Shown piece by piece: positions 1 through 64,000 of a stretch of 64,000 nucleotides of DNA. A program made the position numbers and the translations under genes. How positions within the stretch are numbered: the stretch's first letter is position 1; every line of letters begins with the position of its first letter. The stretch comes from Sinomonas cyclohexanicum (lineage in GTDB: Bacteria; Actinomycetota; Actinomycetes; Actinomycetales; Micrococcaceae): positions 1,860,001-1,924,000 of the forward strand of contig NZ_AP024525.1 of NCBI RefSeq assembly GCF_020886775.1, given 5' to 3'. The notes under the pieces were generated by a model, which saw nothing but the letters and a program-made list of their open reading frames with translations, had not been told where the DNA came from and searched no databases.

Positions 1-1
1 T

Positions 2-3000
2 CCGAGCCTGACGCGCCGACTCATCGCGCTGGGGTCAGCAGACCCGGTGCGGGCGGAGCGGTTCCTCGCGGCGAGAGAACTCGAGGGCCTCGAGATGGAG
101 GCGCTCCTCGAGGGCCTGGCCTCCGCCCCCGACCCGGACGGGGCCCTCCTGGCTCTCGTCCGGCTCATTGAGCGCACGCCCGTGGCCCGTGCCCTCGTGG
201 AGGCAGGCCCCGGACGGAGCGAACCGATGTTCAGGCTCCTCGGCGCCTCGGAGGCACTCGGCGAGTTCCTGATCCGCCACCCCGAGCACTCCGACGTCTT
301 CAATCAGCCGGTCTCACCTGAGCCGGTGGGCGCCGACCCCGGAGCGCTCCGGGAGTCTCTTCTGCGGTCCGTCGGTGCCGACCCGGGCTCCGCCCGGCCC
401 GTCGCGGCAGCGACCGGCCCCGAGGCCTATGCGGCCCTGCGCATCGCATACCGCCGGCACCTGTGCGAGCTCGCGCTGCGGGACCTCGGCTCGGCATCCC
501 CGACGGACTTCCTCCCCACCGCTGCCGCGGAACTCTCGGATCTGGCCGGGGCAGCCCTCGAGGCGGGCCTGGCCGTGTCCCGCGCCGAGGCGGAGGCGAG
601 CTTCGGGCGCGAGGACGTCGCCGCCGTCGCCCTCGCCGTGATCGGGATGGGCAAGTGCGGCGCCCGCGAGCTCAATTACATCTCGGACGTGGACGTCGTC
701 TACGTCATCGAGGCCGACGGCGCGACAGGTGCGGCACAGCACAGCACGCCGGGGCATGGCGAGCCGGCGCGCAGCACGGGCCCGATCGACCCGGCCCGGG
801 CGGTCCAGATCGGCACGATGCTCGCCACGGGCATGGCACGCGCGGTGTGGTCGACCGGCCGGGAGCCCGCGCTGTGGCAGGTCGACGCGAATCTGCGGCC
901 CGAGGGGCGCGAGGGGCCGCTCGTGCGCACCCTCGAGTCACACCTCGCGTACTACGAGCGCTGGGCCCAAAGCTGGGAGTTCCAGGCGCTGCTCAAGGCC
1001 CGCTGCATCGCAGGAGACCGCGGCCTCGGCGAACGTTACGAGGCTGCCGTCGGCCCGCTCGTCTGGGCCTCGGCCGGCCGTGAAGGCTTCGTGGAATCGG
1101 TCCAGGCGATGCGCCGGAGGGTGACCGACAACATCCCCGCCGCCGAGGCGGATCGCCAGATCAAGCTCGGCGCCGGCGGCCTGCGCGACGTCGAGTTCAC
1201 GGTCCAGCTCCTCCAGCTGGTCCACGGGCGCAGTGACGAGTCACTGCGCGTGCGGGACACGACCTCGGCCATCGCCGCGCTCGCGGCGGGCGGATACATC
1301 GGCCGGACGGCGGCGGGGGAGTTCGACTCGTCCTACCGCTACCTGCGCCTGCTCGAGCACCGGCTGCAGCTGTCCAAGCTCCGGCGCACGCACCTCATGC
1401 CCACGTCCGAGGACGCCCTCAGGGCGCTCGCCCGGGCCGCCCAGGGAGTGCTCGAGACGGGCCGTGCATCCCCGGAACAGCTCCTGGACACGTGGCAGCG
1501 CACCAAGCGGCGCGTGCGCGAACTGCATGAGCAGATCTTCTACCGGCCGCTGCTGAATACGGTGGCCCACCTGAGTCCGGCGGAGGCCAGGCTGACCCCG
1601 GAGGCCGCCCAGGCGCGGCTCGCGGCCCTCGGATATCGCGACCCCCAGGGCGCGATGCGGCACATCGAGGCCCTCACGGCGGGCGTGAGCCGGCGGGCGG
1701 CGCTCCAGCGGCAGCTGCTGCCCGTGCTGCTCGGCTGGATCGCCGAGGGGGCCGATCCTGACGGCGGCCTGCTCGCCTTCCGCCGCGTGAGCGAGGCGCT
1801 CGGCACAACGCACTGGTACCTCGGACTCCTGCGGGACTCCTCGGCCGCGGCCGAGCGGCTCTCCCATGTCCTGGCCGACTCCCGCCTCATCGCGGACCTC
1901 CTCGAGGTCTCGCCCGAGTCGGTGAAGTGGCTCGGGAGCGACGACGACCTTGTCCCCCTGTCCCTGGAAGCGCAGTGGCAGGAGATCCAGTCCAAGCTCT
2001 CGCGGCACGAGGAACCGTCCGCGGCCATGCGGCTCGTGCGGCTGATCCGGCGGCGCGAGATCCTCCGCATCGCCCTCGCGGACAGCTCGGGCGTCCTCGA
2101 CACGGAGTCGGTGGGCCGCGCGCTCTCTGACGCGGACCAAGCCGCGGTCCTGGGCGCGCTGCGCGTCGCCGAAGGGGAGGCCGAGGCGGCCGACGGCGCG
2201 CTGCTCACCCACGTCCTCGTGGTCGCGATGGGGCGCCAAGGCGGGCGTGAGATCGGCTATGGCTCGGACGCCGACGTCATCTACGTACACCGCGCGCTTC
2301 CGGGGGCCGACCCGGGGGCCGCGCAGCGCCAGGCCCTCTCCATCGTCGGGAGCCTGTCCGCACTGCTCACCCAGCCGCTCAAGCCGCCAGTCCTCGCGGA
2401 ACGGGTGCTGTCCCTCGACGCGGACCTGCGCCCCGAGGGCAAGAACGGGCCGCTCGTGCGCTCGATCGACTCCTTCGCCGAGTACTACCGCCGGTGGGCG
2501 CTCGTCTGGGAGGCCCAGGCCCTCCTGCGGGCACGCCCCATGGCGGGCGACGACGCGCTGGCGGCCGACTTCATCGCACTTGTCGACACGGTGCGGTACC
2601 CGGAGGAGCTGAGCGCGGAGGCCGTGCGGGAGATCCGGCGCATCAAGGCCCGGGTCGAGGCCGAGCGGCTGCCACGCGGAGCGGACCCGTCCCGCCACGT
2701 CAAGCTGGGCAGAGGCGGGCTCAGCGACGTGGAATGGCTGGTCCAACTGCTGCAGCTCCAGCACGCTGCCCGGCACCCCGAGCTGCGCACGACCGGCACG
2801 CTGGAGGCGCTCTCGGCCGCGACGGACCTTGGCCTGATCCCGCCGCACGAGTCGGAGCTCCTCGCGGAGGCATGGCGCCTCGCGAGCCGCATCCGCAGCG
2901 CCAACGTCGCATGGAGCGGCCGCGCCTCGGACCTCGTGCCGACGTCGCGGCGGGACCTCGAGGCGGTCGCCCGGTGGTGCGGCTACGCCCCAGACCGGGC

Positions 3001-3085
3001 GACGGCGTTCGAGCAGCACTACCTCAACGTGACCCGCCGCGCGCGGCATGTTTTCGAGCGGCGCTTCTACGGCGTCGGGGAGTGA
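2..3085 (+). CDS. glnE: Bifunctional glutamine synthetase adenylyltransferase/deadenylase GlnE (5' end cut by window)
   Basis: GlnE adds and removes AMP on a tyrosine of glutamine synthetase according to nitrogen status. The reading frame is open from base 2, and the residues before the first possible start (SLTRRLIAL, then FLAARELEGL) resemble a GlnE N-terminus, so the gene begins just outside the window. About 1027 residues are visible. Both nucleotidyltransferase modules are present: GMGKCGARELNY followed by SDVDVVYV near residues 214-235 (deadenylylase half) and AMGRQGGREIGY followed by SDADVIYV near 742-760 (adenylylase half). It lies next to its substrate gene glnA, a common actinobacterial arrangement. 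The stop is TGA at 3083. The family call is secure; only the exact start is unknown. Confidence 0.96.
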   Translation, partial: PSLTRRLIALGSADPVRAERFLAARELEGLEMEALLEGLASAPDPDGALLALVRLIERTPVARALVEAGPGRSEPMFRLLGASEALGEFLIRHPEHSDVFNQPVSPEPVGADPGALRESLLRSVGADPGSARPVAAATGPEAYAALRIAYRRHLCELALRDLGSASPTDFLPTAAAELSDLAGAALEAGLAVSRAEAEASFGREDVAAVALAVIGMGKCGARELNYISDVDVVYVIEADGATGAAQHSTPGHGEPARSTGPIDPARAVQIGTMLATGMARAVWSTGREPALWQVDANLRPEGREGPLVRTLESHLAYYERWAQSWEFQALLKARCIAGDRGLGERYEAAVGPLVWASAGREGFVESVQAMRRRVTDNIPAAEADRQIKLGAGGLRDVEFTVQLLQLVHGRSDESLRVRDTTSAIAALAAGGYIGRTAAGEFDSSYRYLRLLEHRLQLSKLRRTHLMPTSEDALRALARAAQGVLETGRASPEQLLDTWQRTKRRVRELHEQIFYRPLLNTVAHLSPAEARLTPEAAQARLAALGYRDPQGAMRHIEALTAGVSRRAALQRQLLPVLLGWIAEGADPDGGLLAFRRVSEALGTTHWYLGLLRDSSAAAERLSHVLADSRLIADLLEVSPESVKWLGSDDDLVPLSLEAQWQEIQSKLSRHEEPSAAMRLVRLIRRREILRIALADSSGVLDTESVGRALSDADQAAVLGALRVAEGEAEAADGALLTHVLVVAMGRQGGREIGYGSDADVIYVHRALPGADPGAAQRQALSIVGSLSALLTQPLKPPVLAERVLSLDADLRPEGKNGPLVRSIDSFAEYYRRWALVWEAQALLRARPMAGDDALAADFIALVDTVRYPEELSAEAVREIRRIKARVEAERLPRGADPSRHVKLGRGGLSDVEWLVQLLQLQHAARHPELRTTGTLEALSAATDLGLIPPHESELLAEAWRLASRIRSANVAWSGRASDLVPTSRRDLEAVARWCGYAPDRATAFEQHYLNVTRRARHVFERRFYGVGE

Positions 3086-3106
3086 TCGGCGAGAAAGGAC
3101 GACTCC

Positions 3107-3433
3107 ATGCACGATCTGGTGAATGTCGCGGCCGCGGCCGCGGAGGAGCTCGAGAGGGCGCGCAAGAGCCCCCATGGGCGCAGCGCCCGGGCCCTGCTGC
3201 GGGACGGGCTGCTCCGCCACACGCTCCTGGCGATCCTGGACGGACAGGTGCTCGGGGACCATGCAAAGCCGGCCGCCGCGACCCTGCACGTCCTGGCCGG
3301 GACGTTCGTGGTGCGCTCGGAGACGGCAGAGGTCAGGCTCACCGCGGGACAAGTGGGTGTCCTGCCCGGCCCACGGCATGACGTGACGGCAGAGGGCGAC
3401 TCGACGGGGATCCTCACGACCGTCGCGGGGTAG
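3107..3433 (+). CDS. Small cupin-fold protein
   Basis: A 108-residue protein. The C-terminal half (about residues 52-105) has the strand pattern of a single cupin barrel: LHVLAGTFVVRSE, then LTAGQVGVLPGPRHDV. The usual metal-binding histidines are mostly missing; one His remains near the end, so a catalytic role cannot be assumed. The N-terminal half is helical (AAAAAEELERARKS). A clear ribosome site (GAAAGGA) lies 7 nt before the ATG. It starts 21 nt after glnE, so the two are probably co-transcribed, and a terminator follows. The specific function is unknown. Confidence 0.75.
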   Translation: MHDLVNVAAAAAEELERARKSPHGRSARALLRDGLLRHTLLAILDGQVLGDHAKPAAATLHVLAGTFVVRSETAEVRLTAGQVGVLPGPRHDVTAEGDSTGILTTVAG

Positions 3434-3459
3434 GCGACGGCGCCCCACCACCAGGACAT

Positions 3460-3516
3460 ACGACGGCGCCCCCCGCCTTCCGCTGGCCAGCAGCGGGAGC
3501 CGAGGGGCGCCGTCGT
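3460..3516. terminator. Bidirectional terminator between the cupin gene and glnA
   Basis: Thirteen-base perfect inverted repeat: ACGACGGCGCCCC at 3460-3472 pairs with GGGGCGCCGTCGT at 3504-3516. It lies between convergent genes. Another copy of the left arm (GACGGCGCCCC) occurs at 3436-3446. Confidence 0.7.
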
Positions 3517-3523
3517 GCGCGGA

Positions 3524-4982
3524 TCAGCAGCCGAAGTAGAGCTCGAACTCGTACGGGTTCGGGCGCAGCGAGAGCGGCATGATCTCCTTCTCGCGCTTGT
3601 ACGCGACCCAGGTGTCGATGAGGTCCTGCGTGAAGACGCCGCCGGCCTGGAGGAACTCGTTGTCCGCCTCGAGGGCCTCAAGCGCCTCCTCGAGCGAGCC
3701 CGGGGCCTTGGGGATGTCGCGGGCCTCCTCGACGGGGAGCTCGTAGAGGTCCTTGTCGATCGGGGCCGGCGGCTCGATGCGGTTGCGGATGCCGTCGATC
3801 CCGGCCATGAGCTGGGCGGCGAACGCGAGGTACGGGTTGGACGAGGGATCCGGCGCGCGGAACTCGATGCGCTTCGCCTTCGGGTTGGAACCCGTGATCG
3901 GGATGCGGATGCCGGCGGAGCGGTTGCCCTGCGAGTACACCATGTTGACAGGGGCCTCGAAGCCCTTGACGAGGCGCTTGTAGGAGTTCACGGTCGGGTT
4001 CGTGAAGGCGAGCACCGCGGAGGCGTGCTTGAGCAGGCCGCCAATGTACCAGCGGGCGAGGTCGGAGAGGTTGGCGTAGCCCTTCTCGTCGTAGAAGAGC
4101 GGCTCGCCGCCGTTCCAGAGCGACTGGTGGCAGTGCATGCCCGAGCCGTTGTCGCCGAAGATCGGCTTCGGCATGAACGTCACTGCCTTGCCCCACTCGA
4201 GGGCCGTGTTCTTGATGATGTACTTGAACTTCTGCAGGTCGTCCGCGGCGCGCACGAGGGTCGAGAACCTGTAGTTGATCTCGGCCTGGCCGGCGGCGCC
4301 GACCTCATGGTGCGAGCGCTCGACCTCGAGGCCCGCGGCGTCGAGCGCGAGGCACATGGCGTCGCGCAGGTCGGCCTGGTGGTCCACCGGCGCCACCGGG
4401 AAGTAGCCGCCCTTGAACGGGTCTTGTTCCGAGGTTGCCGCCTCTTCCTCGCGCCGGAGTTCCACGGTGCCTCGATCGAGTCGACCTTGTAGAAGGAACC
4501 CGAGGCCCTCGCGGGGAGGCCGACGGTCGAGAGGAACCCTGCGGGGAGGACTCGAACTGGACGTTGTCGAAGACGAAGAACTCGGCCTCGGGGGCAAAGA
4601 ACGCGGTGTCCGCGATGCCGGTTGAGGCGAGGTAGGCCTCGGCGCGCTCGGCCACGCCGCGCGGGTCGCGGTGGTAGGGCTCGCCCGTGCGCGGGTTGAC
4701 GATCGAGAAGTTCAGCGCGAGCGTCTTCTCGACACGGAACGGGTCCACGAAGGCGGTCGTGACGTCCGGGATGAGCTGCATGTCCGACTCGGCGATGCCC
4801 TGGAAGCCGCGGATCGAGGAGCCGTCGAAGAGCTGGCCATTGTCGAAGAAGTCCTCGTCGACGGTCTTGGCCGGGATGTTGAAGTGCTGCTGGACGCCCG
4901 GCAGGTCGGTGAAGCGGATATCGACGAACTTGACGTCTTCATCCTTGATGTACTTGAGGACTTCGTCCGCAGACTTGAACAT
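3524..4982 (-). pseudogene. glnA: Type I glutamine synthetase, disrupted by a cluster of indels (possible sequence error)
   Basis: Makes glutamine from glutamate, ammonia and ATP. The N-terminal part ([12 protein letters not shown] to the FESSPQGS strand, 4982 to about 4530) and the C-terminal part ([16 protein letters not shown] to YEFELYFGC, about 4425 to 3524) are highly conserved GlnA, but they lie in different frames. Between them a 38-nt stretch is inserted, flanked by two GGTTCC copies, and four single bases are missing from short G/C runs (about 4390-4460). Undoing these five changes gives exactly 474 residues, a normal type I length. The adenylylation motif DLYELP, the target of GlnE, is intact. 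Upstream are a ribosome site (AGGAGT) and a GlnR-like box. Either the gene is truly broken or this stretch was misread. Confidence 0.9.
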
Positions 4983-5113
4983 CTGTACTCCTAACGCGGG
5001 TGGACAGAGGCGGGCCGTAGGCACACGCAGGCTCTGCATTGGTCAGCGGCGAAACGCCTCGCTGCAACTGCGTCCACACTACGAGGAAGGGATTTCCCGT
5101 CCGTGTCGGCATT

Positions 5114-5129
5114 GTTTCAGCGAAGTTAC
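5114..5129 (-). promoter_or_regulatory. Putative GlnR box upstream of glnA
   Basis: Read on the minus strand the site is GTAAC-TTCGCT-GAAAC, which fits the actinobacterial GlnR consensus gTnAc-N6-GaAAc. It lies about 130 bp before the glnA start. The match is seen directly; binding is inferred. Confidence 0.6.
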
Positions 5130-5240
5130 GCGGGCCCTTGCCGTGTAAACGCTAGCGGCAGCCGGGGCAGGAGGCCAGCACCTGATCGGAGGCCCCGCAT
5201 CTGGTGGAATGCCCGTGCCCTTTGGAATGCCCATGACTCC

Positions 5241-5246
5241 TAGAAT
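5241..5246 (+). promoter_or_regulatory. -10 box TAGAAT of a probable leaderless promoter
   Basis: TAGAAT lies exactly 6 nt before the GTG start of the RDD gene, leaving no room for a ribosome site. Two TGGAATGCCC copies (5203-5212 and 5223-5232) lie just upstream. Confidence 0.5.
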
Positions 5247-5252
5247 GGACGG

Positions 5253-5687
5253 GTGATCGAGCGCAAAGACATCGGATCCTGGATCAGCGGCCCCCAGCTC
5301 GAAGAGGGCGACTATCCGGGCAGGCGCCTCGGCATGCCGCGCTCCGGGCCGGGCTCGGTGGGGCGGCCGGGCCGTCGCGTGCTGGCCCTGTGCATCGACT
5401 GGGCCGCCTCCTACGCCGTCGCCGCAGCGTTCTTCGGCGGGAGCCAGATGTCCATCCTGCTCGTGTTCGCGGTCGAGCAGATCCTCCTCGTGGGGCTGGT
5501 GGGATTCGGGCTCGGGCACCGCATCGCGGGGCTCAAGGTGCGTCGCCTCGATGGCGGGCCGGTGGGGATCCCCCGTGCAGCCCTCCGCACCCTCCTGCTG
5601 TGCCTCGTCATCCCCGCCGTGGTCTTCGACCTCGACCAGCGCGGCCTGCATGACAAGGCGGCCGGTACCGTCGTCACCCGCCTCTGA
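5253..5687 (+). CDS. RDD-family membrane protein
   Basis: A 144-residue integral membrane protein of the RDD family. The first conserved block, RRVLALCIDWAASYAV (about residues 42-57), contains the R...D pair that names the family. Membrane segments are predicted at roughly 42-60, 66-88 and 112-130. The later RDLDQRG-like motif appears as FDLDQRGLHDKAAGTVV near the C-terminus, as in typical members. The GTG start is chosen because a -10 box lies 6 nt upstream. It is divergent from glnA and followed by a strong hairpin, so it is probably monocistronic. RDD proteins are of uncertain function, possibly transport. Confidence 0.85.
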   Translation: MIERKDIGSWISGPQLEEGDYPGRRLGMPRSGPGSVGRPGRRVLALCIDWAASYAVAAAFFGGSQMSILLVFAVEQILLVGLVGFGLGHRIAGLKVRRLDGGPVGIPRAALRTLLLCLVIPAVVFDLDQRGLHDKAAGTVVTRL

Positions 5688-5730
5688 GTACGGCGAGTCT
5701 GGCTGGCGCCGGAACGCGCCCGCCGACGCG

Positions 5731-5765
5731 GAAGGGCCCCGGCGGCAGCGCTGCCGGGGCCCTTC
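5731..5765. terminator. Bidirectional terminator
   Basis: GAAGGGCCCCGGC (5731-5743) pairs perfectly with GCCGGGGCCCTTC (5753-5765), between the convergent RDD and DUF4191 genes. Confidence 0.75.
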
Positions 5766-5824
5766 CCGTGGTCGCGTGCCTGTTCGGCCTGCGGGATCGG
5801 TGTGTGGTTCGCGCCGGCGGGGGG

Positions 5825-6541
5825 TCAGCGCCCGCGCATCGCCCGGCGGTCGGGCCGCATCCGCGAGGGGTCGATGCCCTTGGGGATCGGGAGCCGCGTT
5901 CCGAGCGATCCGATGCGCTTGTTCACGGCGGCGACCTCGACCTTGGTGAGCTCGGGCTTGAGCTTGTTCATGGCCTTCGCGACATTGCGGAGGGGCGTCT
6001 GGCCCTCATCGCGGCCGGTCTCGATCACATGGATCGGGACGTTCGGGAGGATGCGGGCGAGTCGCTTGCGCTCGCCGTCGACGAGCGGGCGGACCCGGGC
6101 GCTCGGCCCTTCGGAGACGAGCACGACACCGGGGCGGCCGATGGCGCGGAACACGACATCCTGCGTGCGGGGGTTGACGGCGACGGGCTGCTCCTCGACG
6201 ATCCAGCCGCGGCGGAGCGAGTTGAGGGCGGCGCCGGCGGCACCGGGCTGGCCTTCGATCTGGGCGTAGGCAGCGCGTTCGGCACGGCGGCTCAGGATGA
6301 AGACGGCACCGAGGATGCCGAGCAGGATGCCGATGATCAGACCGGTGATCCAGTTGTCCAGGAGGAAGCCGATCAGCAGGCTCACGGCCGTGACCCCGAG
6401 GAACACCAGCAGCATGAGCCACACGGCGTTGGGATCGGCCTTCCGGGTCATCTGGAAGACCTGGAGGAACTGCTGGAAGCCGTTGGGCTTCTTAGCCTTC
6501 TTCGGAGCGCTGTCCGAGGGGGTGTTGGTGCTCTTCGCCAT
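5825..6541 (-). CDS. DUF4191 membrane protein
   Basis: A 238-residue protein matching the actinobacterial DUF4191 family, usually found directly downstream of lipA as here. The N-terminus is lysine-rich (KKAKKPNGFQQFL). Two adjacent membrane helices follow at about residues 40-62 and 65-84, and then a soluble basic domain (GWIVEEQPVAVNPRT, RPGVVLVSEGPS). On the minus strand a TAGAAT box lies 9 nt before the ATG, suggesting a near-leaderless transcript. Function unknown. The position beside lipA is conserved in related genomes as I recall them, but no direct role in lipoate metabolism is shown. Confidence 0.85.
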   Translation of the reverse strand: MAKSTNTPSDSAPKKAKKPNGFQQFLQVFQMTRKADPNAVWLMLLVFLGVTAVSLLIGFLLDNWITGLIIGILLGILGAVFILSRRAERAAYAQIEGQPGAAGAALNSLRRGWIVEEQPVAVNPRTQDVVFRAIGRPGVVLVSEGPSARVRPLVDGERKRLARILPNVPIHVIETGRDEGQTPLRNVAKAMNKLKPELTKVEVAAVNKRIGSLGTRLPIPKGIDPSRMRPDRRAMRGR

Positions 6542-6639
6542 AGTGACTCAATTCTAGGCCACCACAGCGCCAGGCAGGACGCCCGGTGACGGGCGCCCTG
6601 CCTCAGCGGTGTTCTCGCGGACGACGGCGCGCGGCCGGC

Positions 6640-7650
6640 TCACGCGTGCCGGGCGGCTACCAGTGTGGCGGCTTCCTGGCGGGTGGTGCCGGAGGACTCG
6701 ATGTGTGCGAGCTGGGGCGGGATCTCCCAGCCCTTCTTGCGCATCGCGGTGGCCCAGAGGCGCCCGGCGCGGTAGGAGGAGCGCACGAGCGGGCCGCTCA
6801 TGACGCCGAGGAAGCCGATCTCCTCTGCCTCCTGGGACAGCTCGACGAACTCCTCGGGCTTGACCCAGCGTTCGACGGGGTGGTGCCGCTCGGACGGGCG
6901 CAGGTACTGGGTGATGGTGATGAGGTCGCAGCCGGCCTCGTGCAGGTCGCGCAGGGCCTGGGAGACCTCCTCGCGGGTCTCGCCCATGCCCAGGATCAGG
7001 TTCGACTTGGTGACCATGCCCTGGTCGCGTCCCTGGGTGATGACGTCGAGGGAGCGCTCGTAGCGGAACGCGGGGCGGATGCTCTTGAAGATGCGCGGGA
7101 CGGTCTCGACGTTGTGCGCGAAGACCTCGGGCTTGGCCTCGCAGATCGCGGTGATGTGCTCGGGCTTGCCGGAGAAGTCGGGGATGAGGATCTCGACGCC
7201 GGTGCCGGGGTTGAGCTCGTGGATCTTGCGGACGGTCTCGGCATAGAGCCAGACGCCCTCGTCTTCGAGGTCGTCGCGGGCCACGCCGGTCACGGTCGCG
7301 TAGCGCAGGGCCATGGACTGCACGGAGCGGGCGACCTTGGTGGGCTCGAAGCGGTCCAGCGGGGAGGGCTTGCCGGTGTCGATCTGGCAGAAGTCGCAGC
7401 GCCGGGTGCATTCGGAGCCGCCGATGAGGAACGTGGCCTCCTTGTCCTCCCAGCACTCGAAGATGTTGGGGCAGCCGGCCTCCTCGCAGACGGTGTGGAG
7501 CCCCTCCTTCTTCACCTGGTTCTTGAGCTGGATGAACTCGGGGCCCATCTGGACCTTGGCCTTGATCCACTCGGGCTTGCGCTCCACCGGGGTCTGGGAG
7601 TTGCGCTGCTCGATGCGCAGGAGGCGGCGGCCTTCGGGCGCGAGGGTCAT
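6640..7650 (-). CDS. lipA: Lipoyl synthase LipA
   Basis: Radical-SAM enzyme that inserts two sulfurs into the octanoyl chain on lipoyl domains. The 336-residue protein has both iron-sulfur sets: the auxiliary cluster C55, C60, C66 ([12 protein letters not shown]) and the SAM cluster C81, C85, C88 (CTRRCDFC). The C-terminal RSSY motif (VRSSYRAG) that ligates the auxiliary cluster is present. The ATG at 7650 is chosen over longer in-frame possibilities because it overlaps the lipB stop (ATGA) and matches the family N-terminus. It is translationally coupled to lipB. Its products are probably the E2 lipoyl domains encoded at 15.2-17 kb. Confidence 0.97.
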
Positions 7651-8315
7651 GCGTGGGCTCCTTCGGTCTGGGCGACGAACTCGCCCGCGCGGCGGGACAG
7701 CTCCTCGGTGATGCGATCGACGATGTCGGCGGGGGTGACCAGGCGGCCGCACTCAGCCGAGATCGTGGTGGTGCCGGCGTCGGTGATGCCGCACGCGATG
7801 ATCTGGCTGTACGGCTCGAGGCTGTTGCTGGCGTTGATCGCGAACCCGTGGCCGGTGACGCCCTCGTGGACGCTGATGCCGATGGCCGCGATCTTGCGGT
7901 CCCCGCCTCGCTCGTCGGCGCGGACCCACACGCCGGAGCGCCCGTCGACGTGCTCGGCCTTGATCCCGTACTCGGAGATGACGGTGATCATGACGTCCTC
8001 GAGGAGCTCGACGTACGCGCGGATGGCGCGGGGCTCGGCGAGCCGGACGATCGGATAGCCCACGAGCTGGCCCGGGCCGTGCCAGGTGAGCTTGCCGCCG
8101 CGGTCGACGGGGACCACCGGGGTGCCGTCGAGCGGACGCTCGTGGTCCTCGGTGCGCTTGCCGGCCGTGTAGACCGGGGAGTGCTCGAGGAGGAGGACGG
8201 TGCTGGGGGCGGTTCCCGCCGCCACGTCGTCGTGGAGCTCGCGCTGGGCGGCCAGACCGTCGGAGTACTCGACGTAGTCAGGCGCGAGTCCCAGCCGGGT
8301 GAACGCAAGAGTCAT
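7647..8315 (-). CDS. lipB: Lipoyl(octanoyl) transferase LipB
   Basis: Transfers octanoyl groups from acyl carrier protein to apo-lipoyl domains, supplying the LipA substrate. The 222-residue protein has the [12 protein letters not shown] motif (72-83), the catalytic lysine K141 (DRKIAAIG) and the nucleophile C175 ([10 protein letters not shown]). The start at 8315 follows a TAAGCT -10 box by 7 nt, so it is probably leaderless. The stop overlaps the lipA start by 4 nt. A longer open frame continues upstream on this strand but runs antisense to the kinase gene and is not believable as coding. Confidence 0.97.
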
Positions 8316-8322
8316 GCCGACA

Positions 8323-8328
8323 AGCTTA
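8323..8328 (-). promoter_or_regulatory. -10 box of the lipB-lipA operon
   Basis: TAAGCT on the minus strand lies 7 nt before the lipB ATG. No ribosome site is visible, so a leaderless transcript is likely. Confidence 0.4.
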
Positions 8329-8420
8329 GTCCTCGGCCCCAAGGCAGCCCGAAGAGTGTGATGAGGGTCGCATCGGCCCGGGCCTGTGGATAACTTCTGC
8401 GGCCGCGCGGCGATCTGCGG

Positions 8421-8426
8421 TAGACA
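8421..8426 (+). promoter_or_regulatory. -10-like box of the protein-kinase gene
   Basis: TAGACA is followed by T and lies 6 nt before the ATG at 8433, the same spacing as several other genes in this window. Confidence 0.35.
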
Positions 8427-8432
8427 TGAGCC

Positions 8433-10139
8433 ATGGACGCTCTCAGCCATCCTCAGCCGGACGCCCAGCGCGGTCCACGGCCCGCGCTCCCCGGCTACGA
8501 GGCGGTGCGTCCCATTGGTGCCGGCGGCACCGGCACCGTCTGGCTGCTGCGGGACTCCGGGACCGGCAGGCAGTGTGCCGCGAAGCTCATCCTCGCCCCA
8601 TCCGGCGCCTCCCCGGACCACGCGTCTGAGGCGCTCGAGCGGGCGCGGAAGGAGGTGCGGATCGCGCAGGCCCGGCCCCACGACCACATCCTGCCGGTGC
8701 ATGGCGCGCTGCCTGCCGAGGTTTCGGGGACGCCTGCCGTCGCGATCCTGGCCGACTACGCGCCCGGAGGGTCGCTCGGACGTCTGCTTCAGGCCCGGGG
8801 CCGCCTCCCGATCGGGGAGTGCGTTACCGTCGTGGCGCCGATCGCTCAGGCCCTCGCGGTCCTCCACGCCGACGGCACAGCCCATGGCGACGTCTCGCCC
8901 GGCAACATCCTCTTCACGGTGGAGGGCAAGCCCTTGCTCGCCGACTTCGGCCTGGGCCGCATGGTCGGCGACGCCGCGGGGGACGGAGGCGGGACGCCCG
9001 GCTTCCATGCACCCCATGCGGCGGTGGCTCCCGCGACTGCTTCCGTGCGCCACGCCGCAGAGCCGGGCGGTGCGGGTGCACTGCGGCCGGCGGCGCTCGC
9101 CGCTGCGGGCGACGTCTTCTCGCTCGGCGCCGTGGCCTGGTTCGCCCTCACCGGTGCGCCGCCTGCCCGGACGGAGGCGAGGCCGCCGCTCCCGCTCATC
9201 ATCGAGGACGTGCCGGCCGAACTGGCGGCGGCCATCGAGGCGGCCCTCCGTGAGGATCCGCGGCAGCGACCCTCCGCGGAGGAACTCGCGCGGTCGGTCC
9301 TCCGCAGCGCCCGCCCCGCGCAGGTGGACCTCTCCTCGTCGGTTGACGCGAGCGTCCTCCCCGAGCTCCTCACGCGGCGTCAGGAGCCCGCCGCCGGCCG
9401 CGGCCGACTGCTGGGATCGGGGCGCCGCCGCTCGAACGTGCCGCGGGGAGCACAGGCCCTTGGGCGCGGACCCCGCGGGCAGCGGGGAAGACCGCGAGAG
9501 GGGCGCCCGCGGACATGGCTCGCGTGGTCCGGCGCGGGCGTGCTCGCCGTTGTGACAGTGCTGGCCGCCGCGTGGTGGATCGGCTCCCTCGGCGGAACCA
9601 CGGGCCACGTGGCCGGATCGGGCCACGGGGCGGCGCGGCCACAGGGCAGCAGCACCTCGGACAGCGCCGCCACGGCCGACGGCCCCTTGGGCTGGGCGGC
9701 TCTGCCCGAGGGGCTGCGTCGGTCTGCCGAGTCGGCCGACCCGGTGCAGGCGGTCCAAGCGCTCTCGGAGATTCGTGCCCGCGCCATCGCGGCCCAGGAC
9801 CGCGGCTTGCTCTCCGCCGTCAACGCCCCGGGATCCGCGGCGGGCTCGACCGATGAGGCGCTGCTGGACCAGCTCGCCGCGGATGGACAGCGGCTCGAGG
9901 GGTTCAGCGCGCGCGTCCTGAGCGCGGTCCTCGAGGAGCAGTCCGCCGCCGGCGGACAGGGAGCGGCCGGCGCGGAGACCGCCGTCGTGCGCGCGAGGAT
10001 CGTCACGAGCGGGTACGCCGTGAAGGACAGCACGGGCGCGACGGTGGGGGAGCGCCCGGCGGGACTCGATCAGGAGCTGCGGGTCCTGCTGCAGCGCGGT
10101 GCCCACGGCTGGAAGGTCGCCAGCATCGCCGCCGCGTGA
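8433..10139 (+). CDS. Transmembrane serine/threonine protein kinase
   Basis: A 568-residue Hanks-type kinase. The glycine loop is GAGGTGTVW (29-37), the ATP lysine K51 (CAAKLIL), the catalytic loop HGDVSPGNILF (151-161; H-G-D instead of H-R-D, so a non-RD kinase), and the metal-binding D171-F-G. A proline- and arginine-rich juxtamembrane linker follows. One membrane helix (about 365-385, GVLAVVTVLAAAWWIG) precedes an extracytoplasmic domain of about 180 residues with no PASTA repeats. That outer region ends in a beta-rich segment (VVRARIVTSGYAVKD) resembling a transport-factor-like fold. No phosphatase or FHA gene is adjacent, so targets cannot be inferred. Confidence 0.9.
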   Translation: MDALSHPQPDAQRGPRPALPGYEAVRPIGAGGTGTVWLLRDSGTGRQCAAKLILAPSGASPDHASEALERARKEVRIAQARPHDHILPVHGALPAEVSGTPAVAILADYAPGGSLGRLLQARGRLPIGECVTVVAPIAQALAVLHADGTAHGDVSPGNILFTVEGKPLLADFGLGRMVGDAAGDGGGTPGFHAPHAAVAPATASVRHAAEPGGAGALRPAALAAAGDVFSLGAVAWFALTGAPPARTEARPPLPLIIEDVPAELAAAIEAALREDPRQRPSAEELARSVLRSARPAQVDLSSSVDASVLPELLTRRQEPAAGRGRLLGSGRRRSNVPRGAQALGRGPRGQRGRPREGRPRTWLAWSGAGVLAVVTVLAAAWWIGSLGGTTGHVAGSGHGAARPQGSSTSDSAATADGPLGWAALPEGLRRSAESADPVQAVQALSEIRARAIAAQDRGLLSAVNAPGSAAGSTDEALLDQLAADGQRLEGFSARVLSAVLEEQSAAGGQGAAGAETAVVRARIVTSGYAVKDSTGATVGERPAGLDQELRVLLQRGAHGWKVASIAAA

Positions 10140-10258
10140 GCGTCGCGCGATCACCGTGGGAAATCCGTGGGTCGCCGGGGCGGAAGGGGGAGATGCGGCG
10201 TGCGTCACACTGCGTGCGGCGGGCGCGGCCCCGCCCCGGAGGCGGCCCGCGCCCTGCC

Positions 10259-10264
10259 TATGAT
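10259..10264 (+). promoter_or_regulatory. -10 box TATGAT of a leaderless promoter
   Basis: TATGAT lies exactly 6 nt before the ATG at 10271. It supports that start over earlier in-frame codons, which would add an unrelated basic leader. Confidence 0.5.
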
Positions 10265-10270
10265 CGGAGA

Positions 10271-13200
10271 ATGACTGGCTCCAGCTACTTCCGCTATCCC
10301 CATGTGCACGGGGACCTCGTGGCCTTCGTCGCCGAGGATGACGTCTGGCTCGCACCCGTGGCGGGCGGCCGCGCGTGGCGGCTGTCCTCGCTTGGCCTGC
10401 CCGCGCGCAACCCCCGGTTCGCGCCCGACGGCAGCAAGGTGGTCTGGACGGTCGTCCAGGGCAGCGCGCCCGAGGTCGTCTCGGCGGATGTGGACGGCGG
10501 AGGCTTCCGCCAGCTGACGTGGTTCGGGCACTCCACCACCCGCGTGAAGGGCTTTGCGCCGGATGGTCGCGTGGTCGTCACGAGCGCCCACAACCAGCCG
10601 GACAGCCGCCATACCCACGCCTATACCATCCCGGTCGACGGCGGGTGGCTCGAGGAGCTGCCGTACGGGCCGGTCGACTCGGTCGCCTACGGCCCCAGCA
10701 TCGGCGACGACCGCCCCGTCGTGGTCGGCAGCGTCCTGACCAAAGACCCCGCCCATTGGAAGCGCTACCGTGGCGGTGCGGCGGGCAAGCTGTGGATCGA
10801 CCCGGACGGCGGGGGCGAGTTCCGCCGCCTCGTCAGCGGGATCGACGGGAACCTGTCGGACCCGATGTGGGTCGAGGGGCGCATCGTGTTCCTCTCCGAC
10901 CACGAAGGTGTCGGCAACCTCTACTCGGTGGACCGCTCGGGCTCGGACCTGCGCCGGCACACGGACTCCGACCGCTTCTACGTCCGGCACGCGAGCACCG
11001 ACGGGAACCGTGTGGTCTTCGACAGCGCGGGGGAGCTATGGCTCCTGGACGGGCTCGACGCCGAGCCGCGCCGCCTCGAGGTGGTCCTCGCCTCCGCCTC
11101 CACGTCGCGCCGGACGGTGCCGCTCGCCGTCGCACGCCACCTCGGCGAGGTCGTGCCCACCCCCGACGGCCGCGCGAGCGTCGTCGAGTCCCACGGCACC
11201 GTCCACTGGCTCACCCACCGCGACGGGCCCTCCCGGGTGGTCGAGGCGACCCCGGGGGTGCGCGCCCGGCTCGCGCGCCCCCTCGGTGCGGATGCCGTGG
11301 CGTTCATCGCCGACCACGACGGCGAGGAAGGACTCTTCATCCGCCGCCTCGGCGGCCAGGCGCCCGCGGCGGCCGCAGAGCCGGGATCCGGGCAGCGCAC
11401 GCCCGACCGCGCGCCACGCTCCGGCGGCCCGTCCCCCGACGGCCTCCCGCAGCCGGTGGCCGCGCTCGGCAGGGGAGGCCTCGATGCCCAGGCCCCCAAC
11501 GGCTCGCAGCCGAACTCTGGGGGTCATGGGGATCCTGAGGGCCCCGAGGAGAACCATCGGCCTGGGGACCGGGCCGTCGGGGCACCGGGCGTTGGGGCCC
11601 GGGCAGCGTTCCGCTCCTACGTGGTCCCGGCGCGCGGGTCAGCGCCCGTCGCGCCCGACGAGGCCGATTCCCTGCCGAGCCTGCGCCGCATCGCGCTGCC
11701 CTCGACCCACCGGGCCGCCGAGCTCGTGCCGAGCCCCGATGCGAGGTTCATCGCCGTGGGGACCGCGTTCGGCGACGTCCACCTCGTCGACGTGGAGTGC
11801 GGCACCGCGACCACGCTCAGCACGGTCTCTGAGGGCACGATCGAGCAGCTCGCGTGGAGCCCAGACTCGCGCTGGCTCGCGTGGAGCGAGCCCGTGACCG
11901 CCTTCGGGTCGCGGTCCAAGGTGCGCCTCGCGGACCGGGAGACCGGGCGGGTCGCCGACGTCACCGACGGCCGGTTCTGGGACGCGTCCCCCGCGTTCAC
12001 CCCCGACGGGAAGTACCTCGCGTTCCTCTCGGGCCGCAGCTTCGACCCGGTCTACGACGGCCACTCCTTCGACCTCTCCTTCCCGAGCCCCATCAAGCCC
12101 TACATCGTGCCGCTCGCCGCGACCACCGCGAGCCCGTTCGGGCCGCGCGTCGCGGATTTCGGCGCGGCCCGGGTGGAGTCGGCGGCGCCGTCCGCGCACG
12201 ACGACGAGCACGCGCCGTCGTCCGATGCGGCACCTGGGGCGGGGGTGCCCGCCACCGGAACCGCCGCCGCGGAGGTGACGGTCGACCTCGAGGGCATCCA
12301 GCACCGGATCACCTCGCTGCCGGTCCGTCAGGGCAACTACTCGCGGCTCACCGCGGCCCCCGACGCGCTGCTGTGGATGTCCCAGGACCTCACGGGTGCC
12401 ACGGGAGAGGGCAAGGCCAAGCCGGGGGACAAGGACGCGGCCCCGACGCTCCACCGGCTCGACCTGGTCACCGGGGTCGAGACGACCATCGTCGGGGCGC
12501 TGGACCGGTACCGGCTCAGCGCCGACGGCACCCGCGTGGTCTACGTGCGGGAGCGCGGCGTTCACAGCGTGCCGAGCGACAAGCAGGCCGAGGACGGGCA
12601 CGCGGAGCACGTGGGCGTGGACCTGGACCGCATCCGGGTCCGGCTCGATCCCGCCGCAGTGTGGGAGCAGGCGTTCGACGAGGCCTGGCGGCTCCAGCGC
12701 GACTTCTACTGGACCGCGGACATGGCGGGGATCGACTGGGACGAGGTCCGCAGCCGCTACCGTCCGCTCGTGGCGCGGCTCGGCTCGCATGATGACCTCG
12801 TGGACCTCCTGTGGGAGATGCACGGCGAGCTGGGCACCTCGCACGCGTACGTCACCCCGGCCCTCGTGACCGAGCCGGGAGCCGGCGGCCAGGGCAGGCT
12901 CGGCGGCGAGTTCGACTTCGACGGCGGCTGGGTGGTGCGGCGCGTCCTCGCGAGCGAGTCCTCGGACCCGCTGGCTTCGTCGCCGCTCGCTTCTCCCGGC
13001 GCCGGGGTGCGCCCGGGGGACAGGCTCCTCGAGGTGGATGGCGTGCCTCTCACCCCTGACTTCGGCCCCGCGATCGCGTTGGCGGGCGCGGCCGGCAAGG
13101 TCGTCGAGCTCACGATGCTCAACGGCGCGGAGCACGGCGACGCCGCAGGACGGAGCCGGCGCATCGCCGTCGTGCCGATCCGCGACGAGGAGCGGCTCCG

Positions 13201-13927
13201 CTACCAGGACTGGGTGCAGGCGAACCGCAGGCTTGTCCGCGAGGCGTCCGAGGGGCGCTTCGGCTACCTCCACGTGCCCGACATGGCGGCCCGCGGCTGG
13301 GCCCAGCTGCACCGGGACCTGGACACGGAGACCGCGCTCGACGCGCTCATCGTCGACGTGCGCCGCAACCGCGGCGGGCACACGTCCCAGCTCGTCGCGG
13401 AGCTCATCGGCCGACGCGTGATCGGCTGGAGCATGCCCCGCGGGGAGCAGCCGCGGACCTACCCCCGGCAGGCGCCGCGCGGCCCTGTGGTGATCCTCGC
13501 CGACGAGTTCGCCGGATCGGACGGGGACATCATCACCCAGGTCGGCAAGCTGAGGGGGATCGGCCCCGTTGTCGGGACGAGGACGTGGGGCGGGGTCATC
13601 GGGATCGACAACCGCTTCAAGCTCGCCGACGGGACCGCCGTGAGCCAGCCGCGCTACGCGACCTGGTTCGAGGGCGGCATCGGGTGGGGGGTGGAGAACT
13701 TCGGGGTCGAGCCGGACATCGAGGTGGCGTACCCCCCACAGGCCTACGCCGCCGGGATCGACCCGCAGCTCGAGCACGGCATCGGTGTGCTCAAGGAGAT
13801 GCTCGTGGAGATCCCCACCCAGCGGCCGCCGGCGCGCGAGGGCTACCGCTCGGTGCGGCCCGCGCCCCTGCCTCCGCGCCCCCAGGACCTGGCCGATGCG
13901 GAGGCCGTTCCGGCGTACGAGGGCTGA
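10271..13927 (+). CDS. Tricorn-type S41 peptidase
   Basis: A 1218-residue cytosolic protease of the tricorn family, thought to trim peptides released by larger proteases. The N-terminal two thirds are WD-like beta-propeller blades (RLSSLGLPARNPRFAPDG; AWSPDSRWLAWSE). Then come a tricorn core domain, a PDZ-like segment (GVRPGDRLLEVDGVPL) and the S41 catalytic domain with ADEFAGSDGD, whose Ser (about residue 1083) is the expected nucleophile. A low-complexity insert of roughly 120 residues (about 375-490, rich in Pro, Gly, Ala) separates the propellers. The start follows a -10 box by 6 nt. A terminator follows. PepA and the PAC2 protein are encoded within 7 kb, consistent with a peptide-degradation theme, but they are not in the same operon. 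Confidence 0.93.
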   Translation: MTGSSYFRYPHVHGDLVAFVAEDDVWLAPVAGGRAWRLSSLGLPARNPRFAPDGSKVVWTVVQGSAPEVVSADVDGGGFRQLTWFGHSTTRVKGFAPDGRVVVTSAHNQPDSRHTHAYTIPVDGGWLEELPYGPVDSVAYGPSIGDDRPVVVGSVLTKDPAHWKRYRGGAAGKLWIDPDGGGEFRRLVSGIDGNLSDPMWVEGRIVFLSDHEGVGNLYSVDRSGSDLRRHTDSDRFYVRHASTDGNRVVFDSAGELWLLDGLDAEPRRLEVVLASASTSRRTVPLAVARHLGEVVPTPDGRASVVESHGTVHWLTHRDGPSRVVEATPGVRARLARPLGADAVAFIADHDGEEGLFIRRLGGQAPAAAAEPGSGQRTPDRAPRSGGPSPDGLPQPVAALGRGGLDAQAPNGSQPNSGGHGDPEGPEENHRPGDRAVGAPGVGARAAFRSYVVPARGSAPVAPDEADSLPSLRRIALPSTHRAAELVPSPDARFIAVGTAFGDVHLVDVECGTATTLSTVSEGTIEQLAWSPDSRWLAWSEPVTAFGSRSKVRLADRETGRVADVTDGRFWDASPAFTPDGKYLAFLSGRSFDPVYDGHSFDLSFPSPIKPYIVPLAATTASPFGPRVADFGAARVESAAPSAHDDEHAPSSDAAPGAGVPATGTAAAEVTVDLEGIQHRITSLPVRQGNYSRLTAAPDALLWMSQDLTGATGEGKAKPGDKDAAPTLHRLDLVTGVETTIVGALDRYRLSADGTRVVYVRERGVHSVPSDKQAEDGHAEHVGVDLDRIRVRLDPAAVWEQAFDEAWRLQRDFYWTADMAGIDWDEVRSRYRPLVARLGSHDDLVDLLWEMHGELGTSHAYVTPALVTEPGAGGQGRLGGEFDFDGGWVVRRVLASESSDPLASSPLASPGAGVRPGDRLLEVDGVPLTPDFGPAIALAGAAGKVVELTMLNGAEHGDAAGRSRRIAVVPIRDEERLRYQDWVQANRRLVREASEGRFGYLHVPDMAARGWAQLHRDLDTETALDALIVDVRRNRGGHTSQLVAELIGRRVIGWSMPRGEQPRTYPRQAPRGPVVILADEFAGSDGDIITQVGKLRGIGPVVGTRTWGGVIGIDNRFKLADGTAVSQPRYATWFEGGIGWGVENFGVEPDIEVAYPPQAYAAGIDPQLEHGIGVLKEMLVEIPTQRPPAREGYRSVRPAPLPPRPQDLADAEAVPAYEG

Positions 13928-13976
13928 GCGCCTCCCCGGCCCGTCCCGCGAGGACCGAGGTCGAGCAGGCCCAGGC

Positions 13977-14019
13977 GCCACGAGGGCCCCACTCCGATGC
14001 GGAGAGGGGCCCTCGTGGC
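13977..14019. terminator. Bidirectional terminator
   Basis: GCCACGAGGGCCCC (13977-13990) pairs perfectly with GGGGCCCTCGTGGC (14006-14019), between the convergent tricorn and OsmC genes. Confidence 0.75.
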
Positions 14020-14059
14020 GTTCCGGCCCGGGGCACTCCGGGCCGGCGCGGTGGGGAGG

Positions 14060-14488
14060 TCAGGCCTCGAGCGTGGCCTCGAGCGTGATGGTGATGCCCG
14101 CGAGGGCCTGGCTGACCGGGCAGCCGGCCTTGGCGCCGTCGGCGATCTTCTGGAACTCGTCATCGGAGATGCCGGGGACCTTCGCGGTGACGGTGAGCTT
14201 GCTGGTCTGGATGCCCTTGCCGGGCACGAAGTCGACCGCGGCCTTCGTGGTGATCTCCGTGGCCGTGTAGCCGGCCTCCGCGAGGCCGTTGCTGAACGCC
14301 ATCGAGAAGCATGCCGAATGCGCGGCGGCGATGAGCTCCTCCGGGCTGGTCTTGCCGTTGGCGTCCTCGCTGCGGGCCTTCCAGGTGACGTCGTAGGTGC
14401 CGAGGCCGGATGAGTCGAGGGTGGTCTGGCCGGACCCCTCCATGAGGGTGCCGTTCCAGACGGTGTGCGCGTTGCGGATCGTAGCCAT
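14060..14488 (-). CDS. OsmC-family peroxiredoxin
   Basis: A 142-residue thiol peroxidase of the OsmC/Ohr fold that reduces organic hydroperoxides. Both catalytic cysteines are in family context: C60 in AAHSACFSMAF and C123 in AGCPVSQAL, with E51 (SPEELIAAAH). The N-terminus WNGTLMEGSGQ and the full length favour the OsmC rather than the Ohr branch, where the N-terminus differs. A ribosome site (AAGGAG) lies 7 nt upstream of the ATG. It is monocistronic, flanked by a terminator on the left and a separate gene on the right. No OhrR-type regulator is adjacent. Confidence 0.93.
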   Translation of the reverse strand: MATIRNAHTVWNGTLMEGSGQTTLDSSGLGTYDVTWKARSEDANGKTSPEELIAAAHSACFSMAFSNGLAEAGYTATEITTKAAVDFVPGKGIQTSKLTVTAKVPGISDDEFQKIADGAKAGCPVSQALAGITITLEATLEA

Positions 14489-14627
14489 GAGTGCTCCTTG
14501 CTCCGTGGTCGGTGTGCCGCGGCACAGCCAAGCGGCTGGCCGTCCTCGCCCATCCTAGGCACAAAGAGGGCCCCGCCGCCGGTGCTGTCACCGATGCGAC
14601 GGGGCCGCGGACGAGCCGCCGGACGGG

Positions 14628-15008
14628 CTACTGCCAGATCGTGGCGATGGCGATGTTGAGCAGGGCGAGGCCGCCCACGCCGTGCGCGAGGCCCGGGGCA
14701 ACCTTCTCGCCGGACTTGCGCCTGCGGTTGCCCACGAACGCGAGGGCGCCGACGACGACCGCGATGACGAACTTGACCGTGAGCTTGATGTACAGGTTGG
14801 TGTCGAGCGGCTGGACGCCGCTGTCCGCCTGCTTGGAGAGGACGGTGATGAGGCCCACGAGGATGATGCCCGTGACGAGCTGGGTCATGGCGCCGTCGAA
14901 CTGCCGGGCACCGACGGTGGGGTTCTTCATGTTCGCGATCCAGGGGCCAACGATCATGGCCGCACCGACGACGTGCAGGAAGACGACAATGCTCAGGACG
15001 ACAGTCAT
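14628..15008 (-). CDS. Small four-helix membrane protein (DUF2269-like)
   Basis: A 126-residue protein that is almost entirely membrane-embedded: helices at about 4-26, 42-60, 72-92 and 108-125. The N-terminal LHVVGAAMIVGPWI carries a histidine in the first helix, as in small integral membrane proteins of the DUF2269/CopD-like type. A TAGACT -10 box lies 7 nt before the ATG, suggesting a leaderless transcript. No partner gene suggests a role. The family assignment is tentative; what is certain is the membrane topology. Confidence 0.7.
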   Translation of the reverse strand: MTVVLSIVVFLHVVGAAMIVGPWIANMKNPTVGARQFDGAMTQLVTGIILVGLITVLSKQADSGVQPLDTNLYIKLTVKFVIAVVVGALAFVGNRRRKSGEKVAPGLAHGVGGLALLNIAIATIWQ

Positions 15009-15015
15009 GCCCCCG

Positions 15016-15021
15016 AGTCTA
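15016..15021 (-). promoter_or_regulatory. -10 box TAGACT of a leaderless promoter
   Basis: TAGACT on the minus strand, 7 nt before the ATG of the small membrane protein. Confidence 0.45.
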
Positions 15022-15086
15022 GTGCGGGGCGCACGGCCCTCCCGACCGTTCGGTGGCCCACGTGGGTCCCAACTGGATAACGAAAA

Positions 15087-15133
15087 CGCACGACGGCGCC
15101 TGCCCCCACAAGGGGAGCAGGCGCCGTCGTGCG
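15087..15133 (-). terminator. Terminator of the lpd-sucB region
   Basis: A perfect 17-bp stem (15087-15103 with 15117-15133, arm CGCACGACGGCGCCTGC). Read on the minus strand it is followed by CGTTTTCG, a short T-run, so it best terminates the leftward E2 transcript. Confidence 0.8.
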
Positions 15134-15176
15134 CGGGCCGGCTCAGAGCGAGGCTCCGGAGCCGTTCAGGAGCGGA

Positions 15177-16954
15177 TCAGAGGCCCAGATCGGCCTCGAA
15201 CGCGCCCTCCTCGAGGCGGGCGCGGAGCGTCTGCAGGAAGCGTCCCGCGTCCGCACCGTCGACGAGGCGGTGATCGTACGTGAGCGAGAGGTACATCATC
15301 GAGCGGATCGAGAGGACGTCGTCGCCCTCGGCGTTCTGGGAGACCCAGGGCCGCTTCACGATCGCGCCTGTGCCGAGGATGGCCACCTGCGGCTGGTTGA
15401 TGATCGGGGTGTCGAACAGAGCGCCGACCGAGCCGATGTTCGTGATGCTGAACGTGCCCCCGGAGAGCTCGTCCGGGCCGATCTTGTTGCTGCGCGTGCG
15501 CGCCGCGACGTCCGCGATGCGCCCTGCCAGACCGGCGAGGTTGAGGTCGCCGGCGTTGTTGATGACCGGAACCAGGAGGCCCTTGTCCGTGTCCACAGCG
15601 ATCGCGAGGTGCTCCGCGTTGTGGTACGTGATCGTCTGGCTTTCCTCGTCGTACTCGGCGTTGAGCTTCGGGTGCTGCTTGAGCGCCTCGGCCACAGCCT
15701 TCGCGATGAACGGCAGGAAGGTCAGCTTCGTGCCGTTCTGCGCCAGGAACTGGTCCTTCGCCTGCGCACGGAGCTTGGCGATCTTGGTCATGTCGACCTC
15801 GTGCACCTGCGTGAGCTGGGTCGAGGTGTCCAGCGACTCGCGCATGCGGCGTGCGATCACCTGGCGGATGCGCGGTGCCTTCTCCGTGGTGCCGCGCAGC
15901 GAGGAGGCCGCGGGGGCGCTGGCCGCAGGGGCCGCTGCCGGGGTGCCGGACGCGGGCGCTGCAGCTGCCGGGGCCTTCTTGGCCTCGACGGCGGCGAGCA
16001 CGTCCTGCTTGCGGATGCGGCCGCCGACGCCGGTGCCCGTGAGGGTCGTGACGTCGATGCCGTGCTGGTTGGCCAGCTTGCGCACGAGCGGGGTCACGTA
16101 GCCGGACTCGCCGCCCTGAGCGGCGGGCGCCTGAGCCGGAGCTGTCGGGGCAGCAGGCGCCGGAGCCGGAGCAGGTGCAGCCGGGGCCTGTGCAGCCGGT
16201 GCGGCCTGAGCCGGAGCGGCCGGGGCGGCAGCGGCAGGAGCCGGTGCGGCGGGAGCCGGTGCGGCCGGGCGGCTGCAGGGGCCGGTGCAGCGGGAGCTGC
16301 GGGAGCCTGCTGCTGCGCAGGAGCGCCCGAGCCGACGACCGCGAGCACCGCGCCGACCTCGGCGGTCTCGTCCTCGGCGACGCGGATCTCGAGAAGGGTG
16401 CCCGCGACGGGGGAGGGGACCTCGGTGTCGACCTTGTCGGTCGAGACCTCGAGCAGCGGCTCGTCGACCTCGACCGTCTCACCGACCTGCTTGAGCCAGC
16501 GGGTGACCGTGCCCTCGGTGACGCTCTCGCCCAGGGCGGGGAGCTTCACCTCGTGGCCTTCGGCGGGGGCGCCGGCCGAGGGGGCGGCCGCAGGCTGCTC
16601 GGCGGGAGCCGGGGCGGGTTCGGCGGCAGGGGCCTCCTCCGGCTCGGGCGCCGGAGCCTCCTGGGGCGCCGGAGCCTCCTGGGCGGCGGGAGCGCCGCCC
16701 GCGGCCGGTGCCGAAGCGCCGTCGCCGATGACGGCGAGAGGGGCGCCGACCTCGGCAGTCTCGTCCTCGGCGACGAGGATCTGCTCGAGGATGCCGGCCA
16801 CCGGAGAGGGGATCTCGGTGTCGACCTTGTCCGTGGACACCTCGACGAGGGGCTCGTCGATCTCGACGCGGTCTCCGACCTGCTTCAGCCAGCGCGTGAC
16901 GGTGCCTTCGGTGACGCTCTCACCGAGGGCGGGGAGGTTGACGGATTCAGACAT
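15177..16954 (-). pseudogene. sucB: Dihydrolipoamide acyltransferase (E2 of 2-oxoacid dehydrogenase), frameshifted in the Ala/Pro linker
   Basis: The E2 core carries the lipoyl arm and transfers acyl groups to CoA. It has two lipoyl domains, each with STDKVDTE (the lipoylated Lys), near residues 1-77 and 125-200. Long Ala-Pro linkers follow, then a peripheral-subunit-binding domain ([13 protein letters not shown]), and the catalytic domain ends with DHRLVDG. One C is missing from a CCC run at about 16268, switching frame inside the second linker; restoring it gives about 592 residues. The two pieces are 16954-16266 and about 16266-15177. Substrate specificity (pyruvate or 2-oxoglutarate) is not decided by sequence alone; sucB is the usual annotation name. 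The E3 gene lies 52 nt upstream. Confidence 0.9.
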
Positions 16955-17006
16955 GGGGGTCCGTGCTCCTTAGTTCTTCTCTCGTGCGAATGGTGGCGGC
17001 GTCGTC

Positions 17007-18389
<1,383 letters not shown>

Positions 18390-18557
18390 GTGACGCTCCC
18401 TCGCCTTGAGGACGGCGCTGATTCGCCGTCAAGTGTGACTGTGTGCCTGCGGTTGTCCGCGCAGGCCCGGGTATCAGGGAAACCCTATCTCCCCGACCGA
18501 CTATGCTCCACCTTCGCGGGGCGAAAGTCCCGGCCTTGTGTCAAGAGTCACGGGAAC

Positions 18558-18586
18558 CTTATCACTTTCACCACATGGATTTTCAA
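18558..18586 (-). promoter_or_regulatory. Promoter of lpdA-sucB
   Basis: Minus-strand -35 TTGAAA (18581-18586) and -10 GATAAG (18558-18563) separated by 17 nt, in an unusually AT-rich patch. It predicts a leader of about 160 nt before lpdA. Confidence 0.6.
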
Positions 18587-18609
18587 TTTCGCATAATGAA
18601 AAACTGACG

Positions 18610-18643
18610 CCCGGCGGCTGGGATGGCATCCAGCCGCCGGGCG
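18610..18643 (-). terminator. Terminator of pepA
   Basis: A perfect 13-bp stem (18610-18622 with 18631-18643, arm GCCCGGCGGCTGG). On the minus strand the T-rich sequence from AATGAAAAAC follows it, which fits termination of the leftward pepA transcript. Confidence 0.8.
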
Positions 18644-18671
18644 CGTCTCGAGCGTCCGCCCTGTCAGGCCG

Positions 18672-20195
18672 TCAGGCCCTGGCGACGTCCTCGAGGTAGC
18701 CAACGAGGGTCCGCACGGTCGAGCCGGTGCCCTGCTTGGGGGTGTGACCGTAGGCCGAGCCTGTGTTGAAGGCAGGGCCCGCGATGTCGATGTGCGCCCA
18801 GGGGACTGTGCTGCCGTCCGCACGGGTCCCCACGAACTCCTTGAGGAAAATCGCGGCGGTGAGCATGCCGCCCGGACGCTCTCCGGCGTTGGCGATGTCC
18901 GCCGTCGCCGAGTCGAGGCCCGCCCGCAGTTCCTCCGGCAGCGGCATGGGCCATGCCGCCTCCCCGGCGGAAGCGGCGGCGTCCAGCAGCGGGCGGGTCA
19001 CGGCGTCGTCGCCCATCACCCCGGCCGTACGCGTGCCGAGCGCGATCAGCGCGGCGCCCGTGAGGGTGGCGACGTCGATGAGCGCGTCTGGGCCCTCCTC
19101 GCTCGCCGCCGCGAGCCCGTCCGCCATCACGAGGCGGCCCTCGGCGTCGGTGTTGAGGACCTCGACGGTCCGGCCGCCGCGGATCGTGATAACGTCCGCC
19201 GGGCGCTGCGCGCTGCCCGACGGCATGTTCTCGGCGATGCACAGCCACGCCGTGACCTTGACCGCCAGGCCGAGCCGGGCCGCGGCCAGGGTGGCGTTGA
19301 GCACCGTCGCGGCACCGGCCATGTCGCTCTTCATCTGGTCCATGTTGGCGGCCGGCTTGATGGAGATGCCGCCCGAGTCGAACGTGATGCCCTTGCCCAC
19401 GAGGTGCACGCTCTTGGCCGCGGGCGCCTTCGCGGGGACGTACTCGACCTTGACCATGCGGGGCGGCCGCACCGAGCCCTGGCCCACGGCGAGGATGCCG
19501 CCGAATCCGTCCTTCGCGAGGCGCTTCTCGTCGAACACCGTGACCTTGACCGGGAGGCCCTTGGCGAGCTCGCGCGCAGCGTCGGCGGTCTCCGGATACA
19601 GCTGGCTCGGCGGCATGTTCACGAGCGTGCGGGTCGCGTTCACCGCAGTCCCCAGCACGGAGGCGCGCGCGAGCGCGGCGTCGGCCTCCGGGGTCCCGGC
19701 GGCGGGCGTGTGGATGATGACGTTGGCCACGTTCGGCTTCGTGTCCGCCGCGTCCGACTTGTGCTCGGTGTAGGAGTAGGAGCCTAGCGCGGCCCCCTCC
19801 GCGACGGCGGCGACGTCCTCGGGCGTCGCCGCGGGCAGCGCGAGGACCACGGTGGCGTGTCCGGCCAGCTGGCGGATGGCGGAACCCGCCGCGCGCCGCA
19901 GCTGCTCCGCCGTGGGCGAGGCGCCGGCGTCGACCTTTCCGACCCCGGCCAAGGCCAGGACGTGGGCGCCTGCCTCGGGAAGGCCGGGGAGCCTGTGCAG
20001 CTGGTCGGCGGCGCCCGTGACGCCAAGCGCGGCCAGGGTCGAACCCACCGCCTCGGCATTGCGGGCCGTCAGCGGATTGTCGAGCAGCACGGGGCCGTCC
20101 GCGCCCTGGGCGACGCCGACCACGAGCACGTCGCTCGGAGTCTTGCGCGGGTCCTTGGACACGGCCTGGAGGGCGGCTTGGCTGTTGGAGAACAC
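18672..20195 (-). CDS. pepA: Leucyl (cytosol) aminopeptidase PepA
   Basis: Two-metal M17 exopeptidase that removes N-terminal residues from peptides. The 507-residue protein has the metal and active-site block KGITFDSGG (about 268-276), the downstream MKSDMAGAA block and the signature NTDAEGRL (about 346-353). The N-terminal macro-like domain is less conserved, as usual. The GTG at 20195 is chosen because AAAGAGG precedes it and the next residues (FSNSQAALQAVS) look like a PepA N-terminus. The open frame continues upstream but is antisense to the PAC2 gene. It is divergent from PAC2. Confidence 0.96.
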   Translation of the reverse strand: MFSNSQAALQAVSKDPRKTPSDVLVVGVAQGADGPVLLDNPLTARNAEAVGSTLAALGVTGAADQLHRLPGLPEAGAHVLALAGVGKVDAGASPTAEQLRRAAGSAIRQLAGHATVVLALPAATPEDVAAVAEGAALGSYSYTEHKSDAADTKPNVANVIIHTPAAGTPEADAALARASVLGTAVNATRTLVNMPPSQLYPETADAARELAKGLPVKVTVFDEKRLAKDGFGGILAVGQGSVRPPRMVKVEYVPAKAPAAKSVHLVGKGITFDSGGISIKPAANMDQMKSDMAGAATVLNATLAAARLGLAVKVTAWLCIAENMPSGSAQRPADVITIRGGRTVEVLNTDAEGRLVMADGLAAASEEGPDALIDVATLTGAALIALGTRTAGVMGDDAVTRPLLDAAASAGEAAWPMPLPEELRAGLDSATADIANAGERPGGMLTAAIFLKEFVGTRADGSTVPWAHIDIAGPAFNTGSAYGHTPKQGTGSTVRTLVGYLEDVARA

Positions 20196-20345
20196 TGTGA
20201 GGGCCTCTTTACGTTGTGGTGCGCTTGCTTCACGTCCCCCTGATGGTATCCGTCCCACTGCCCGCGGGCGGGTGGAATCGGCAGGTGGAATGATGGAACG
20301 TCCGCCGATGTTGTTCCCGTGCAGAGTCAAGAGAGGACCGCTACC

Positions 20346-21359
20346 GTGATCGACCCCGTGTCCGGGCCACTGCAGGACCCCGCCGGCCTGTACACCGCAG
20401 CGCTGGAACTCAGCCGCGATGAGGGCATCCGCGGCCTGCCGCTCATCATGGGCTTCACCGGCTTCGCCGACGCCGGGCACGCTGTGCGCCAGATCATCGA
20501 TGAGCTCATCAGCGTCCAAGGCGACGGAGCGCTCGCCGCCTTCGACGTCGACCAGCTGCTGGACTACCGCTCCCGCAGGCCCCGCATCCGCTTCGTCGAG
20601 GACCACCTCGAGGACTATGACGCGCCGACGCTGGCCCTCTACCGGCTCGAGGACGGGCTCGGGCGACCTTATCTTCTGCTCGCCGGCCCCGAGCCCGACC
20701 TGCAGTGGGAGCGGTTCGCACGCGCCGTCGTCGGCCTCGTCGACCAGCTCGAGGTGACCCAGACCCTGTGGGTCCATGCGATCCCGATGCCGGTTCCGCA
20801 CACCAGGCCGCTCGGCGTGACGGTCCACGGCAACCGGCCGGAGCTCGTCGAGGGCATCTCGCGGTGGAAGCCGGTCGTGGAGTTCCCGGGCGCGATCGGG
20901 CACCTCATCGAGCTGCGGCTCATCGACGCCGGGCATGACGTGACGGGCTTCGTGGTCCACGTCCCGCACTACCTCGCGGAGGCGGAGTACCCCGCCGCCG
21001 CCGTGACCGGCCTTGAGCACCTCGGGGCGGCCGCCTCGCTCATGCTCCCGAGCGATCGGCTGCGGGAGGCCGCGCGCGAGGTCGAGCGGCAGGTGGCCGA
21101 GCAGGTCGCCGCGTCCGAGGACATCCGCGAGGTTGTCGCTGGCCTTGAGGAGCGCTTCGATGACCACACGGCAGACGTCCCGCGCAGGTCGCTCCTCGCC
21201 GGGCCCGCAGACGAGCTGCCGACCGCGGAGGACCTCGGCGCCGCCGTTGAGGCCTACCTCGCCTCGCACGGCGAGCCCGGCCCCGATCGGCCCGACGGGC
21301 CGGAGACGCACGACGGCGGCGACCCGCCACGAGACGGGGACGAGGGCCAGTCGCAGTAG
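20346..21359 (+). CDS. PAC2-family protein
   Basis: A 337-residue member of the PAC2 family (proteasome assembly chaperone 2-like), common in actinobacteria. The core motif near the N-terminus is MGFTGFADAGHAVRQ, and a central GVTVHGNRPEL block and LHLGAAASLMLPS-like region follow. The acidic, Pro/Gly-rich tail (about 300-337) looks disordered. GTG at 20346 is preferred over the in-frame GTG at 20319 because AAGAGAGGA lies 8 nt before it. It is divergent from pepA. A link to proteasome assembly is inferred from the family name only. Confidence 0.88.
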   Translation: MIDPVSGPLQDPAGLYTAALELSRDEGIRGLPLIMGFTGFADAGHAVRQIIDELISVQGDGALAAFDVDQLLDYRSRRPRIRFVEDHLEDYDAPTLALYRLEDGLGRPYLLLAGPEPDLQWERFARAVVGLVDQLEVTQTLWVHAIPMPVPHTRPLGVTVHGNRPELVEGISRWKPVVEFPGAIGHLIELRLIDAGHDVTGFVVHVPHYLAEAEYPAAAVTGLEHLGAAASLMLPSDRLREAAREVERQVAEQVAASEDIREVVAGLEERFDDHTADVPRRSLLAGPADELPTAEDLGAAVEAYLASHGEPGPDRPDGPETHDGGDPPRDGDEGQSQ

Positions 21360-21369
21360 CACGCCGCAC

Positions 21370-21375
21370 TAGGAT
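21370..21375 (+). promoter_or_regulatory. -10 box TAGGAT of a leaderless promoter
   Basis: TAGGAT lies 6 nt before the GTG start of the MFS gene, and 11 nt after the preceding PAC2 stop. Confidence 0.45.
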
Positions 21376-21381
21376 CGTGGG

Positions 21382-22698
21382 GTGAACAGCTGGCGCGCCT
21401 ATACGGTCTGGGGAATCGGCGTCTTCGCGTATCTGGTGGCCGTGCTCCAGCGGACGTCCTTCGGCGTGGTCGGCCTCGAGGCCGCGGACAGGTTCCATGC
21501 GGGCGGCGCGGTGCTCTCCGCGTTCACGGTCCTCCAGCTGGTGGTGTACGCGTCCCTGCAGATCCCCGTCGGCATCCTCGTGGACCGCTTCGGCAGCCGT
21601 GTCATGGTTGCGGCCGGCGCGGTCTTCATGGCCCTCGGGCAGCTGCAGATCGCCGTCGCCGAGTCGGTGGTCACCGGCATCATCGGGCGCATGCTCGTGG
21701 GGATGGGGGACGCGATGACATTCGTGTCCGTGCTCCGGCTGGTCCCACTCTGGTTCGACTCCCGCAAGTCGCCGCTCATGAGCCAGCTCACCGGTGTGGT
21801 CGGCCAGCTCGGCCAGCTCGTGAGCGTCATCCCCTTCCTTGCGCTCCTGCACGCCACGGGCTGGACTCAGGCCTTCATGAGCCTGGCCGCCCTCTCGGTG
21901 CTCGTGATCGTGCTGGCCCTCGCGCTGATCAAGAACTCGCCGACGGGGACGAGGGTGGAGCACGACGGCGAGCCCGAGGGCACCCGGGCGGTCCTCGTCG
22001 CCGCATGGCGGCAACCCGGCACGAGGCTCGGGATGTGGAGCCACTTCACCGTCCAGTTCAGCGGCAATGTCTTCGCGCTCATGTGGGGCTTCCCGTTCAT
22101 GGTCGCCGGCGAGGGGTACCCGCCGTCGGTCGCGGCGGGCCTCATGTCCTTCTTCGTCGCAGTGGCCATCATCGCCGGGCCGCCCATGGGGCGGTTCGTC
22201 GCCCGCCATCCCCTCCGGCGCTCGACGCTCGTCCTCGCGATCTCGGCACTCACGGCGGCGGTGTGGATCGCCGTCCTCCTGACCCCGGGCCAGGCGCCGC
22301 TGTGGCTCATGGCGATCCTGATCGCCGTCCTCGCCCTCGGCGGCCCGAGCTCGATGATCGGATTCGACTTCGCGCGGACCTTCAACCCCTCTCACCGGCT
22401 CGGCACCGCGACGGGAATCGTCAACATCGGCGGCTTCGTGGCGGCGCTGCTGACGATGTTCCTCGTCGGCTACCTCCTCGACGTCCAGCATGCGCTCGGC
22501 CTTTCCCCCGACGGCGTCTACAGCCTCGATGCGTTCCGCGTCGCCCTCGCCGTCCAACTGCTCGTGCTCGGCGCGGGCGCGTTCGCCCTCATCCGCGTGC
22601 GGCGCAAGGTTCGGCGCGGCCTCGAGGCACAGGGCGTCACCGTGCCGCCGCTGCGCGAGGCGTGGGCGGAGTACCGGGCGCGGCGCCGAGGAGACTGA
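21382..22698 (+). CDS. Major facilitator superfamily transporter
   Basis: A 438-residue protein with 12 predicted membrane helices and the MFS inter-helix loop GILVDRFGSRVMV (about residues 70-82), the A-motif position. The first helix begins almost at the N-terminus (YTVWGIGVFAYLVAVLQ). The C-terminal tail is basic (RRKVRRGLEAQG). Substrate cannot be predicted: no neighbouring regulator or enzyme points to one. It follows PAC2 by 22 nt but has its own -10 box. Confidence 0.9.
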   Translation: MNSWRAYTVWGIGVFAYLVAVLQRTSFGVVGLEAADRFHAGGAVLSAFTVLQLVVYASLQIPVGILVDRFGSRVMVAAGAVFMALGQLQIAVAESVVTGIIGRMLVGMGDAMTFVSVLRLVPLWFDSRKSPLMSQLTGVVGQLGQLVSVIPFLALLHATGWTQAFMSLAALSVLVIVLALALIKNSPTGTRVEHDGEPEGTRAVLVAAWRQPGTRLGMWSHFTVQFSGNVFALMWGFPFMVAGEGYPPSVAAGLMSFFVAVAIIAGPPMGRFVARHPLRRSTLVLAISALTAAVWIAVLLTPGQAPLWLMAILIAVLALGGPSSMIGFDFARTFNPSHRLGTATGIVNIGGFVAALLTMFLVGYLLDVQHALGLSPDGVYSLDAFRVALAVQLLVLGAGAFALIRVRRKVRRGLEAQGVTVPPLREAWAEYRARRRGD

Positions 22699-22809
22699 CC
22701 GGCACTAGGAACCGGTCCACTTGTCCTCCCCAGACGAATAACCGGCGTGTTGTCCACATAGAACTGAGTTCCACACCGGGTCCGGCCGCCGCGGGCGAAG
22801 AGTGGGGAC

Positions 22810-24174
22810 ATGGACGATACCCAGCATCCCGCAGCCGACCACGTTCCCGGTGCGACCGGCATCCCGGACGCCCAAGGCCCGTCGTGCGGCCCCGACGAAT
22901 GCGCGCTCCCTGAATCGCGGGACGAGCCGCTCGCCGTCCGTACTGCCGAGGACATCCTCGCGTACATCCCGCATGCTCTCGGGGAGTGGCCGCAGGAGAG
23001 CCTCGTCGCGGTGTGCCTCGCCGACGGGCATCTCGGGCCCACCTTGAGGATCGACCTGCCTCGGCGCCGCGGCCCGTCAGCCCTCGGCCGGTTCTCCGAC
23101 ACGGTGGCAGGCTATGTGGCCCACGACCGGCCCGCTGGGGCGGTCCTCGCCGTCTACACCCGGACACCGTGGACGGACCCGCGCCGTGCGCCGCACCAGG
23201 AAGTGGTCGACGCACTCATCGCGCGCCTCGCAGAGGAAGGCGTCCCTGTCCTCGAGGTCTGGGCGGTCGGCCCCGAGCATTGGCGGACCACCACATGTAC
23301 TGACGTGCTCTGCTGCCCGTGGCCCGGCGCGAGCGTCGAGTCGCTCCGCGACAGCCGGATCGAGGCGGAGATGGTGTACCGGGGAAGCTCGTACGCTCCG
23401 GTCCCCGATCTCCCCGAGGGAACCGTGCCCCGGGCATCGGTGTCCGCGGCCCTCGAGGCCTGCTTCCAGGACCCCGAGCGGTGGTGGGACCCCTACGAGT
23501 TCACGGCGGCGCTCGCGGTCTGGGACGAGGTTCTCTCCGAGGCGGATCCCCCGGACCCGGATCGCCTGCGGCTGCTGGCCGCGACGCTCCTGAGGCCTGC
23601 CCTCCGCGACGCCGTCATGGTCGCCGCGGCCGCCGACGCAGCGACGGCGTGGCGGGGCAGCTCGGCGACCGCGATCCTGAGGACCGAGCCCGTGGACGGG
23701 CACCCGACGACGCGGTTCCAGGGGATCCCCCCTGCGCTGCCCGGGGGAGTGCCGGCCGCCGAGGCCGCCGCGGCGCTGGACTGCTGGTCGGAGGCCACGC
23801 CGCCCGCGCAGGCGGACGCCGCGGGGACCGGTCCTCGGGATGCCGTCTCTGGCTTCGAATTCGGCCTCGTCCTCATGGGGTGCACCGGCACTGCGCCATC
23901 CTGGGCCCGCATCGCCCGGCTCGAGCGTGTGGCGATGAGCCTCACACGGATGGAGGAGCCCGAGGTTCGGGCACCGGCGCTGTCGATCCTCGCGTGGGTC
24001 CAATGGGCCAGAGGGCGCGGCGGACGGTGCGTCGCGTTCCTGGAACGCGCGCTGTCGGCCGACCCCGACTACCGACTTGCCCAGCTCCTCCTGGGGCTCG
24101 TGCAGCAGGGGGAACTGCCAGGGTGGTCCCGGTCCGGCGCCACTGCGTGGCATCGCGGGGACGAGGCCGCCTAG
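22810..24174 (+). CDS. DUF4192 protein
   Basis: A 454-residue soluble protein matching the actinobacterial DUF4192 family: the block [15 protein letters not shown] then [14 protein letters not shown] near residues 44-75, and a C-terminal helical repeat-like region ([16 protein letters not shown], then [16 protein letters not shown]) suggestive of a TPR. Some members are encoded next to sigA, as here. Function is unknown. The ATG at 22810 follows GTGGGGAC. The 110 bp before it hold no obvious hairpin. Confidence 0.85.
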
Positions 24175-24328
24175 GCGTTCCGTTGCAGCCCAAGCGGTGG
24201 TCGACCACGCCCAGCGCATCGGATGGTGAAGGCGAGGCGCTCTTCGTGAGAGAATGGACGCCAGGCCCGGTTGGGTCCGAACTTCGGCGAGTTGTTTTCG
24301 ATGCCCGTTTGCGGGAACGAAATCAGCA

Positions 24329-24361
24329 TCCGAAGGGTTGTAGGAATACAGACCCTTCGGA
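24329..24361. promoter_or_regulatory. 10-bp perfect dyad in the rpoD upstream region
   Basis: TCCGAAGGGT (24329-24338) pairs with ACCCTTCGGA (24352-24361) around a 13-nt AT-rich loop. It lies 95 bp before the rpoD start, in a 281-bp gap. It may be an operator or a leader stem-loop. A TTGACA (24393-24398) follows but lacks a convincing -10. Confidence 0.45.
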
Positions 24362-24455
24362 CCGGAACGGCAGCGTCAGCAGCCACTCGGACTTGACAGG
24401 GTCACTGTGGTGTTGCCCCCAAGGCAAACACCGGCACAGCGGCAGGAAGGTAAAC

Positions 24456-25736
24456 GTGACGCCCCCCACGGAAAATGAGACCGCCCAGGCGGCCATGGCG
24501 GACAATCCGCAGGCCACGAGCGCTCCTGCGCGCTCTGCGGCCAAGCGGTCCCCGGCCAAGCCGGCTGCATCCAAGGCCAAGGCACCCGCGCGCAAGGCCG
24601 CGGCCAAGGCCGCCCCGAAGGGCGCAGCGAGCGTCAAGGCGGAGGCCGCAGACGCGAAGGCCGGGCTGGACGAGGAGGCCGTCGAGGAGGACCTCGAGGC
24701 CGTCACGCCCAACGACGGCGAGATCGTCGCTGCCGAGAGCGAGGAGAAGGCGACAGGATCCGCAATCGTCATCTCCGACGCCGACGAGGACGACGCTCCG
24801 GTCCAGCAGGTCACAAGCGCCGGTGCGACCGCCGACCCGGTGAAGGACTACCTCAAGCAGATCGGCAAGGTCGCGCTCCTGAACGCAGAGCAGGAGGTGG
24901 ATCTCGCGCTGCGCATCGAGGCCGGCCTGTTCGCCAAGCACAAGCTTGACGAGGAGGGCGAGTCCTACGACACCCAGTACCGCCATGACCTCGAGCGCAT
25001 CGTGCATGACGGCGAGCGTGCCAAGAACCACCTGCTCGAGGCGAACCTCCGTCTCGTCGTCTCCCTTGCCAAGCGGTACACCGGGCGCGGCATGCTCTTC
25101 CTGGACCTCATCCAGGAAGGCAACCTCGGCCTCATCCGCGCCGTCGAGAAGTTCGACTACACCAAGGGGTTCAAGTTCTCGACCTACGCCACGTGGTGGA
25201 TCCGCCAGGCCATCACGCGCGCCATGGCGGACCAGGCACGCACGATCCGCATCCCCGTCCACATGGTCGAGGTCATCAACAAGCTTGCCCGCGTCCAGCG
25301 GCAGATGCTCCAGGACCTGGGTCGTGAGCCCACGCCCGAGGAACTCGCCAAGGAGCTCGACATGACGCCCGAGAAGGTCGTCGAGGTCCAGAAGTACGGC
25401 CGCGAGCCCATCTCCCTCCACACGCCGCTCGGCGAGGACGGCGACTCGGAGTTCGGCGACCTCATCGAGGACTCCGAGGCCGTGGTGCCCGCGGACGCGG
25501 TCAGCTTCACGCTCCTCCAGGAGCAGCTCCACTCGGTCCTCGACACGCTCTCAGAGCGGGAGGCCGGTGTCGTGGCGATGCGGTTCGGCCTCACCGACGG
25601 ACAGCCCAAGACCCTCGACGAGATCGGCAAGGTCTACGGTGTCACGCGCGAGCGCATCCGCCAGATCGAGTCGAAGACCATGTCCAAGCTGCGCCACCCC
25701 TCCCGGTCCCAGGTGCTCCGCGACTACCTCGACTGA
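24456..25736 (+). CDS. rpoD: Principal RNA polymerase sigma factor (SigA/HrdB type)
   Basis: A 426-residue housekeeping sigma-70. An Ala/Lys/Pro-rich N-terminal extension (about 1-120) precedes region 1.2 ([16 protein letters not shown]), region 2 ([34 protein letters not shown]), region 3, and region 4 with the HTH ([19 protein letters not shown]). GTG at 24456 is chosen for the AGGAAGG site 5 nt upstream. The frame stays open further upstream but overlaps DUF4192 antiframe. The last codons (RDYLD-stop) are duplicated at 40401-40420, showing that the mobile element integrated here and preserved the protein end. Confidence 0.96.
25717..25736 (+). repeat. attL (rpoD 3' end)
   Basis: TCCGCGACTA then CCTCGACTGA, encoding RDYLD-stop of the intact rpoD. 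The first ten bases are identical to attR; the two differences are synonymous (TAC CTC versus TAT CTG). Strand exchange probably occurs within the identical block. Confidence 0.8.
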
Positions 25737-25746
25737 GAATAGGGGC

Positions 25747-25819
25747 CGCTGTGCGGTGTTTCCGCTGGTGAGAGGCCGTTTTACGGGGCCTGACGTCAGC
25801 GATTCTACACCGCACAGCG
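25747..25819. repeat. 13-bp inverted repeats between attL and the integrase gene
   Basis: CGCTGTGCGGTGT (25747-25759) and its perfect complement ACACCGCACAGCG (25807-25819), 47 nt apart. They sit between the crossover site and int, where arm-type integrase or excisionase sites are expected. The loop is too long for an ordinary terminator. Confidence 0.55.
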
Positions 25820-25839
25820 CTCTCAGTCGAGATATCAAC

Positions 25840-25845
25840 TAGACT
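25840..25845 (+). promoter_or_regulatory. -10 box TAGACT of the integrase gene (leaderless)
   Basis: TAGACT lies 6 nt before the int ATG. The resolvase gene at 31450 has the identical box at the identical distance. Confidence 0.5.
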
Positions 25846-25851
25846 GGGTTC

Positions 25852-26757
25852 ATGCCAGCCAAGGCCCCGGACCCCGATCTTGGCTCGCTCCTGCCCTCGT
25901 GGGAACTCGCCCTCAGGGCCGTGCGCAAGAGCCCCGCGACGCTGAAGAGCTACGGCGACGGCGTCCGGTCCTTCCTTTCATGGTGCGCCGACGACGGCCG
26001 CCCTGCCGTACTCGACCGGACCGCGGTCAACGGCTTCACGGCCGCGCTTCTCGACTCCGGGCGCGAACCGGCCACGGTGCGGTCCCGCCAGCTCGCCGTG
26101 CGCCGGTTCAGTGCCTGGCTCGCCGAGGAAGGCGAGATCCCCGCCGACCCCCTGCTCGGCCTGAAGGCACCCAAGCTCGACGTCAAGGTCGTCGAGCCGC
26201 TCACCGACGGCCAGCTCAGGGCGCTCATCAAGGCGTGCGCCGGTACGGACATGCGCGACCGCCGCGACGAGGCGATCGTCCGCTTCATGACCGAGACCGG
26301 GGCGCGCGCGGGGGAGTGCGCGGCGCTCGCACTCGACGACGTGGACCTGGCCCACGGGACCGCGACTGTCCGCCGCGGCAAGGGAGGCAAGGGCCGCGTC
26401 GTGCCATTCGGCGCCCAGACCGCCCGCGCGCTCGACCGCTACCGGCGCGCACGCGCCTCGCACAGGCTCGCCGGGACCCCTGCGTTCTGGCTGGGCGACC
26501 GCGGCAAGGCGTTCAGCTACGACGGCCTCCACAAGACCCTCGGCGAGCGTGCCGCCGCCGCTGGGATCGAAGGATTCCACCCCCACAAGCTGAGGCACAC
26601 CGCGGCCCACAGGTGGCTCGCCGCGGGCGGATCCGAAGGCGGCCTCATGGCCGTGGCCGGCTGGGAGCGCCCAGACATGCTGGCGCGCTACACCAAGGCC
26701 CGCGCGGCCGAGCGCGCCGCCGAGGAAGCCCGGAGGCTGAACCTGGGGGACCTCTGA
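25852..26757 (+). CDS. int: Tyrosine integrase/recombinase
   Basis: A 301-residue site-specific recombinase. The N-terminal SAM-like core-binding domain (about 10-95, ATLKSYGDGVRSFLSW) precedes the catalytic domain with all expected residues: R152 (TGARAGE), a lysine in RRGKGGKGR (K177 or K180), H245-xx-R248 (HPHKLRH), W271 (AGWERP) and nucleophile Y280 (LARYTKA). It lacks the N-terminal arm-binding AP2 domain of larger integrases. It lies 115 bp after attL and has its own leaderless promoter and terminator. XerC/XerD was considered, but the position at an att site argues for the element integrase. Read-through from rpoD, which lost its terminator, could also express it. Confidence 0.92.
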   Translation: MPAKAPDPDLGSLLPSWELALRAVRKSPATLKSYGDGVRSFLSWCADDGRPAVLDRTAVNGFTAALLDSGREPATVRSRQLAVRRFSAWLAEEGEIPADPLLGLKAPKLDVKVVEPLTDGQLRALIKACAGTDMRDRRDEAIVRFMTETGARAGECAALALDDVDLAHGTATVRRGKGGKGRVVPFGAQTARALDRYRRARASHRLAGTPAFWLGDRGKAFSYDGLHKTLGERAAAAGIEGFHPHKLRHTAAHRWLAAGGSEGGLMAVAGWERPDMLARYTKARAAERAAEEARRLNLGDL

Positions 26758-26802
26758 GTGCCTGGCGGTTGCCGGACATCGAATCGCACACATCGCGCAG
26801 AA

Positions 26803-26835
26803 GGGCCGCCCCCGGCACTGGGGGTGGCCCTTTTT
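26803..26835 (+). terminator. Rho-independent terminator after int
   Basis: GGGCCGCCCCC (26803-26813) pairs with GGGGGTGGCCC (26820-26830), with one mismatch or wobble, followed by TTTTT (26831-26835). Confidence 0.85.
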
Positions 26836-26852
26836 CCCGCGCCGCCACGGGA

Positions 26853-26870
26853 GTTTCGGAAGACCGAAAC
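26853..26870. promoter_or_regulatory. 7-bp dyad in the int-xis gap
   Basis: GTTTCGG and CCGAAAC around a 4-nt spacer. It is a plausible operator or recombination-factor site in the 241-bp gap between int and the HTH gene. Confidence 0.4.
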
Positions 26871-26957
26871 CGTTCGTTAGACCTTCCTAACCAAGCTCGG
26901 ACGTGGTTCAGGGCCCGAACTCCTGCGATTCCGCCATGTCGGTCCGTCGACACTCGT

Positions 26958-26985
26958 TTCCACGAGGGATGGCCCCTCGTTGGAA
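26958..26985. promoter_or_regulatory. 11-bp dyad immediately before the excisionase-like gene
   Basis: TTCCA-CGAGGG and CCCTCG-T-TGGAA around ATGGC, ending 13 nt before the ATG at 26999. It overlaps where the promoter of the early operon should lie, so it could be an operator. No repressor gene was recognised in the element. Confidence 0.45.
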
Positions 26986-26998
26986 CGACTAGGACTAT

Positions 26999-27241
26999 AT
27001 GGCCATCAAGCAGATCGAGCCACTTGAGCTCTATTCGGCGGAAGACGTCATGCGGCTGTACGGCGTGTCCCGCCGCTTCGTCCAGGCCCGCATCGATGAC
27101 GGGCAGCTCACGCCGCTCTGGCTCGGGCGATACCTCCGCTTCGCCCCCGAAGAAGTCCACGCCCTCCTCCGCACCTCCAGGACACCTGAGGAAGAAGCCA
27201 TCGCCCGGGCGAACCCCAGGGGCAGGGCGGCCGGCAAGTGA
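26999..27241 (+). CDS. Excisionase/AlpA-like helix-turn-helix protein
   Basis: An 80-residue protein with a MerR-like winged HTH: LYSAEDVMRLYGVSRRFVQARID (about residues 11-33), then the wing (PLWLGRYLRFAPEEV). This is the layout of phage excisionases and of AlpA-type activators of satellite integrases. The ATG follows AGGAC by 6 nt. Its stop overlaps the GTG start of the next gene (GTGA), so the two are coupled. The distinction between excisionase and early transcription activator cannot be made from sequence. Confidence 0.75.
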   Translation: MAIKQIEPLELYSAEDVMRLYGVSRRFVQARIDDGQLTPLWLGRYLRFAPEEVHALLRTSRTPEEEAIARANPRGRAAGK

Positions 27242-27498
27242 CCGCCACGCCCACAGAACGCCGCCTCAGCGCCCAGATCGCCGCCCATGAGTCATGGGCG
27301 CGCACCGAGGACCGATCGGCCCGCACGGCCCCAGCCAGGGCCGCGCTCCTGGCGAAGTTCGAGCGCCTCGCCGACCCCGAAGGCCGACTCCTCCCCGCGG
27401 AACGCGCCCGCCGCGCCGAGCACCTCCGCAAGGCTCACTTCCAGCGCCTCGCGCTCGCCTCGGCAAAGGCCCGGCGCTGCAACAAGGCCGGGGAGTGA
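27238..27498 (+). CDS. Conserved small phage/element protein of unknown function
   Basis: An 86-residue basic helical protein (AAHESWARTEDRSARTAPARAA; LLPAERARRAEHLRKA; ASAKARRCNK). Proteins with this AHxSWAxTxDRxARTxPAR pattern and RRAEHxRKA are, as I recall, frequent in actinobacterial phages and integrative elements, next to excisionase genes as here. It starts with GTG overlapping the preceding stop. The replication-protein frame overlaps most of it in another frame. Function unknown. Confidence 0.7.
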   Translation: MTATPTERRLSAQIAAHESWARTEDRSARTAPARAALLAKFERLADPEGRLLPAERARRAEHLRKAHFQRLALASAKARRCNKAGE

Positions 27499-28420
27499 TT
27501 CTGCGGACCGACACGAAGAAGCGCCCCCGGACCCGAACCGAGGGCGCCCCAAGAACAGCTCCAAAGGCTCGAGTGTACCGACGGCCCCCGACACTCCGGT
27601 CGGGTACTTCGAGTGGATCAGGGCGATCCGCCGTATCCACCTCGACCCCAGCACCGCGGCCGTGGCGTTCTACCTAGCGACCTACGCCAACACCAAGACG
27701 GGCCGAGGCGCACATCCGGGGGTTACCCAGCTCGCTGAGGACTCGGGGATGTCCACCCGAACCGTGATGAGGCACCTGCAGAGCCTCGAAGACCTGGGGC
27801 TCGTGGTCTGCGTCCGCAGGGGCAGCGACATGGGCCGGAAGGCCATGACGAGCGTCTACGACCTCGCCATACCCGAGGACCCGGAACATGTATCTAAGCA
27901 TCAGGATCATGTGACACCCGTGTCACATGTTGACCCCTCTGATCAGGTGACACCCATGTCACATGATCAGGTGCCACCGGTGTCACATGATCGGCCGGAA
28001 CAGGTGACACCGGTGACCGGAACAGGTGACACGGGTGTCACCCCTACTCTCCAAGAACTACCCTCCTCTAACTCACCTACCGCTGTTAAGGACGTTGGAA
28101 CGTCGCCGTCTCCGGACGTCTCACCAGCGCGCACACGCGAGGCCGCACACGAAGCCCTTGAGCGCCGCCGACCAGGAACCCGCCGACCCGAACCCGAGAA
28201 CCTCGACGACGACGCACCGCCGCCCCCCGAAGACACCGACCAGGAGATCGAACGCGTGTACACCGAGCCCGCCTGGGACGACGCACCACCCGACGACAAC
28301 GAACCCATGGATCACGACGACGAGGAACGCCTCCGGAGGCTTCCCTACAGCCGAGGCAGGATCACCAAGCCCACCCCCATTGACCTCGAGAAGCTCGCCG
28401 ACTACCCCCCGCCGTACTGA
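27287..28420 (+). CDS. Winged-helix replication initiator-like protein containing iterons
   Basis: A 377-residue frame. The reliable coding part starts around 27500. The winged helix (about residues 118-182: HPGVTQLAEDSGMSTRTVMRHLQSLE) resembles N-terminal domains of phage and plasmid replisome organisers. A repeat-rich middle (HVTPVSH, QVTPMSH, QVPPVSH) is encoded by DNA palindromes at 27908-28042, and an acidic Pro-rich tail follows (DDDAPPPPEDTD). No in-frame start exists between 27287 and the wHTH, so the ATG inside the previous gene is taken; it lacks a good ribosome site. A start upstream with a frameshift is an alternative. The role in replication is inferred from the fold and internal repeats, as in lambda O. 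Confidence 0.65.
   Translation: MSHGRAPRTDRPARPQPGPRSWRSSSASPTPKADSSPRNAPAAPSTSARLTSSASRSPRQRPGAATRPGSDSADRHEEAPPDPNRGRPKNSSKGSSVPTAPDTPVGYFEWIRAIRRIHLDPSTAAVAFYLATYANTKTGRGAHPGVTQLAEDSGMSTRTVMRHLQSLEDLGLVVCVRRGSDMGRKAMTSVYDLAIPEDPEHVSKHQDHVTPVSHVDPSDQVTPMSHDQVPPVSHDRPEQVTPVTGTGDTGVTPTLQELPSSNSPTAVKDVGTSPSPDVSPARTREAAHEALERRRPGTRRPEPENLDDDAPPPPEDTDQEIERVYTEPAWDDAPPDDNEPMDHDDEERLRRLPYSRGRITKPTPIDLEKLADYPPPY
27908..28042. repeat. Iteron-like palindromic repeats, candidate replication origin
   Basis: Five related units built on GTGACACC/GGTGTCAC: perfect arms CATGTGACAC/GTGTCACATG at 27908-27929; near-palindromes at 27941-27968 and 27965-27992, each bounded by GATC; a half-conserved copy near 28002-28018; and perfect arms GGTGACAC/GTGTCACC at 28025-28042. 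Centres are 23 to 36 bp apart. The palindromy goes beyond what the repeated amino acids require. Confidence 0.65.
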
Positions 28421-28434
28421 GGAGACGACCCCCT

Positions 28435-28788
28435 ATGGACCAAAGCGCACCCCTCATTGACCCACGGCGCTGCTGGAAGATGAGCGCCCGCTACCGCATC
28501 GCCGAGTGCGTCACGCCGTGCGGCGAGACCGAGTACTGGATTCTCGACAGCGTCCATCCCGACCAGGTCACGGTGGAGACCCCCGATCACGAGCAGCTCG
28601 GCCGACTCCCCGCGCGCTACGCCGCCGCCCTCGGCCTGACCTGCGGGGCAACAACCCGCCACGGGCGCCCCTGCCGGAACCCCGTGCACGCCCACGGCGA
28701 CCGGTGCCCACACCACACCCACGCCGCCTTCCAAGAGGCACTCCCGCTCCCCACCGAGACCCGAACCACCGCGGAGGCCGGCGCATGA
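28435..28788 (+). CDS. Small zinc-finger-like protein
   Basis: A 117-residue protein. The second half has the pattern CGATTRHGRPCRN, then GDRCPHH: four Cys/His ligand positions as in short phage and element proteins that contain the CGAxTRxGxPCxxP motif. The N-terminal half (RYRIAECVTPCGETEYWILDS) adds two cysteines and is beta-like. A ribosome site GGAG lies 11 nt upstream. Its stop overlaps the start of the next gene (ATGA). Likely zinc-binding; role unknown. Confidence 0.65.
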   Translation: MDQSAPLIDPRRCWKMSARYRIAECVTPCGETEYWILDSVHPDQVTVETPDHEQLGRLPARYAAALGLTCGATTRHGRPCRNPVHAHGDRCPHHTHAAFQEALPLPTETRTTAEAGA

Positions 28789-28952
28789 GCTACCTGTCCT
28801 TCCCCGCCCGTGAAGTCGCCGAGAACCGAGCCCTCCGCCGAGACCTCGAGGAGGCCCGGCGCGAGAACCTCGCCCTCCGCCAGCTCCTCGCCGCCGCACG
28901 CGCATCACTTCAGCGCCAGTACGAGACCACCCACCCGACCGAAAGGAACTAG
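28785..28952 (+). CDS. Small coiled-coil protein
   Basis: A 55-residue charged helix (ENRALRRDLEEARRENLALRQ) with leucine heptads. It is translationally coupled to the zinc-finger-like gene by ATGA. It is too short to assign to a family. The frame and coupling support expression. Confidence 0.5.
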   Translation: MSYLSFPAREVAENRALRRDLEEARRENLALRQLLAAARASLQRQYETTHPTERN

Positions 28953-28958
28953 ACGACC

Positions 28959-29093
28959 ATGGGACACCAGAAACACGACCAAGGACGAAAGAAGCGCCAA
29001 GCCCGTCAGGCCAAGCAGGCATTCCACGGCGCTCTCAGCCGCAAGCAGGCCCGCCAGCTCAACCGCGAACAGCGCCGCCAGCTCCCCGATTAG
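28959..29093 (+). CDS. Very small basic protein
   Basis: A 44-residue protein rich in Arg, Lys and Gln (DQGRKKRQARQAKQAF), starting 7 nt after the coiled-coil gene with GAAAGGA 9 nt before its ATG. It could bind nucleic acid, but nothing proves it. Adjacent spacing suggests the same transcript. Confidence 0.45.
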   Translation: MGHQKHDQGRKKRQARQAKQAFHGALSRKQARQLNREQRRQLPD

Positions 29094-29163
29094 AGGGCCG
29101 ACCCTTACTAGTACGGGGCCCGATCTGCTAGCTTGGTTCGAACACAATAGGGGGGAGATCACG

Positions 29164-29385
29164 ATGAGCAGATTCCGCGAGAGAACGACCACGGCAGTCA
29201 AGGCCACCGAGATGCTCGGCAAGCTGGGCACTCGGCGCGGACTTCACCGGATGACGCGTGTCTCCCACCCAGACGGCGCCCGCCAGTACCTCGACGGCCT
29301 CTGGCGCAAGACGTTTAGCCCCGAAGTCCACGAGAAGCTGCGCAACCTCGAACCTATCGGAACAGTCCGGCCGTACGCGCGCTGA
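29164..29385 (+). CDS. Small protein paired with a GNAT-like gene
   Basis: A 73-residue basic protein (RFRERTTTAVKATEMLGKLG; FSPEVHEKLRNLEP) with a GGGGGAG ribosome site 6 nt before the ATG. Its stop is followed by the next start after 4 nt, so the two genes are probably co-translated. The size and the GNAT-like partner make a toxin-antitoxin type pair conceivable, but no ribbon-helix-helix signature is seen. Unknown function. Confidence 0.5.
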   Translation: MSRFRERTTTAVKATEMLGKLGTRRGLHRMTRVSHPDGARQYLDGLWRKTFSPEVHEKLRNLEPIGTVRPYAR

Positions 29386-29389
29386 GAAC

Positions 29390-29929
29390 GTGCCCAACTG
29401 GATTCCGGCGCGAGCAGAGCACTGGGCATTGCTCCAGGCGTTTCGCTGCATGCCGCCGCTGACACCTCGCTACGGAGACCGCACAAAGCGACAAGTTAGA
29501 GAACACTGGGCCAACCAGCTTGAACGCAACATCCACAAGATCCACAAGCTCCCCGTGCGCCCACCCGAACACTTGCTGATAGCGCTCAACGTGACGCCCC
29601 TGCGCATCAATGCCTTGGCGTGGTTCGAGATGAAAATCAAGGCCGGGGAGCCCGACGCCGTCTATGTCCAGATCGGTGCCCTGGCCGTCCACGCCCAGAT
29701 GCAGCGGAACCACCTAGGCGCCGAGGGTCTGGAGCTGATCAAGCAAACCGCAGCCGAATGGGCTAGGGCGAAGTCATCCAGGATCAACCTGATGAGGCTT
29801 GAAGCGGACGTCCATGCCAAGAACAACCCTTGCATCTCGCTCATCTCGGGCGCTGGCTGGACAGCGCTGGGCAAGGCACGATCCGACGGTTACCAGCCGT
29901 GGGGCGCGGTCTATCGAGTCGGCGCCTAA
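29390..29929 (+). CDS. GNAT-like N-acetyltransferase
   Basis: A 179-residue protein. The C-terminal half follows the GNAT order: strand with VQIGALAVHAQMQR, a degenerate acetyl-CoA loop RNHLGAEGLELIK (about 105-120), then LEADVHAKNNPCISLISGAGW, the usual V..N..A...Y...GF motif with changes. The first 70 residues are divergent. GTG at 29390 is selected from the spacing to the previous stop. The degraded loop leaves catalytic activity uncertain. It lies in the accessory segment of the element between replication and TIR genes. Confidence 0.6.
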   Translation: MPNWIPARAEHWALLQAFRCMPPLTPRYGDRTKRQVREHWANQLERNIHKIHKLPVRPPEHLLIALNVTPLRINALAWFEMKIKAGEPDAVYVQIGALAVHAQMQRNHLGAEGLELIKQTAAEWARAKSSRINLMRLEADVHAKNNPCISLISGAGWTALGKARSDGYQPWGAVYRVGA

Positions 29930-30058
29930 GAGCCCGCAGCGCCGACCGGCGGGCGTGGGAATGGCACCACCGTGCCGGCGTGTCCCCCAACCAGCCGGAC
30001 CCTAATCGCAGATAGGCTGGCATTTCCATAATGTGCAGCACCGAGGGGAATCACGGAA

Positions 30059-30364
30059 TTGTCGGACTATGCAACGCCCAGGATCTTCGTCCGGTACATC
30101 ACGAAGGAGGGCGACGAATGGGACTACGACTACTCGGAGCACGCACCGCAGGCAGGCCAGTTCGTCTACCGCAACGGCAACGGATACGTGGTCGAAGAAG
30201 TGTGGGACATCCAGGACAAGCACGGCCCCATCCCGCACGGACTCACCGTCTTCCTGAAGAAGGCCCAGATTATGGCCCACCGCCTCGGCAAGTACGCCCC
30301 GGACTACTACCGCGGAGAACAGCCGGAAAGGCCCGCCAAGACGGGGATCGTGGCGAGGGACTGA
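30059..30364 (+). CDS. Small beta-rich protein upstream of the TIR gene
   Basis: A 101-residue acidic protein (IFVRYITKEGDEWDYDY; GQFVYRNGNGYVVEEVWD; KAQIMAHRLGKYAPDYYRG). It starts with TTG at 30059, 10 nt after AGGGGA, and a CATAAT -10 candidate lies about 27 nt upstream. Its stop is 3 nt before the TIR ATG, indicating an operon. It has no recognised domain. By context it could be a sensor, inhibitor or immunity partner of the TIR protein; this is inference. Confidence 0.6.
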   Translation: MSDYATPRIFVRYITKEGDEWDYDYSEHAPQAGQFVYRNGNGYVVEEVWDIQDKHGPIPHGLTVFLKKAQIMAHRLGKYAPDYYRGEQPERPAKTGIVARD

Positions 30365-30367
30365 GCC

Positions 30368-31210
30368 ATGAAGGTCTTCCTCAGCTGGGCCGGTGATTTC
30401 AGCCGCAAGGTCGCCGAACACTTCGCAGACTGGCTGCCGTCCGTAATCCAGGAATGCCACGACCCGTACATCTCCACTGAAACACCGAAAGGCTCCCCGT
30501 GGTTCGAGACCATCACAAGGAACCTCGACCTGTGTGATGTTGGCATCGTCTTTGTGACGTCCGATAACATGGCCAGGCCGTGGCTGAATTTTGAGGCCGG
30601 GGCGATGCTAAAGAAGTTCGACCGCCCAGGAGTCTGCCCCATCCTCGTGAACATCGGGAAAGCCGACTACGTGGGACCGATGGACAACCTCCAGTTGACC
30701 GAGATCGGCGACCGGAAGGACATGCTGAAACTGCTCGGGACGATCAACGACCGGTGCCAGTCCCCGCTGGACCAGAAGATCCTGGACCGGTCGTTCGACT
30801 TCAACTGGGACGACCTTGTGCAGGCCGTGAGCCGAGCGTCCAAAGCGCAGGGGGAACCCAAGGCCGAAGAACGAGGCCTCGGAGAGAAGGTCGATGAGAT
30901 CCTCACGCTCGTCCGCGGGATACCGGAGAATATCGTGTCGCGCGAGCGCCATCCATCACGCATCCTCGACCAGCTGCGGGACCAGGACGCCCGCGAGCGG
31001 GAACTTCGAAACGACCACAGGGTCAGGATGGAAGTATTCGCGGCCATCCACGGGTCGCAATACGGATTCGACACCGAGGACGAGCAAGTCATGGTCCTCG
31101 ACTACGTCGGTGACCTCCGTTCGCCCTCCGCACTCATCGTGAAGCGCTCCGGCGGCAATGGCGAGGCTCGCGAAGTCCCATTCGGCGAGATCACCATTAC
31201 ACCGTTCTGA
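30368..31210 (+). CDS. TIR-domain protein, probable NADase effector
   Basis: A 280-residue protein. The TIR fold occupies about 1-150: MKVFLSWAGD at the first strand, DVGIVFVTSDN at the central strand, and PWLNFEAGAM carrying E76, the expected catalytic glutamate of bacterial TIR NADases (W-x-x-F-E-x-G-A). A linker with charged helix (RHPSRILDQLRDQDARE) leads to a C-terminal beta region (QVMVLDYVGDLRS; EVPFGEITITPF). Bacterial TIR proteins usually act in abortive antiviral defence by depleting NAD. Here it is cargo of a phage-related element and forms an operon with a 101-residue gene. Activation mode is unknown. Confidence 0.8.
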   Translation: MKVFLSWAGDFSRKVAEHFADWLPSVIQECHDPYISTETPKGSPWFETITRNLDLCDVGIVFVTSDNMARPWLNFEAGAMLKKFDRPGVCPILVNIGKADYVGPMDNLQLTEIGDRKDMLKLLGTINDRCQSPLDQKILDRSFDFNWDDLVQAVSRASKAQGEPKAEERGLGEKVDEILTLVRGIPENIVSRERHPSRILDQLRDQDARERELRNDHRVRMEVFAAIHGSQYGFDTEDEQVMVLDYVGDLRSPSALIVKRSGGNGEAREVPFGEITITPF

Positions 31211-31279
31211 GGCAAACCCGGCCGCCCCGGCGCTGGGTGCCCGCCTACCACGCCGAACCCCGCGCCGCGAGCGCGCGCG

Positions 31280-31313
31280 AAGTGCCGCTCTCACCTTTGT
31301 GAGGGCGGCACTT
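31280..31313 (+). terminator. Terminator after the TIR gene
   Basis: AAGTGCCGC (31280-31288) pairs with GCGGCACTT (31305-31313), with an inner CTCAC/GTGAG stem, followed by TCGCTTG. Confidence 0.7.
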
Positions 31314-31370
31314 TCGCTTGTGATGGTGATTCGGGTCTGTGGCGTCGTGTTGGGGTACTCCCATATGCAA

Positions 31371-31394
31371 CGTGCAAAGGCAGGTGCCATATGC
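31371..31394 (+). repeat. Direct repeat CCATATGC before the resolvase gene
   Basis: CCATATGC at 31371-31378 and 31387-31394, 16 bp apart, about 60 bp upstream of the serine recombinase start. It may be part of a recombination (res) or regulatory site. Confidence 0.35.
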
Positions 31395-31437
31395 GGTGCA
31401 TAAGGGTCCATTTCTGGATTCTGCTACACATGTGGCG

Positions 31438-31443
31438 TAGACT
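31438..31443 (+). promoter_or_regulatory. -10 box TAGACT of the resolvase gene (leaderless)
   Basis: TAGACT lies 6 nt before the ATG at 31450, identical in sequence and spacing to the int promoter. Confidence 0.5.
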
Positions 31444-31449
31444 CTAGAT

Positions 31450-32037
31450 ATGAATGCAACAGGTCAGCGCATCGCCTACCTGAGGGTCTCTAGCGAGGAC
31501 CAGAATCTGGCGCGGCAGTTCGAGGCTGTGGGCGACGTCGATAAGACGTTCCAGGAGAAGACGTCCGGCGGCACACGCGCCGGGCGGCGTGCAGCACTCG
31601 CCGAACTCATCAGCTACGCGCGCGCCGGCGACATCGTCATAGCGGCCTCTATAGACCGAATGGCACGCTCTATCGTCGATATGAGGCAGATCGTTGACGA
31701 GTTGCTGCACAAGGGCGTCGCAGTGCAATTCGTGAAGGAGAACCTTACGTTCGAGCCCGACAGGCAAGACTCGTTCGCAACGTTCCAGCTGAACATCATG
31801 GCGTCGTTCGCCGAGTTCGAGCGCGCGCTCATCCGCGAGCGACAGGCCGAAGGCATCAAGGCAGCGAAGGCTCGAGGGGTCTACAAGGGCCGCGCCAAGT
31901 CGATCAAGCCCGAACAGCTCGCCGAAGCCAGCCAGTGGCTCGAAGACGGCCTCACGAAGGCCGAAGCGGCCCGGAAGCTGGGCGTGGACCGCTCGACCCT
32001 GTACAGGGCGCTCAGCGCCGCCGAGGCGGCCAAGTGA
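31450..32037 (+). CDS. Serine recombinase of the resolvase/invertase family
   Basis: A 195-residue small serine recombinase. The catalytic domain starts with AYLRVSSEDQN, where S14 is the expected nucleophile; GRRAALAELISYARAGD and ASIDRMARSIVD carry the usual arginines, and the E-helix follows (FAEFERALIRERQAEGIKAAK). A C-terminal HTH (LTKAEAARKLGVDRSTLYRAL, about 166-186) binds DNA. It may resolve element multimers or drive inversion; no Tn3-type transposase is present. Its base composition is lower in GC than flanking core genes, which fits acquired DNA. Confidence 0.9.
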   Translation: MNATGQRIAYLRVSSEDQNLARQFEAVGDVDKTFQEKTSGGTRAGRRAALAELISYARAGDIVIAASIDRMARSIVDMRQIVDELLHKGVAVQFVKENLTFEPDRQDSFATFQLNIMASFAEFERALIRERQAEGIKAAKARGVYKGRAKSIKPEQLAEASQWLEDGLTKAEAARKLGVDRSTLYRALSAAEAAK

Positions 32038-32175
32038 CCCGAACCAGCACGCCGGGGGTGGGGGGTCGATTCCATCCGGCCCGACGGCCGGCACCCCGAC
32101 TAGCCCCTCGACGTGTACGCCACGCGTGCGCGTGGCCCGAGGCTTCAATCCGATCCATCGACAACCAGGAGGCAT

Positions 32176-32772
32176 GTGCCAGGACGTAGGAGTACTCCGG
32201 AGGAGCGCGAGCGGCGCCGCCGCGAGTGGCGCGAGGAACATTCGCAGGGGCCGGGCAACGGTTCCCCGAAGGCGCCGCCTGTGGAGGCGGGCAACACCCT
32301 CGCGGTGACGCACGGGGCGAGGAGTGAGACGCTCCTGGAGCCCCTCGCGGCGGCGATCGAGCGTGAGGCGAGGGCGAGCGCCGACTGGCCTCCGCATCTT
32401 GCCGGCCCTTCCCGATACGACTCCGAGGTGGCGGCGTGGGCGTGGGTCGAGGCTGTGGTCATGCGGCTCCGCCAGTTCCTCGCTGAGAGTGATCCTCTCA
32501 GTTGGCTGACGGAGACGGACAGCACGGACGAGACCGTCACGGTGCGGGAGGGCGGTTCGCGTCGGCGGTCGCGCACGAGGCGCGAGCAGTCCGCGCTCGA
32601 GCAGCTCCGGAGGTGGGAAGACGTGGCCGGTCGGCGTCGTGCGGCGCTGGGGCTGAACCCGGTGTCCGCGGCACGGCTCTCGCGCGATCTCATGGCCGCC
32701 AAGCAGTCTGCCTCGGTGGACATGGCCAGGCTGATCGCTGATCTCGACGACGAGGGCGAACTGGGCACATAA
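32176..32772 (+). CDS. Putative terminase small subunit (TerS-like)
   Basis: A 198-residue protein. Features typical of actinophage small terminases: a basic N-terminus (TPEERERRRREWREEH), GNTLAVTHGARSE, a central helical region (EVAAWAWVEAVVMRLRQ) and a C-terminal ALGLNPVSAARLSRD then MARLIADLD. TerS recognises viral DNA for packaging. No TerL gene follows, as also seen in satellites that redirect a helper phage's large terminase. GTG at 32176 has AGGAGG upstream with short spacing; an out-of-frame ATG at 32174 competes. The family call rests on remembered motifs. Confidence 0.6.
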   Translation: MPGRRSTPEERERRRREWREEHSQGPGNGSPKAPPVEAGNTLAVTHGARSETLLEPLAAAIEREARASADWPPHLAGPSRYDSEVAAWAWVEAVVMRLRQFLAESDPLSWLTETDSTDETVTVREGGSRRRSRTRREQSALEQLRRWEDVAGRRRAALGLNPVSAARLSRDLMAAKQSASVDMARLIADLDDEGELGT

Positions 32773-33118
32773 GAAATGCGCGCGCGGGCCGCGCTCGGAG
32801 ATAGGCCCGTCTGGCCCATTTCCGCGCCTCCCTGAGCGCCTCTCGGGGGCAGGGTGGCCCAATCACCCACGGAACCCTATTGGGGCGCCCTGAGGGCCAT
32901 TTAAGGGCTTCTGAGACGTTTTCCCGATACGGGAATTGAAATAGCCGAAATGGGAATATCCCCCGATAGGCTGGCGGAACCTGAGAAAACTTGAGAGAAT
33001 TGGAGGACCAACCCGAACCACCAGGGAGAATGTGGCACTACTCCTCACCGAACATACTTCCCGAGCCGGAGACCCGAACCGAGGTCCCCGGCTTTTCTGC
33101 GCCCAAGGGAGTCCAGCA
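32773..33118. other. 346-bp non-coding gap after TerS, candidate packaging or control region
   Basis: No believable gene. It contains short palindromes TTCCCGATACGGGAA (32920-32934) and GGGAATATCCC (32951-32961), the related CCCCGATAGG, an AT-richer stretch around 32900-33000, and a terminator at 33064-33096. A cos or pac site beside terS would be expected in a packaged element, but none can be recognised with certainty. Confidence 0.4.
33064..33096 (+). terminator. Terminator just upstream of the structural module
   Basis: AGCCGG-A-GACC pairs with GGTC-C-CCGGCT and is followed by TTTT. It ends 23 nt before the next ATG, leaving no room for a promoter, so the downstream genes may need antitermination or read-through. 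Confidence 0.5.
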
Positions 33119-33262
33119 ATGCCCCAGGTCGATCTCGACCCAGAAACCTACTCGGCCATCAAGAAGCTGGCCCAGGCGCAGGACAGGACGCTCAAGTCCG
33201 TGGTCAAGCTCGCCGTCGCCGCCCAGGCAACCCGGACCGAGGCGGTGCGGGATGAGGACTGA
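33119..33262 (+). CDS. Very small ribbon-helix-helix-like protein
   Basis: A 47-residue protein (MPQVDLDPETYSAIKKLA, then RTLKSVVKLAVAAQA) with the strand-helix-helix pattern of Arc/MetJ type DNA-binding proteins. GGGAG lies 8 nt before the ATG. It overlaps the start of the next gene by 11 nt. It could autoregulate the structural operon; this is inference. Confidence 0.5.
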   Translation: MPQVDLDPETYSAIKKLAQAQDRTLKSVVKLAVAAQATRTEAVRDED

Positions 33263-34211
33263 GGGCGTCCCGAGCACCGCCACGGCGGACCCCGCCGGCG
33301 TCACCATCCCGGAGCCGCTCGCGCAGGCGCCCGCGCCCGAGCCCCCGCGCGTACGCGAGCGCGCGCACGCGCACGAGGAGGCCGAACGGCCTTACTACCG
33401 GCTGACCGTCGCCGACGATGAGGTTCTCGTGCGCGCCGAACTCGACTCCGCCGTCGGGGACGCATCGCGGGCGTGGGCCGAGGCCGTCGATGCAGTTGCC
33501 GCCCTCGACACCCGGCTGGGCCAGCTCGATGCCGAGAGGACCCAGCGCGCGGCCGAGAAGGCCGAGCGCGAGACGCAGGTCGCACAGGCCGCCGACGCGG
33601 GCAGCGTGGACGAGGTGAGTGCGTACCTGGCGCGGATCGACGCGCTGGGGCGCGTGGACGCAGCCCAGGACGCCATCGCCCGGAGCGTGGCAGCCCAGCG
33701 CGACGCCGCGGCCCCGGGGGTGGCCGCGCGGCTGGAGGCAGTCCAGGCCGCTCAGGAGCGCCTCGAGGCCTGGGATGCCGCGCACCGCGGCAAGGTCCCG
33801 CGGACGCACGTGGACCTCGTAGTCCGCGAGACGATCCTCGCGTGGTCCGACGACGACGACCGCGGCGAGCTCAACGCCGTCCTGCTCGCCGCCGCGATCG
33901 CCGAACTGCCTGACAAGGTCGCCGAGCGCGCTGCCGCAGCCCCGGACTGGCTCCGCGGCGAGGTCCGGACCGTCGAGCAGGCGCGCGCCGCACGCAACGC
34001 CCCACCGCCCCCGCACGTGCCGCGCGATGTCGCGGAGGCCACCAGGCTCTACGAGGAAGCGACCGCGAACCTGGCGAAGGCCCTCGAGGACGCCGAGCGC
34101 ACGAGGCAGGCGCTCCTGTACCGCGACGTCAACCGCCCCACCACGGTCCCGATCCTCGAGACCGTGGTCGAGCCCGACCCGGCCGCATTCCTCAGCCTCC
34201 AAGGGTGGTAA
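33252..34211 (+). CDS. Coiled-coil phage protein of unknown function
   Basis: A 319-residue protein. A Pro-rich N-terminus (AQAPAPEPPRVRERAHAHEE) precedes long Ala/Glu/Arg helices (about 65-190: LGQLDAERTQRAAEKAERE; EAVQAAQERLEAW) and a C-terminal helix (RDVAEATRLYEEATANLAKALED). It occupies the position before the protease gene where a portal gene normally lies, but shows no portal features. A scaffold-like or assembly-modifying role is possible and untested. It starts inside the preceding gene and ends 5 nt before the next start. Confidence 0.6.
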   Translation: MRTEGVPSTATADPAGVTIPEPLAQAPAPEPPRVRERAHAHEEAERPYYRLTVADDEVLVRAELDSAVGDASRAWAEAVDAVAALDTRLGQLDAERTQRAAEKAERETQVAQAADAGSVDEVSAYLARIDALGRVDAAQDAIARSVAAQRDAAAPGVAARLEAVQAAQERLEAWDAAHRGKVPRTHVDLVVRETILAWSDDDDRGELNAVLLAAAIAELPDKVAERAAAAPDWLRGEVRTVEQARAARNAPPPPHVPRDVAEATRLYEEATANLAKALEDAERTRQALLYRDVNRPTTVPILETVVEPDPAAFLSLQGW

Positions 34212-34216
34212 CCAAG

Positions 34217-34867
34217 ATGGACACTCTCACCTTCGGCATCCCGATCACGAAGTCCGCCTCCACGGCCGACGGCGTCTTCGTGGAGGGCATCGCCACGAGC
34301 GACGACCTCGACCTGGACGGACAGATCATCGACAAGGGCTTCGCCGTCCGCGGGCTCCGCGCCTGGTTCGACGACTGGGGGAACGTCCGCCAGATGCACT
34401 CCCCGAGCCTCGCGCCGGCCGGCAAGGCCGTCAGCATGGAGGTCCGCGACGAGGGAATCTGGGTCCGCACCCATGTGGTGGAGCCCACCGCCGTCCAGCT
34501 CGTCAAGGCCGGCGTCTACTCCGCCTACTCCGTCGGCATCTCCCAACCGCGGATCATCTCGGACGGAATCGCCAAGAACGGCCGCGTCGTGGACGGCGTG
34601 TTCTCCGAGCTGTCCCTGGTGGACTTCCCCGCGAACCCGAACTCGCGGTTCACCCTCGCCAAGCGGGCCGGCAACGGCCGGATCGAGACGATCGGCAAGT
34701 CCTTCGACGCAGCCGGGGCCACCGCCGATCTCGTCCGTGACCTCTCCACCGACATCCGCGACCTCGTGCGCCGCGCCAAGATGTCCGACCACGCCATCAG
34801 CGAGCACGCCTTCACCTCGCTGATCCGACTCGTAGGCCCCAGCGCCGCCGCCCGGCTGCTCTCCTGA
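34217..34867 (+). CDS. Prohead protease-like protein (XkdF/HK97 type)
   Basis: A 216-residue protein with the pattern of caudoviral prohead serine proteases: VEGIATSDDLDLDGQII (22-38), RQMHSPS with H61, AGVYSAYSVGISQP with S105, and LSLVDFPANPNSRF (132-145), the typical end of the fold. These enzymes cleave scaffold and capsid proteins during head maturation. No capsid or scaffold gene is recognised nearby. ATG at 34217 is chosen because AAGGGTGG precedes it by 9 nt; an in-frame GTG at 34205 is possible. The C-terminal 60 residues are an extra helical tail. Confidence 0.75.
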   Translation: MDTLTFGIPITKSASTADGVFVEGIATSDDLDLDGQIIDKGFAVRGLRAWFDDWGNVRQMHSPSLAPAGKAVSMEVRDEGIWVRTHVVEPTAVQLVKAGVYSAYSVGISQPRIISDGIAKNGRVVDGVFSELSLVDFPANPNSRFTLAKRAGNGRIETIGKSFDAAGATADLVRDLSTDIRDLVRRAKMSDHAISEHAFTSLIRLVGPSAAARLLS

Positions 34868-34889
34868 CCCGACCCCGAAAGGACACGCC

Positions 34890-35150
34890 ATGTCTGGCAC
34901 CCCAGCCCCCAGCCCCCAGGCCCCACCGCAGGTCGAGGTACTCGTCCCGGGCATCATGGTCCGCGTCGGGGGAGGCGTGAACGTCACTCTCGGCGTCCCC
35001 GCGTCCCGCGACGGGCGCACCGCGCTCGCCTCCAACCTCGACGGCGCAGAGCTCGCCGGGAAGGTGTGGGAGTCCCGGAACAACCGCCCCACCCCGATCG
35101 GCGACCCCCTGGTCGAGATCCGCGCCAAGACGGACGGGGTCGGACGGTGA
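34890..35150 (+). CDS. Small phage protein of unknown function
   Basis: An 86-residue beta-rich protein (QVEVLVPGIMVRVGGGVNVTLGV; PLVEIRAKTDG) with a GAAAGGA site 7 nt before the ATG. The position after the protease recalls head decoration or cement proteins, but similarity is not evident. The GTGA at its end starts the next gene. Confidence 0.5.
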   Translation: MSGTPAPSPQAPPQVEVLVPGIMVRVGGGVNVTLGVPASRDGRTALASNLDGAELAGKVWESRNNRPTPIGDPLVEIRAKTDGVGR

Positions 35151-35347
35151 GCGCCATGCCGCACCGGGACAAGGCCACCGGGCGGGCCGTCGCAGGCCCC
35201 GCGCACGGCTCGCCGCACACGGTCGAGCACGTGGACACATCCGACGGGCACACCATGAGCCGTGCGTTCGCCCGCGGCGCGTCCCCCGGCGCGCAGCGCG
35301 CCACCCCCATGCCGGCACCCGCGCCGCGCCCGCAGCAGACCACCTAA
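35147..35347 (+). CDS. Small His/Pro-rich protein
   Basis: A 66-residue polar protein (MPHRDKATGRAVAGPAHG; HTVEHVDTSDGHTMSRAF), probably disordered, with a Pro-rich tail. Translation is coupled to the preceding gene through overlapping stop and start (GTGA). No family is recognised. Confidence 0.45.
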   Translation: MSAMPHRDKATGRAVAGPAHGSPHTVEHVDTSDGHTMSRAFARGASPGAQRATPMPAPAPRPQQTT

Positions 35348-35351
35348 GACC

Positions 35352-35504
35352 TTCCCCCGCGGCCGGGGCACCTCCTCGCCGGCGCGGGGGAAACCAAGCC
35401 CCCTCGGAGGCTCCGCCCGTTTTCATGGGTCCCGGGCGCCGGGCACCGAGGGGGTTTCAGGGGGAAGTCCCGCCGCCGCCGTCGTGCCACACGGCGGCGG
35501 CGGG
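35352..35504 (+). terminator. Three stacked hairpins in the tail-module leader
   Basis: Stem 1: TTCCCCCGC (35352-35360) with GCGGGGGAA (35384-35392). Stem 2: AAGCCCCCTCGG (35396-35407) with CCGAGGGGGTTT (35446-35457). Stem 3: CCCGCCGCCGCCGT (35469-35482) with ACGGCGGCGGCGGG (35491-35504), perfect. They fill the 190-bp gap before the pre-tape-measure gene and may terminate or attenuate transcription. Confidence 0.5.
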
Positions 35505-35537
35505 CAACCCGAACCCGAACCAGACAGGAGCGCCGAC

Positions 35538-35840
35538 GTGGAGCCGAGCCTGACCCCGGAGGACTACCTCGAGATGTCCTCGGCCATGGACGGCGCCGCC
35601 CGCGAGGCCCGCCAGCAGGCCGAGCACGCGCCGCCGGCCCGCCGCCGGCTCCTCACCGAGCAGGCCCTCGACTTCGAGCGATGCGCCGACTTCCTGACCC
35701 GCGCCGCCCGATCCGTGCCGGCCCAGGCCGTGCGGCTGCTCGAGCGCGTGGACGCCATCGGACCCCGCACCGCCTCGCGTGCCGCGCGCATAGCCGCCCT
35801 CGCCGCCGGCGAGGCACTCCGGGAGGCATGTGGCCCTTGA
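35538..35840 (+). CDS. Small helical protein before the tape measure gene
   Basis: A 100-residue helical protein (LTPEDYLEMSSAMDGAAREAR; FERCADFLTRAARSV). GTG at 35538 follows ACAGGAG by 6 nt. It overlaps the tape-measure start by 11 nt, so the two are coupled. This slot usually holds tail assembly chaperones made by programmed frameshift; no slippery site was identified and the protein is short. Function unknown. Confidence 0.55.
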   Translation: MEPSLTPEDYLEMSSAMDGAAREARQQAEHAPPARRRLLTEQALDFERCADFLTRAARSVPAQAVRLLERVDAIGPRTASRAARIAALAAGEALREACGP

Positions 35841-38800
35841 CCGCGAAGACGTCGTATTCACCATAGAGGCACAGGACCGCGCCACTGCCGTCTTCGAGCG
35901 GATGAAGGCGCAGCTGGCCGAGCTCGGCATCGAGGCGCGCATCGCCTCCGCCGAGTCCTCCCGCAGCATGGACGACATGGGCTCCCATGCCCACCGTGCG
36001 GCCGACGACGTCGGTGTCTCGGCGCGGGACATCAGCGGCAGCTTCAACACGATCAACAACGTGGTCGGCGGCGTCACGCCGTCGATCACGGCCCAGTTCA
36101 TGAAGATCATCGGCGGCATGTCGCTCCTCGGGGCGGCGGCGGCCGCCACGTCCGCCGTGGCCGGCGCGGGCCTCGCGGCCCTCCCGCTGGTCTTCGCGGG
36201 CGTGGGTGCCCTCATGGTCAAGTCGGCAGTCAAGACGAACGCCCAGCTCAAGGCTGAGTTCGCCGACGCCGGCCACCAGATCAGCACCGTCATGGCGCAG
36301 GCTGCGGCGCCCATGGTTGGCATGTTCCTCAGTATCGCCCAGGACGCGGCCGACGCCTTCAAGCAGATGGGCCCGGACCTCCATGAGGCGTTTGCGACAG
36401 CCGCACCCCAGGTGGCGACGCTTGCTTCGGGGCTCCTGGCGCTGGTGCAGAACGTCCTTCCGGGGATGAATGCGGCGATGAAGGCCAGCATGCCCGCCGT
36501 GAACGCCCTCGCGGGCGGATTCGCGGCCATCGGAACCGGCCTAGGCGGTTTCTTCCAGAACCTCTCGGCTGGCGTCCAGGGGGGCGCTGCGGGCCTCGGG
36601 TCGCTCCTCAGCCTGGTGGCCCAGGTGCTCCCCATGATCGGGGCCGGCCTCGCGGCCATCTCGGGCCCGGCATCCCAGGCGCTCGCCGTCCTCGTGAAGT
36701 TCGTGCTCCAGCTCATGAGCTCGCTCGGGGCCGGTCTGAAGCCCGTACTGGACGCGCTCCTGCCGGTCTTCGCGGGCCTCCTGAACGCCCTCATGCCGCT
36801 CCTGCCGGCCATCGGCCAGCTCATCGCCGCGTTCGCGCCGGCCATCGCGCAGATCGGCGGGGCACTGGTCCCGATCATCTCCCAGCTCGTTGGGGTCTTC
36901 GTCCAGCTCCTCCCGTCGGTCACGCCGCTCATCGCGCCGCTGCTGAGCCTCCTGTCCCCGATCGTGACCATGATCGGCCCGCTCCTGACCCTCGCGGCGG
37001 CGTTCGGGCAGGCGCTCATGCCGGTCATCGCGGCACTCCTCCCGATCATCCAGAAGCTTCAGGACGTGATCTCGGGCCAGCTCGGCGCGGCGCTCCTCTC
37101 GATCGGGAAGGCGATCATCCCGATCCTGCCGTACCTCGGCACGCTGGTGCAGATCGTGGGCACGGCGCTGGTGCAGGCGCTCCAGATCCTCATGCCTCCG
37201 CTGGCCCAGCTCATCAGTTCGGGTCTCGGGGCGCTCCTGTCCGCCATCGCGCCGCTCCTGCCCATGATCGGCGAGATCCTCGCGCCGCTGCTGGTCTCGC
37301 TGGCCAAGCTGCTCGCGGCGGTCCTTCAGGCGGTCATGCCGCTCCTGGCTCCCCTCATCCAGCTGGCCGGCGTCATCCTCCAAGGGCTCGCAACGGTTAT
37401 CGTCTGGCTGGTCCAGAATGCAATTGCTCCGCTCATATCGTGGATCGCAGACCACCTCCAGCCCGCCATTATTGCGGTCGGAAATTGGTTTGTCTGGCTG
37501 TGGCAGCAGGTAATTGTTCCGGCGTGGCAGGCGATTGTTCAGGCCTTCGGAAATGCCTGGAATTGGATCTATCAATACGTCATCCAGCCGATAATCGACT
37601 ATTTCCATCGCGTCGGCGATGCCTTCACTTGGCTGTGGCAGAGCGTCGTAGTTCCGGTCTGGGACGGGATCCAGAAGGCGATAGGCGCGGCGTGGAATTG
37701 GCTGTCGCAGTACGTGTTCGGGCCGATCGGTGATGCGATAGGGGCGCTGGGCGGGGCCTTCAAGACGACGGCCGGAATTATCGGCGATGCGTGGAAGGCA
37801 ATCCAGACTGCCGCGGAGGCCCCGATCCGATTCGTCGTAGACACGATCTACAACAACGGAATCAGAACCGTCTGGAACGCAATAGCCGACGTCTTCCACG
37901 GCAAAGACTTGAACCCGGTGAGCATCAACTTCGCAACAGGCGGCACCGTCCCGGGATACGCCCCGGGGCAGGACACGGTCCATGCGATGCTGTCCCCGGG
38001 CGAGGGCGTCCTGATCCCGCAGGCCGTCCGCGGACTCGGCGGTCCCGGCGCGATCGACTCGATCAACCGCAGCTTCGGTGGCCGCGGTGCCTCGGGCGTG
38101 GGCTCGCACTTCGCCGACGGCGGCGTCATCGGCGACATCTTCGGGGCCATCGGCACCGCCGCGGGCGCCGTCGGCAATGCGGTGGGCGGGGCCCTGAACG
38201 GGCTCAAGAACGCGGTCCTCGGCGGACTGAGCGCAGCCGCCACGCCCGTGATCCGAGGCATCGAGAACGCGGCGCGAGGATTCCTCGGCACCACGGGCTT
38301 CGGGGGGCTGATCGATTCCGGGGTGGACTGGCTCGGCAGCGGCATCCTCTCGTTCCTCGCGGGCCAGGACAAGACCGCGCAGGCCGCCGCCGCGAATGCC
38401 AATGCCACGCCGGGAGCCTTTCCCGGCACGCTTGCCGGCTGGGTCTCCGCAGCCATGGCCGCCGTTGGAGTCTCCGGGGCCGACTGGCTCAACGGGCTCG
38501 AGACCATCGCGATGTACGAGTCATCCGGGAACCCGAACGCCCAGAACAACACCGACGTCAACGCCCAGAACGGCGACCCGTCCCGTGGCCTCATGCAGAC
38601 GATCATGTCCACGTTCGAGGCGTACCGGCTCGGCTCCCTGCCCGACAACATCTTCGACCCGGTGGCCAACGTCGCCGCCGCCATCCGATACATCATCTCC
38701 CGGTACGGCGGTATCGGCGGCGTGCCCGGATTGGTCAGCCTCGCCCACGGCGGTGCCTACGTCGGCTACGACTCGGGCGGCTGGCTCGAACCCGGACTCA

Positions 38801-39015
38801 CCCTCGCCTACAACGGCACGGGCCGGCGCGAGGCCATCACCAGCCCCTCAGGCGCCGGGCCGGCGGGGGCCGGCGGAGGCGTCCACCTCCACGTCGAGAT
38901 CGAGAACCAGTACGGCACCTTCGACCAGAGGTACGTCGAGCAGCTTTGGGACCAGCTCGGCAGGCACGCCGCCACGTGGGCACTCCCCGCCGCAGGCGTC
39001 CATATCAGGCGGTAA
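35830..39015 (+). CDS. Tail tape measure protein with C-terminal lytic transglycosylase-like domain
   Basis: A 1061-residue protein. The N-terminal coiled part (REDVVFTIEAQDRATAVFERMK) leads to a hydrophobic Ala/Leu/Pro-rich core (about 85-520) and a tryptophan-rich stretch (about 525-690: NWFVWLWQQVIVPAWQ). It also has the FATGGTVPGYAPGQD block followed by MLSPGEGVL, common in siphophage tape measures. At about 880-960 is a transglycosylase-like domain: E897 in IAMYESSGNPNAQN and GLMQT near 920. Tape measures set tail length and help DNA entry. The segment 37400-37900 is visibly poorer in GC, suggesting a mosaic gene. No major tail protein, distal tail or tip gene accompanies it. Confidence 0.88.
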   Translation: MALDREDVVFTIEAQDRATAVFERMKAQLAELGIEARIASAESSRSMDDMGSHAHRAADDVGVSARDISGSFNTINNVVGGVTPSITAQFMKIIGGMSLLGAAAAATSAVAGAGLAALPLVFAGVGALMVKSAVKTNAQLKAEFADAGHQISTVMAQAAAPMVGMFLSIAQDAADAFKQMGPDLHEAFATAAPQVATLASGLLALVQNVLPGMNAAMKASMPAVNALAGGFAAIGTGLGGFFQNLSAGVQGGAAGLGSLLSLVAQVLPMIGAGLAAISGPASQALAVLVKFVLQLMSSLGAGLKPVLDALLPVFAGLLNALMPLLPAIGQLIAAFAPAIAQIGGALVPIISQLVGVFVQLLPSVTPLIAPLLSLLSPIVTMIGPLLTLAAAFGQALMPVIAALLPIIQKLQDVISGQLGAALLSIGKAIIPILPYLGTLVQIVGTALVQALQILMPPLAQLISSGLGALLSAIAPLLPMIGEILAPLLVSLAKLLAAVLQAVMPLLAPLIQLAGVILQGLATVIVWLVQNAIAPLISWIADHLQPAIIAVGNWFVWLWQQVIVPAWQAIVQAFGNAWNWIYQYVIQPIIDYFHRVGDAFTWLWQSVVVPVWDGIQKAIGAAWNWLSQYVFGPIGDAIGALGGAFKTTAGIIGDAWKAIQTAAEAPIRFVVDTIYNNGIRTVWNAIADVFHGKDLNPVSINFATGGTVPGYAPGQDTVHAMLSPGEGVLIPQAVRGLGGPGAIDSINRSFGGRGASGVGSHFADGGVIGDIFGAIGTAAGAVGNAVGGALNGLKNAVLGGLSAAATPVIRGIENAARGFLGTTGFGGLIDSGVDWLGSGILSFLAGQDKTAQAAAANANATPGAFPGTLAGWVSAAMAAVGVSGADWLNGLETIAMYESSGNPNAQNNTDVNAQNGDPSRGLMQTIMSTFEAYRLGSLPDNIFDPVANVAAAIRYIISRYGGIGGVPGLVSLAHGGAYVGYDSGGWLEPGLTLAYNGTGRREAITSPSGAGPAGAGGGVHLHVEIENQYGTFDQRYVEQLWDQLGRHAATWALPAAGVHIRR

Positions 39016-39061
39016 GGGGCGCGCCGGGGCCCTACCCTTGAGGAGTAAAGAAGGAGAACCG

Positions 39062-39292
39062 ATGGCGCTCACCGAGGTCGAGACCTACGACGTCCAGGCA
39101 GAAGGCTATGCCGCGTCGAACCGCGGCGACGGCCCCCGGCACAACCCGTACTCGTGGTCCAAGGACAACGAGCGCTGCAGGGCATGGATCGCCGGGCACG
39201 CCATGGCCACGACGGAACTCGCCGCGGCGGGCGTCACGGTCGCGCGCTGGACGGGCCCCACGCCTAAGGAGCGCGCCGCGCAGCAGTCCTGA
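39062..39292 (+). CDS. Small Rmf-like protein
   Basis: A 76-residue protein. EGYAASNRG (14-22), NPY (28-30) and RCRAWIAGHAMA (38-49) follow the layout of ribosome modulation factor (G-x-A, NPY, W-x-x-G). AAGGAG lies 6 nt before the ATG. Rmf dimerises ribosomes in slow-growing gammaproteobacteria; Rmf-like genes also occur in phages. The role in this element is unknown. It is the last rightward gene and is followed by a terminator. Confidence 0.55.
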   Translation: MALTEVETYDVQAEGYAASNRGDGPRHNPYSWSKDNERCRAWIAGHAMATTELAAAGVTVARWTGPTPKERAAQQS

Positions 39293-39304
39293 CGGACATG
39301 AGAA

Positions 39305-39346
39305 GGGCGCCCCGGTCCAGATTGGGGGGATAGGACCGGGGCGCCC
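39305..39346. terminator. Terminator between the tail module and the leftward operon
   Basis: GGGCGCCCCGGTCC (39305-39318) pairs perfectly with GGACCGGGGCGCCC (39333-39346), between convergent transcripts. Confidence 0.8.
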
Positions 39347-39357
39347 GGGCAATGAGG

Positions 39358-39576
39358 CTACACGCCGTTTCTGGGCAGGCGCTGGACGACACGCGACAGC
39401 ACGTCGAGCAAGCGCCGCCACTCGCGCGCTACGGGCGTCTGCGGGCCGACGTAGCCCTTGCACGTGGGGTCGCCCGCACGGGCCGCTGCTACGCGCCACC
39501 GGCGGGCCCTCGCCTGCAAGCGCCGTCGAGACGCTGTTGGGGGCGGCGCGGTAGAAGGCTGGAAGCGCAGGCTCAC
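39358..39576 (-). CDS. Third gene of the leftward operon, unknown
   Basis: A 72-residue basic protein (MSLRFQPSTAPPPTASRRR; GDPTCKGYVGPQTPVAREWRRLL). The GTG start at 39576 overlaps the preceding stop (GTGA), which is the main support that it is real. No family is recognised. It ends 11 nt before the shared terminator. Confidence 0.5.
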   Translation of the reverse strand: MSLRFQPSTAPPPTASRRRLQARARRWRVAAARAGDPTCKGYVGPQTPVAREWRRLLDVLSRVVQRLPRNGV

Positions 39577-39987
39577 GGCTCGCCGGTCTCCGCGGATGGA
39601 TAGCCGATCCTCTCGAGGTGAGCTTGCGCCTGGGCGAGCGCCCAGTCGAGATCCTTGAAGTCTCCACCGATCCAGTGATCCTCGACGCCGTCGCCGTCCA
39701 TCTCGATGTAGCAAAGGTTCCACCCCGGCTGGGGGTGGTGGCGCTCGGTGAAATCTAGGATCGGCGTTTGGTCCTTATCGAATTGTTCGTCGCCAGGATT
39801 GACCTCAGTCGCCACGCGGATTCGGAAACGCTCGCCCATGGCCTTAATCGTCTCCCACCGTCACGGCCTCGGGGAAGGCCTGCGTCCCAACTATGGCGCC
39901 ATCGAGGCCGCGGTACTTGGCGGCGGCGTGCGGTAGAGCTCGTGCTCGCATACGGTCCGCGCTTTGCCGCGCCGTCGAGACGCTGTT
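39521..39987 (+). repeat. 18-bp direct repeat pair in the leftward operon
   Basis: CGCCGTCGAGACGCTGTT occurs at 39521-39538 and at 39970-39987, 449 bp apart. The copies lie in two different genes and are read in different frames, so the conservation is at DNA level. Confidence 0.6.
39573..39839 (-). CDS. Second gene of the leftward operon, unknown
   Basis: An 88-residue acidic protein (FRIRVATEVNPGDEQFDKDQ; GWNLCYIEMDGDGVEDHWIGGDFKDLDWAL) with an alpha/beta look. It starts 4 nt after the preceding gene and its stop is overlapped by the next start. No domain recognised. The gene order and tight spacing support a real operon. Confidence 0.6.
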   Translation of the reverse strand: MGERFRIRVATEVNPGDEQFDKDQTPILDFTERHHPQPGWNLCYIEMDGDGVEDHWIGGDFKDLDWALAQAQAHLERIGYPSAETGEP

Positions 39988-40296
39988 CGGCCCCGTCAGC
40001 TTCGTGACCTTCCCGACCTCATCCGTGAGGAGATCCGAGAAGCCCACGCCTTGGGTGTGCGCGACGCGGCCAAGCTCTGCAACCGTGGCTTCCGCGATCG
40101 GGACGAGCTCCTCAGGGGCGAACGTGCGCGTGATCCCCGAGTCGAGGGCGACGGACACGAGGCCGCTGGCCTCCTGGCCCGACTCGCCCGGCACGACGGT
40201 CCCACGATGGCCCATGAGGTAGGCGCGCGTCTCGGTGGTCCAGTAGTCGCTACGGACCACGAGGACCCGCGTACCTGGGGCTGGAGTTGTGGACAT
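39844..40296 (-). CDS. First gene of the leftward operon, SH3/KOW-like N-terminus
   Basis: A 150-residue protein. The first 65 residues look like a small beta barrel (GTRVLVVRSDYWTTETRAYLMG; HRGTVVPGESG; ITRTFAPEELVPI), followed by a helical region and a C-terminal part (RALPHAAAKYRGLDG). GAGGAG lies 8 nt before the ATG. It is transcribed towards the tape-measure gene from a promoter between the gene and attR. It is the element gene nearest the right end and has no DNA-binding motif that would mark it as the repressor. Confidence 0.6.
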   Translation of the reverse strand: MSTTPAPGTRVLVVRSDYWTTETRAYLMGHRGTVVPGESGQEASGLVSVALDSGITRTFAPEELVPIAEATVAELGRVAHTQGVGFSDLLTDEVGKVTKLTGPNSVSTARQSADRMRARALPHAAAKYRGLDGAIVGTQAFPEAVTVGDD

Positions 40297-40400
40297 TGGG
40301 GGTCTCCTCAGTCAAGGATATTTCGCCCCATAGCGCTCTCTTGGGATAGCTAGAGCTACCCGAACTGGCGGGAATCCGTACAGCGTTCACTCGGTTAGAG

Positions 40401-40420
40401 TCCGCGACTATCTGGACTGA
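40401..40420 (+). repeat. attR (displaced rpoD 3' end)
   Basis: TCCGCGACTA then TCTGGACTGA: in frame it reads RDYLD-stop, the same last residues as RpoD, with synonymous differences at two bases from attL. The rpoD terminator-like hairpin starts 20 bp later. Confidence 0.8.
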
Positions 40421-40440
40421 CCACCGCACGCCACCACAGA

Positions 40441-40485
40441 CGAGAAGGGCCCGGACACCTGTTGCAGGTGTCCGGGCCCTTCTCG
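40441..40485. terminator. Perfect 21-bp hairpin, probably the original rpoD terminator
   Basis: Arms 40441-40461 and 40465-40485 (start CGAGAAGGGCCCGG) with a 3-nt TTG loop. It lies just outside attR and before the leftward DUF7455 gene, so it originally separated two convergent genes. Confidence 0.85.
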
Positions 40486-40528
40486 TAGTCCGGCTTTGCC
40501 CGCCTGACGGGGCTCAGCGTGGTGGAAC

Positions 40529-40750
40529 TCAGTCCTCGGCGAGGGCGACGGGATCAGTCAGCCGGCTCGACTCGTCATGCCACACGGAGGCCAGCGGACG
40601 CAGCGTGGGCTCGACGGCACGCGCGTGGTGGGCGCAGAACTGGAGCTCACCGCCCGATGCCTCCAGGACGACGCGCACATAGGCCTGGGCGCCACAGCGG
40701 TCGCAGCGGTCGATGGCGGTCAGGGTCGGATCCGCAAGTGCTGCAGTCAT
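40529..40750 (-). CDS. DUF7455 zinc-ribbon-like protein
   Basis: A 73-residue protein with CDRCG (C16, C19) and FCAHHAR (C39, H41/H42), a likely zinc site. The DUF7455 family is commonly encoded beside rpoD and parE in Micrococcaceae. The ATG at 40750 follows GAGGAGG by 6 nt; longer in-frame starts lack support. Before integration it would have been convergent with rpoD. Function unknown. Confidence 0.82.
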   Translation of the reverse strand: MTAALADPTLTAIDRCDRCGAQAYVRVVLEASGGELQFCAHHARAVEPTLRPLASVWHDESSRLTDPVALAED

Positions 40751-41018
40751 CTCAGCCTCCTCAGCGTTCACAGGGTGCTTCACGCGGTTCACTACATCTA
40801 ACACCGCCGATGCGGGTATTTCTGCCAAGAATGGGCAACTTTCGCTCGCGGCGTATTGCAGTTCGGCAACGGCCCACGCGCGCCCTGACGCCGGGGGGTG
40901 AACAGTCGGGCGCACGGCTGGCGGCGTTGCCACCTCGCGGGGCGCCCGGCGACTAGTCTAGATCTGTACCCTGCCATCCGACCGAACGAGTCGTCCCCCT
41001 CGAAGGAGTGCCGCGCGC

Positions 41019-43125
<2,107 letters not shown>

Positions 43126-43141
43126 CTGGGCGAACGCCTCG

Positions 43142-44164
43142 CTAGAGGAGACCCGGCACGAAGAGCAGGACGGTCGGCGCCGCGATGAGCAGCAGGCTCG
43201 CAGTCAGCACGGCCCCCGTCGCGCTTGGAGGCAGCGGGGGCCTCGGTGTCAGGAGCCTGCTGAGCCGGCCGGCGATGTCGACGCCGTCGGTGTCGAACGC
43301 GCCAGAGGAGAGACCCGGGTCCGGCGCCGCGTGGCGGGAAGCGGCAGGCGGGATGATGCCCACGGGTGCGCCCTCGCCGTCGTGCGTGCCCGGCACCGCG
43401 GCGCCGTCCGCGCCGCCGCCGACGGCGACGAGGGCGATCGCGCGCACCAGCACCTCGTCGGGGACGGTGCGCCGAGCGGCGTCATCGGCGAGCATCTCGA
43501 CGAGCGCGTTGACCGCCTGCCGCGCGAGCCGGGTCGTCGGGAGCCACGGCAGTGCGGACCGCCAGGCCTCGAAGGCCCACAGCAGGAGGTGGTGGCGCTG
43601 GGTGAGGTGCGCCTTCTCATGGCTCACGACGGCGTGGAGCTCCTCAGGCGCGAGGGTCTCCATGAGCCCGTCGGAGAGCACGGTGACGGATCGGGAGCCG
43701 CCGGGCAGGCAATATGCGACGGGTGCTGGATGGTTGATGACCCAGGTGCGTTCCAGGGCTCCGGACGGGGAGCTGAGCAGGGAGAGGAGCTCGCGGTGGC
43801 GGCGGCGCTGGCCCACGATGCGCGCGTAGGTGAGCAGCAGCGTGAAGACGAGGTGCACGCTCAGCAGCGCCGCGGCGCTGAGCGCGAACAGGTGCCAGAA
43901 GTGGAGCTCATCGGCTGACTTGTTGGCGAGGACGATGGTCACAGCCCGCCGGATCGCTCCGATGAGGCTGTCCCCGAGCGGTGAGAGGCCGTAGACGAGC
44001 ATGGCCCCGATCATGGACAGCCCGCCCGCCAGGGCGATCGACTGCCACAGGACCATGGCCGCGAAGGGGGAGCGGGCGGGCCACTGGGCGCGTGACAGCG
44101 CCACCGGCACGGGCCATGCCAGCAGCACCGCCAGCAGCGCGAGGAGGTACGACGTCGCGAGCAC
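43142..44164 (-). CDS. M56-family membrane metallopeptidase (BlaR1-like)
   Basis: A 340-residue membrane protease. The zinc motif is HEKAH (about 181-185, VVSHEKAHLTQRHH) in a cytoplasmic loop, with helices at about 3-20, 38-58, 90-115 and 315-338. Members such as BlaR1 and MecR1 cleave BlaI-type repressors after sensing. No penicillin-binding sensor domain is attached here. It follows the BlaI-like gene by 20 nt, forming a regulator pair. The signal that activates it is unknown. Confidence 0.88.
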   Translation of the reverse strand: MLATSYLLALLAVLLAWPVPVALSRAQWPARSPFAAMVLWQSIALAGGLSMIGAMLVYGLSPLGDSLIGAIRRAVTIVLANKSADELHFWHLFALSAAALLSVHLVFTLLLTYARIVGQRRRHRELLSLLSSPSGALERTWVINHPAPVAYCLPGGSRSVTVLSDGLMETLAPEELHAVVSHEKAHLTQRHHLLLWAFEAWRSALPWLPTTRLARQAVNALVEMLADDAARRTVPDEVLVRAIALVAVGGGADGAAVPGTHDGEGAPVGIIPPAASRHAAPDPGLSSGAFDTDGVDIAGRLSRLLTPRPPLPPSATGAVLTASLLLIAAPTVLLFVPGLL

Positions 44165-44184
44165 GCGCGCTCCGCCCGGGTGGG

Positions 44185-44556
44185 TCAGCCGCGGGCGAGG
44201 AGCCTGCGGAGGGTGGCGGCCTCTGCCTCGGTTACCGAGCCGATGAAGCGCGCCAAGACCGCCTCCCTGTCGGGCGCGGTGCCGAGCGCCTCGTGCATGA
44301 GGCGGGCCGTGTGGTCCTCGCGCGTCGAGATGGCCCGGTAGCGGTGCGGCCGCATGCCGCGCTCGCGCTCGACGAGGCCCTTCTTCTCGAGCCGCGACAG
44401 GACGGTCAGGACCGTGGTCACAGCGAGATCCTTGCCCTCGTGGCCCTGGCTCTCGCTCTGGGCCAGTCGGTCGCGCAGATCATTCGCGGTAGAGGCCTCG
44501 GGGGCAGTCCACAAGAGGTCCATCACCGAACGCTCGAGTTCACCCAGGCTTGCCAT
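44185..44556 (-). CDS. BlaI/MecI-type transcriptional repressor
   Basis: A 123-residue winged-helix repressor. LGELERSVMDLLW at the N-terminus and LAVTTVLTVLSRLEKKGLVERERG (recognition helix, about 45-69) match the family, followed by the dimerisation region with the cleavable segment. ATG at 44556 is chosen as the family start; the frame continues upstream to 44589. It is divergent from cydA, and TTCTAC-N5-GTAGAA dyads lie before both genes. It is predicted to repress itself and the cyd operon until the M56 peptidase cleaves it. Confidence 0.9.
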   Translation of the reverse strand: MASLGELERSVMDLLWTAPEASTANDLRDRLAQSESQGHEGKDLAVTTVLTVLSRLEKKGLVERERGMRPHRYRAISTREDHTARLMHEALGTAPDREAVLARFIGSVTEAEAATLRRLLARG

Positions 44557-44614
44557 GTGCGTCTCAGTCCTTACATGCCGATCCGGCACGCCAACCGCTG
44601 GCGCGCCTACTCCA

Positions 44615-44631
44615 TTCTACGCACGGTAGAA
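44615..44631. promoter_or_regulatory. BlaI-type operator 1 (upstream of blaI)
   Basis: TTCTAC-GCACG-GTAGAA, perfect 6-bp arms with a 5-nt spacer, 59 bp before the repressor start. It implies autoregulation. Confidence 0.7.
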
Positions 44632-44726
44632 CACTTTCGGTGCTCCGCGAGCGGGCGCGTTCGCTCACAGCGGCACGGAGGGGAGGATGGGTTCACGCCC
44701 ACACGGCGGCTTCGCCCCGCCCGGTG

Positions 44727-44743
44727 TTCTACACTTTGTAGAA
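44727..44743. promoter_or_regulatory. BlaI-type operator 2 (upstream of cydA)
   Basis: TTCTAC-ACTTT-GTAGAA, same arms and spacer as operators 1 and 3; 55 bp before the cydA start. Confidence 0.75.
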
Positions 44744-44752
44744 GTCAGGGTT

Positions 44753-44769
44753 TTCTACGAATCGTAGAA
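44753..44769. promoter_or_regulatory. BlaI-type operator 3 (upstream of cydA)
   Basis: TTCTAC-GAATC-GTAGAA, 26 bp centre to centre from operator 2 and 29 bp before the cydA start, where it would block transcription initiation. Confidence 0.75.
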
Positions 44770-44798
44770 GCAAACGTCGGCCAGAACCGGGAGCATGC

Positions 44799-46418
44799 GT
44801 GGACGCTTTGGAGATAGCACGCTGGCAGTTCGGAATCACCACGGTCTACCACTTCATGATGGTGCCGCTGACCATCGGCCTGGGGCTCGTCGTCGCCGTG
44901 CTCCAGACGGTCTGGTTCCGCACGGGCAAGGGCGAGTTCCTCAGGATGACCAAGTTCTGGGGCAAGCTCTTCCTCATCAACTTCATCATGGGCGTGGCCA
45001 CCGGCATCGTCCAGGAGTTCCAGTTCGGCATGGCCTGGAGCGAGTACAGCCGGTTCGTCGGCGACGTGTTCGGCGCCCCGCTCGCCATGGAGGCCCTGCT
45101 CGCGTTCTTCGTCGAGTCCACGTTCCTCGGCCTCTGGATCTTCGGCTGGAAGCTCCTTCGGCCCGGCCTGCACCTCGCCGCGCTCTGGATCGCGGTCATC
45201 GGCTCGGCCGTCTCGGCGTACTTCATCATCGTGGCCAACAGCTGGATGCAGCATCCCGTCGGGGTCAAGGTCGTCGACGGCCGCCCCGTCATGACCGACG
45301 CGTGGGCCGTGTTCACCAACAACACGGCACTCGTCGCCGTCCCGCACACCCTCCTGGGCGCACTCGGAGTGGCCGGTGCGTTCCTCCTCGGGATCGCCTG
45401 GTACCACCTGTGGCGCCGGAGGCACGACGGCATCGACAGCGTCGAGGTCGTCGACGGCCGGCAACGCGTCGTCGTCGGTGAGGCGCCCGGTGTCCCGGGA
45501 CGCGACAGGACCGACCACGCCGTGTGGCTCAAGTCCCTGCGCATCGGTGCAGTTGTCGCCATGATCTCGTTCGCCGGCACCGCCTTCACTGGCGACCTCC
45601 AGGGCAAGCTCATGTTCGAGCAGCAGCCGATGAAGATGGCCGCGGCCGAGGCGGCGTGCCACGACGGCACGAGCTTCTCCGTGCTCTCGGTCGGCAACCT
45701 CGGCTCGAAGGACTGTTCCGACGTCGCCGCGGTCATCGAGATCCCCGGGCTGCTCTCGTTCCTCGCCCACAACGACTTCACCACGAACATCCAAGGCGTC
45801 AACAGCCTCCAGGACCAGTACAAGAAGGCCTACGGGTCCAACCTTCCGGACAACCCGATCTACGGCGACCGCGCGGGCCAGCCCATCAACTACGTCCCCG
45901 TCATGGAGGTCACGTACTGGGGCTTCCGCGCGATGATCGGATTCGGTGGCCTCGCCGCCCTCGCGGCGCTCGTGGCCCTCATCCTCACCCGCAAGGGCAC
46001 CGTGCCCGAGTCGCGGTGGCTCATGCGGCTCGCCGTCCTGGGCATCCTTGCCCCGTTCGGGGCGAACGCCGCCGGCTGGATCTTCACCGAGATGGGCCGG
46101 CAGCCGTTCGTCGTCGCGCCCAATCCCGCGATGGCCGGAAGCGTCGACCAGGTCTTCATGTTCACGGCAGCCGCGGTCTCGCCCGGGGTGAGCGCGGGCG
46201 AGATCCTCACCTCGCTCATCGTCCTGACGCTCATCTACGCGGTGCTCATGGTCGTAGAGGTCCGCCTCCTCATCACCTACGTCCGCGGCGGCGTCGCATC
46301 GGCGATGCCCGAGCTCGCCCACGCCGCCCACGAGCACGACGGGGGCCCGGACGGCGACGGGCCCGGCAGCGGCCCGGCGGGCAAGTCCGCCGACGACGTC
46401 CTGGCCTTCGCCTACTAG
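44799..46418 (+). CDS. cydA: Cytochrome bd ubiquinol/menaquinol oxidase subunit I
   Basis: Catalytic subunit of the high-affinity terminal oxidase; oxidises quinol and reduces oxygen. The 539-residue membrane protein begins ARWQFGITTVYHFMMVPL, where H18 is the expected haem ligand; the FQFGMAWSEYSRFVGDVFG helix and the GRQPF motif (E. coli type has GRQPW) follow. A basic, negatively charged tail ends the protein. The GTG at 44799 follows GGGAG by 4-5 nt. It heads cydA-cydB-cydDC. Two operators sit before it. Confidence 0.96.
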   Translation: MDALEIARWQFGITTVYHFMMVPLTIGLGLVVAVLQTVWFRTGKGEFLRMTKFWGKLFLINFIMGVATGIVQEFQFGMAWSEYSRFVGDVFGAPLAMEALLAFFVESTFLGLWIFGWKLLRPGLHLAALWIAVIGSAVSAYFIIVANSWMQHPVGVKVVDGRPVMTDAWAVFTNNTALVAVPHTLLGALGVAGAFLLGIAWYHLWRRRHDGIDSVEVVDGRQRVVVGEAPGVPGRDRTDHAVWLKSLRIGAVVAMISFAGTAFTGDLQGKLMFEQQPMKMAAAEAACHDGTSFSVLSVGNLGSKDCSDVAAVIEIPGLLSFLAHNDFTTNIQGVNSLQDQYKKAYGSNLPDNPIYGDRAGQPINYVPVMEVTYWGFRAMIGFGGLAALAALVALILTRKGTVPESRWLMRLAVLGILAPFGANAAGWIFTEMGRQPFVVAPNPAMAGSVDQVFMFTAAAVSPGVSAGEILTSLIVLTLIYAVLMVVEVRLLITYVRGGVASAMPELAHAAHEHDGGPDGDGPGSGPAGKSADDVLAFAY

Positions 46419-46427
46419 GAGCGCACG

Positions 46428-47489
46428 ATGGAAACCCCCACCATTCTTCAGGCTGTCTGGTTCTGCGCCATCGCCGTCCTCTGGATCGGCTACCTCTTCC
46501 TCGAGGGATTCGACCTCGGCGTCGGGATGCACATGAAGCTGTTCGCCCGGGGCGAGCGCGAGCGCCGGGTGCTCCTGAATACGATCGGCCCAGTCTGGGA
46601 CGGCAACGAGGTCTGGCTGCTGACCGCGGGCGGAGCGACGTTCGCGGCCTTCCCGCGCTGGTACGCCTCCCTGTTCTCGGCGCTGTACCTGCCGCTCACG
46701 CTCGCGCTCGTGGCCCTGATCTTCCGTGCGGTGGCCATCGAGTACCGCGGGAAGGTCCACTCCGACCGCTGGCGCGCGGTATGGGACTGGGCACTCGCCC
46801 TCGGCTCGGGCGTCGCCGCCTTCTGCGTCGGCGCGATGCTCGCCCTGACGACGGCGGGACTGCCGCTGAACGCCAACGGCGACCGGGTCGGCGGGCCGTT
46901 CGTGTGGCTCAACGGGTACGCCGTGCTCGGCGGCCTCGCCGTCGTCGGGTTCGCGCTCGTGCACGCCCTCGCGTTCCTGGCCCTCAAGACGGACGGCGAG
47001 GTCCGCTCCCGGGCCCACCGCGCGTTTGTCCGCTGGCTCCCGTTCGCCGTGCTGCCCCTCGTGGCCTGGGTCCTCGCAGTGCAGCTGCATACGGGGAAGT
47101 GGTGGAGCTGGGCGCTCACCGCCGTGGCGGCGGGCGCCGCAGTCACCGCGTGGGCGCTGGGCCGCCGAGGCTCGGAAGGCAGGGCGTTCATCGGCCTCGC
47201 CGTGTTCCTCGCGACCGGCGCGGCGGCGATCTTCTCCGCCGCCTTCCCCGTGGTGCTGCCCTCGACGATCGACCCGGCCCTGAGCCTCACGGCGGCCAAC
47301 GCGTCGTCGTCCGACTACACGCTGGGCCTCATGACTGTTGTCGCCCTTATCGGCCTCCCGCTCGTGCTCGCCTACCAGGCGTGGACATATTGGGTGTTCC
47401 GCCGGCGGCTGAGTGTGGACAGCATCCCGACCGCACACGCGGTGGTGCCCGCGACCATCGTCCGGCTCGTGACCGGCCGGCAGGCCTAG
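46428..47489 (+). CDS. cydB: Cytochrome bd oxidase subunit II
   Basis: Membrane partner of CydA. The 353-residue protein starts LQAVWFCAIAVLWIGYLFLEGFDLGVG, including the conserved FDLGVG, then GPVWDGNEVWLL (about 48-59), a strongly conserved CydB block. About eight membrane helices are predicted. It starts 9 nt after cydA and ends 21 nt before cydDC, so it lies in the same operon. Confidence 0.96.
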   Translation: METPTILQAVWFCAIAVLWIGYLFLEGFDLGVGMHMKLFARGERERRVLLNTIGPVWDGNEVWLLTAGGATFAAFPRWYASLFSALYLPLTLALVALIFRAVAIEYRGKVHSDRWRAVWDWALALGSGVAAFCVGAMLALTTAGLPLNANGDRVGGPFVWLNGYAVLGGLAVVGFALVHALAFLALKTDGEVRSRAHRAFVRWLPFAVLPLVAWVLAVQLHTGKWWSWALTAVAAGAAVTAWALGRRGSEGRAFIGLAVFLATGAAAIFSAAFPVVLPSTIDPALSLTAANASSSDYTLGLMTVVALIGLPLVLAYQAWTYWVFRRRLSVDSIPTAHAVVPATIVRLVTGRQA

Positions 47490-47510
47490 GCAACGTCAGG
47501 CAGGACCAGC

Positions 47511-50500
47511 ATGCGACCGGACATTCCCCTCGGCCCGTCGACGCGGCGCGCCCTCGTCTTCCTCGGCATCCTCGCCGTGGCGAAGGCGGCGGGCCTCGCC
47601 CTCATGGCACAAGGGGTCGCGTCCGGCCTCGCGGGCCTCGCGTCCGGCGCAGGCGCGGCCGCCCTGGATAGTGCGTCACTGTCCTCGGCGACCCTGATGG
47701 CCGCGGCCGGCATCCTCGTCCGCGCGGCCTCGCAGTGGGGAACGTCGGCAGTGGGCCGGTGGGCCGCCGTCGGAGTCAAGGAGGAGCTGCGCTCGCAGCT
47801 GATCGAGGCGGGGCTCTCCCGTCCGGCTTCGAGGCCGGCCCCCGGAAGTGGTGCGGAGGGCGTTCCCGCGGACGACGGCGGCGCCCGGGTCGCGTCGTCG
47901 CCCGCGGCCACCGCGGTGCTCGCCGGCAGGGGGCTGGACGAGCTCGACGCCCTGTACACCCAGTACCTGCCGGCGCTCGTCCAGACGGCTGCCGTCCCCG
48001 TGCTGCTCGGCGCGAGGATCCTCGGCGCGGACTGGGTCAGCGCCCTCATCCTCGTGCTCACGCTGCCGCTCGTGCCGGTGTTCATGGTGCTCATCGGGCG
48101 CCACACCGTCGACGCCGTCTCCGAGGCCCAGCAGTCGCTCCTGCGGCTCGGCGCGCACCTCGTGGAGCTCGCGCAGGGGCTGCCTGTCCTCGTCGGTCTC
48201 GGGCGGGCCGCCGAGCAGCGCAGGGCCCTCGCGGAGCTCTCGCGCTCCTACCAGGGCCGCACGATGGCCACGCTCAGGGTCGCGTTCCTCTCGGCGCTCG
48301 CCCTCGAGCTCATCTCCACGATCTCCGTGGCGGTCGTGGCCGTGTTCATCGGAGTCCGCCTCGTGTACGGCGACATGCCGCTCGAGGCCGGCCTCCTCGC
48401 CCTCATCCTCGCCCCGGAGTGCTTCCAGCCCCTCCGCGACTTGGGCACGGCGCATCACGCGAGCGAGGACGGCGCCGAGGCGCTGCGCCGCACTCGCGAA
48501 CGCGTCGCGGTACCCCACGGCATGCCGGTCCTCGCCGGCGGGACCCCCACGCCTGCGGCGCCGGGGGTGCCGGAGATCCACGTGGATGCCCTCGCCGTAC
48601 GCTACGGTGGCGCTGCGCCCGGCGCCGAGCGCACGGCCGCCGGGCCCGTGACCTTCATCGCGGAGGCCGGAAGCGTCACGGTGCTCGCAGGGCCAAGCGG
48701 TTCCGGGAAGACGACCGTCCTCGCGGCGATCGCCGGCCTCGTCCGCGATGGCGCCGGCGCCGCCGTCAGCGGCACCGTCCGGGGCGCCGACCCAGCGCGC
48801 CTGGCCTGGGTTCCGCAGCACCCGCAGTTCACGGAGGACAGCGTGGAGGCCGAACTCGCCCTCTATGCGGGGGCGGCGGGGGAGCGCGACGGAGCCCTCG
48901 TCGAGGAGCTGCTGGCCGGACTGGGCCTCTCGGGGCTCGGCGGCGCCCGCCCGTCCGAGCTGAGCCCCGGCCAGCAGCGGCGCGTCGCGGTCGCCCGCGG
49001 GCTCGCCCGGGTGGCCGACGGCGCCAACGTGGTCCTCCTCGATGAGCCCACCGCACACCTCGACGAGGCCTCGGCGGCGCTCGTGGAGGCGGCGATCGCG
49101 TCGCTCGCCGGGCGGGCCACCGTCCTGCTCGTCTCCCACGAGCCCAGGACCGCGGCCCTCGCCGACCGCGTGGTCGAGCTCGCGCCGTCGGCAGGGGTGG
49201 TCTCCGAAAGGTTCGGCGTCCGGACCCCCGACGCGGACGACCTGACCCGCCCGGTGCGGGAGGCTCCGGCAAGCGCCGCGGCGCCCCGGCGAGCGTGGCT
49301 CAGGACGCTGGCCTCGATCGTCCGGCCGGATGCCGGGACGTACGTCCGCGCCGCCATCGCCGGGCTCGGGGCGGCAGCCGCCGGCATCGCCCTGGCCACC
49401 CTGTCCGGCTGGCTCATCGTCCGGGCCAGCGAGCAGCCTCCGATCCTGTACCTGCTCACAGCCATCACCGGGGTGCGGTTCTTCGGCGTCGCGAGGGCTG
49501 TGCTGCGGTACCGGGAACGGCTCGTGCTGCACTCCGCGGTCCTCTCCACGCTCACTGTCCTGCGGGACAGGCTCTGGGGCGCCCTGTCCGCGCGTGGCCT
49601 CTCGGCCCGCCGGCTGCTCGTCCCCGGGGCGGCGCTCGAGGCGCTCGTCGGGGACGTCGAGGCGGTCCGCGACCAGCTGCCGCGCGTGCTCCACCCGATC
49701 GCGACGGCGCTCCTCGTCGGCGTCGGCGCGGTCGTCGCCGTCGGCATCATGCTCCCCGCGCAGGTTCCCGCGCTCGCGGCGGCGCTCGCCGCGAGCCTCG
49801 TCGTCGCGCCCGCCGTGGCCCTCGGGGCGGATCGCCGTGCCGCTGCGCGCCTCCAGGCTGGCCGCTCCGCGTTCCTGTCCCGCATCGGCCAGGCGCTCGC
49901 CGCCGCAGGAGACCTGGCCGCCAACTCCCGCACCGCCGCGGTGCTCGCCCGGCTCCGGGCCCGGGACGCGCGCCTCACCCGGCTCGAACGCCGCGGCGCC
50001 GCGGCCGAGGGCCTCGCCCAGGCCATCGTCATCGCCGCCACGGGGATCGCCGCCGCGTTCACCCTCGGAGCCGCGGCGGCCGCCGGCGCGCCGGCCACCA
50101 CGACGGCCGCCGTCCTCCTGCTCCAGCTGGCCCTCGCGGAGCCGCTCGCCGCCGCAAGCACGGCGGTTCAGCACCTCCCCGCCCTGCGCTCGGCGCTCAC
50201 CCGCGTGGCGGCCGAGGAATGGGGGGCGGATGGACGCGCTCCCGAGCGGCCGGCGGGGGCCGGCGCCCCCGGGGTGCACCTCCGGGGCGTGGTCGTGGGC
50301 TGGCCGGGCGGGCACGACGTCGTCTCCGGACTCGACCTCGAGGCGTCGCCGGGTGACTGGGTCGTCCTGGCGGGGCCGTCCGGCAGCGGCAAGTCGACCA
50401 TGCTCGCGCTCCTCACGGGCTTCCTGGCGCCGCGCGAGGGCTCGGCCGGCGTGAGCGGCCGCGTTGCGTGGTGCCCCCAGGAGTCGCACCTGTTCGACTC

Positions 50501-50942
50501 GACCGTTCGCGGCAACCTCGCGGTCGCCCGAGACCGCGACCACGCGCCGTCGGACGCAGAGCTGGAAGCAGCGCTCGACCGGGTCGGGCTGCTCGAGCAC
50601 GTGCGCGCGCTGCCCGGAGCGCTCGACGCGCGGATCGGCAGCCGGGGGTCGTTCCTCTCGGGCGGCCAGCGGCAGCGGCTCGCCGTGGCCCGCACGCTGC
50701 TCGCCGGGGCCGACGTCGTGCTGCTGGACGAGCCCACCGCGCACCTCGATCCCGAGTCCGGGCTCGAGCTCGTCGCGGAGCTCCACGAGGCGCTCGCGGA
50801 CAGGGCCGTCATCATGGTCACCCACCACGCCTCGGAGCTCATGCCGGGGGACGCGCTCGTGGAGCTCGGCGGCCGGAGTGCCGGCACAGCCTCTGCAGAC
50901 GTGGCGCACGACGGCGCGCGGCGAGCTCAGCCTGTCGGCTGA
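47511..50942 (+). CDS. cydDC: Fused CydD-CydC ABC exporter for cytochrome bd assembly
   Basis: In most bacteria CydD and CydC are separate half-transporters that export thiols or haem-related compounds needed to mature cytochrome bd. Here one 1143-residue chain carries both halves. The first has six helices and a nucleotide-binding domain with Walker A GPSGSGKTT (about 394-402), signature LSPGQQ and Walker B VVLLDEPTAHLDEAS. The second has helices at about 605-880, Walker A GPSGSGKST (about 955-963), LSGGQRQRL and VVLLDEPTAHLDPES. Fusion guarantees a 1:1 heterodimer. Its 3' end overlaps the convergent DinB gene by 16 nt. Confidence 0.93.
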   Translation: MRPDIPLGPSTRRALVFLGILAVAKAAGLALMAQGVASGLAGLASGAGAAALDSASLSSATLMAAAGILVRAASQWGTSAVGRWAAVGVKEELRSQLIEAGLSRPASRPAPGSGAEGVPADDGGARVASSPAATAVLAGRGLDELDALYTQYLPALVQTAAVPVLLGARILGADWVSALILVLTLPLVPVFMVLIGRHTVDAVSEAQQSLLRLGAHLVELAQGLPVLVGLGRAAEQRRALAELSRSYQGRTMATLRVAFLSALALELISTISVAVVAVFIGVRLVYGDMPLEAGLLALILAPECFQPLRDLGTAHHASEDGAEALRRTRERVAVPHGMPVLAGGTPTPAAPGVPEIHVDALAVRYGGAAPGAERTAAGPVTFIAEAGSVTVLAGPSGSGKTTVLAAIAGLVRDGAGAAVSGTVRGADPARLAWVPQHPQFTEDSVEAELALYAGAAGERDGALVEELLAGLGLSGLGGARPSELSPGQQRRVAVARGLARVADGANVVLLDEPTAHLDEASAALVEAAIASLAGRATVLLVSHEPRTAALADRVVELAPSAGVVSERFGVRTPDADDLTRPVREAPASAAAPRRAWLRTLASIVRPDAGTYVRAAIAGLGAAAAGIALATLSGWLIVRASEQPPILYLLTAITGVRFFGVARAVLRYRERLVLHSAVLSTLTVLRDRLWGALSARGLSARRLLVPGAALEALVGDVEAVRDQLPRVLHPIATALLVGVGAVVAVGIMLPAQVPALAAALAASLVVAPAVALGADRRAAARLQAGRSAFLSRIGQALAAAGDLAANSRTAAVLARLRARDARLTRLERRGAAAEGLAQAIVIAATGIAAAFTLGAAAAAGAPATTTAAVLLLQLALAEPLAAASTAVQHLPALRSALTRVAAEEWGADGRAPERPAGAGAPGVHLRGVVVGWPGGHDVVSGLDLEASPGDWVVLAGPSGSGKSTMLALLTGFLAPREGSAGVSGRVAWCPQESHLFDSTVRGNLAVARDRDHAPSDAELEAALDRVGLLEHVRALPGALDARIGSRGSFLSGGQRQRLAVARTLLAGADVVLLDEPTAHLDPESGLELVAELHEALADRAVIMVTHHASELMPGDALVELGGRSAGTASADVAHDGARRAQPVG

Positions 50943-51454
50943 GCCGAAGCCCCGCGGTCCCCGCGCGGGCGCGCGGCGAGCACCTGCTCGCGCAGGATGT
51001 CTGCGTGGCCGCAGTGCTGGGCGAGTTCCCGCAGGACATGAAGGCAGATCCAGCGCAGCGGCAACGGACCTCGGCGGTTCCCCGGCACAGTGTCGTCGAG
51101 CCCCAGTCCGGCGACCGCGCGCCTCGAGTCCGCGCACGCCGCGAGGTAGTCCGCGCGGACGGACGCAATCGTATCCGTGTCCTCGAGGATGAAGGACTCG
51201 TCCGGCGTGGCGGGGATGCCGATCTCGGCGCGGGATCGTCCCGACACGGCCTCATCGAACCAGACCCGCTCCACGAACGCGGCGTGCTTCACGAGGCCAA
51301 GGAGGGTTGTGCGGGACGGCACGAGGGAGGCACGCGCCTCGGCTTCGGTCAGCCCGTCGAGGCACTCTGCCAAGAGCGACCGGTGCTCGTCGATGAAGGC
51401 GTCGAACTGTGCCCGCAGCTCGGCGCGGAAGGCCGCAGGATCGTTGGGCTGCAT
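50927..51454 (-). CDS. DinB/DUF664-type protein
   Basis: A 175-residue four-helix protein. The helix with TTLLGLVKHAAFVERVWF (about 49-66) and the second metal-type histidine in RELAQHCGHADILRE (about 141-155) follow the DinB three-histidine layout, in which a metal is usually bound. DinB-fold proteins are often mycothiol-dependent transferases in actinobacteria. It starts 4 nt after the preceding leftward gene. Substrate unknown. Confidence 0.85.
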   Translation of the reverse strand: MQPNDPAAFRAELRAQFDAFIDEHRSLLAECLDGLTEAEARASLVPSRTTLLGLVKHAAFVERVWFDEAVSGRSRAEIGIPATPDESFILEDTDTIASVRADYLAACADSRRAVAGLGLDDTVPGNRRGPLPLRWICLHVLRELAQHCGHADILREQVLAARPRGDRGASAQPTG

Positions 51455-51458
51455 GCCT

Positions 51459-51977
51459 TCAGCCCCGCACGTCGTGCAGGTGGTGCTCGACGTCGTGGAG
51501 GAAGTAGCGGGCGAGAGTCACGACCGTGAACTTGCTGCCGTTGCTGCGCAGGCCGCGCCGGCCGAAGGCCGCCTCGGGCACGGCCGCGAAGGCGTCGCGG
51601 GCAAGCGTCCCCTGCTCGGCAAGCTCGGCGCGGACCGTCTCCGGGTCGGCGTTCGCGTAGTCCTTCGCTACGGCCGTGGCGTCCTGGTCCCAGTCCGCGA
51701 ACCGCGCCCCGTCCTCGCCGAGCATGAGGCCGAGCCGGTGGCGGAAGAGCTCGAAGACGTCCCGCACGTGGTACCCGTACTCGAGCGCCGACCACGTCGA
51801 CTCGTCCGGGCGCACCCGCACGTCTTCGCGGCCCAGGGCCGAGTCCCATCGGGGCAGGGTCTCATCGACGCGCCGGGCGACGTCCTGCGGCGTCAGCGAG
51901 TCGGGGTCGAAGCCGCACTCGGGGCAGGGGCGGTCGAGGACCCAGGTCCAGTCCTTCGTGTCAGGGGTGATGGCCAT
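51459..51977 (-). CDS. DinB-like protein with a Cys-x2-Cys N-terminus
   Basis: A 172-residue protein. LDRPCPECGFDPDSL at 15-29 recalls a small metal-binding motif. The rest resembles the DinB/mycothiol-dependent maleylpyruvate isomerase fold: WSALEYGYHVRDVFELFRHRL with H69, and ARYFLHDVEHHLHDVRG at the end providing histidines. The adjacent DinB gene forms an operon with it. Function unknown. Confidence 0.8.
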   Translation of the reverse strand: MAITPDTKDWTWVLDRPCPECGFDPDSLTPQDVARRVDETLPRWDSALGREDVRVRPDESTWSALEYGYHVRDVFELFRHRLGLMLGEDGARFADWDQDATAVAKDYANADPETVRAELAEQGTLARDAFAAVPEAAFGRRGLRSNGSKFTVVTLARYFLHDVEHHLHDVRG

Positions 51978-52087
51978 GGCCGCAGTCTAAGCGGGAGGGC
52001 ACACGTGAGCGTTCCCGAGACATGCGAATGACGCGTGTATATGTACCCGAAACGAGGAACGGGCGCACTTGTGTGTTCCCGAGACGG

Positions 52088-54667
52088 TCAGGCGAAGGTG
52101 GGACCGATCTCGTCGACGGCCTGCGCGAGGGGGATGCCCGAGCCGTCGCGGCGGCCGAACTCGCTGGGCAGCGACCGCGCGACCCCCGAGGACGACGACG
52201 CCCTCGCAGGGCCCCTGCCGACCCACGCGAGCGTGAGGCGGTCCTCGCCCTTGAGGAAGCGGTGGGAGCGGACCCCGCCGGTCGCGCGGCCCTTCGCGGG
52301 GTACTCGTCCAACGGCGTCACCTTCGCGGTTCCGGCGGTCGTCCCCGGCAGGGCGCCGTCGGCCCCCGCGATCGTTACGACGACGCCGCGCGGCACCTCG
52401 ACGCCTTCCCCGGGCTCCGCCCCGGCGCCGGCATCCTCCGCGCCGACCACGCCGAAGAAGATCGCCTCATCCCCGTCCGCGAGCTTGATGCCGGCCATGC
52501 CGCCGGCAGTGCGCCCCTGCGGCCGCACGGCCGAGGCCTCGTAGCGCAGGAGCTGCGCCTGGCCGGTGACGAACACGAGGGTGTCCGCGTCCGCCGCGGC
52601 GGCGGCGCCGATCACGGCGTCGCCCGGCTTGAGGGCGATGGCCTCCCAGTCCTCGCGGTTGAGCGGGTAGTCCGGGGAGACGCGCTTCACGATCCCGTGC
52701 GCGGTCCCCAGCGCGACGACGGCGTCCAAGGGGACGAGGGCGACGAGGGACTCGCCCTTGGCGAGGGCCATGAAGTCCTTCGCTGGCACGCCGCCAGCCA
52801 TGTTGGGCAGCCCGGCCGAGGCGGCCAGCAGCGGCAGGTCGACGACCTGGAGCCGCAGCATGCGCCCGGCCGAGGTCACGGCCCCGACCTCACCGCGCGC
52901 CGTCGTGCGCACGACCGAGCGGAAGACGTCGTGCCGGACCCGCGGACCGGCCTCGGCGAGCGGCTCGGCGTGCGCCGTGCGCGCGATCAGGCCCGACGCC
53001 GAGAGGATCGCCCAGCACGGCTCGTCGGCGATCTCCAGCTGCAGTGGGGCCGGCTTGCCCTTCGCCGCACCCGACGCGGCGCCCGGAGCGCCCGGCGCCG
53101 ACGCCGAGGCCTTGCTGCCGAGGGCGGGGGCGTCGTCGTGCTCGAGGAGCAGCGTGCGGCGCGGGGTCCCGTACGTCGCGGCAACCTCGCCGAGCTCGCG
53201 CGAGACCAGGTCACGCAGGAGCGTGTCGGAGCCGAGGATCGCCTCGAGTTCCGCGATGTCGCGGCGCAGCTCGTCCTGCTCCTTCTCGAGCTCGATCCGG
53301 GAGTATTTGGTCAGCTGGCGCAGGCGCAGCTCGAGGATGTAGTTTGCCTGGACCTCGGACAGGTCGTAGATCGACATGAGGCGCTCGCGCGCCGCCGAGG
53401 CCTCGTCCGAGGTGCGGATGATCTGGATGACCTCGTCGATGTCCATGATCGCCACGAGGAGGCCCTCGACGAGGTGGAGCCGGTCCTTCCGCTTGCCGAG
53501 GCGGAATGCCGTGCGGCGCCGCACCACATCCAGCCGGTGTCCCACGTAGACGTGCAGGAGCGGCAGGAGGCCGAGCGTCTGGGGCTGGCCGTCCACGAGC
53601 GTGACGTTGTTGATGCCGAACGAGTCCTCGAGCGGCGTGTAGCGGTAGAGCTGCTGGAGGACGGCCTGCGGGTTGAAGCCGTTCTTGACCTCGATCACGA
53701 GCCGCAGCCCGTGCTGCCGGTCCGTGAGGTCTGTGACGTCGCTGATGCCCGCGAGCTTCTTGGCGTTGACGGCGTCCTTGATCTTCTCGATGACCTTCTC
53801 GGGGCCGACCGTGTACGGCAGCTCGGTCACGACCAGGCCCGTGCGGCGCGCCGAGATCTGCTCGACTGCGACCTTCGCGCGGGTCTTGAACGAGCCACGC
53901 CCGGTCCGGTACGCGTCCCGGATGCCGTCCAGGCCCACGATCTGGCCCCCCGTGGGCAGGTCCGGGCCGGGGACGAGGTCCATGACCTCCTCGAGCGTCG
54001 CGTCCGGGTTCGCGATCACGAGCTGGGCGGCCGCGATGACCTCGCCCAGATTGTGCGGGGCCATGTTCGTGGCCATGCCCACCGCGATGCCCGTGGCGCC
54101 GTTGACGAGGAGGTTCGGGAATGCGGCGGGGAGGACCTCGGGCTGGGTCAGCTGCCCGTCGTAGTTCGGGACGAAGTCGACGACGTCCTCGTCGAGGTCT
54201 CCGGTCAGTGCGAGCGAGGCCGCTGCCATGCGGGCCTCGGTGTAGCGCGGCGCGGCCGGGCCGTCGTCGAGCGAGCCGAAGTTGCCGTGGCCGTCGATGA
54301 GCGGCAGGCGCAGGGAGAAGCCCTGCGCCATGCGCACCATCGCGTCGTAGATCGCGGCGTCCCCGTGCGGGTGCAGCTTGCCCATGACCTCGCCGACCAC
54401 GCGCGCGCTCTTCACATGGGCGCGGTCCGGCCGCAGGCCCATGTCGCTCATCATGTACAGGATGCGGCGCTGGACCGGCTTGAGGCCGTCGCGGGCGTCC
54501 GGCAGGGCGCGGGAGTAGATGACCGAGTAGGCGTACTCGAGGAAGGAGGTCTCCATCTCCTCGGCCACGTCGATGTCGGTGATGTTCTCCGCGAAGTCAT
54601 CGGATCCGGGGAGAGTGTCCGCTCCAGTGCGGCCTGCGCTGGAGCGAGGGTTCTGTCGACGTGCCAA
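52088..54667 (-). CDS. parC: DNA topoisomerase IV subunit A
   Basis: Breakage-reunion subunit of topoisomerase IV. The 859-residue protein has the winged helix with R141-Y142 ([11 protein letters not shown]), the active tyrosine; the quinolone-resistance segment around 95-115 ([14 protein letters not shown]); and a C-terminal beta-propeller with GxxxG blades. The TTG start at 54667 is taken because no ATG occurs for 40 residues and AAGGAC lies upstream. The sequence has no GyrA-box (QRRGGKG) in the C-terminal region, supporting ParC over GyrA. ParE is encoded 11 kb to the left. Confidence 0.92.
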
Positions 54668-54720
54668 GACTGCGTGGGTCCTTCGTGTGGTGGTGCCGTG
54701 TGGTGGTTCGGGCGCTGAAC

Positions 54721-54726
54721 TAGGCT
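54721..54726 (+). promoter_or_regulatory. -10 box TAGGCT of a leaderless promoter
   Basis: TAGGCT lies exactly 6 nt before the ATG at 54733. The divergent parC start is 65 bp away on the other strand. Confidence 0.5.
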
Positions 54727-54732
54727 AAGCCT

Positions 54733-57501
54733 ATGGCGGACTCGGCACCGACAGACGCATTTGGCCAGCACCGCGCGCTCGGCGAGCATGGGGGCCCCGG
54801 CGAGGAAGGCGCATCTGACGGCAAGTACCCGCACCACTGGGAGGCGGACGTCGTGCTGCGCGACGGCGGCACCGCGCACCTTCGGCCCATCCGCCCCGAG
54901 GACGCCGAGGCGCTTCAGGAGTTCCACACGCACCAGTCCGAGGGCTCCATCTATCTGCGGTTCTTCAGCTACAAGGCCCGGCTGACCAACGCCGAGCTCA
55001 AGCGCTTCAGCGAGGTCGACCACCACGACCGGGTGGCCCTCGTCATCACGATCGGCGATGAGATCATCGGCGTGGGCCGCTACGACCGCCTGACGGACCC
55101 CACCGAGGCCGAGGTCGCCTTCAACATCGCGGACCACCATCAGGGGCGCGGGCTCGGATCGATCCTCCTCGAGCACCTCGCCGCGGCCGCCCGCGAGAAC
55201 CACATCCGCCGCTTCACCGCCGAGGTGCTGCCCGAGAACCGTAAGATGCTCACCGTGTTCGCCGAGGCGGGCTACGCGGTCAAGCGCCAGTTCGACGACG
55301 GCGTCATCAGCGTCGCGTTCGAGATCGACCCGACCGAGAAGTCCCGGGCGGTCATGGAGTCCCGCGAGCACCGTGCCGAGTCCCGCAGCGTCCTCGGCCT
55401 TCTCGCGCCTGCCTCGATCGCCGTCATCGGAGCGAGTCGAACGTGGGGCACGCTGGGCTTCCAGCTGCTCGAGCACATCGTCGAGGGCGGGTTTGCGGGA
55501 CCCGTGTACGCCGTGAATCCGGAGGCGCTCGAGCTCGGCGGGATGATGGCGTACGGCAGGCTCAGCGAGGTCCCCGGGCCCGTCGACCTCGCGATCGTGG
55601 CCGTGCCGTACGAGCAGGTTCCGGGCGTCGTCGCCGAGTGCGGCGCCGCAGGCGTGAAGGGCGCGGTCATCGCGTCGGGCGGTTTCGCCGAGCGCGGCGA
55701 GGAGGGCCTCTCCCGCCAGCGCGAGATCGTGCGGAATGCCCGCTCCCACGGCATGCGGGTGGTCGGCCCCGAGTCCCTCGGGATCGTCAACACCGATCCT
55801 GACGTCCGGCTCAACGCCTCGCTCGCCCCGAGGCTGCCGAGGCAGGGGGCCCTCGGGCTGTTCAGCCAGTCGGCCTCCCTGGGGGTGGCGCTCTACGCGG
55901 CCGCCGAGCGGCGGAACCTCGGCTTCTCCTCGGTCTTCTCGGCCGGCAACCGCGCCGACGTCTCGGGCAACGACCTCATGCAGTACTGGGAGGACGACGT
56001 CGCGACGGGCGCTGTCGGGCTGTACTTCGAGTCCTTCGGCAACCCACGCAAGTTCTCGCGCATCTCCCGGCGGCTGGCCCGGAGCAAGCCCGTCATTGTC
56101 GCCAAGAGCGAGGTCACAGGGCTGCGCCTGCCCCCGGGCCACTCCGTGCGCACCACTCAGGCGCCCCATGGGGCGCTGGACGCGGTGCTGCGGCAGTCCG
56201 GCGTGATCCGCGTCAGCACGGTCGAGGAGCTCATCGACGTCGCGCAGATCGCCGTGGGGACGCTCCCCGCCGGCCCGAACGTCGCGGTGCTGAGCAACTC
56301 GCTGGCCCTCGCACGCGTGGTGTCGGACAGCGCAGAGGGCGAGCAGCTCCACGTCGTCGCGGTGGCCGGGGACCTCGACCTGTCCCAGGGCCAGTCCCTC
56401 GCGCTGCCTGAACTGCGGCGGCGCCTCGCCGAGCTGGGGACACGCACCGACGTCCACGCGGTCGTCGTCGCGCTCCTGCCGACTGTCGGGGTGCGTGTGC
56501 CCGCGCTCGCCCAGGCGCTCGCCGAGGGGGCCGAGGCCCTCGGCAAGACCGTCGTCGCCGCGTTCCCGGGGGTGCTCGACCGCCGGGTCGAGACGGAGGG
56601 ACTCCTGCCCGCACCCGAGGACGCCACTGCGCTCGCCGTCCCTTCGGTGCCCAGCTACGTGAGTGCGGGAACGGCGGTGGCTGCGCTCGCCGCCGTCGTG
56701 CGCTACAGCGAATGGCTCGCCCGCGACCAGGGCCCTCTCTTCGAGGCGGAGGTCGACGACGACGGCGCCGAGGCCCTCGTCGCGCGGTCCCTCGCCGGGG
56801 TCGAGGGCACGGAGCTGATCGAGCTGGAGGCGCACGACGCCGCGCGCCTCCTCGCGTGCTACGGCATCCCGGTCCTGCCCTCCCGGCCGGTGGCGACGGC
56901 CGGGGAGGCGGTCGAGGCCGCCGAGTCGCTCGGGTGGCCGGTCGCGATCAAGTCCGCCGCCGAGAATCTCCGCGCGCGCCTCGACCTCGGGGCCGTCCGG
57001 CTGGACGTGCGCGACGCGGCGGACCTGCGCGCCGAGTTCGACCAGATGCGACGCTCCCTGGCCCCCTACGGCGGGGGGCACTTCGAGGTGCAGAGCATGG
57101 CTCCGCTCGGGCAGGCGTGCGTCATCCGGGCCATCGAGGATCCCCTCCTGGGCCCCGTCCTCTCGTTCGGGCTCGCCGGGGATGCCGTCTCCCTCCTGGA
57201 CGACTGGGCGCACCGCATCACCCCGCTGACCACGGGGGACGTGGCGGAGATGGTCCGCTCGCCGAGGACGTCGGTGAAGCTCTTCGGCCACGAGGGGCTG
57301 CCCGCTCTGGATGTTGCCGCGCTCGAGGATCTCGTGGGTCGGGTCTCGCTGCTGAAGGACAGGCACCCGGAGGTCTCGCTGCTCGAGCTCAAACCCGTGG
57401 TGGTGAGCGGACAGGGGCTGACCGTGCTCGCGGCCCAGGTGTGGGTCGGGAACGCGGCGCAGCGCATGGACAGCGCACGCCGGGCCCTGATCGCGCAGTG
57501 A
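54733..57501 (+). CDS. GNAT acetyltransferase fused to an acyl-CoA synthetase (NDP-forming)-like protein
   Basis: A 922-residue fusion. An N-terminal GNAT domain (about 40-210) has the acetyl-CoA loop HHQGRGLGSILLEHL. Next are a CoA-binding Rossmann domain (SIAVIGASRTWGTLG, about 228), a ligase domain (PVDLAIVAVPYEQVPG) and a C-terminal ATP-grasp (SLGWPVAIKSAA). The domain set matches protein lysine acetyltransferases of the Pat type, in which the ligase half is a regulatory or inactive module. A GPESLG motif replaces the usual GPN, consistent with lost catalysis. It has its own promoter. Targets, for example acetyl-CoA synthetase, are inferred. Confidence 0.9.
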   Translation: MADSAPTDAFGQHRALGEHGGPGEEGASDGKYPHHWEADVVLRDGGTAHLRPIRPEDAEALQEFHTHQSEGSIYLRFFSYKARLTNAELKRFSEVDHHDRVALVITIGDEIIGVGRYDRLTDPTEAEVAFNIADHHQGRGLGSILLEHLAAAARENHIRRFTAEVLPENRKMLTVFAEAGYAVKRQFDDGVISVAFEIDPTEKSRAVMESREHRAESRSVLGLLAPASIAVIGASRTWGTLGFQLLEHIVEGGFAGPVYAVNPEALELGGMMAYGRLSEVPGPVDLAIVAVPYEQVPGVVAECGAAGVKGAVIASGGFAERGEEGLSRQREIVRNARSHGMRVVGPESLGIVNTDPDVRLNASLAPRLPRQGALGLFSQSASLGVALYAAAERRNLGFSSVFSAGNRADVSGNDLMQYWEDDVATGAVGLYFESFGNPRKFSRISRRLARSKPVIVAKSEVTGLRLPPGHSVRTTQAPHGALDAVLRQSGVIRVSTVEELIDVAQIAVGTLPAGPNVAVLSNSLALARVVSDSAEGEQLHVVAVAGDLDLSQGQSLALPELRRRLAELGTRTDVHAVVVALLPTVGVRVPALAQALAEGAEALGKTVVAAFPGVLDRRVETEGLLPAPEDATALAVPSVPSYVSAGTAVAALAAVVRYSEWLARDQGPLFEAEVDDDGAEALVARSLAGVEGTELIELEAHDAARLLACYGIPVLPSRPVATAGEAVEAAESLGWPVAIKSAAENLRARLDLGAVRLDVRDAADLRAEFDQMRRSLAPYGGGHFEVQSMAPLGQACVIRAIEDPLLGPVLSFGLAGDAVSLLDDWAHRITPLTTGDVAEMVRSPRTSVKLFGHEGLPALDVAALEDLVGRVSLLKDRHPEVSLLELKPVVVSGQGLTVLAAQVWVGNAAQRMDSARRALIAQ

Positions 57502-57556
57502 CCGGCTTCCGACCCGTTTTTGGGGTGCCCACCGACGTTCTGGGACAATGGCGCCT

Positions 57557-58249
57557 ATGAGCCACAACCCGTCCGGGGCACCCGCAGGCCAGCAGCGCGG
57601 CACAGGAGCGGGGGAGACCCTCACCGCGGCGCTCGAGAGGACGGGCTTCTACCCGCTGCTCGTCGGCGACGTCGTCCAGGACGCACTCGACGGCCGCACG
57701 CCCGTGGCGCACCTGACGCACCTCGAAACGCATTTCGAGCGTTCCGAGGTCCGCCGCCACGTGACGGTCCTCGCCCTGACCGAGGACATGCTCGTGGTCA
57801 CGCACGTGGATGAGTCCCCGCTCGACGAGACGGGCAGCCGGATGGCGGCCCAGGTCTCGACGGAGTCGGTGCCGGTGGCCCAGATCGCCACGGTGGTGCT
57901 CTCGTACGTCTACGCCGAGCCCGTCGAGTACTCGCCCGGCGACCCGGTGCGCGAGGTGACGCTCGCGATCGCGTGGAGCGGCGGCCAGCGCATCGACATC
58001 GTGCCCGCGGGCTGCGGCGACCCCCAGTGCGAGGCAGACCACGGCTACACCGGTACGGTGGCACAGGAGGACCTCGTGCTGCGGATCAGTGCCGACGCCG
58101 ATGGACCGCGCGCTGTGGACGCCGCAAAGCACTTCGCACGGCTCCTGCGCTCCGTGAGCACCGGGTCGGGCACGCGTCCCCCGGCCCCGACGAGGCCGCG
58201 GCTGGGTGGCCTGGCCTCCAGGACGCTGCGCGGCCACGGCGGCCGCTAG
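57557..58249 (+). CDS. DUF5998 protein
   Basis: A 230-residue cytosolic protein of an actinobacterial family of unknown function. Typical segments: LTAALERTGFYPLLVGDVVQDAL (about 21-43) and LTHLETHFERSEVRRHV (54-70). Two cysteines (GCGDPQCEADHG) lie near 150. ATG at 57557 is preferred over 57548 because GACAAT lies 7 nt upstream as a -10 for a leaderless start. It is immediately followed by the phosphodiesterase gene (stop TAG then ATG). Confidence 0.82.
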   Translation: MSHNPSGAPAGQQRGTGAGETLTAALERTGFYPLLVGDVVQDALDGRTPVAHLTHLETHFERSEVRRHVTVLALTEDMLVVTHVDESPLDETGSRMAAQVSTESVPVAQIATVVLSYVYAEPVEYSPGDPVREVTLAIAWSGGQRIDIVPAGCGDPQCEADHGYTGTVAQEDLVLRISADADGPRAVDAAKHFARLLRSVSTGSGTRPPAPTRPRLGGLASRTLRGHGGR

Positions 58250-59471
58250 ATGACGGGCGCAACCGGAACCGGGAAGGTCGCACCGCCCCTGCCACCTCCG
58301 CCCGCGTTCGGGACTCGCACGGTGGCCGAGCTCTTGCCGTCGTGCGCGGCGGCTCTCGGCGCGGAGGGATTCCCCAATCCGCTGAGGATCCCCGAGTCAT
58401 CGCGAATCTGCCTCGTGATGGTGGACGGACTCGGCCGGAACCTCCTGTCGAAGCGGATGGCACACACCCCGTTCCTCCGGGACAAGCTCGCCGCGGGACA
58501 GGGCCCTGTCCCGGACACCCTCGACGCGGCGTTCCCCAGCACGACGGCGGCCTCGCTCGCGAGCCTCGGCACGGGCGTCCCGCCCGGCCAGCACGGCATG
58601 GTCGGCTACGACGTCTACGCACCCCACCTCGACCGGGTGGTCAACCAGCTCAACGGCTGGGATCCTGACGTGGACCCCCAGCGGTGGCAGCCCTGCCCCA
58701 CGGTCTTCGAGCTGATCCACCCGGGGATCCACGTCGCCACCGTGAGCCTGCCCCAGTTCGAGGGCTCGGCCATGACCCGCGCAGCGTTGCGCGGCGGGGA
58801 GTTCATCGGCGCAGGAACCCTGCACGCGCGCACGACGGCGGTCTCCGCGGCGATGGCTGCCCACCCCCGGATGCTGGCCTACTTCTACCTCAACGAGCTC
58901 GACAAGGCCGGCCACCAGTTCGGCTGGACCTCGCCCGAGTGGGAGGAGGCGCTCGAGGAGGTGGACTCGGCGCTGCGCCGCCTCGACGCGCAGCTGCCCG
59001 CCGGGACCCTCGTGCTCGTGGTCGGCGACCACGGCATGGTGGACATCCCGCCGTCCCGACGCCTCGACATCGGCGCCGACCCCGCGCTCACCGAGGGCCT
59101 CCGTCACACGGCCGGGGAGCCGCGCATGCTCCACCTCCGTCGAGCGGCCGGCGTCCGGCGCCGCGGTGGCGGCCGTCGCCGCGCGGTGGCGGGACCGCTT
59201 CGGCGACCAGGCATGGATCCTCACGCGCGGTGAGGCGATCGACCGCGGGATGTTCGGGCCGGTCGTGTCCGAGCAGGTGCACGACCGGATCGGTGACCTC
59301 ATCGTGGCCGTCCATGGGGGCCTCGCGCTGTACGACGGCCGCCGGGTGCGGCCCCAGGCGTTCGAGATGGTGGGCCAGCACGGCTCATGGACCAAAGCCG
59401 AGCGGCAGGTGCCGCTCGTCGCGTTCCGCGCGCGCGGCCGGATCCAGGGCAAGCGGGGCAAGCGTGGCTGA
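58250..59471 (+). pseudogene. Type I phosphodiesterase/nucleotide pyrophosphatase (alkaline phosphatase superfamily), frameshifted
   Basis: Hydrolase with the alkaline-phosphatase fold. ICLVMVDGLGRNLL (about 46-59) holds the first metal-binding Asp, SLGTGVPPGQHGMVGYD contains the nucleophile region, and LVVGDHGMVDIP binds the second metal set. The frame breaks at about 59130-59137 (one extra C in CACCTCC, or two missing bases). The C-terminal third (AAVAARWRDRFGDQAW to QGKRGKRG) continues in the next frame to 59471. Repaired length is about 406 residues. It overlaps the next gene by 8 nt and starts immediately after DUF5998, so an operon is likely. Confidence 0.88.
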
Positions 59472-60120
59472 GCTCGTGTTCTTCACCGGCACGATGGACA
59501 GCGGCAAGTCGACCCTGGCGCTCCAGATGGACTACAACCACCGTGCGGGCGGCCGGAAGGGCCTCCTGTTCACGAGCCACGACCGCTCCGGCGAGGCCGT
59601 GATCACGAGCCGGCTGGGCCTGAGCACGCCGGCGATCGAGGTCGGCCCGGAGTCGAGTTTCTGGGACGAGGTCGTGCGGCGCCGCACCCACGCCAAGGAG
59701 GTCGATTACCTCATCTGCGACGAGGCCCAGTTCTACCGCTCGGGGCAGGTCGACGAACTTGCCCGCGTGGTCGACGAGCTGTGCGTGGACGTGTACGCCT
59801 TCGGGATCGGGACGGACTTCCGGGCACGGCTCTTCGAGGGCTCCGCACGGCTCGTCGAGCTCGCGGACCGGATCGAGACGCTCCAGGTACCGACGCTGTG
59901 CTGGTGCGGCCGCCGGGCGACCCACAACGCGAGGACCGTGGACGGGACGATGGTCCTGACGGGGGAGCAGGTCGTCGTGGCCGACATCACGGGCCGAGGG
60001 CTGGCTTCGGGCAGCGTCGGCTACGAGACGCTCTGCCGCCGGCACTACATGGCCGGGCGTACCGCGGCGTTGGCGGCGGTCATGGGAGAGGGCGAGCAGC
60101 TCCTGCCGTTCGGGGACTAG
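59464..60120 (+). CDS. tdk: Thymidine kinase, type II
   Basis: Salvage enzyme phosphorylating thymidine with ATP. The 218-residue protein has P-loop GTMDSGKST (9-17), the Walker-B-like LICDEAQF with the catalytic Glu, and a zinc lasso with CWCGRRATHNAR and CRRHYMAG. GTG at 59464 overlaps the phosphodiesterase end by 8 nt, so the two are co-translated. The next gene is convergent, with a 49-nt gap. Confidence 0.95.
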   Translation: MAELVFFTGTMDSGKSTLALQMDYNHRAGGRKGLLFTSHDRSGEAVITSRLGLSTPAIEVGPESSFWDEVVRRRTHAKEVDYLICDEAQFYRSGQVDELARVVDELCVDVYAFGIGTDFRARLFEGSARLVELADRIETLQVPTLCWCGRRATHNARTVDGTMVLTGEQVVVADITGRGLASGSVGYETLCRRHYMAGRTAALAAVMGEGEQLLPFGD

Positions 60121-60169
60121 CCCCTGCGGGCCGTGCCGTGGCTCGCCGTGCCCTCGTCATGCCTTCGGC

Positions 60170-61564
60170 TTAGTCGCCCTTCGTGCCGAAGACGATCTCG
60201 TCCCAGCTCGGCACCGAGGAGCGTTTCGCGCGCGAGGAGCGTCGGGGCTCCGGCGCTGGCGGGGCCTGCTGGGCGGGTGGGGCCTGCGATGGGACCTCGC
60301 CGCGGCCCACAGTCCGCTCGGCTCGGGGGCTGCCCTCGGCCTGTCCGTGCGGCGCCCGGGCTCCCGCATCTGGCCCATCGGCGCCGCGTTCGTCGCGGGG
60401 CGCCTCCGTTCCGCCGTCTGCCGCTCCGTGCCCCTCGTCGCGCTCCTGCGGGCGCCTCGACGGGACGACCGTGATCTGATGGGTCTCCCCGCTCAGGCCG
60501 GGCCGGAGCGCGAGGTGCGGGTCGTCGGCGTCGTGCGTCCGGGGAGCGAGGCGGGAGAGAAGCGAGGTGATGCCGCCCCGGGGCACGGTGGCGGTGGACG
60601 GCTCGGCGTCCTGCTCCCCGTCGGCCTCATCCTCGTAGGCAGGCTCGGGCTCCTCGGCCGGAGCCTCCGCGACGTCCGAGGGCCTCGGGTGCGCGGCCGG
60701 GATGCCATGGGTGAGCAGGAGCGCGAGGGCATCGTCGGCGTCCTCGTCCACGCCGAGGCGCTGGCCGCGGCGCGCCCGCAGCATGTCCAGAAGCTCCGCC
60801 TCGCGGTCCACGGGCCCCGGGGCGGGCATCTCTGCCCGACGCACGGACTCGGGCGCCTCGACGTCGAAGGGATGGTCCGCGACCGCGGACAGGCGGCGTC
60901 GGGGCGAGGGCCCGTCGAGCGGCTCCAGTTCGCTCAGCTGCTGCGCCCAGCGGTTGGCGTTCGCAACGGTCCGGTGGACCGGATGGAACGTCCAGATCGC
61001 GGGCGGCTCCTCGCCGATGGACGACGGCGCGCCCTCCGGCAGGGCGAAGCGCGCCACCACCGTCCACTGGCCGTCGGGGCGCCGCCACGAGTCCCATTCG
61101 ACGCTGTCCGCGGAGACGCCGTGGAGCGAGAGCCGGTACGCGGCCATCTCGCCGAGCGTGGCGGGCCTCTCCTGGTGCGGGCCCCGGAGAGCGTCCTGGT
61201 TCGGGAGCCTGCCGGGAACCTCGACCGCCTGGGCGCGGCGCGCCATGTGCTCGCGCTCGGCCAGGACCGGGCCCTCGAAACGCTGCACCCGTGCAAGGGG
61301 AACGCCGGAGGATTCCGCGACCTCCTCCGCGGTCGCCCCGGCCCGGATCTCGGCCTGGATCTGCCTGGGGGTCATGCCGGCGCCGCCGTCGCCATGGCCG
61401 GGAGAGGGGCGCTGGGGCGCGGGCCGGGACACGGCCCGGCGCAGCGCCTCGTCGAGCGGGAGGCGGAAGATGTCGCCGTTCGGGGCGCTGACGAGGAGGT
61501 GGGCGCCGTCCTCATGGACACCCACCAGGCGCAGCGCTCGCGCCTGATCCTGCTGATCCTGCAT
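60170..61564 (-). CDS. sepH: Septation protein SepH (DUF3071)
   Basis: FtsZ-binding cell-division regulator of actinobacteria. The 464-residue protein has the conserved N-terminal domain (LRLVGVHEDGAHLLVSAPNGD, then the HTH-like EVAESSGVPLARVQRFEGPV, about 75-95) and a long acidic, Pro/Ala-rich linker, ending in a basic C-terminal tail with WDEIVFG. ATG at 61564 follows GGAGGG by 5 nt. The frame extends upstream but lacks a start signal. It is divergent from the DUF4193 gene. Confidence 0.9.
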   Translation of the reverse strand: MQDQQDQARALRLVGVHEDGAHLLVSAPNGDIFRLPLDEALRRAVSRPAPQRPSPGHGDGGAGMTPRQIQAEIRAGATAEEVAESSGVPLARVQRFEGPVLAEREHMARRAQAVEVPGRLPNQDALRGPHQERPATLGEMAAYRLSLHGVSADSVEWDSWRRPDGQWTVVARFALPEGAPSSIGEEPPAIWTFHPVHRTVANANRWAQQLSELEPLDGPSPRRRLSAVADHPFDVEAPESVRRAEMPAPGPVDREAELLDMLRARRGQRLGVDEDADDALALLLTHGIPAAHPRPSDVAEAPAEEPEPAYEDEADGEQDAEPSTATVPRGGITSLLSRLAPRTHDADDPHLALRPGLSGETHQITVVPSRRPQERDEGHGAADGGTEAPRDERGADGPDAGARAPHGQAEGSPRAERTVGRGEVPSQAPPAQQAPPAPEPRRSSRAKRSSVPSWDEIVFGTKGD

Positions 61565-61875
61565 TGACGCCCTCCAGCTTGCTCTAGGTCTCCAGTAGAA
61601 CTGTGCCATTCGCGTGGCGGAATCGCGGGCTAAACCCCCGGTGTGCCGCGATATCGGCGAGGATTCCGCCGGGGCTTTCGGCCCGTCGAGCGTGCCCGCG
61701 ACCGAGGCGCTGGGACGCTCGTGACGGGAATGTTCCGGGCCGGAGTGGCGTTTTAGCTCCGCTTGGGGAACAATCTCCCCGTCACTGGGCACAAAATGGG
61801 GGCCGAGTGCGTTGGAGTGGACTACGTGGGATGCCACGTGACATGGCTAGCTTGACGGAGCGTGAACGAAGAACT
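61565..61875. other. 311-bp divergent promoter region between sepH and DUF4193
   Basis: No coding or RNA gene. It holds ACGTGG-GATG-CCACGT (61824-61839), a perfect 6-bp dyad about 37 bp before the DUF4193 start, and TAGCTT/TTGACG elements near 61848-61857. A hairpin-like GC stretch lies around 61650-61680. Promoter positions are not certain. Confidence 0.5.
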
Positions 61876-62175
61876 ATGGCGACCGACTACGATGCGCCGC
61901 GCAAGAACGAGGAAGAGCTCAACGAGGATTCCATCGAGGAGCTGAAGTCCCGCCGCACCGATAAGCAGTCTGCCTCGGTGGATGAAGACGAGGCGGAGGC
62001 CGCAGACAGCTATGAGCTGCCCGGCGCCGACCTCTCGGGCGAGGAACTCCTGGTGCGCGTGCTGCCGGCCCAGGCCGACGAATTCACGTGCGCCTCGTGC
62101 TTCCTCGTCCGCCACCGCTCGCAGATTGCACGAGAGAAGAACGGCTTGCTCTACTGCAAGGAGTGCGAGGGCTGA
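61876..62175 (+). CDS. DUF4193 protein
   Basis: A 99-residue acidic protein matching the actinobacterial DUF4193 family: MATDYDAPRKNEEEL at the start and FTCASCFLVRHRSQIAR with two cysteine pairs (CASC ... CKEC), a probable zinc ribbon. Members are usually encoded near dut and DUF3093, as here. No ribosome site is obvious for the ATG at 61876. Function unknown. Confidence 0.88.
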   Translation: MATDYDAPRKNEEELNEDSIEELKSRRTDKQSASVDEDEAEAADSYELPGADLSGEELLVRVLPAQADEFTCASCFLVRHRSQIAREKNGLLYCKECEG

Positions 62176-62197
62176 GCGCCCTCTGCGCGTCCCCACC

Positions 62198-62234
62198 ACG
62201 GCGGCCCCGGCGCATCACGCGCTGGGGCCGCCGT
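62198..62234. terminator. Bidirectional terminator
   Basis: ACGGCGGCCCCGGCGC (62198-62213) pairs with GCGCTGGGGCCGCCGT (62219-62234), one mismatch, between the convergent DUF4193 and DUF3093 genes. Confidence 0.75.
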
Positions 62235-62262
62235 CTTGGGTGTCGGGCCGCGGGCCGGAGGC

Positions 62263-62754
62263 TCAGGCCGCGCGGGAATGCTCTGTCAGCGCTGCGACGA
62301 GCTTGGACGGATGCCGGCTCGAGACGAGCCAATACGGTGTGCGGTCCTCGGGGTCGGTGAGCTCGACCCGCACCACCGGGGAGATCCAGCCGCGCAGGCA
62401 GAGGTAGGCGAGCCCATTGAGCCGCGGGCCGCGCTCGGCCGTGGCCTCCTCGCCGCTGAACGCCTCGACCTCGCCGGCGAACCCGAGCGGGAGCGTCGCC
62501 CGGCCTGCGCGGAACGTCGTCGTCGTGACCTGGACCAGCGGGGTCGATCCGATCAGTGCGACCGCGAGGATGATGAAGATCACGACGGCGGCGGTGAACC
62601 CTGCCGCGATGCTGATGGGGGCGAACACGAGGATTCCGGCGGCGGAGACGCCCACGGCGACCACCCAGACCCACCACGCGGGCCACAGCTTCTCGGAGTA
62701 GACGACGGGATCTGCGGTTCCCGCGCCGGGGGCGGGAGTCGTGGGCTCAGGCAT
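62263..62754 (-). CDS. DUF3093 membrane protein
   Basis: A 163-residue protein with two membrane helices at about 24-48 and 52-72 (WPAWWVWVVAVGVSAAGIL), then a soluble domain (FRAGRATLPLGFAGEVEAF; LCLRGWISPVVRVELTD). The family is found divergently beside dut in actinobacteria. Function unknown. ATG at 62754 is the first convincing start; the frame continues upstream but is antisense to dut. Confidence 0.87.
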   Translation of the reverse strand: MPEPTTPAPGAGTADPVVYSEKLWPAWWVWVVAVGVSAAGILVFAPISIAAGFTAAVVIFIILAVALIGSTPLVQVTTTTFRAGRATLPLGFAGEVEAFSGEEATAERGPRLNGLAYLCLRGWISPVVRVELTDPEDRTPYWLVSSRHPSKLVAALTEHSRAA

Positions 62755-62841
62755 GTCCCAAGCTTCCACCCGCGCCCCGCCGGGGACAAAACCGGCAGCG
62801 GGGGCGACGCCGGTGGGCGCCTGCACGGCACAGGGTCCCGC

Positions 62842-62847
62842 TAGAGT
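62842..62847 (+). promoter_or_regulatory. -10 box TAGAGT of a leaderless promoter
   Basis: TAGAGT lies 6 nt before the GTG start of dut. Confidence 0.45.
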
Positions 62848-62853
62848 TGACGG

Positions 62854-63351
62854 GTGAATGCCGAGCAGCAGACAGTTTCCGCCCCGGCGCCGGCCTGGGA
62901 GCCGACCCTCGACGTCGAGCTGAAGATGCTCGACGACGGACTCGAACCGCCGTCGTACGCCCACCAGGGGGACGCGGGCGCGGACCTGAGGGCCCGCGTC
63001 GACGTGACGCTGGCCCCCGGTGAGCGCGCGCTCGTCCCGACCGGCGTGAGCATCGCGCTCCCGTTCGGCTATGTGGCCCTCATCCATCCGCGCTCGGGAC
63101 TGGCCACCAAGCATGGCCTCACCGTGGTGAACGCCCCCGGCACGGTCGATGCGGGGTACCGCGGCGAGATCGCCGTGACGCTGCTCAACACCGACTCCAG
63201 CGCGACGCTCGAGCTCCGCCGCGGCGATAGAATCGCACAGATGGTGATCCAGCGCGTGGAGCACGCCAGGTTCGTCACCGTCCCGGAGCTGTCCGGATCC
63301 GTGCGGGGCGCGGGCGGGTTCGGCTCGACCGGCGGGTTCACTGCCCAGTAG
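62854..63351 (+). CDS. dut: Deoxyuridine triphosphatase
   Basis: Hydrolyses dUTP to dUMP, keeping uracil out of DNA. The 165-residue trimeric-type enzyme has all five motifs: DAGADLRAR (1), HPRSGLATKHG (2), NAPGTVDAGYRGE (3), RGDRIAQMV (4), and the C-terminal RGAGGFGSTG (5). GTG at 62854 is supported by a -10 box 6 nt upstream. It is followed by the DUF3710 gene after 42 nt. No phage context is implied; it lies outside the element. Confidence 0.96.
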   Translation: MNAEQQTVSAPAPAWEPTLDVELKMLDDGLEPPSYAHQGDAGADLRARVDVTLAPGERALVPTGVSIALPFGYVALIHPRSGLATKHGLTVVNAPGTVDAGYRGEIAVTLLNTDSSATLELRRGDRIAQMVIQRVEHARFVTVPELSGSVRGAGGFGSTGGFTAQ

Positions 63352-63393
63352 CCAGGGCTGCCGGCCCCACGCCGGCGAGACTAAGGAGTTTGT

Positions 63394-64000
63394 GTGGCAC
63401 TGTTCGGACGCGGCAAGAACGCCAAGCTGACGGCCGAGGACCCCTCGGTGCTCGGCCTGCCCGCGCAGAAGCGCAGCGAGCCGGACAAGAGCGGCTACGG
63501 GCGTGCCCAGAAGGGGCCCTTCGACGCGAGCGAGGCCAGCACCGAGATCGGATATGTGGACTTGGGGGCGATCCTCGTCCGTCCGGTGGACGGCGTCCAG
63601 CTCCGACTCGAACTCGAGGAAGCCACCCAGCGCGTGGTCGCGGTCACCATCGACCTGAACGGCTCGAACCTCCAGCTGCAGGCCTTCGCGGCGCCCCGCT
63701 CCGAGGGCCTCTGGGGCGAGATCCGCGCCCAGATCGCCCAGTCGGTGGCAAGCCAGGGCGGAATGGTCGAGGAGACAGAAGGCACCTTCGGCCCTGAGCT
63801 CATCGCGAGGCTCCCCGCGGACGCGTCGGGGGAGCGCCGCAGCTACCGCGCCGCGCGGTTCATGGGGGTCGATGGCCCGCGGTGGTTCCTCCGCGGTGTG
63901 CTCGGCGGGCCCGCAGCCGAGAATCGTGAGGCCTCCGCGGAGCTGGAGGACCTCTTCCGGCACGTCGTGGTGGACCGTGGGGAGTCGCCGCTCCCCCCGC
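63394..64000 (+). CDS. DUF3710 protein (3' end cut by window)
   Basis: The first 202 residues are visible: ALFGRGKNAK, then the conserved YVDLGAILVRP, QLRLELEEATQRV and GPRWFLRGVLGGPAA. This matches DUF3710, the gene that normally follows dut in actinobacteria. GTG at 63394 follows AAGGAG by 5 nt. The end is beyond the window. Function unknown. Confidence 0.9.
   Translation, partial: MALFGRGKNAKLTAEDPSVLGLPAQKRSEPDKSGYGRAQKGPFDASEASTEIGYVDLGAILVRPVDGVQLRLELEEATQRVVAVTIDLNGSNLQLQAFAAPRSEGLWGEIRAQIAQSVASQGGMVEETEGTFGPELIARLPADASGERRSYRAARFMGVDGPRWFLRGVLGGPAAENREASAELEDLFRHVVVDRGESPLPP

Follow-up and report, generated by a model that had tools for sequence, protein, structure and literature searches.

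A prophage remnant carries an O-like initiator gene

The 64,000-nucleotide stretch of Sinomonas cyclohexanicum DNA analysed here (the window) contains a prophage element, flanked on one side by a gene that ends at position 25736 and whose translation we read as that of the main sigma factor, and on the other by the gene for a topoisomerase subunit at 41019. On the forward strand, a tyrosine integrase gene (25852-26757; Phage_integrase, E 1.3e-25; phrog_1, E 1.5e-40) is followed by an excisionase-like HTH_17 gene (26999-27241; PF12728, E 9.4e-8; phrog_66, E 2.1e-7) and by a small gene (27238-27498; phrog_2842, E 1.9e-9) whose stop codon overlaps a GTG in the tetranucleotide GTGA (27495-27498). 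The open frame under study, which holds an O-like initiator (27287-28420, forward strand), comes next, and behind it lies a forward-strand gene for 117 amino acids (28435-28788) with a weak primase-type zinc-finger match below the cut-off (PF09329, E 0.0035, 17.5 bits against 28.8). A homologue of this last gene (53%) sits behind the initiator of a same-genus relative, locus L074, on the same contig of genome G226.

The element also carries a head-protease-like gene, a tape-measure gene, a resolvase/DNA-invertase gene (31450-32037) and a gene for a TIR-domain protein (30368-31210; PF13676, phrog_13899) that is possibly a defence gene. The subset of its ORFs that was tested includes no gene for a large terminase, a portal protein, a helicase loader or DnaB, so the element looks like a remnant. 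A search for candidate att sites found no direct repeat of at least 11 nucleotides shared by 25501-25900 and 38901-41030. The prophage that carries the initiator gene is probably decaying.

The initiator frame matches PF13730 (HTH_36) with 39.3 bits (E 5.8e-10), above the curated cut-off of 25, over residues 119-173 of the long frame. It also matches the profile of phrog_391, a replication initiation (O-like) family, over residues 119-281 (E 1.1e-12). The HTH_36 core (27641-27805, forward strand) is predicted by AlphaFold2 to form a winged helix (wHTH), with a mean pLDDT of 85.8.

The window copy has no usable start codon and no complete reading frame (region 27495-27616): from 27290 up to the wHTH domain, its frame holds no ATG, GTG or TTG. 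In L074, a single in-frame start precedes the domain, a GTG overlapping (as GTGA) the upstream gene's stop codon, and by this comparison the start in the window should lie near 27495. The same GTGA overlap is present at 27495-27498, but here its GTG is out of the wHTH frame. The GC content of third codon positions is ambiguous around 27486-27575 and then favours the wHTH frame. The window copy may therefore be frameshifted, with decay, recoding and assembly error all candidates, and since a start is missing where one is expected, the initiator may be dead in this genome. The missing start bears on the state of this copy and not on its descent.

Five palindromic units lie directly behind the winged-helix domain

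The original prediction described five related palindromes within about 135 bp, two of them with perfect arms, just behind a DNA-binding domain, and each part of this description is borne out. Five units of the type GTGACAC-NN-GTGTCAC occupy 27911-28041, inside the 377-codon open frame and directly 3' of the HTH_36 core. The first (27911-27926) has the perfect arms GTGACAC-CC-GTGTCAC; the second (27947-27962) and third (27971-27986) have one mismatch each; the fourth (28004-28019) has a degenerate right arm with three mismatches; and the fifth (28026-28041) again has perfect arms, read in the other codon phase. Start-to-start spacings are 36, 24, 33 and 22 bp. The tetranucleotide GATC, to which the prediction had drawn attention, is present beside some units and was given no weight.

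The cluster exceeds what is expected from composition and from coding. With up to three mismatches allowed and both strands counted, the 16-mer matches the 64 kb ten times, always within the unit cluster, against a mean of 2.33 and a maximum of 6 in 100 dinucleotide shuffles. Inverted pairs of 8-mers number 38 in 27878-28072, a stretch picked after the repeats had been seen, compared with 5.2 +- 4.0 in 2000 synonymous, protein-preserving shuffles, none of which reaches 38. Over the wider 27497-28417 the count is 47 against 14.7, again with 0/2000 shuffles reaching it. On either side of the repeats, the gene has no excess of inverted repeats (before them, 1240/2000 synonymous shuffles reach the observed value; after them, 213/2000). 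A relaxed form of the motif occurs six times in the 4.41-Mb genome, and five of these matches fall at the iteron cluster. The in-gene palindrome cluster in the window is real and exceeds chance expectation.

The same motif recurs behind winged-helix domains in several phyla

Clustered copies of the motif were sought with a pattern of one and a half units, and the reversed pattern served as the control. The forward pattern was found in 35 viral contigs and 30 genome contigs, and the control in 2 viral contigs. Among the viral matches, 26/35 are in a wHTH gene or at most 140 bp behind the domain (23 within the gene, 3 beyond the end of the frame), as against 0/2 for the control. Another four sit 0.7-0.8 kb before the end of the wHTH domain, and for five no wHTH was found. 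A different layout is seen in L024, L030 and L037, with the iteron cluster about 0.8 kb before the domain end, and L011 has a similar cluster and no wHTH match. Some stretches belong to both the viral and the genome set (L040 and L056, for example, are one stretch), the loci selected in this way hold the motif by construction, and the seed HMM favours motif matches because it includes domains taken from them.

The genome matches comprise ten inside a wHTH gene, one directly behind such a gene and 19 with no wHTH gene in the surrounding DNA examined, where several motif clusters sit near the end of the locus. By their sequence-record labels, those inside a wHTH gene come from Brevundimonas, Proteobacteria, Pseudomonas, Omnitrophota, Acidobacteria and Corynebacterium, and thus from four phyla. 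Bacteroidaceae and Prevotellaceae account for ten of the 19 others (L041, L048, L050, L053, L054, L058, L059, L062, L065 and L069), and some Bacteroidaceae assemblies have GTGACAC/GTGTCAC clusters on two or three contigs.

One explanation for such a distribution is that a small palindromic repeat, mobile or arisen by chance, landed in the gene by accident. The 19/30 genome matches that lack a wHTH gene nearby and the assemblies with the motif on multiple contigs speak in its favour. Against it, the motif is otherwise nearly absent from the Sinomonas genome, its position behind a wHTH domain is common to distant lineages, and relatives fill that same position with other palindromes. We regard an accidental insertion as very improbable.

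Two further searches found little. The window wHTH domain, compared with viral contigs, gave four stretches that matched a pattern, none of which was confirmed. A distant DNA search with the iteron block returned weak matches only (best E 0.4 for plasmids and 5 for phages); one of three weak phage matches falls in a gene for a 'DNA replication initiation protein' of Mesorhizobium phage vB_MseS-P1 and is too weak to count. A literature search whose coverage mostly left out subscription journals returned no account of this iteron across phyla.

Selection acts on the DNA rather than on the encoded peptide

The palindromes encode a repeated peptide of the QVTPVSH type, and the DNA repeats could be a by-product of selection for that peptide. 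The peptide does repeat in the window, as this explanation requires. However, the protein-preserving shuffles described above fail to give palindromes, and the codon phases of the arms point the same way. When loci were grouped at 80% domain identity into 23 clusters, window included and with one representative each, perfect in-frame arms were found 47 times in phase 0, 54 times in phase 1 and once in phase 2, the phase in which GTGACAC holds a stop. The same DNA is thus read as different peptides, with phases mixed within one gene in 20/22 clusters that have in-frame arms and with all three phases used in L018.

Fourfold-degenerate sites are likewise constrained within the cores. Inside the GTGAC/GTCAC core, 7% of these sites differ in one family, against 52% outside; the corresponding values are 19% and 42% in a second family and 0% and 4% in a third, for pairs that are not independent and with L164-L168 left out for their short frames. 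Selection for a peptide repeat is rejected by the shuffles, the codon phases and the fourfold sites, and as an origin of the palindromes we consider it scarcely credible. The same three lines of evidence uphold the proposal that selection is on the DNA.

Searches with the domain only fetched 27 loci, and 25/27 keep at least three perfect arms. Eleven of the 27 lie on contigs already in the motif scan; of the 16 that are new to it, 14 retain three or more perfect arms, and the other two have one and none, respectively. As relatives of queries that bear the motif, these loci inform on conservation and not on prevalence. The exception with no perfect arm, L168, still has GTGAC-N6-GTCAC, which looks like the true iteron core.

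In-gene repeats are common in the family, and their sequences vary

Among 295 genomes of the family, the nearest relative found, L074, belongs to the same genus, and its initiator is 44% identical to that of the window. It has other palindromes at the same place, for example CAACCGCC/GGCGGTTG, and has not kept those of the window. Position and palindromy, rather than sequence, are therefore what is kept in that lineage. On this point, and on the state of the window copy, the original prediction needs correcting.

Of 74 loci chosen by protein, 33 were dropped for lack of a seed-HMM match at their centre, which left 41 for counting perfect arms and, with the window left out, 40 for a repeat-excess test, in which two were too short behind the wHTH. 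The set includes the near-duplicates L086/L089, L093/L094 and L104/L105. In the 330 bp behind the wHTH domain of the remaining 38 genes, inverted repeats are in excess in 15 and direct repeats in 25 (p <= 0.002 in both cases). Flanking coding stretches show an excess in 0/40 cases before and 1/30 after. In this set, only the window (7) and L091 (1) have perfect GTGACAC/GTGTCAC arms behind the wHTH. The sequences vary from gene to gene, so in-gene repeats are widespread in the family, with GTGAC as one specificity among them.

Two other loci merit description. In L091, the palindromes of an initiator-like gene resemble GTGAC-N5-GTCAC, which differs from the GTGAC iteron in spacing. In L177, from another genome of the genus, no readable initiator was found beside the homologue of the 28435-28788 gene, and an array of GGCGGG-type repeats lies near that homologue at about 1060-1180.

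An AT-richer tract and, in one group, DnaA boxes adjoin the iterons

A candidate unwinding element lies at 28047-28106, immediately behind the units, where the AT fraction is 0.47 against 0.31 around it, a modest difference. In 23/23 clusters, AT content in the 60 bp that follow the iterons is higher than in their surroundings (mean 0.53 versus 0.42), and in 21/23 it is higher than in the next 60 bp. The lambda-O-like order of wHTH domain, in-gene palindromic iterons and AT-richer tract thus finds support in the clusters of relatives; the original prediction had drawn the lambda O parallel from the domain and the palindromes. A 10-12 bp periodicity of the AT-rich tails is weak (1/500 shuffles reached the mean, with no clear single-lag peak), so we make no claim on periodicity.

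Perfect DnaA boxes adjoin the iterons in 12/14 Omnitrophota-type loci. In L157-L168, such boxes lie beside the in-gene iterons in opposite orientations in two subgroups. A DnaA box within 1.5 kb is present in only 3/23 clusters, and in the window no box with at most one mismatch occurs in 26900-29500.

Neighbouring genes were surveyed in 20 of 38 listed ORFs, from 18 clusters. These encode a DnaC-like loader in L009 and L016, a DnaB-like helicase in L031, a methyltransferase/ParB-like protein downstream in the Omnitrophota-type loci L014, L040 and L045, a large terminase in L027 and L055, a reductase in L031 and a regulator in L067; the remaining ORFs are unknown or match no family. Among the protein-selected relatives, genes of the loader-type ATPase and DnaB type adjoin in L086 and L089.

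Two arginines of the predicted recognition helix accompany the iteron

The wHTH domains of the window, 20 cluster representatives and four more relatives were aligned, leaving out L014 (truncated at a contig end) and L070 (weak wHTH match). All 25 match PF13730 on their own. Mean column identity is 32%, and the sole invariant columns, R63 and R67, fall where the predicted recognition helix (model residues 62-74) begins; in the window this start reads R-T-V-M-R (27758-27772, forward strand). The pattern R[TSQ][VI]xR is present in 22/23 GTGAC clusters, the exception being L070 with R-L-V-Q-R, and in 7/40 protein-selected genes (Fisher 6e-10, relatedness ignored). Of those seven, L091 has the GTGAC variant, L088 and L107 have other palindromes, and L084, L110, L117 and L129 have no inverted-repeat excess or too short a stretch. 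By these comparisons, the link between helix and iteron is not strict.

The best PDB sequence match of the wHTH profile is TnsB, with RTVQR at residues 77-81. A cryo-EM study reports R77 and R81 as contacting bases, though its authors doubt that these contacts add strongly to recognition (PMC9371665). Foldseek found no PDB match at E <= 0.001, and regulators lead its list, with the N-terminal domain of DnaD at rank 20 (E 0.01). Viral models (BFVD) gave mostly phage HTH proteins, including at rank 41 a predicted 'replication protein O' of Escherichia phage Min27 (TM 0.71, E 1.4e-4, rmsd 2.2), a likeness that is weak because winged helices are common.

Such matches raise the alternative that the palindromes are operators, through which the wHTH protein or a prophage repressor controls transcription of the early operon while replication starts elsewhere. 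Winged helices are common in regulators, and the PDB profile matches after TnsB, like the best fold matches, are mostly of that kind. However, a site in mid-gene behind a wHTH domain is common to initiators of several phyla, the AT-richer tract adjoins its 3' side, DnaA boxes lie beside the sites in the Omnitrophota-type relatives, and the PHROG class is replication initiation. An exclusively regulatory role is thus unlikely, and autoregulation could coexist with origin function.

Comparison with known in-gene origins

Phage replication modules are reportedly treated by Weigel and Seitz (2006). By its arrangement, the window system would work like lambda O; it is not classed here as a member of that group. 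Phage_rep_O (PF04492) is absent from the 15 Pfam matches of the window protein at E <= 0.1, as is PF06970 of the RepA_N initiators. By its sequence, the window gene is an HTH_36 O-like initiator that is recognisable neither as Phage_rep_O nor as RepA_N.

In lambda O and the Stx lambdoid phages, the origin lies in mid-gene with imperfect inverted-repeat iterons and an AT-rich tract beside them (PMC7466680). The window similarly has inverted-repeat iterons in an initiator gene and an AT-richer tract next to them, a likeness drawn at the level of layout; unlike lambda, its element has no helicase loader gene among the tested ORFs. SPP1 has oriL within gene 38, the gene of its origin-binding protein (PMC6316719), and so resembles the window, where the probable origin also lies inside an initiator gene. 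It differs in its direct repeats, known loader gp39 and helicase gp40, and the likeness drawn here is one of layout.

Plasmids offer further parallels. The staphylococcal RepA_N initiator of pSK41 has an N-terminal wHTH domain, and the middle of the rep gene holds the Rep boxes and the origin, an arrangement like that of the window; the hybrid initiator of pPR9, whose rep region replicates autonomously, includes a PF13730 domain homologous to a phage replication protein (PMC5703833). Both differ from the window in host and in the C-terminal part, and pPR9 is likened by its domain. Paracoccus plasmids have PF13730 replication proteins with iteron-like repeats, as the window does; the rep start codon of pAES7 is overlapped by a partial inverted iteron, and pKL1, with a Rep related to the one of pAES1, has its oriV upstream of rep (PMC3832669). 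The pKL1 oriV is outside the gene, whereas the window iterons are inside.

A probable in-gene origin and what it would mean

We conclude that the segment very probably is, or was, a prophage replication origin placed inside its initiator gene in a lambda-O-like manner. This reading draws on features seen in the sequences, namely the wHTH domain, the iterons, the DNA-level constraint in relatives, the AT-richer flank, the conserved arginines and, in one group, the DnaA boxes. We infer that the present window copy once worked. In the mechanism that we propose, the wHTH domain would bind each palindromic iteron as a dimer, through the R-x-x-x-R face of its recognition helix and with GTGAC as the half-site core. 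Through several such dimers, the five units would be drawn together in a nucleoprotein complex and the AT-richer DNA 3' of them would open; the replicative helicase would be recruited by the initiator's own C-terminal region or by a partner.

The in-gene origin signature is real and of a known kind, and its iteron is unusually widely shared. In-gene origins are already known, and the link between iteron and helix across phyla is the interesting part. A single origin-recognition module, composed of the R-x-x-x-R helix, in-gene GTGAC-N6-GTCAC iterons and an AT-richer tract, might span phages and prophages of at least four bacterial phyla, as judged by contig labels, with sister lineages having changed helix and iteron together; we hold this idea tentatively, at slightly less than even chances.

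The mixing of codon phases indicates how coding DNA can double as a protein-binding origin while its peptide is not conserved. If the single module is true, the iteron would be predictable from the helix, and the origins of many uncultured phages could be read from sequence alone. Many PF13730 phage initiators are annotated merely as 'helix-turn-helix' proteins. If our reading is correct, origins could be assigned to this large class from sequence, and the pairing of recognition helix with palindrome would constitute a testable recognition code.
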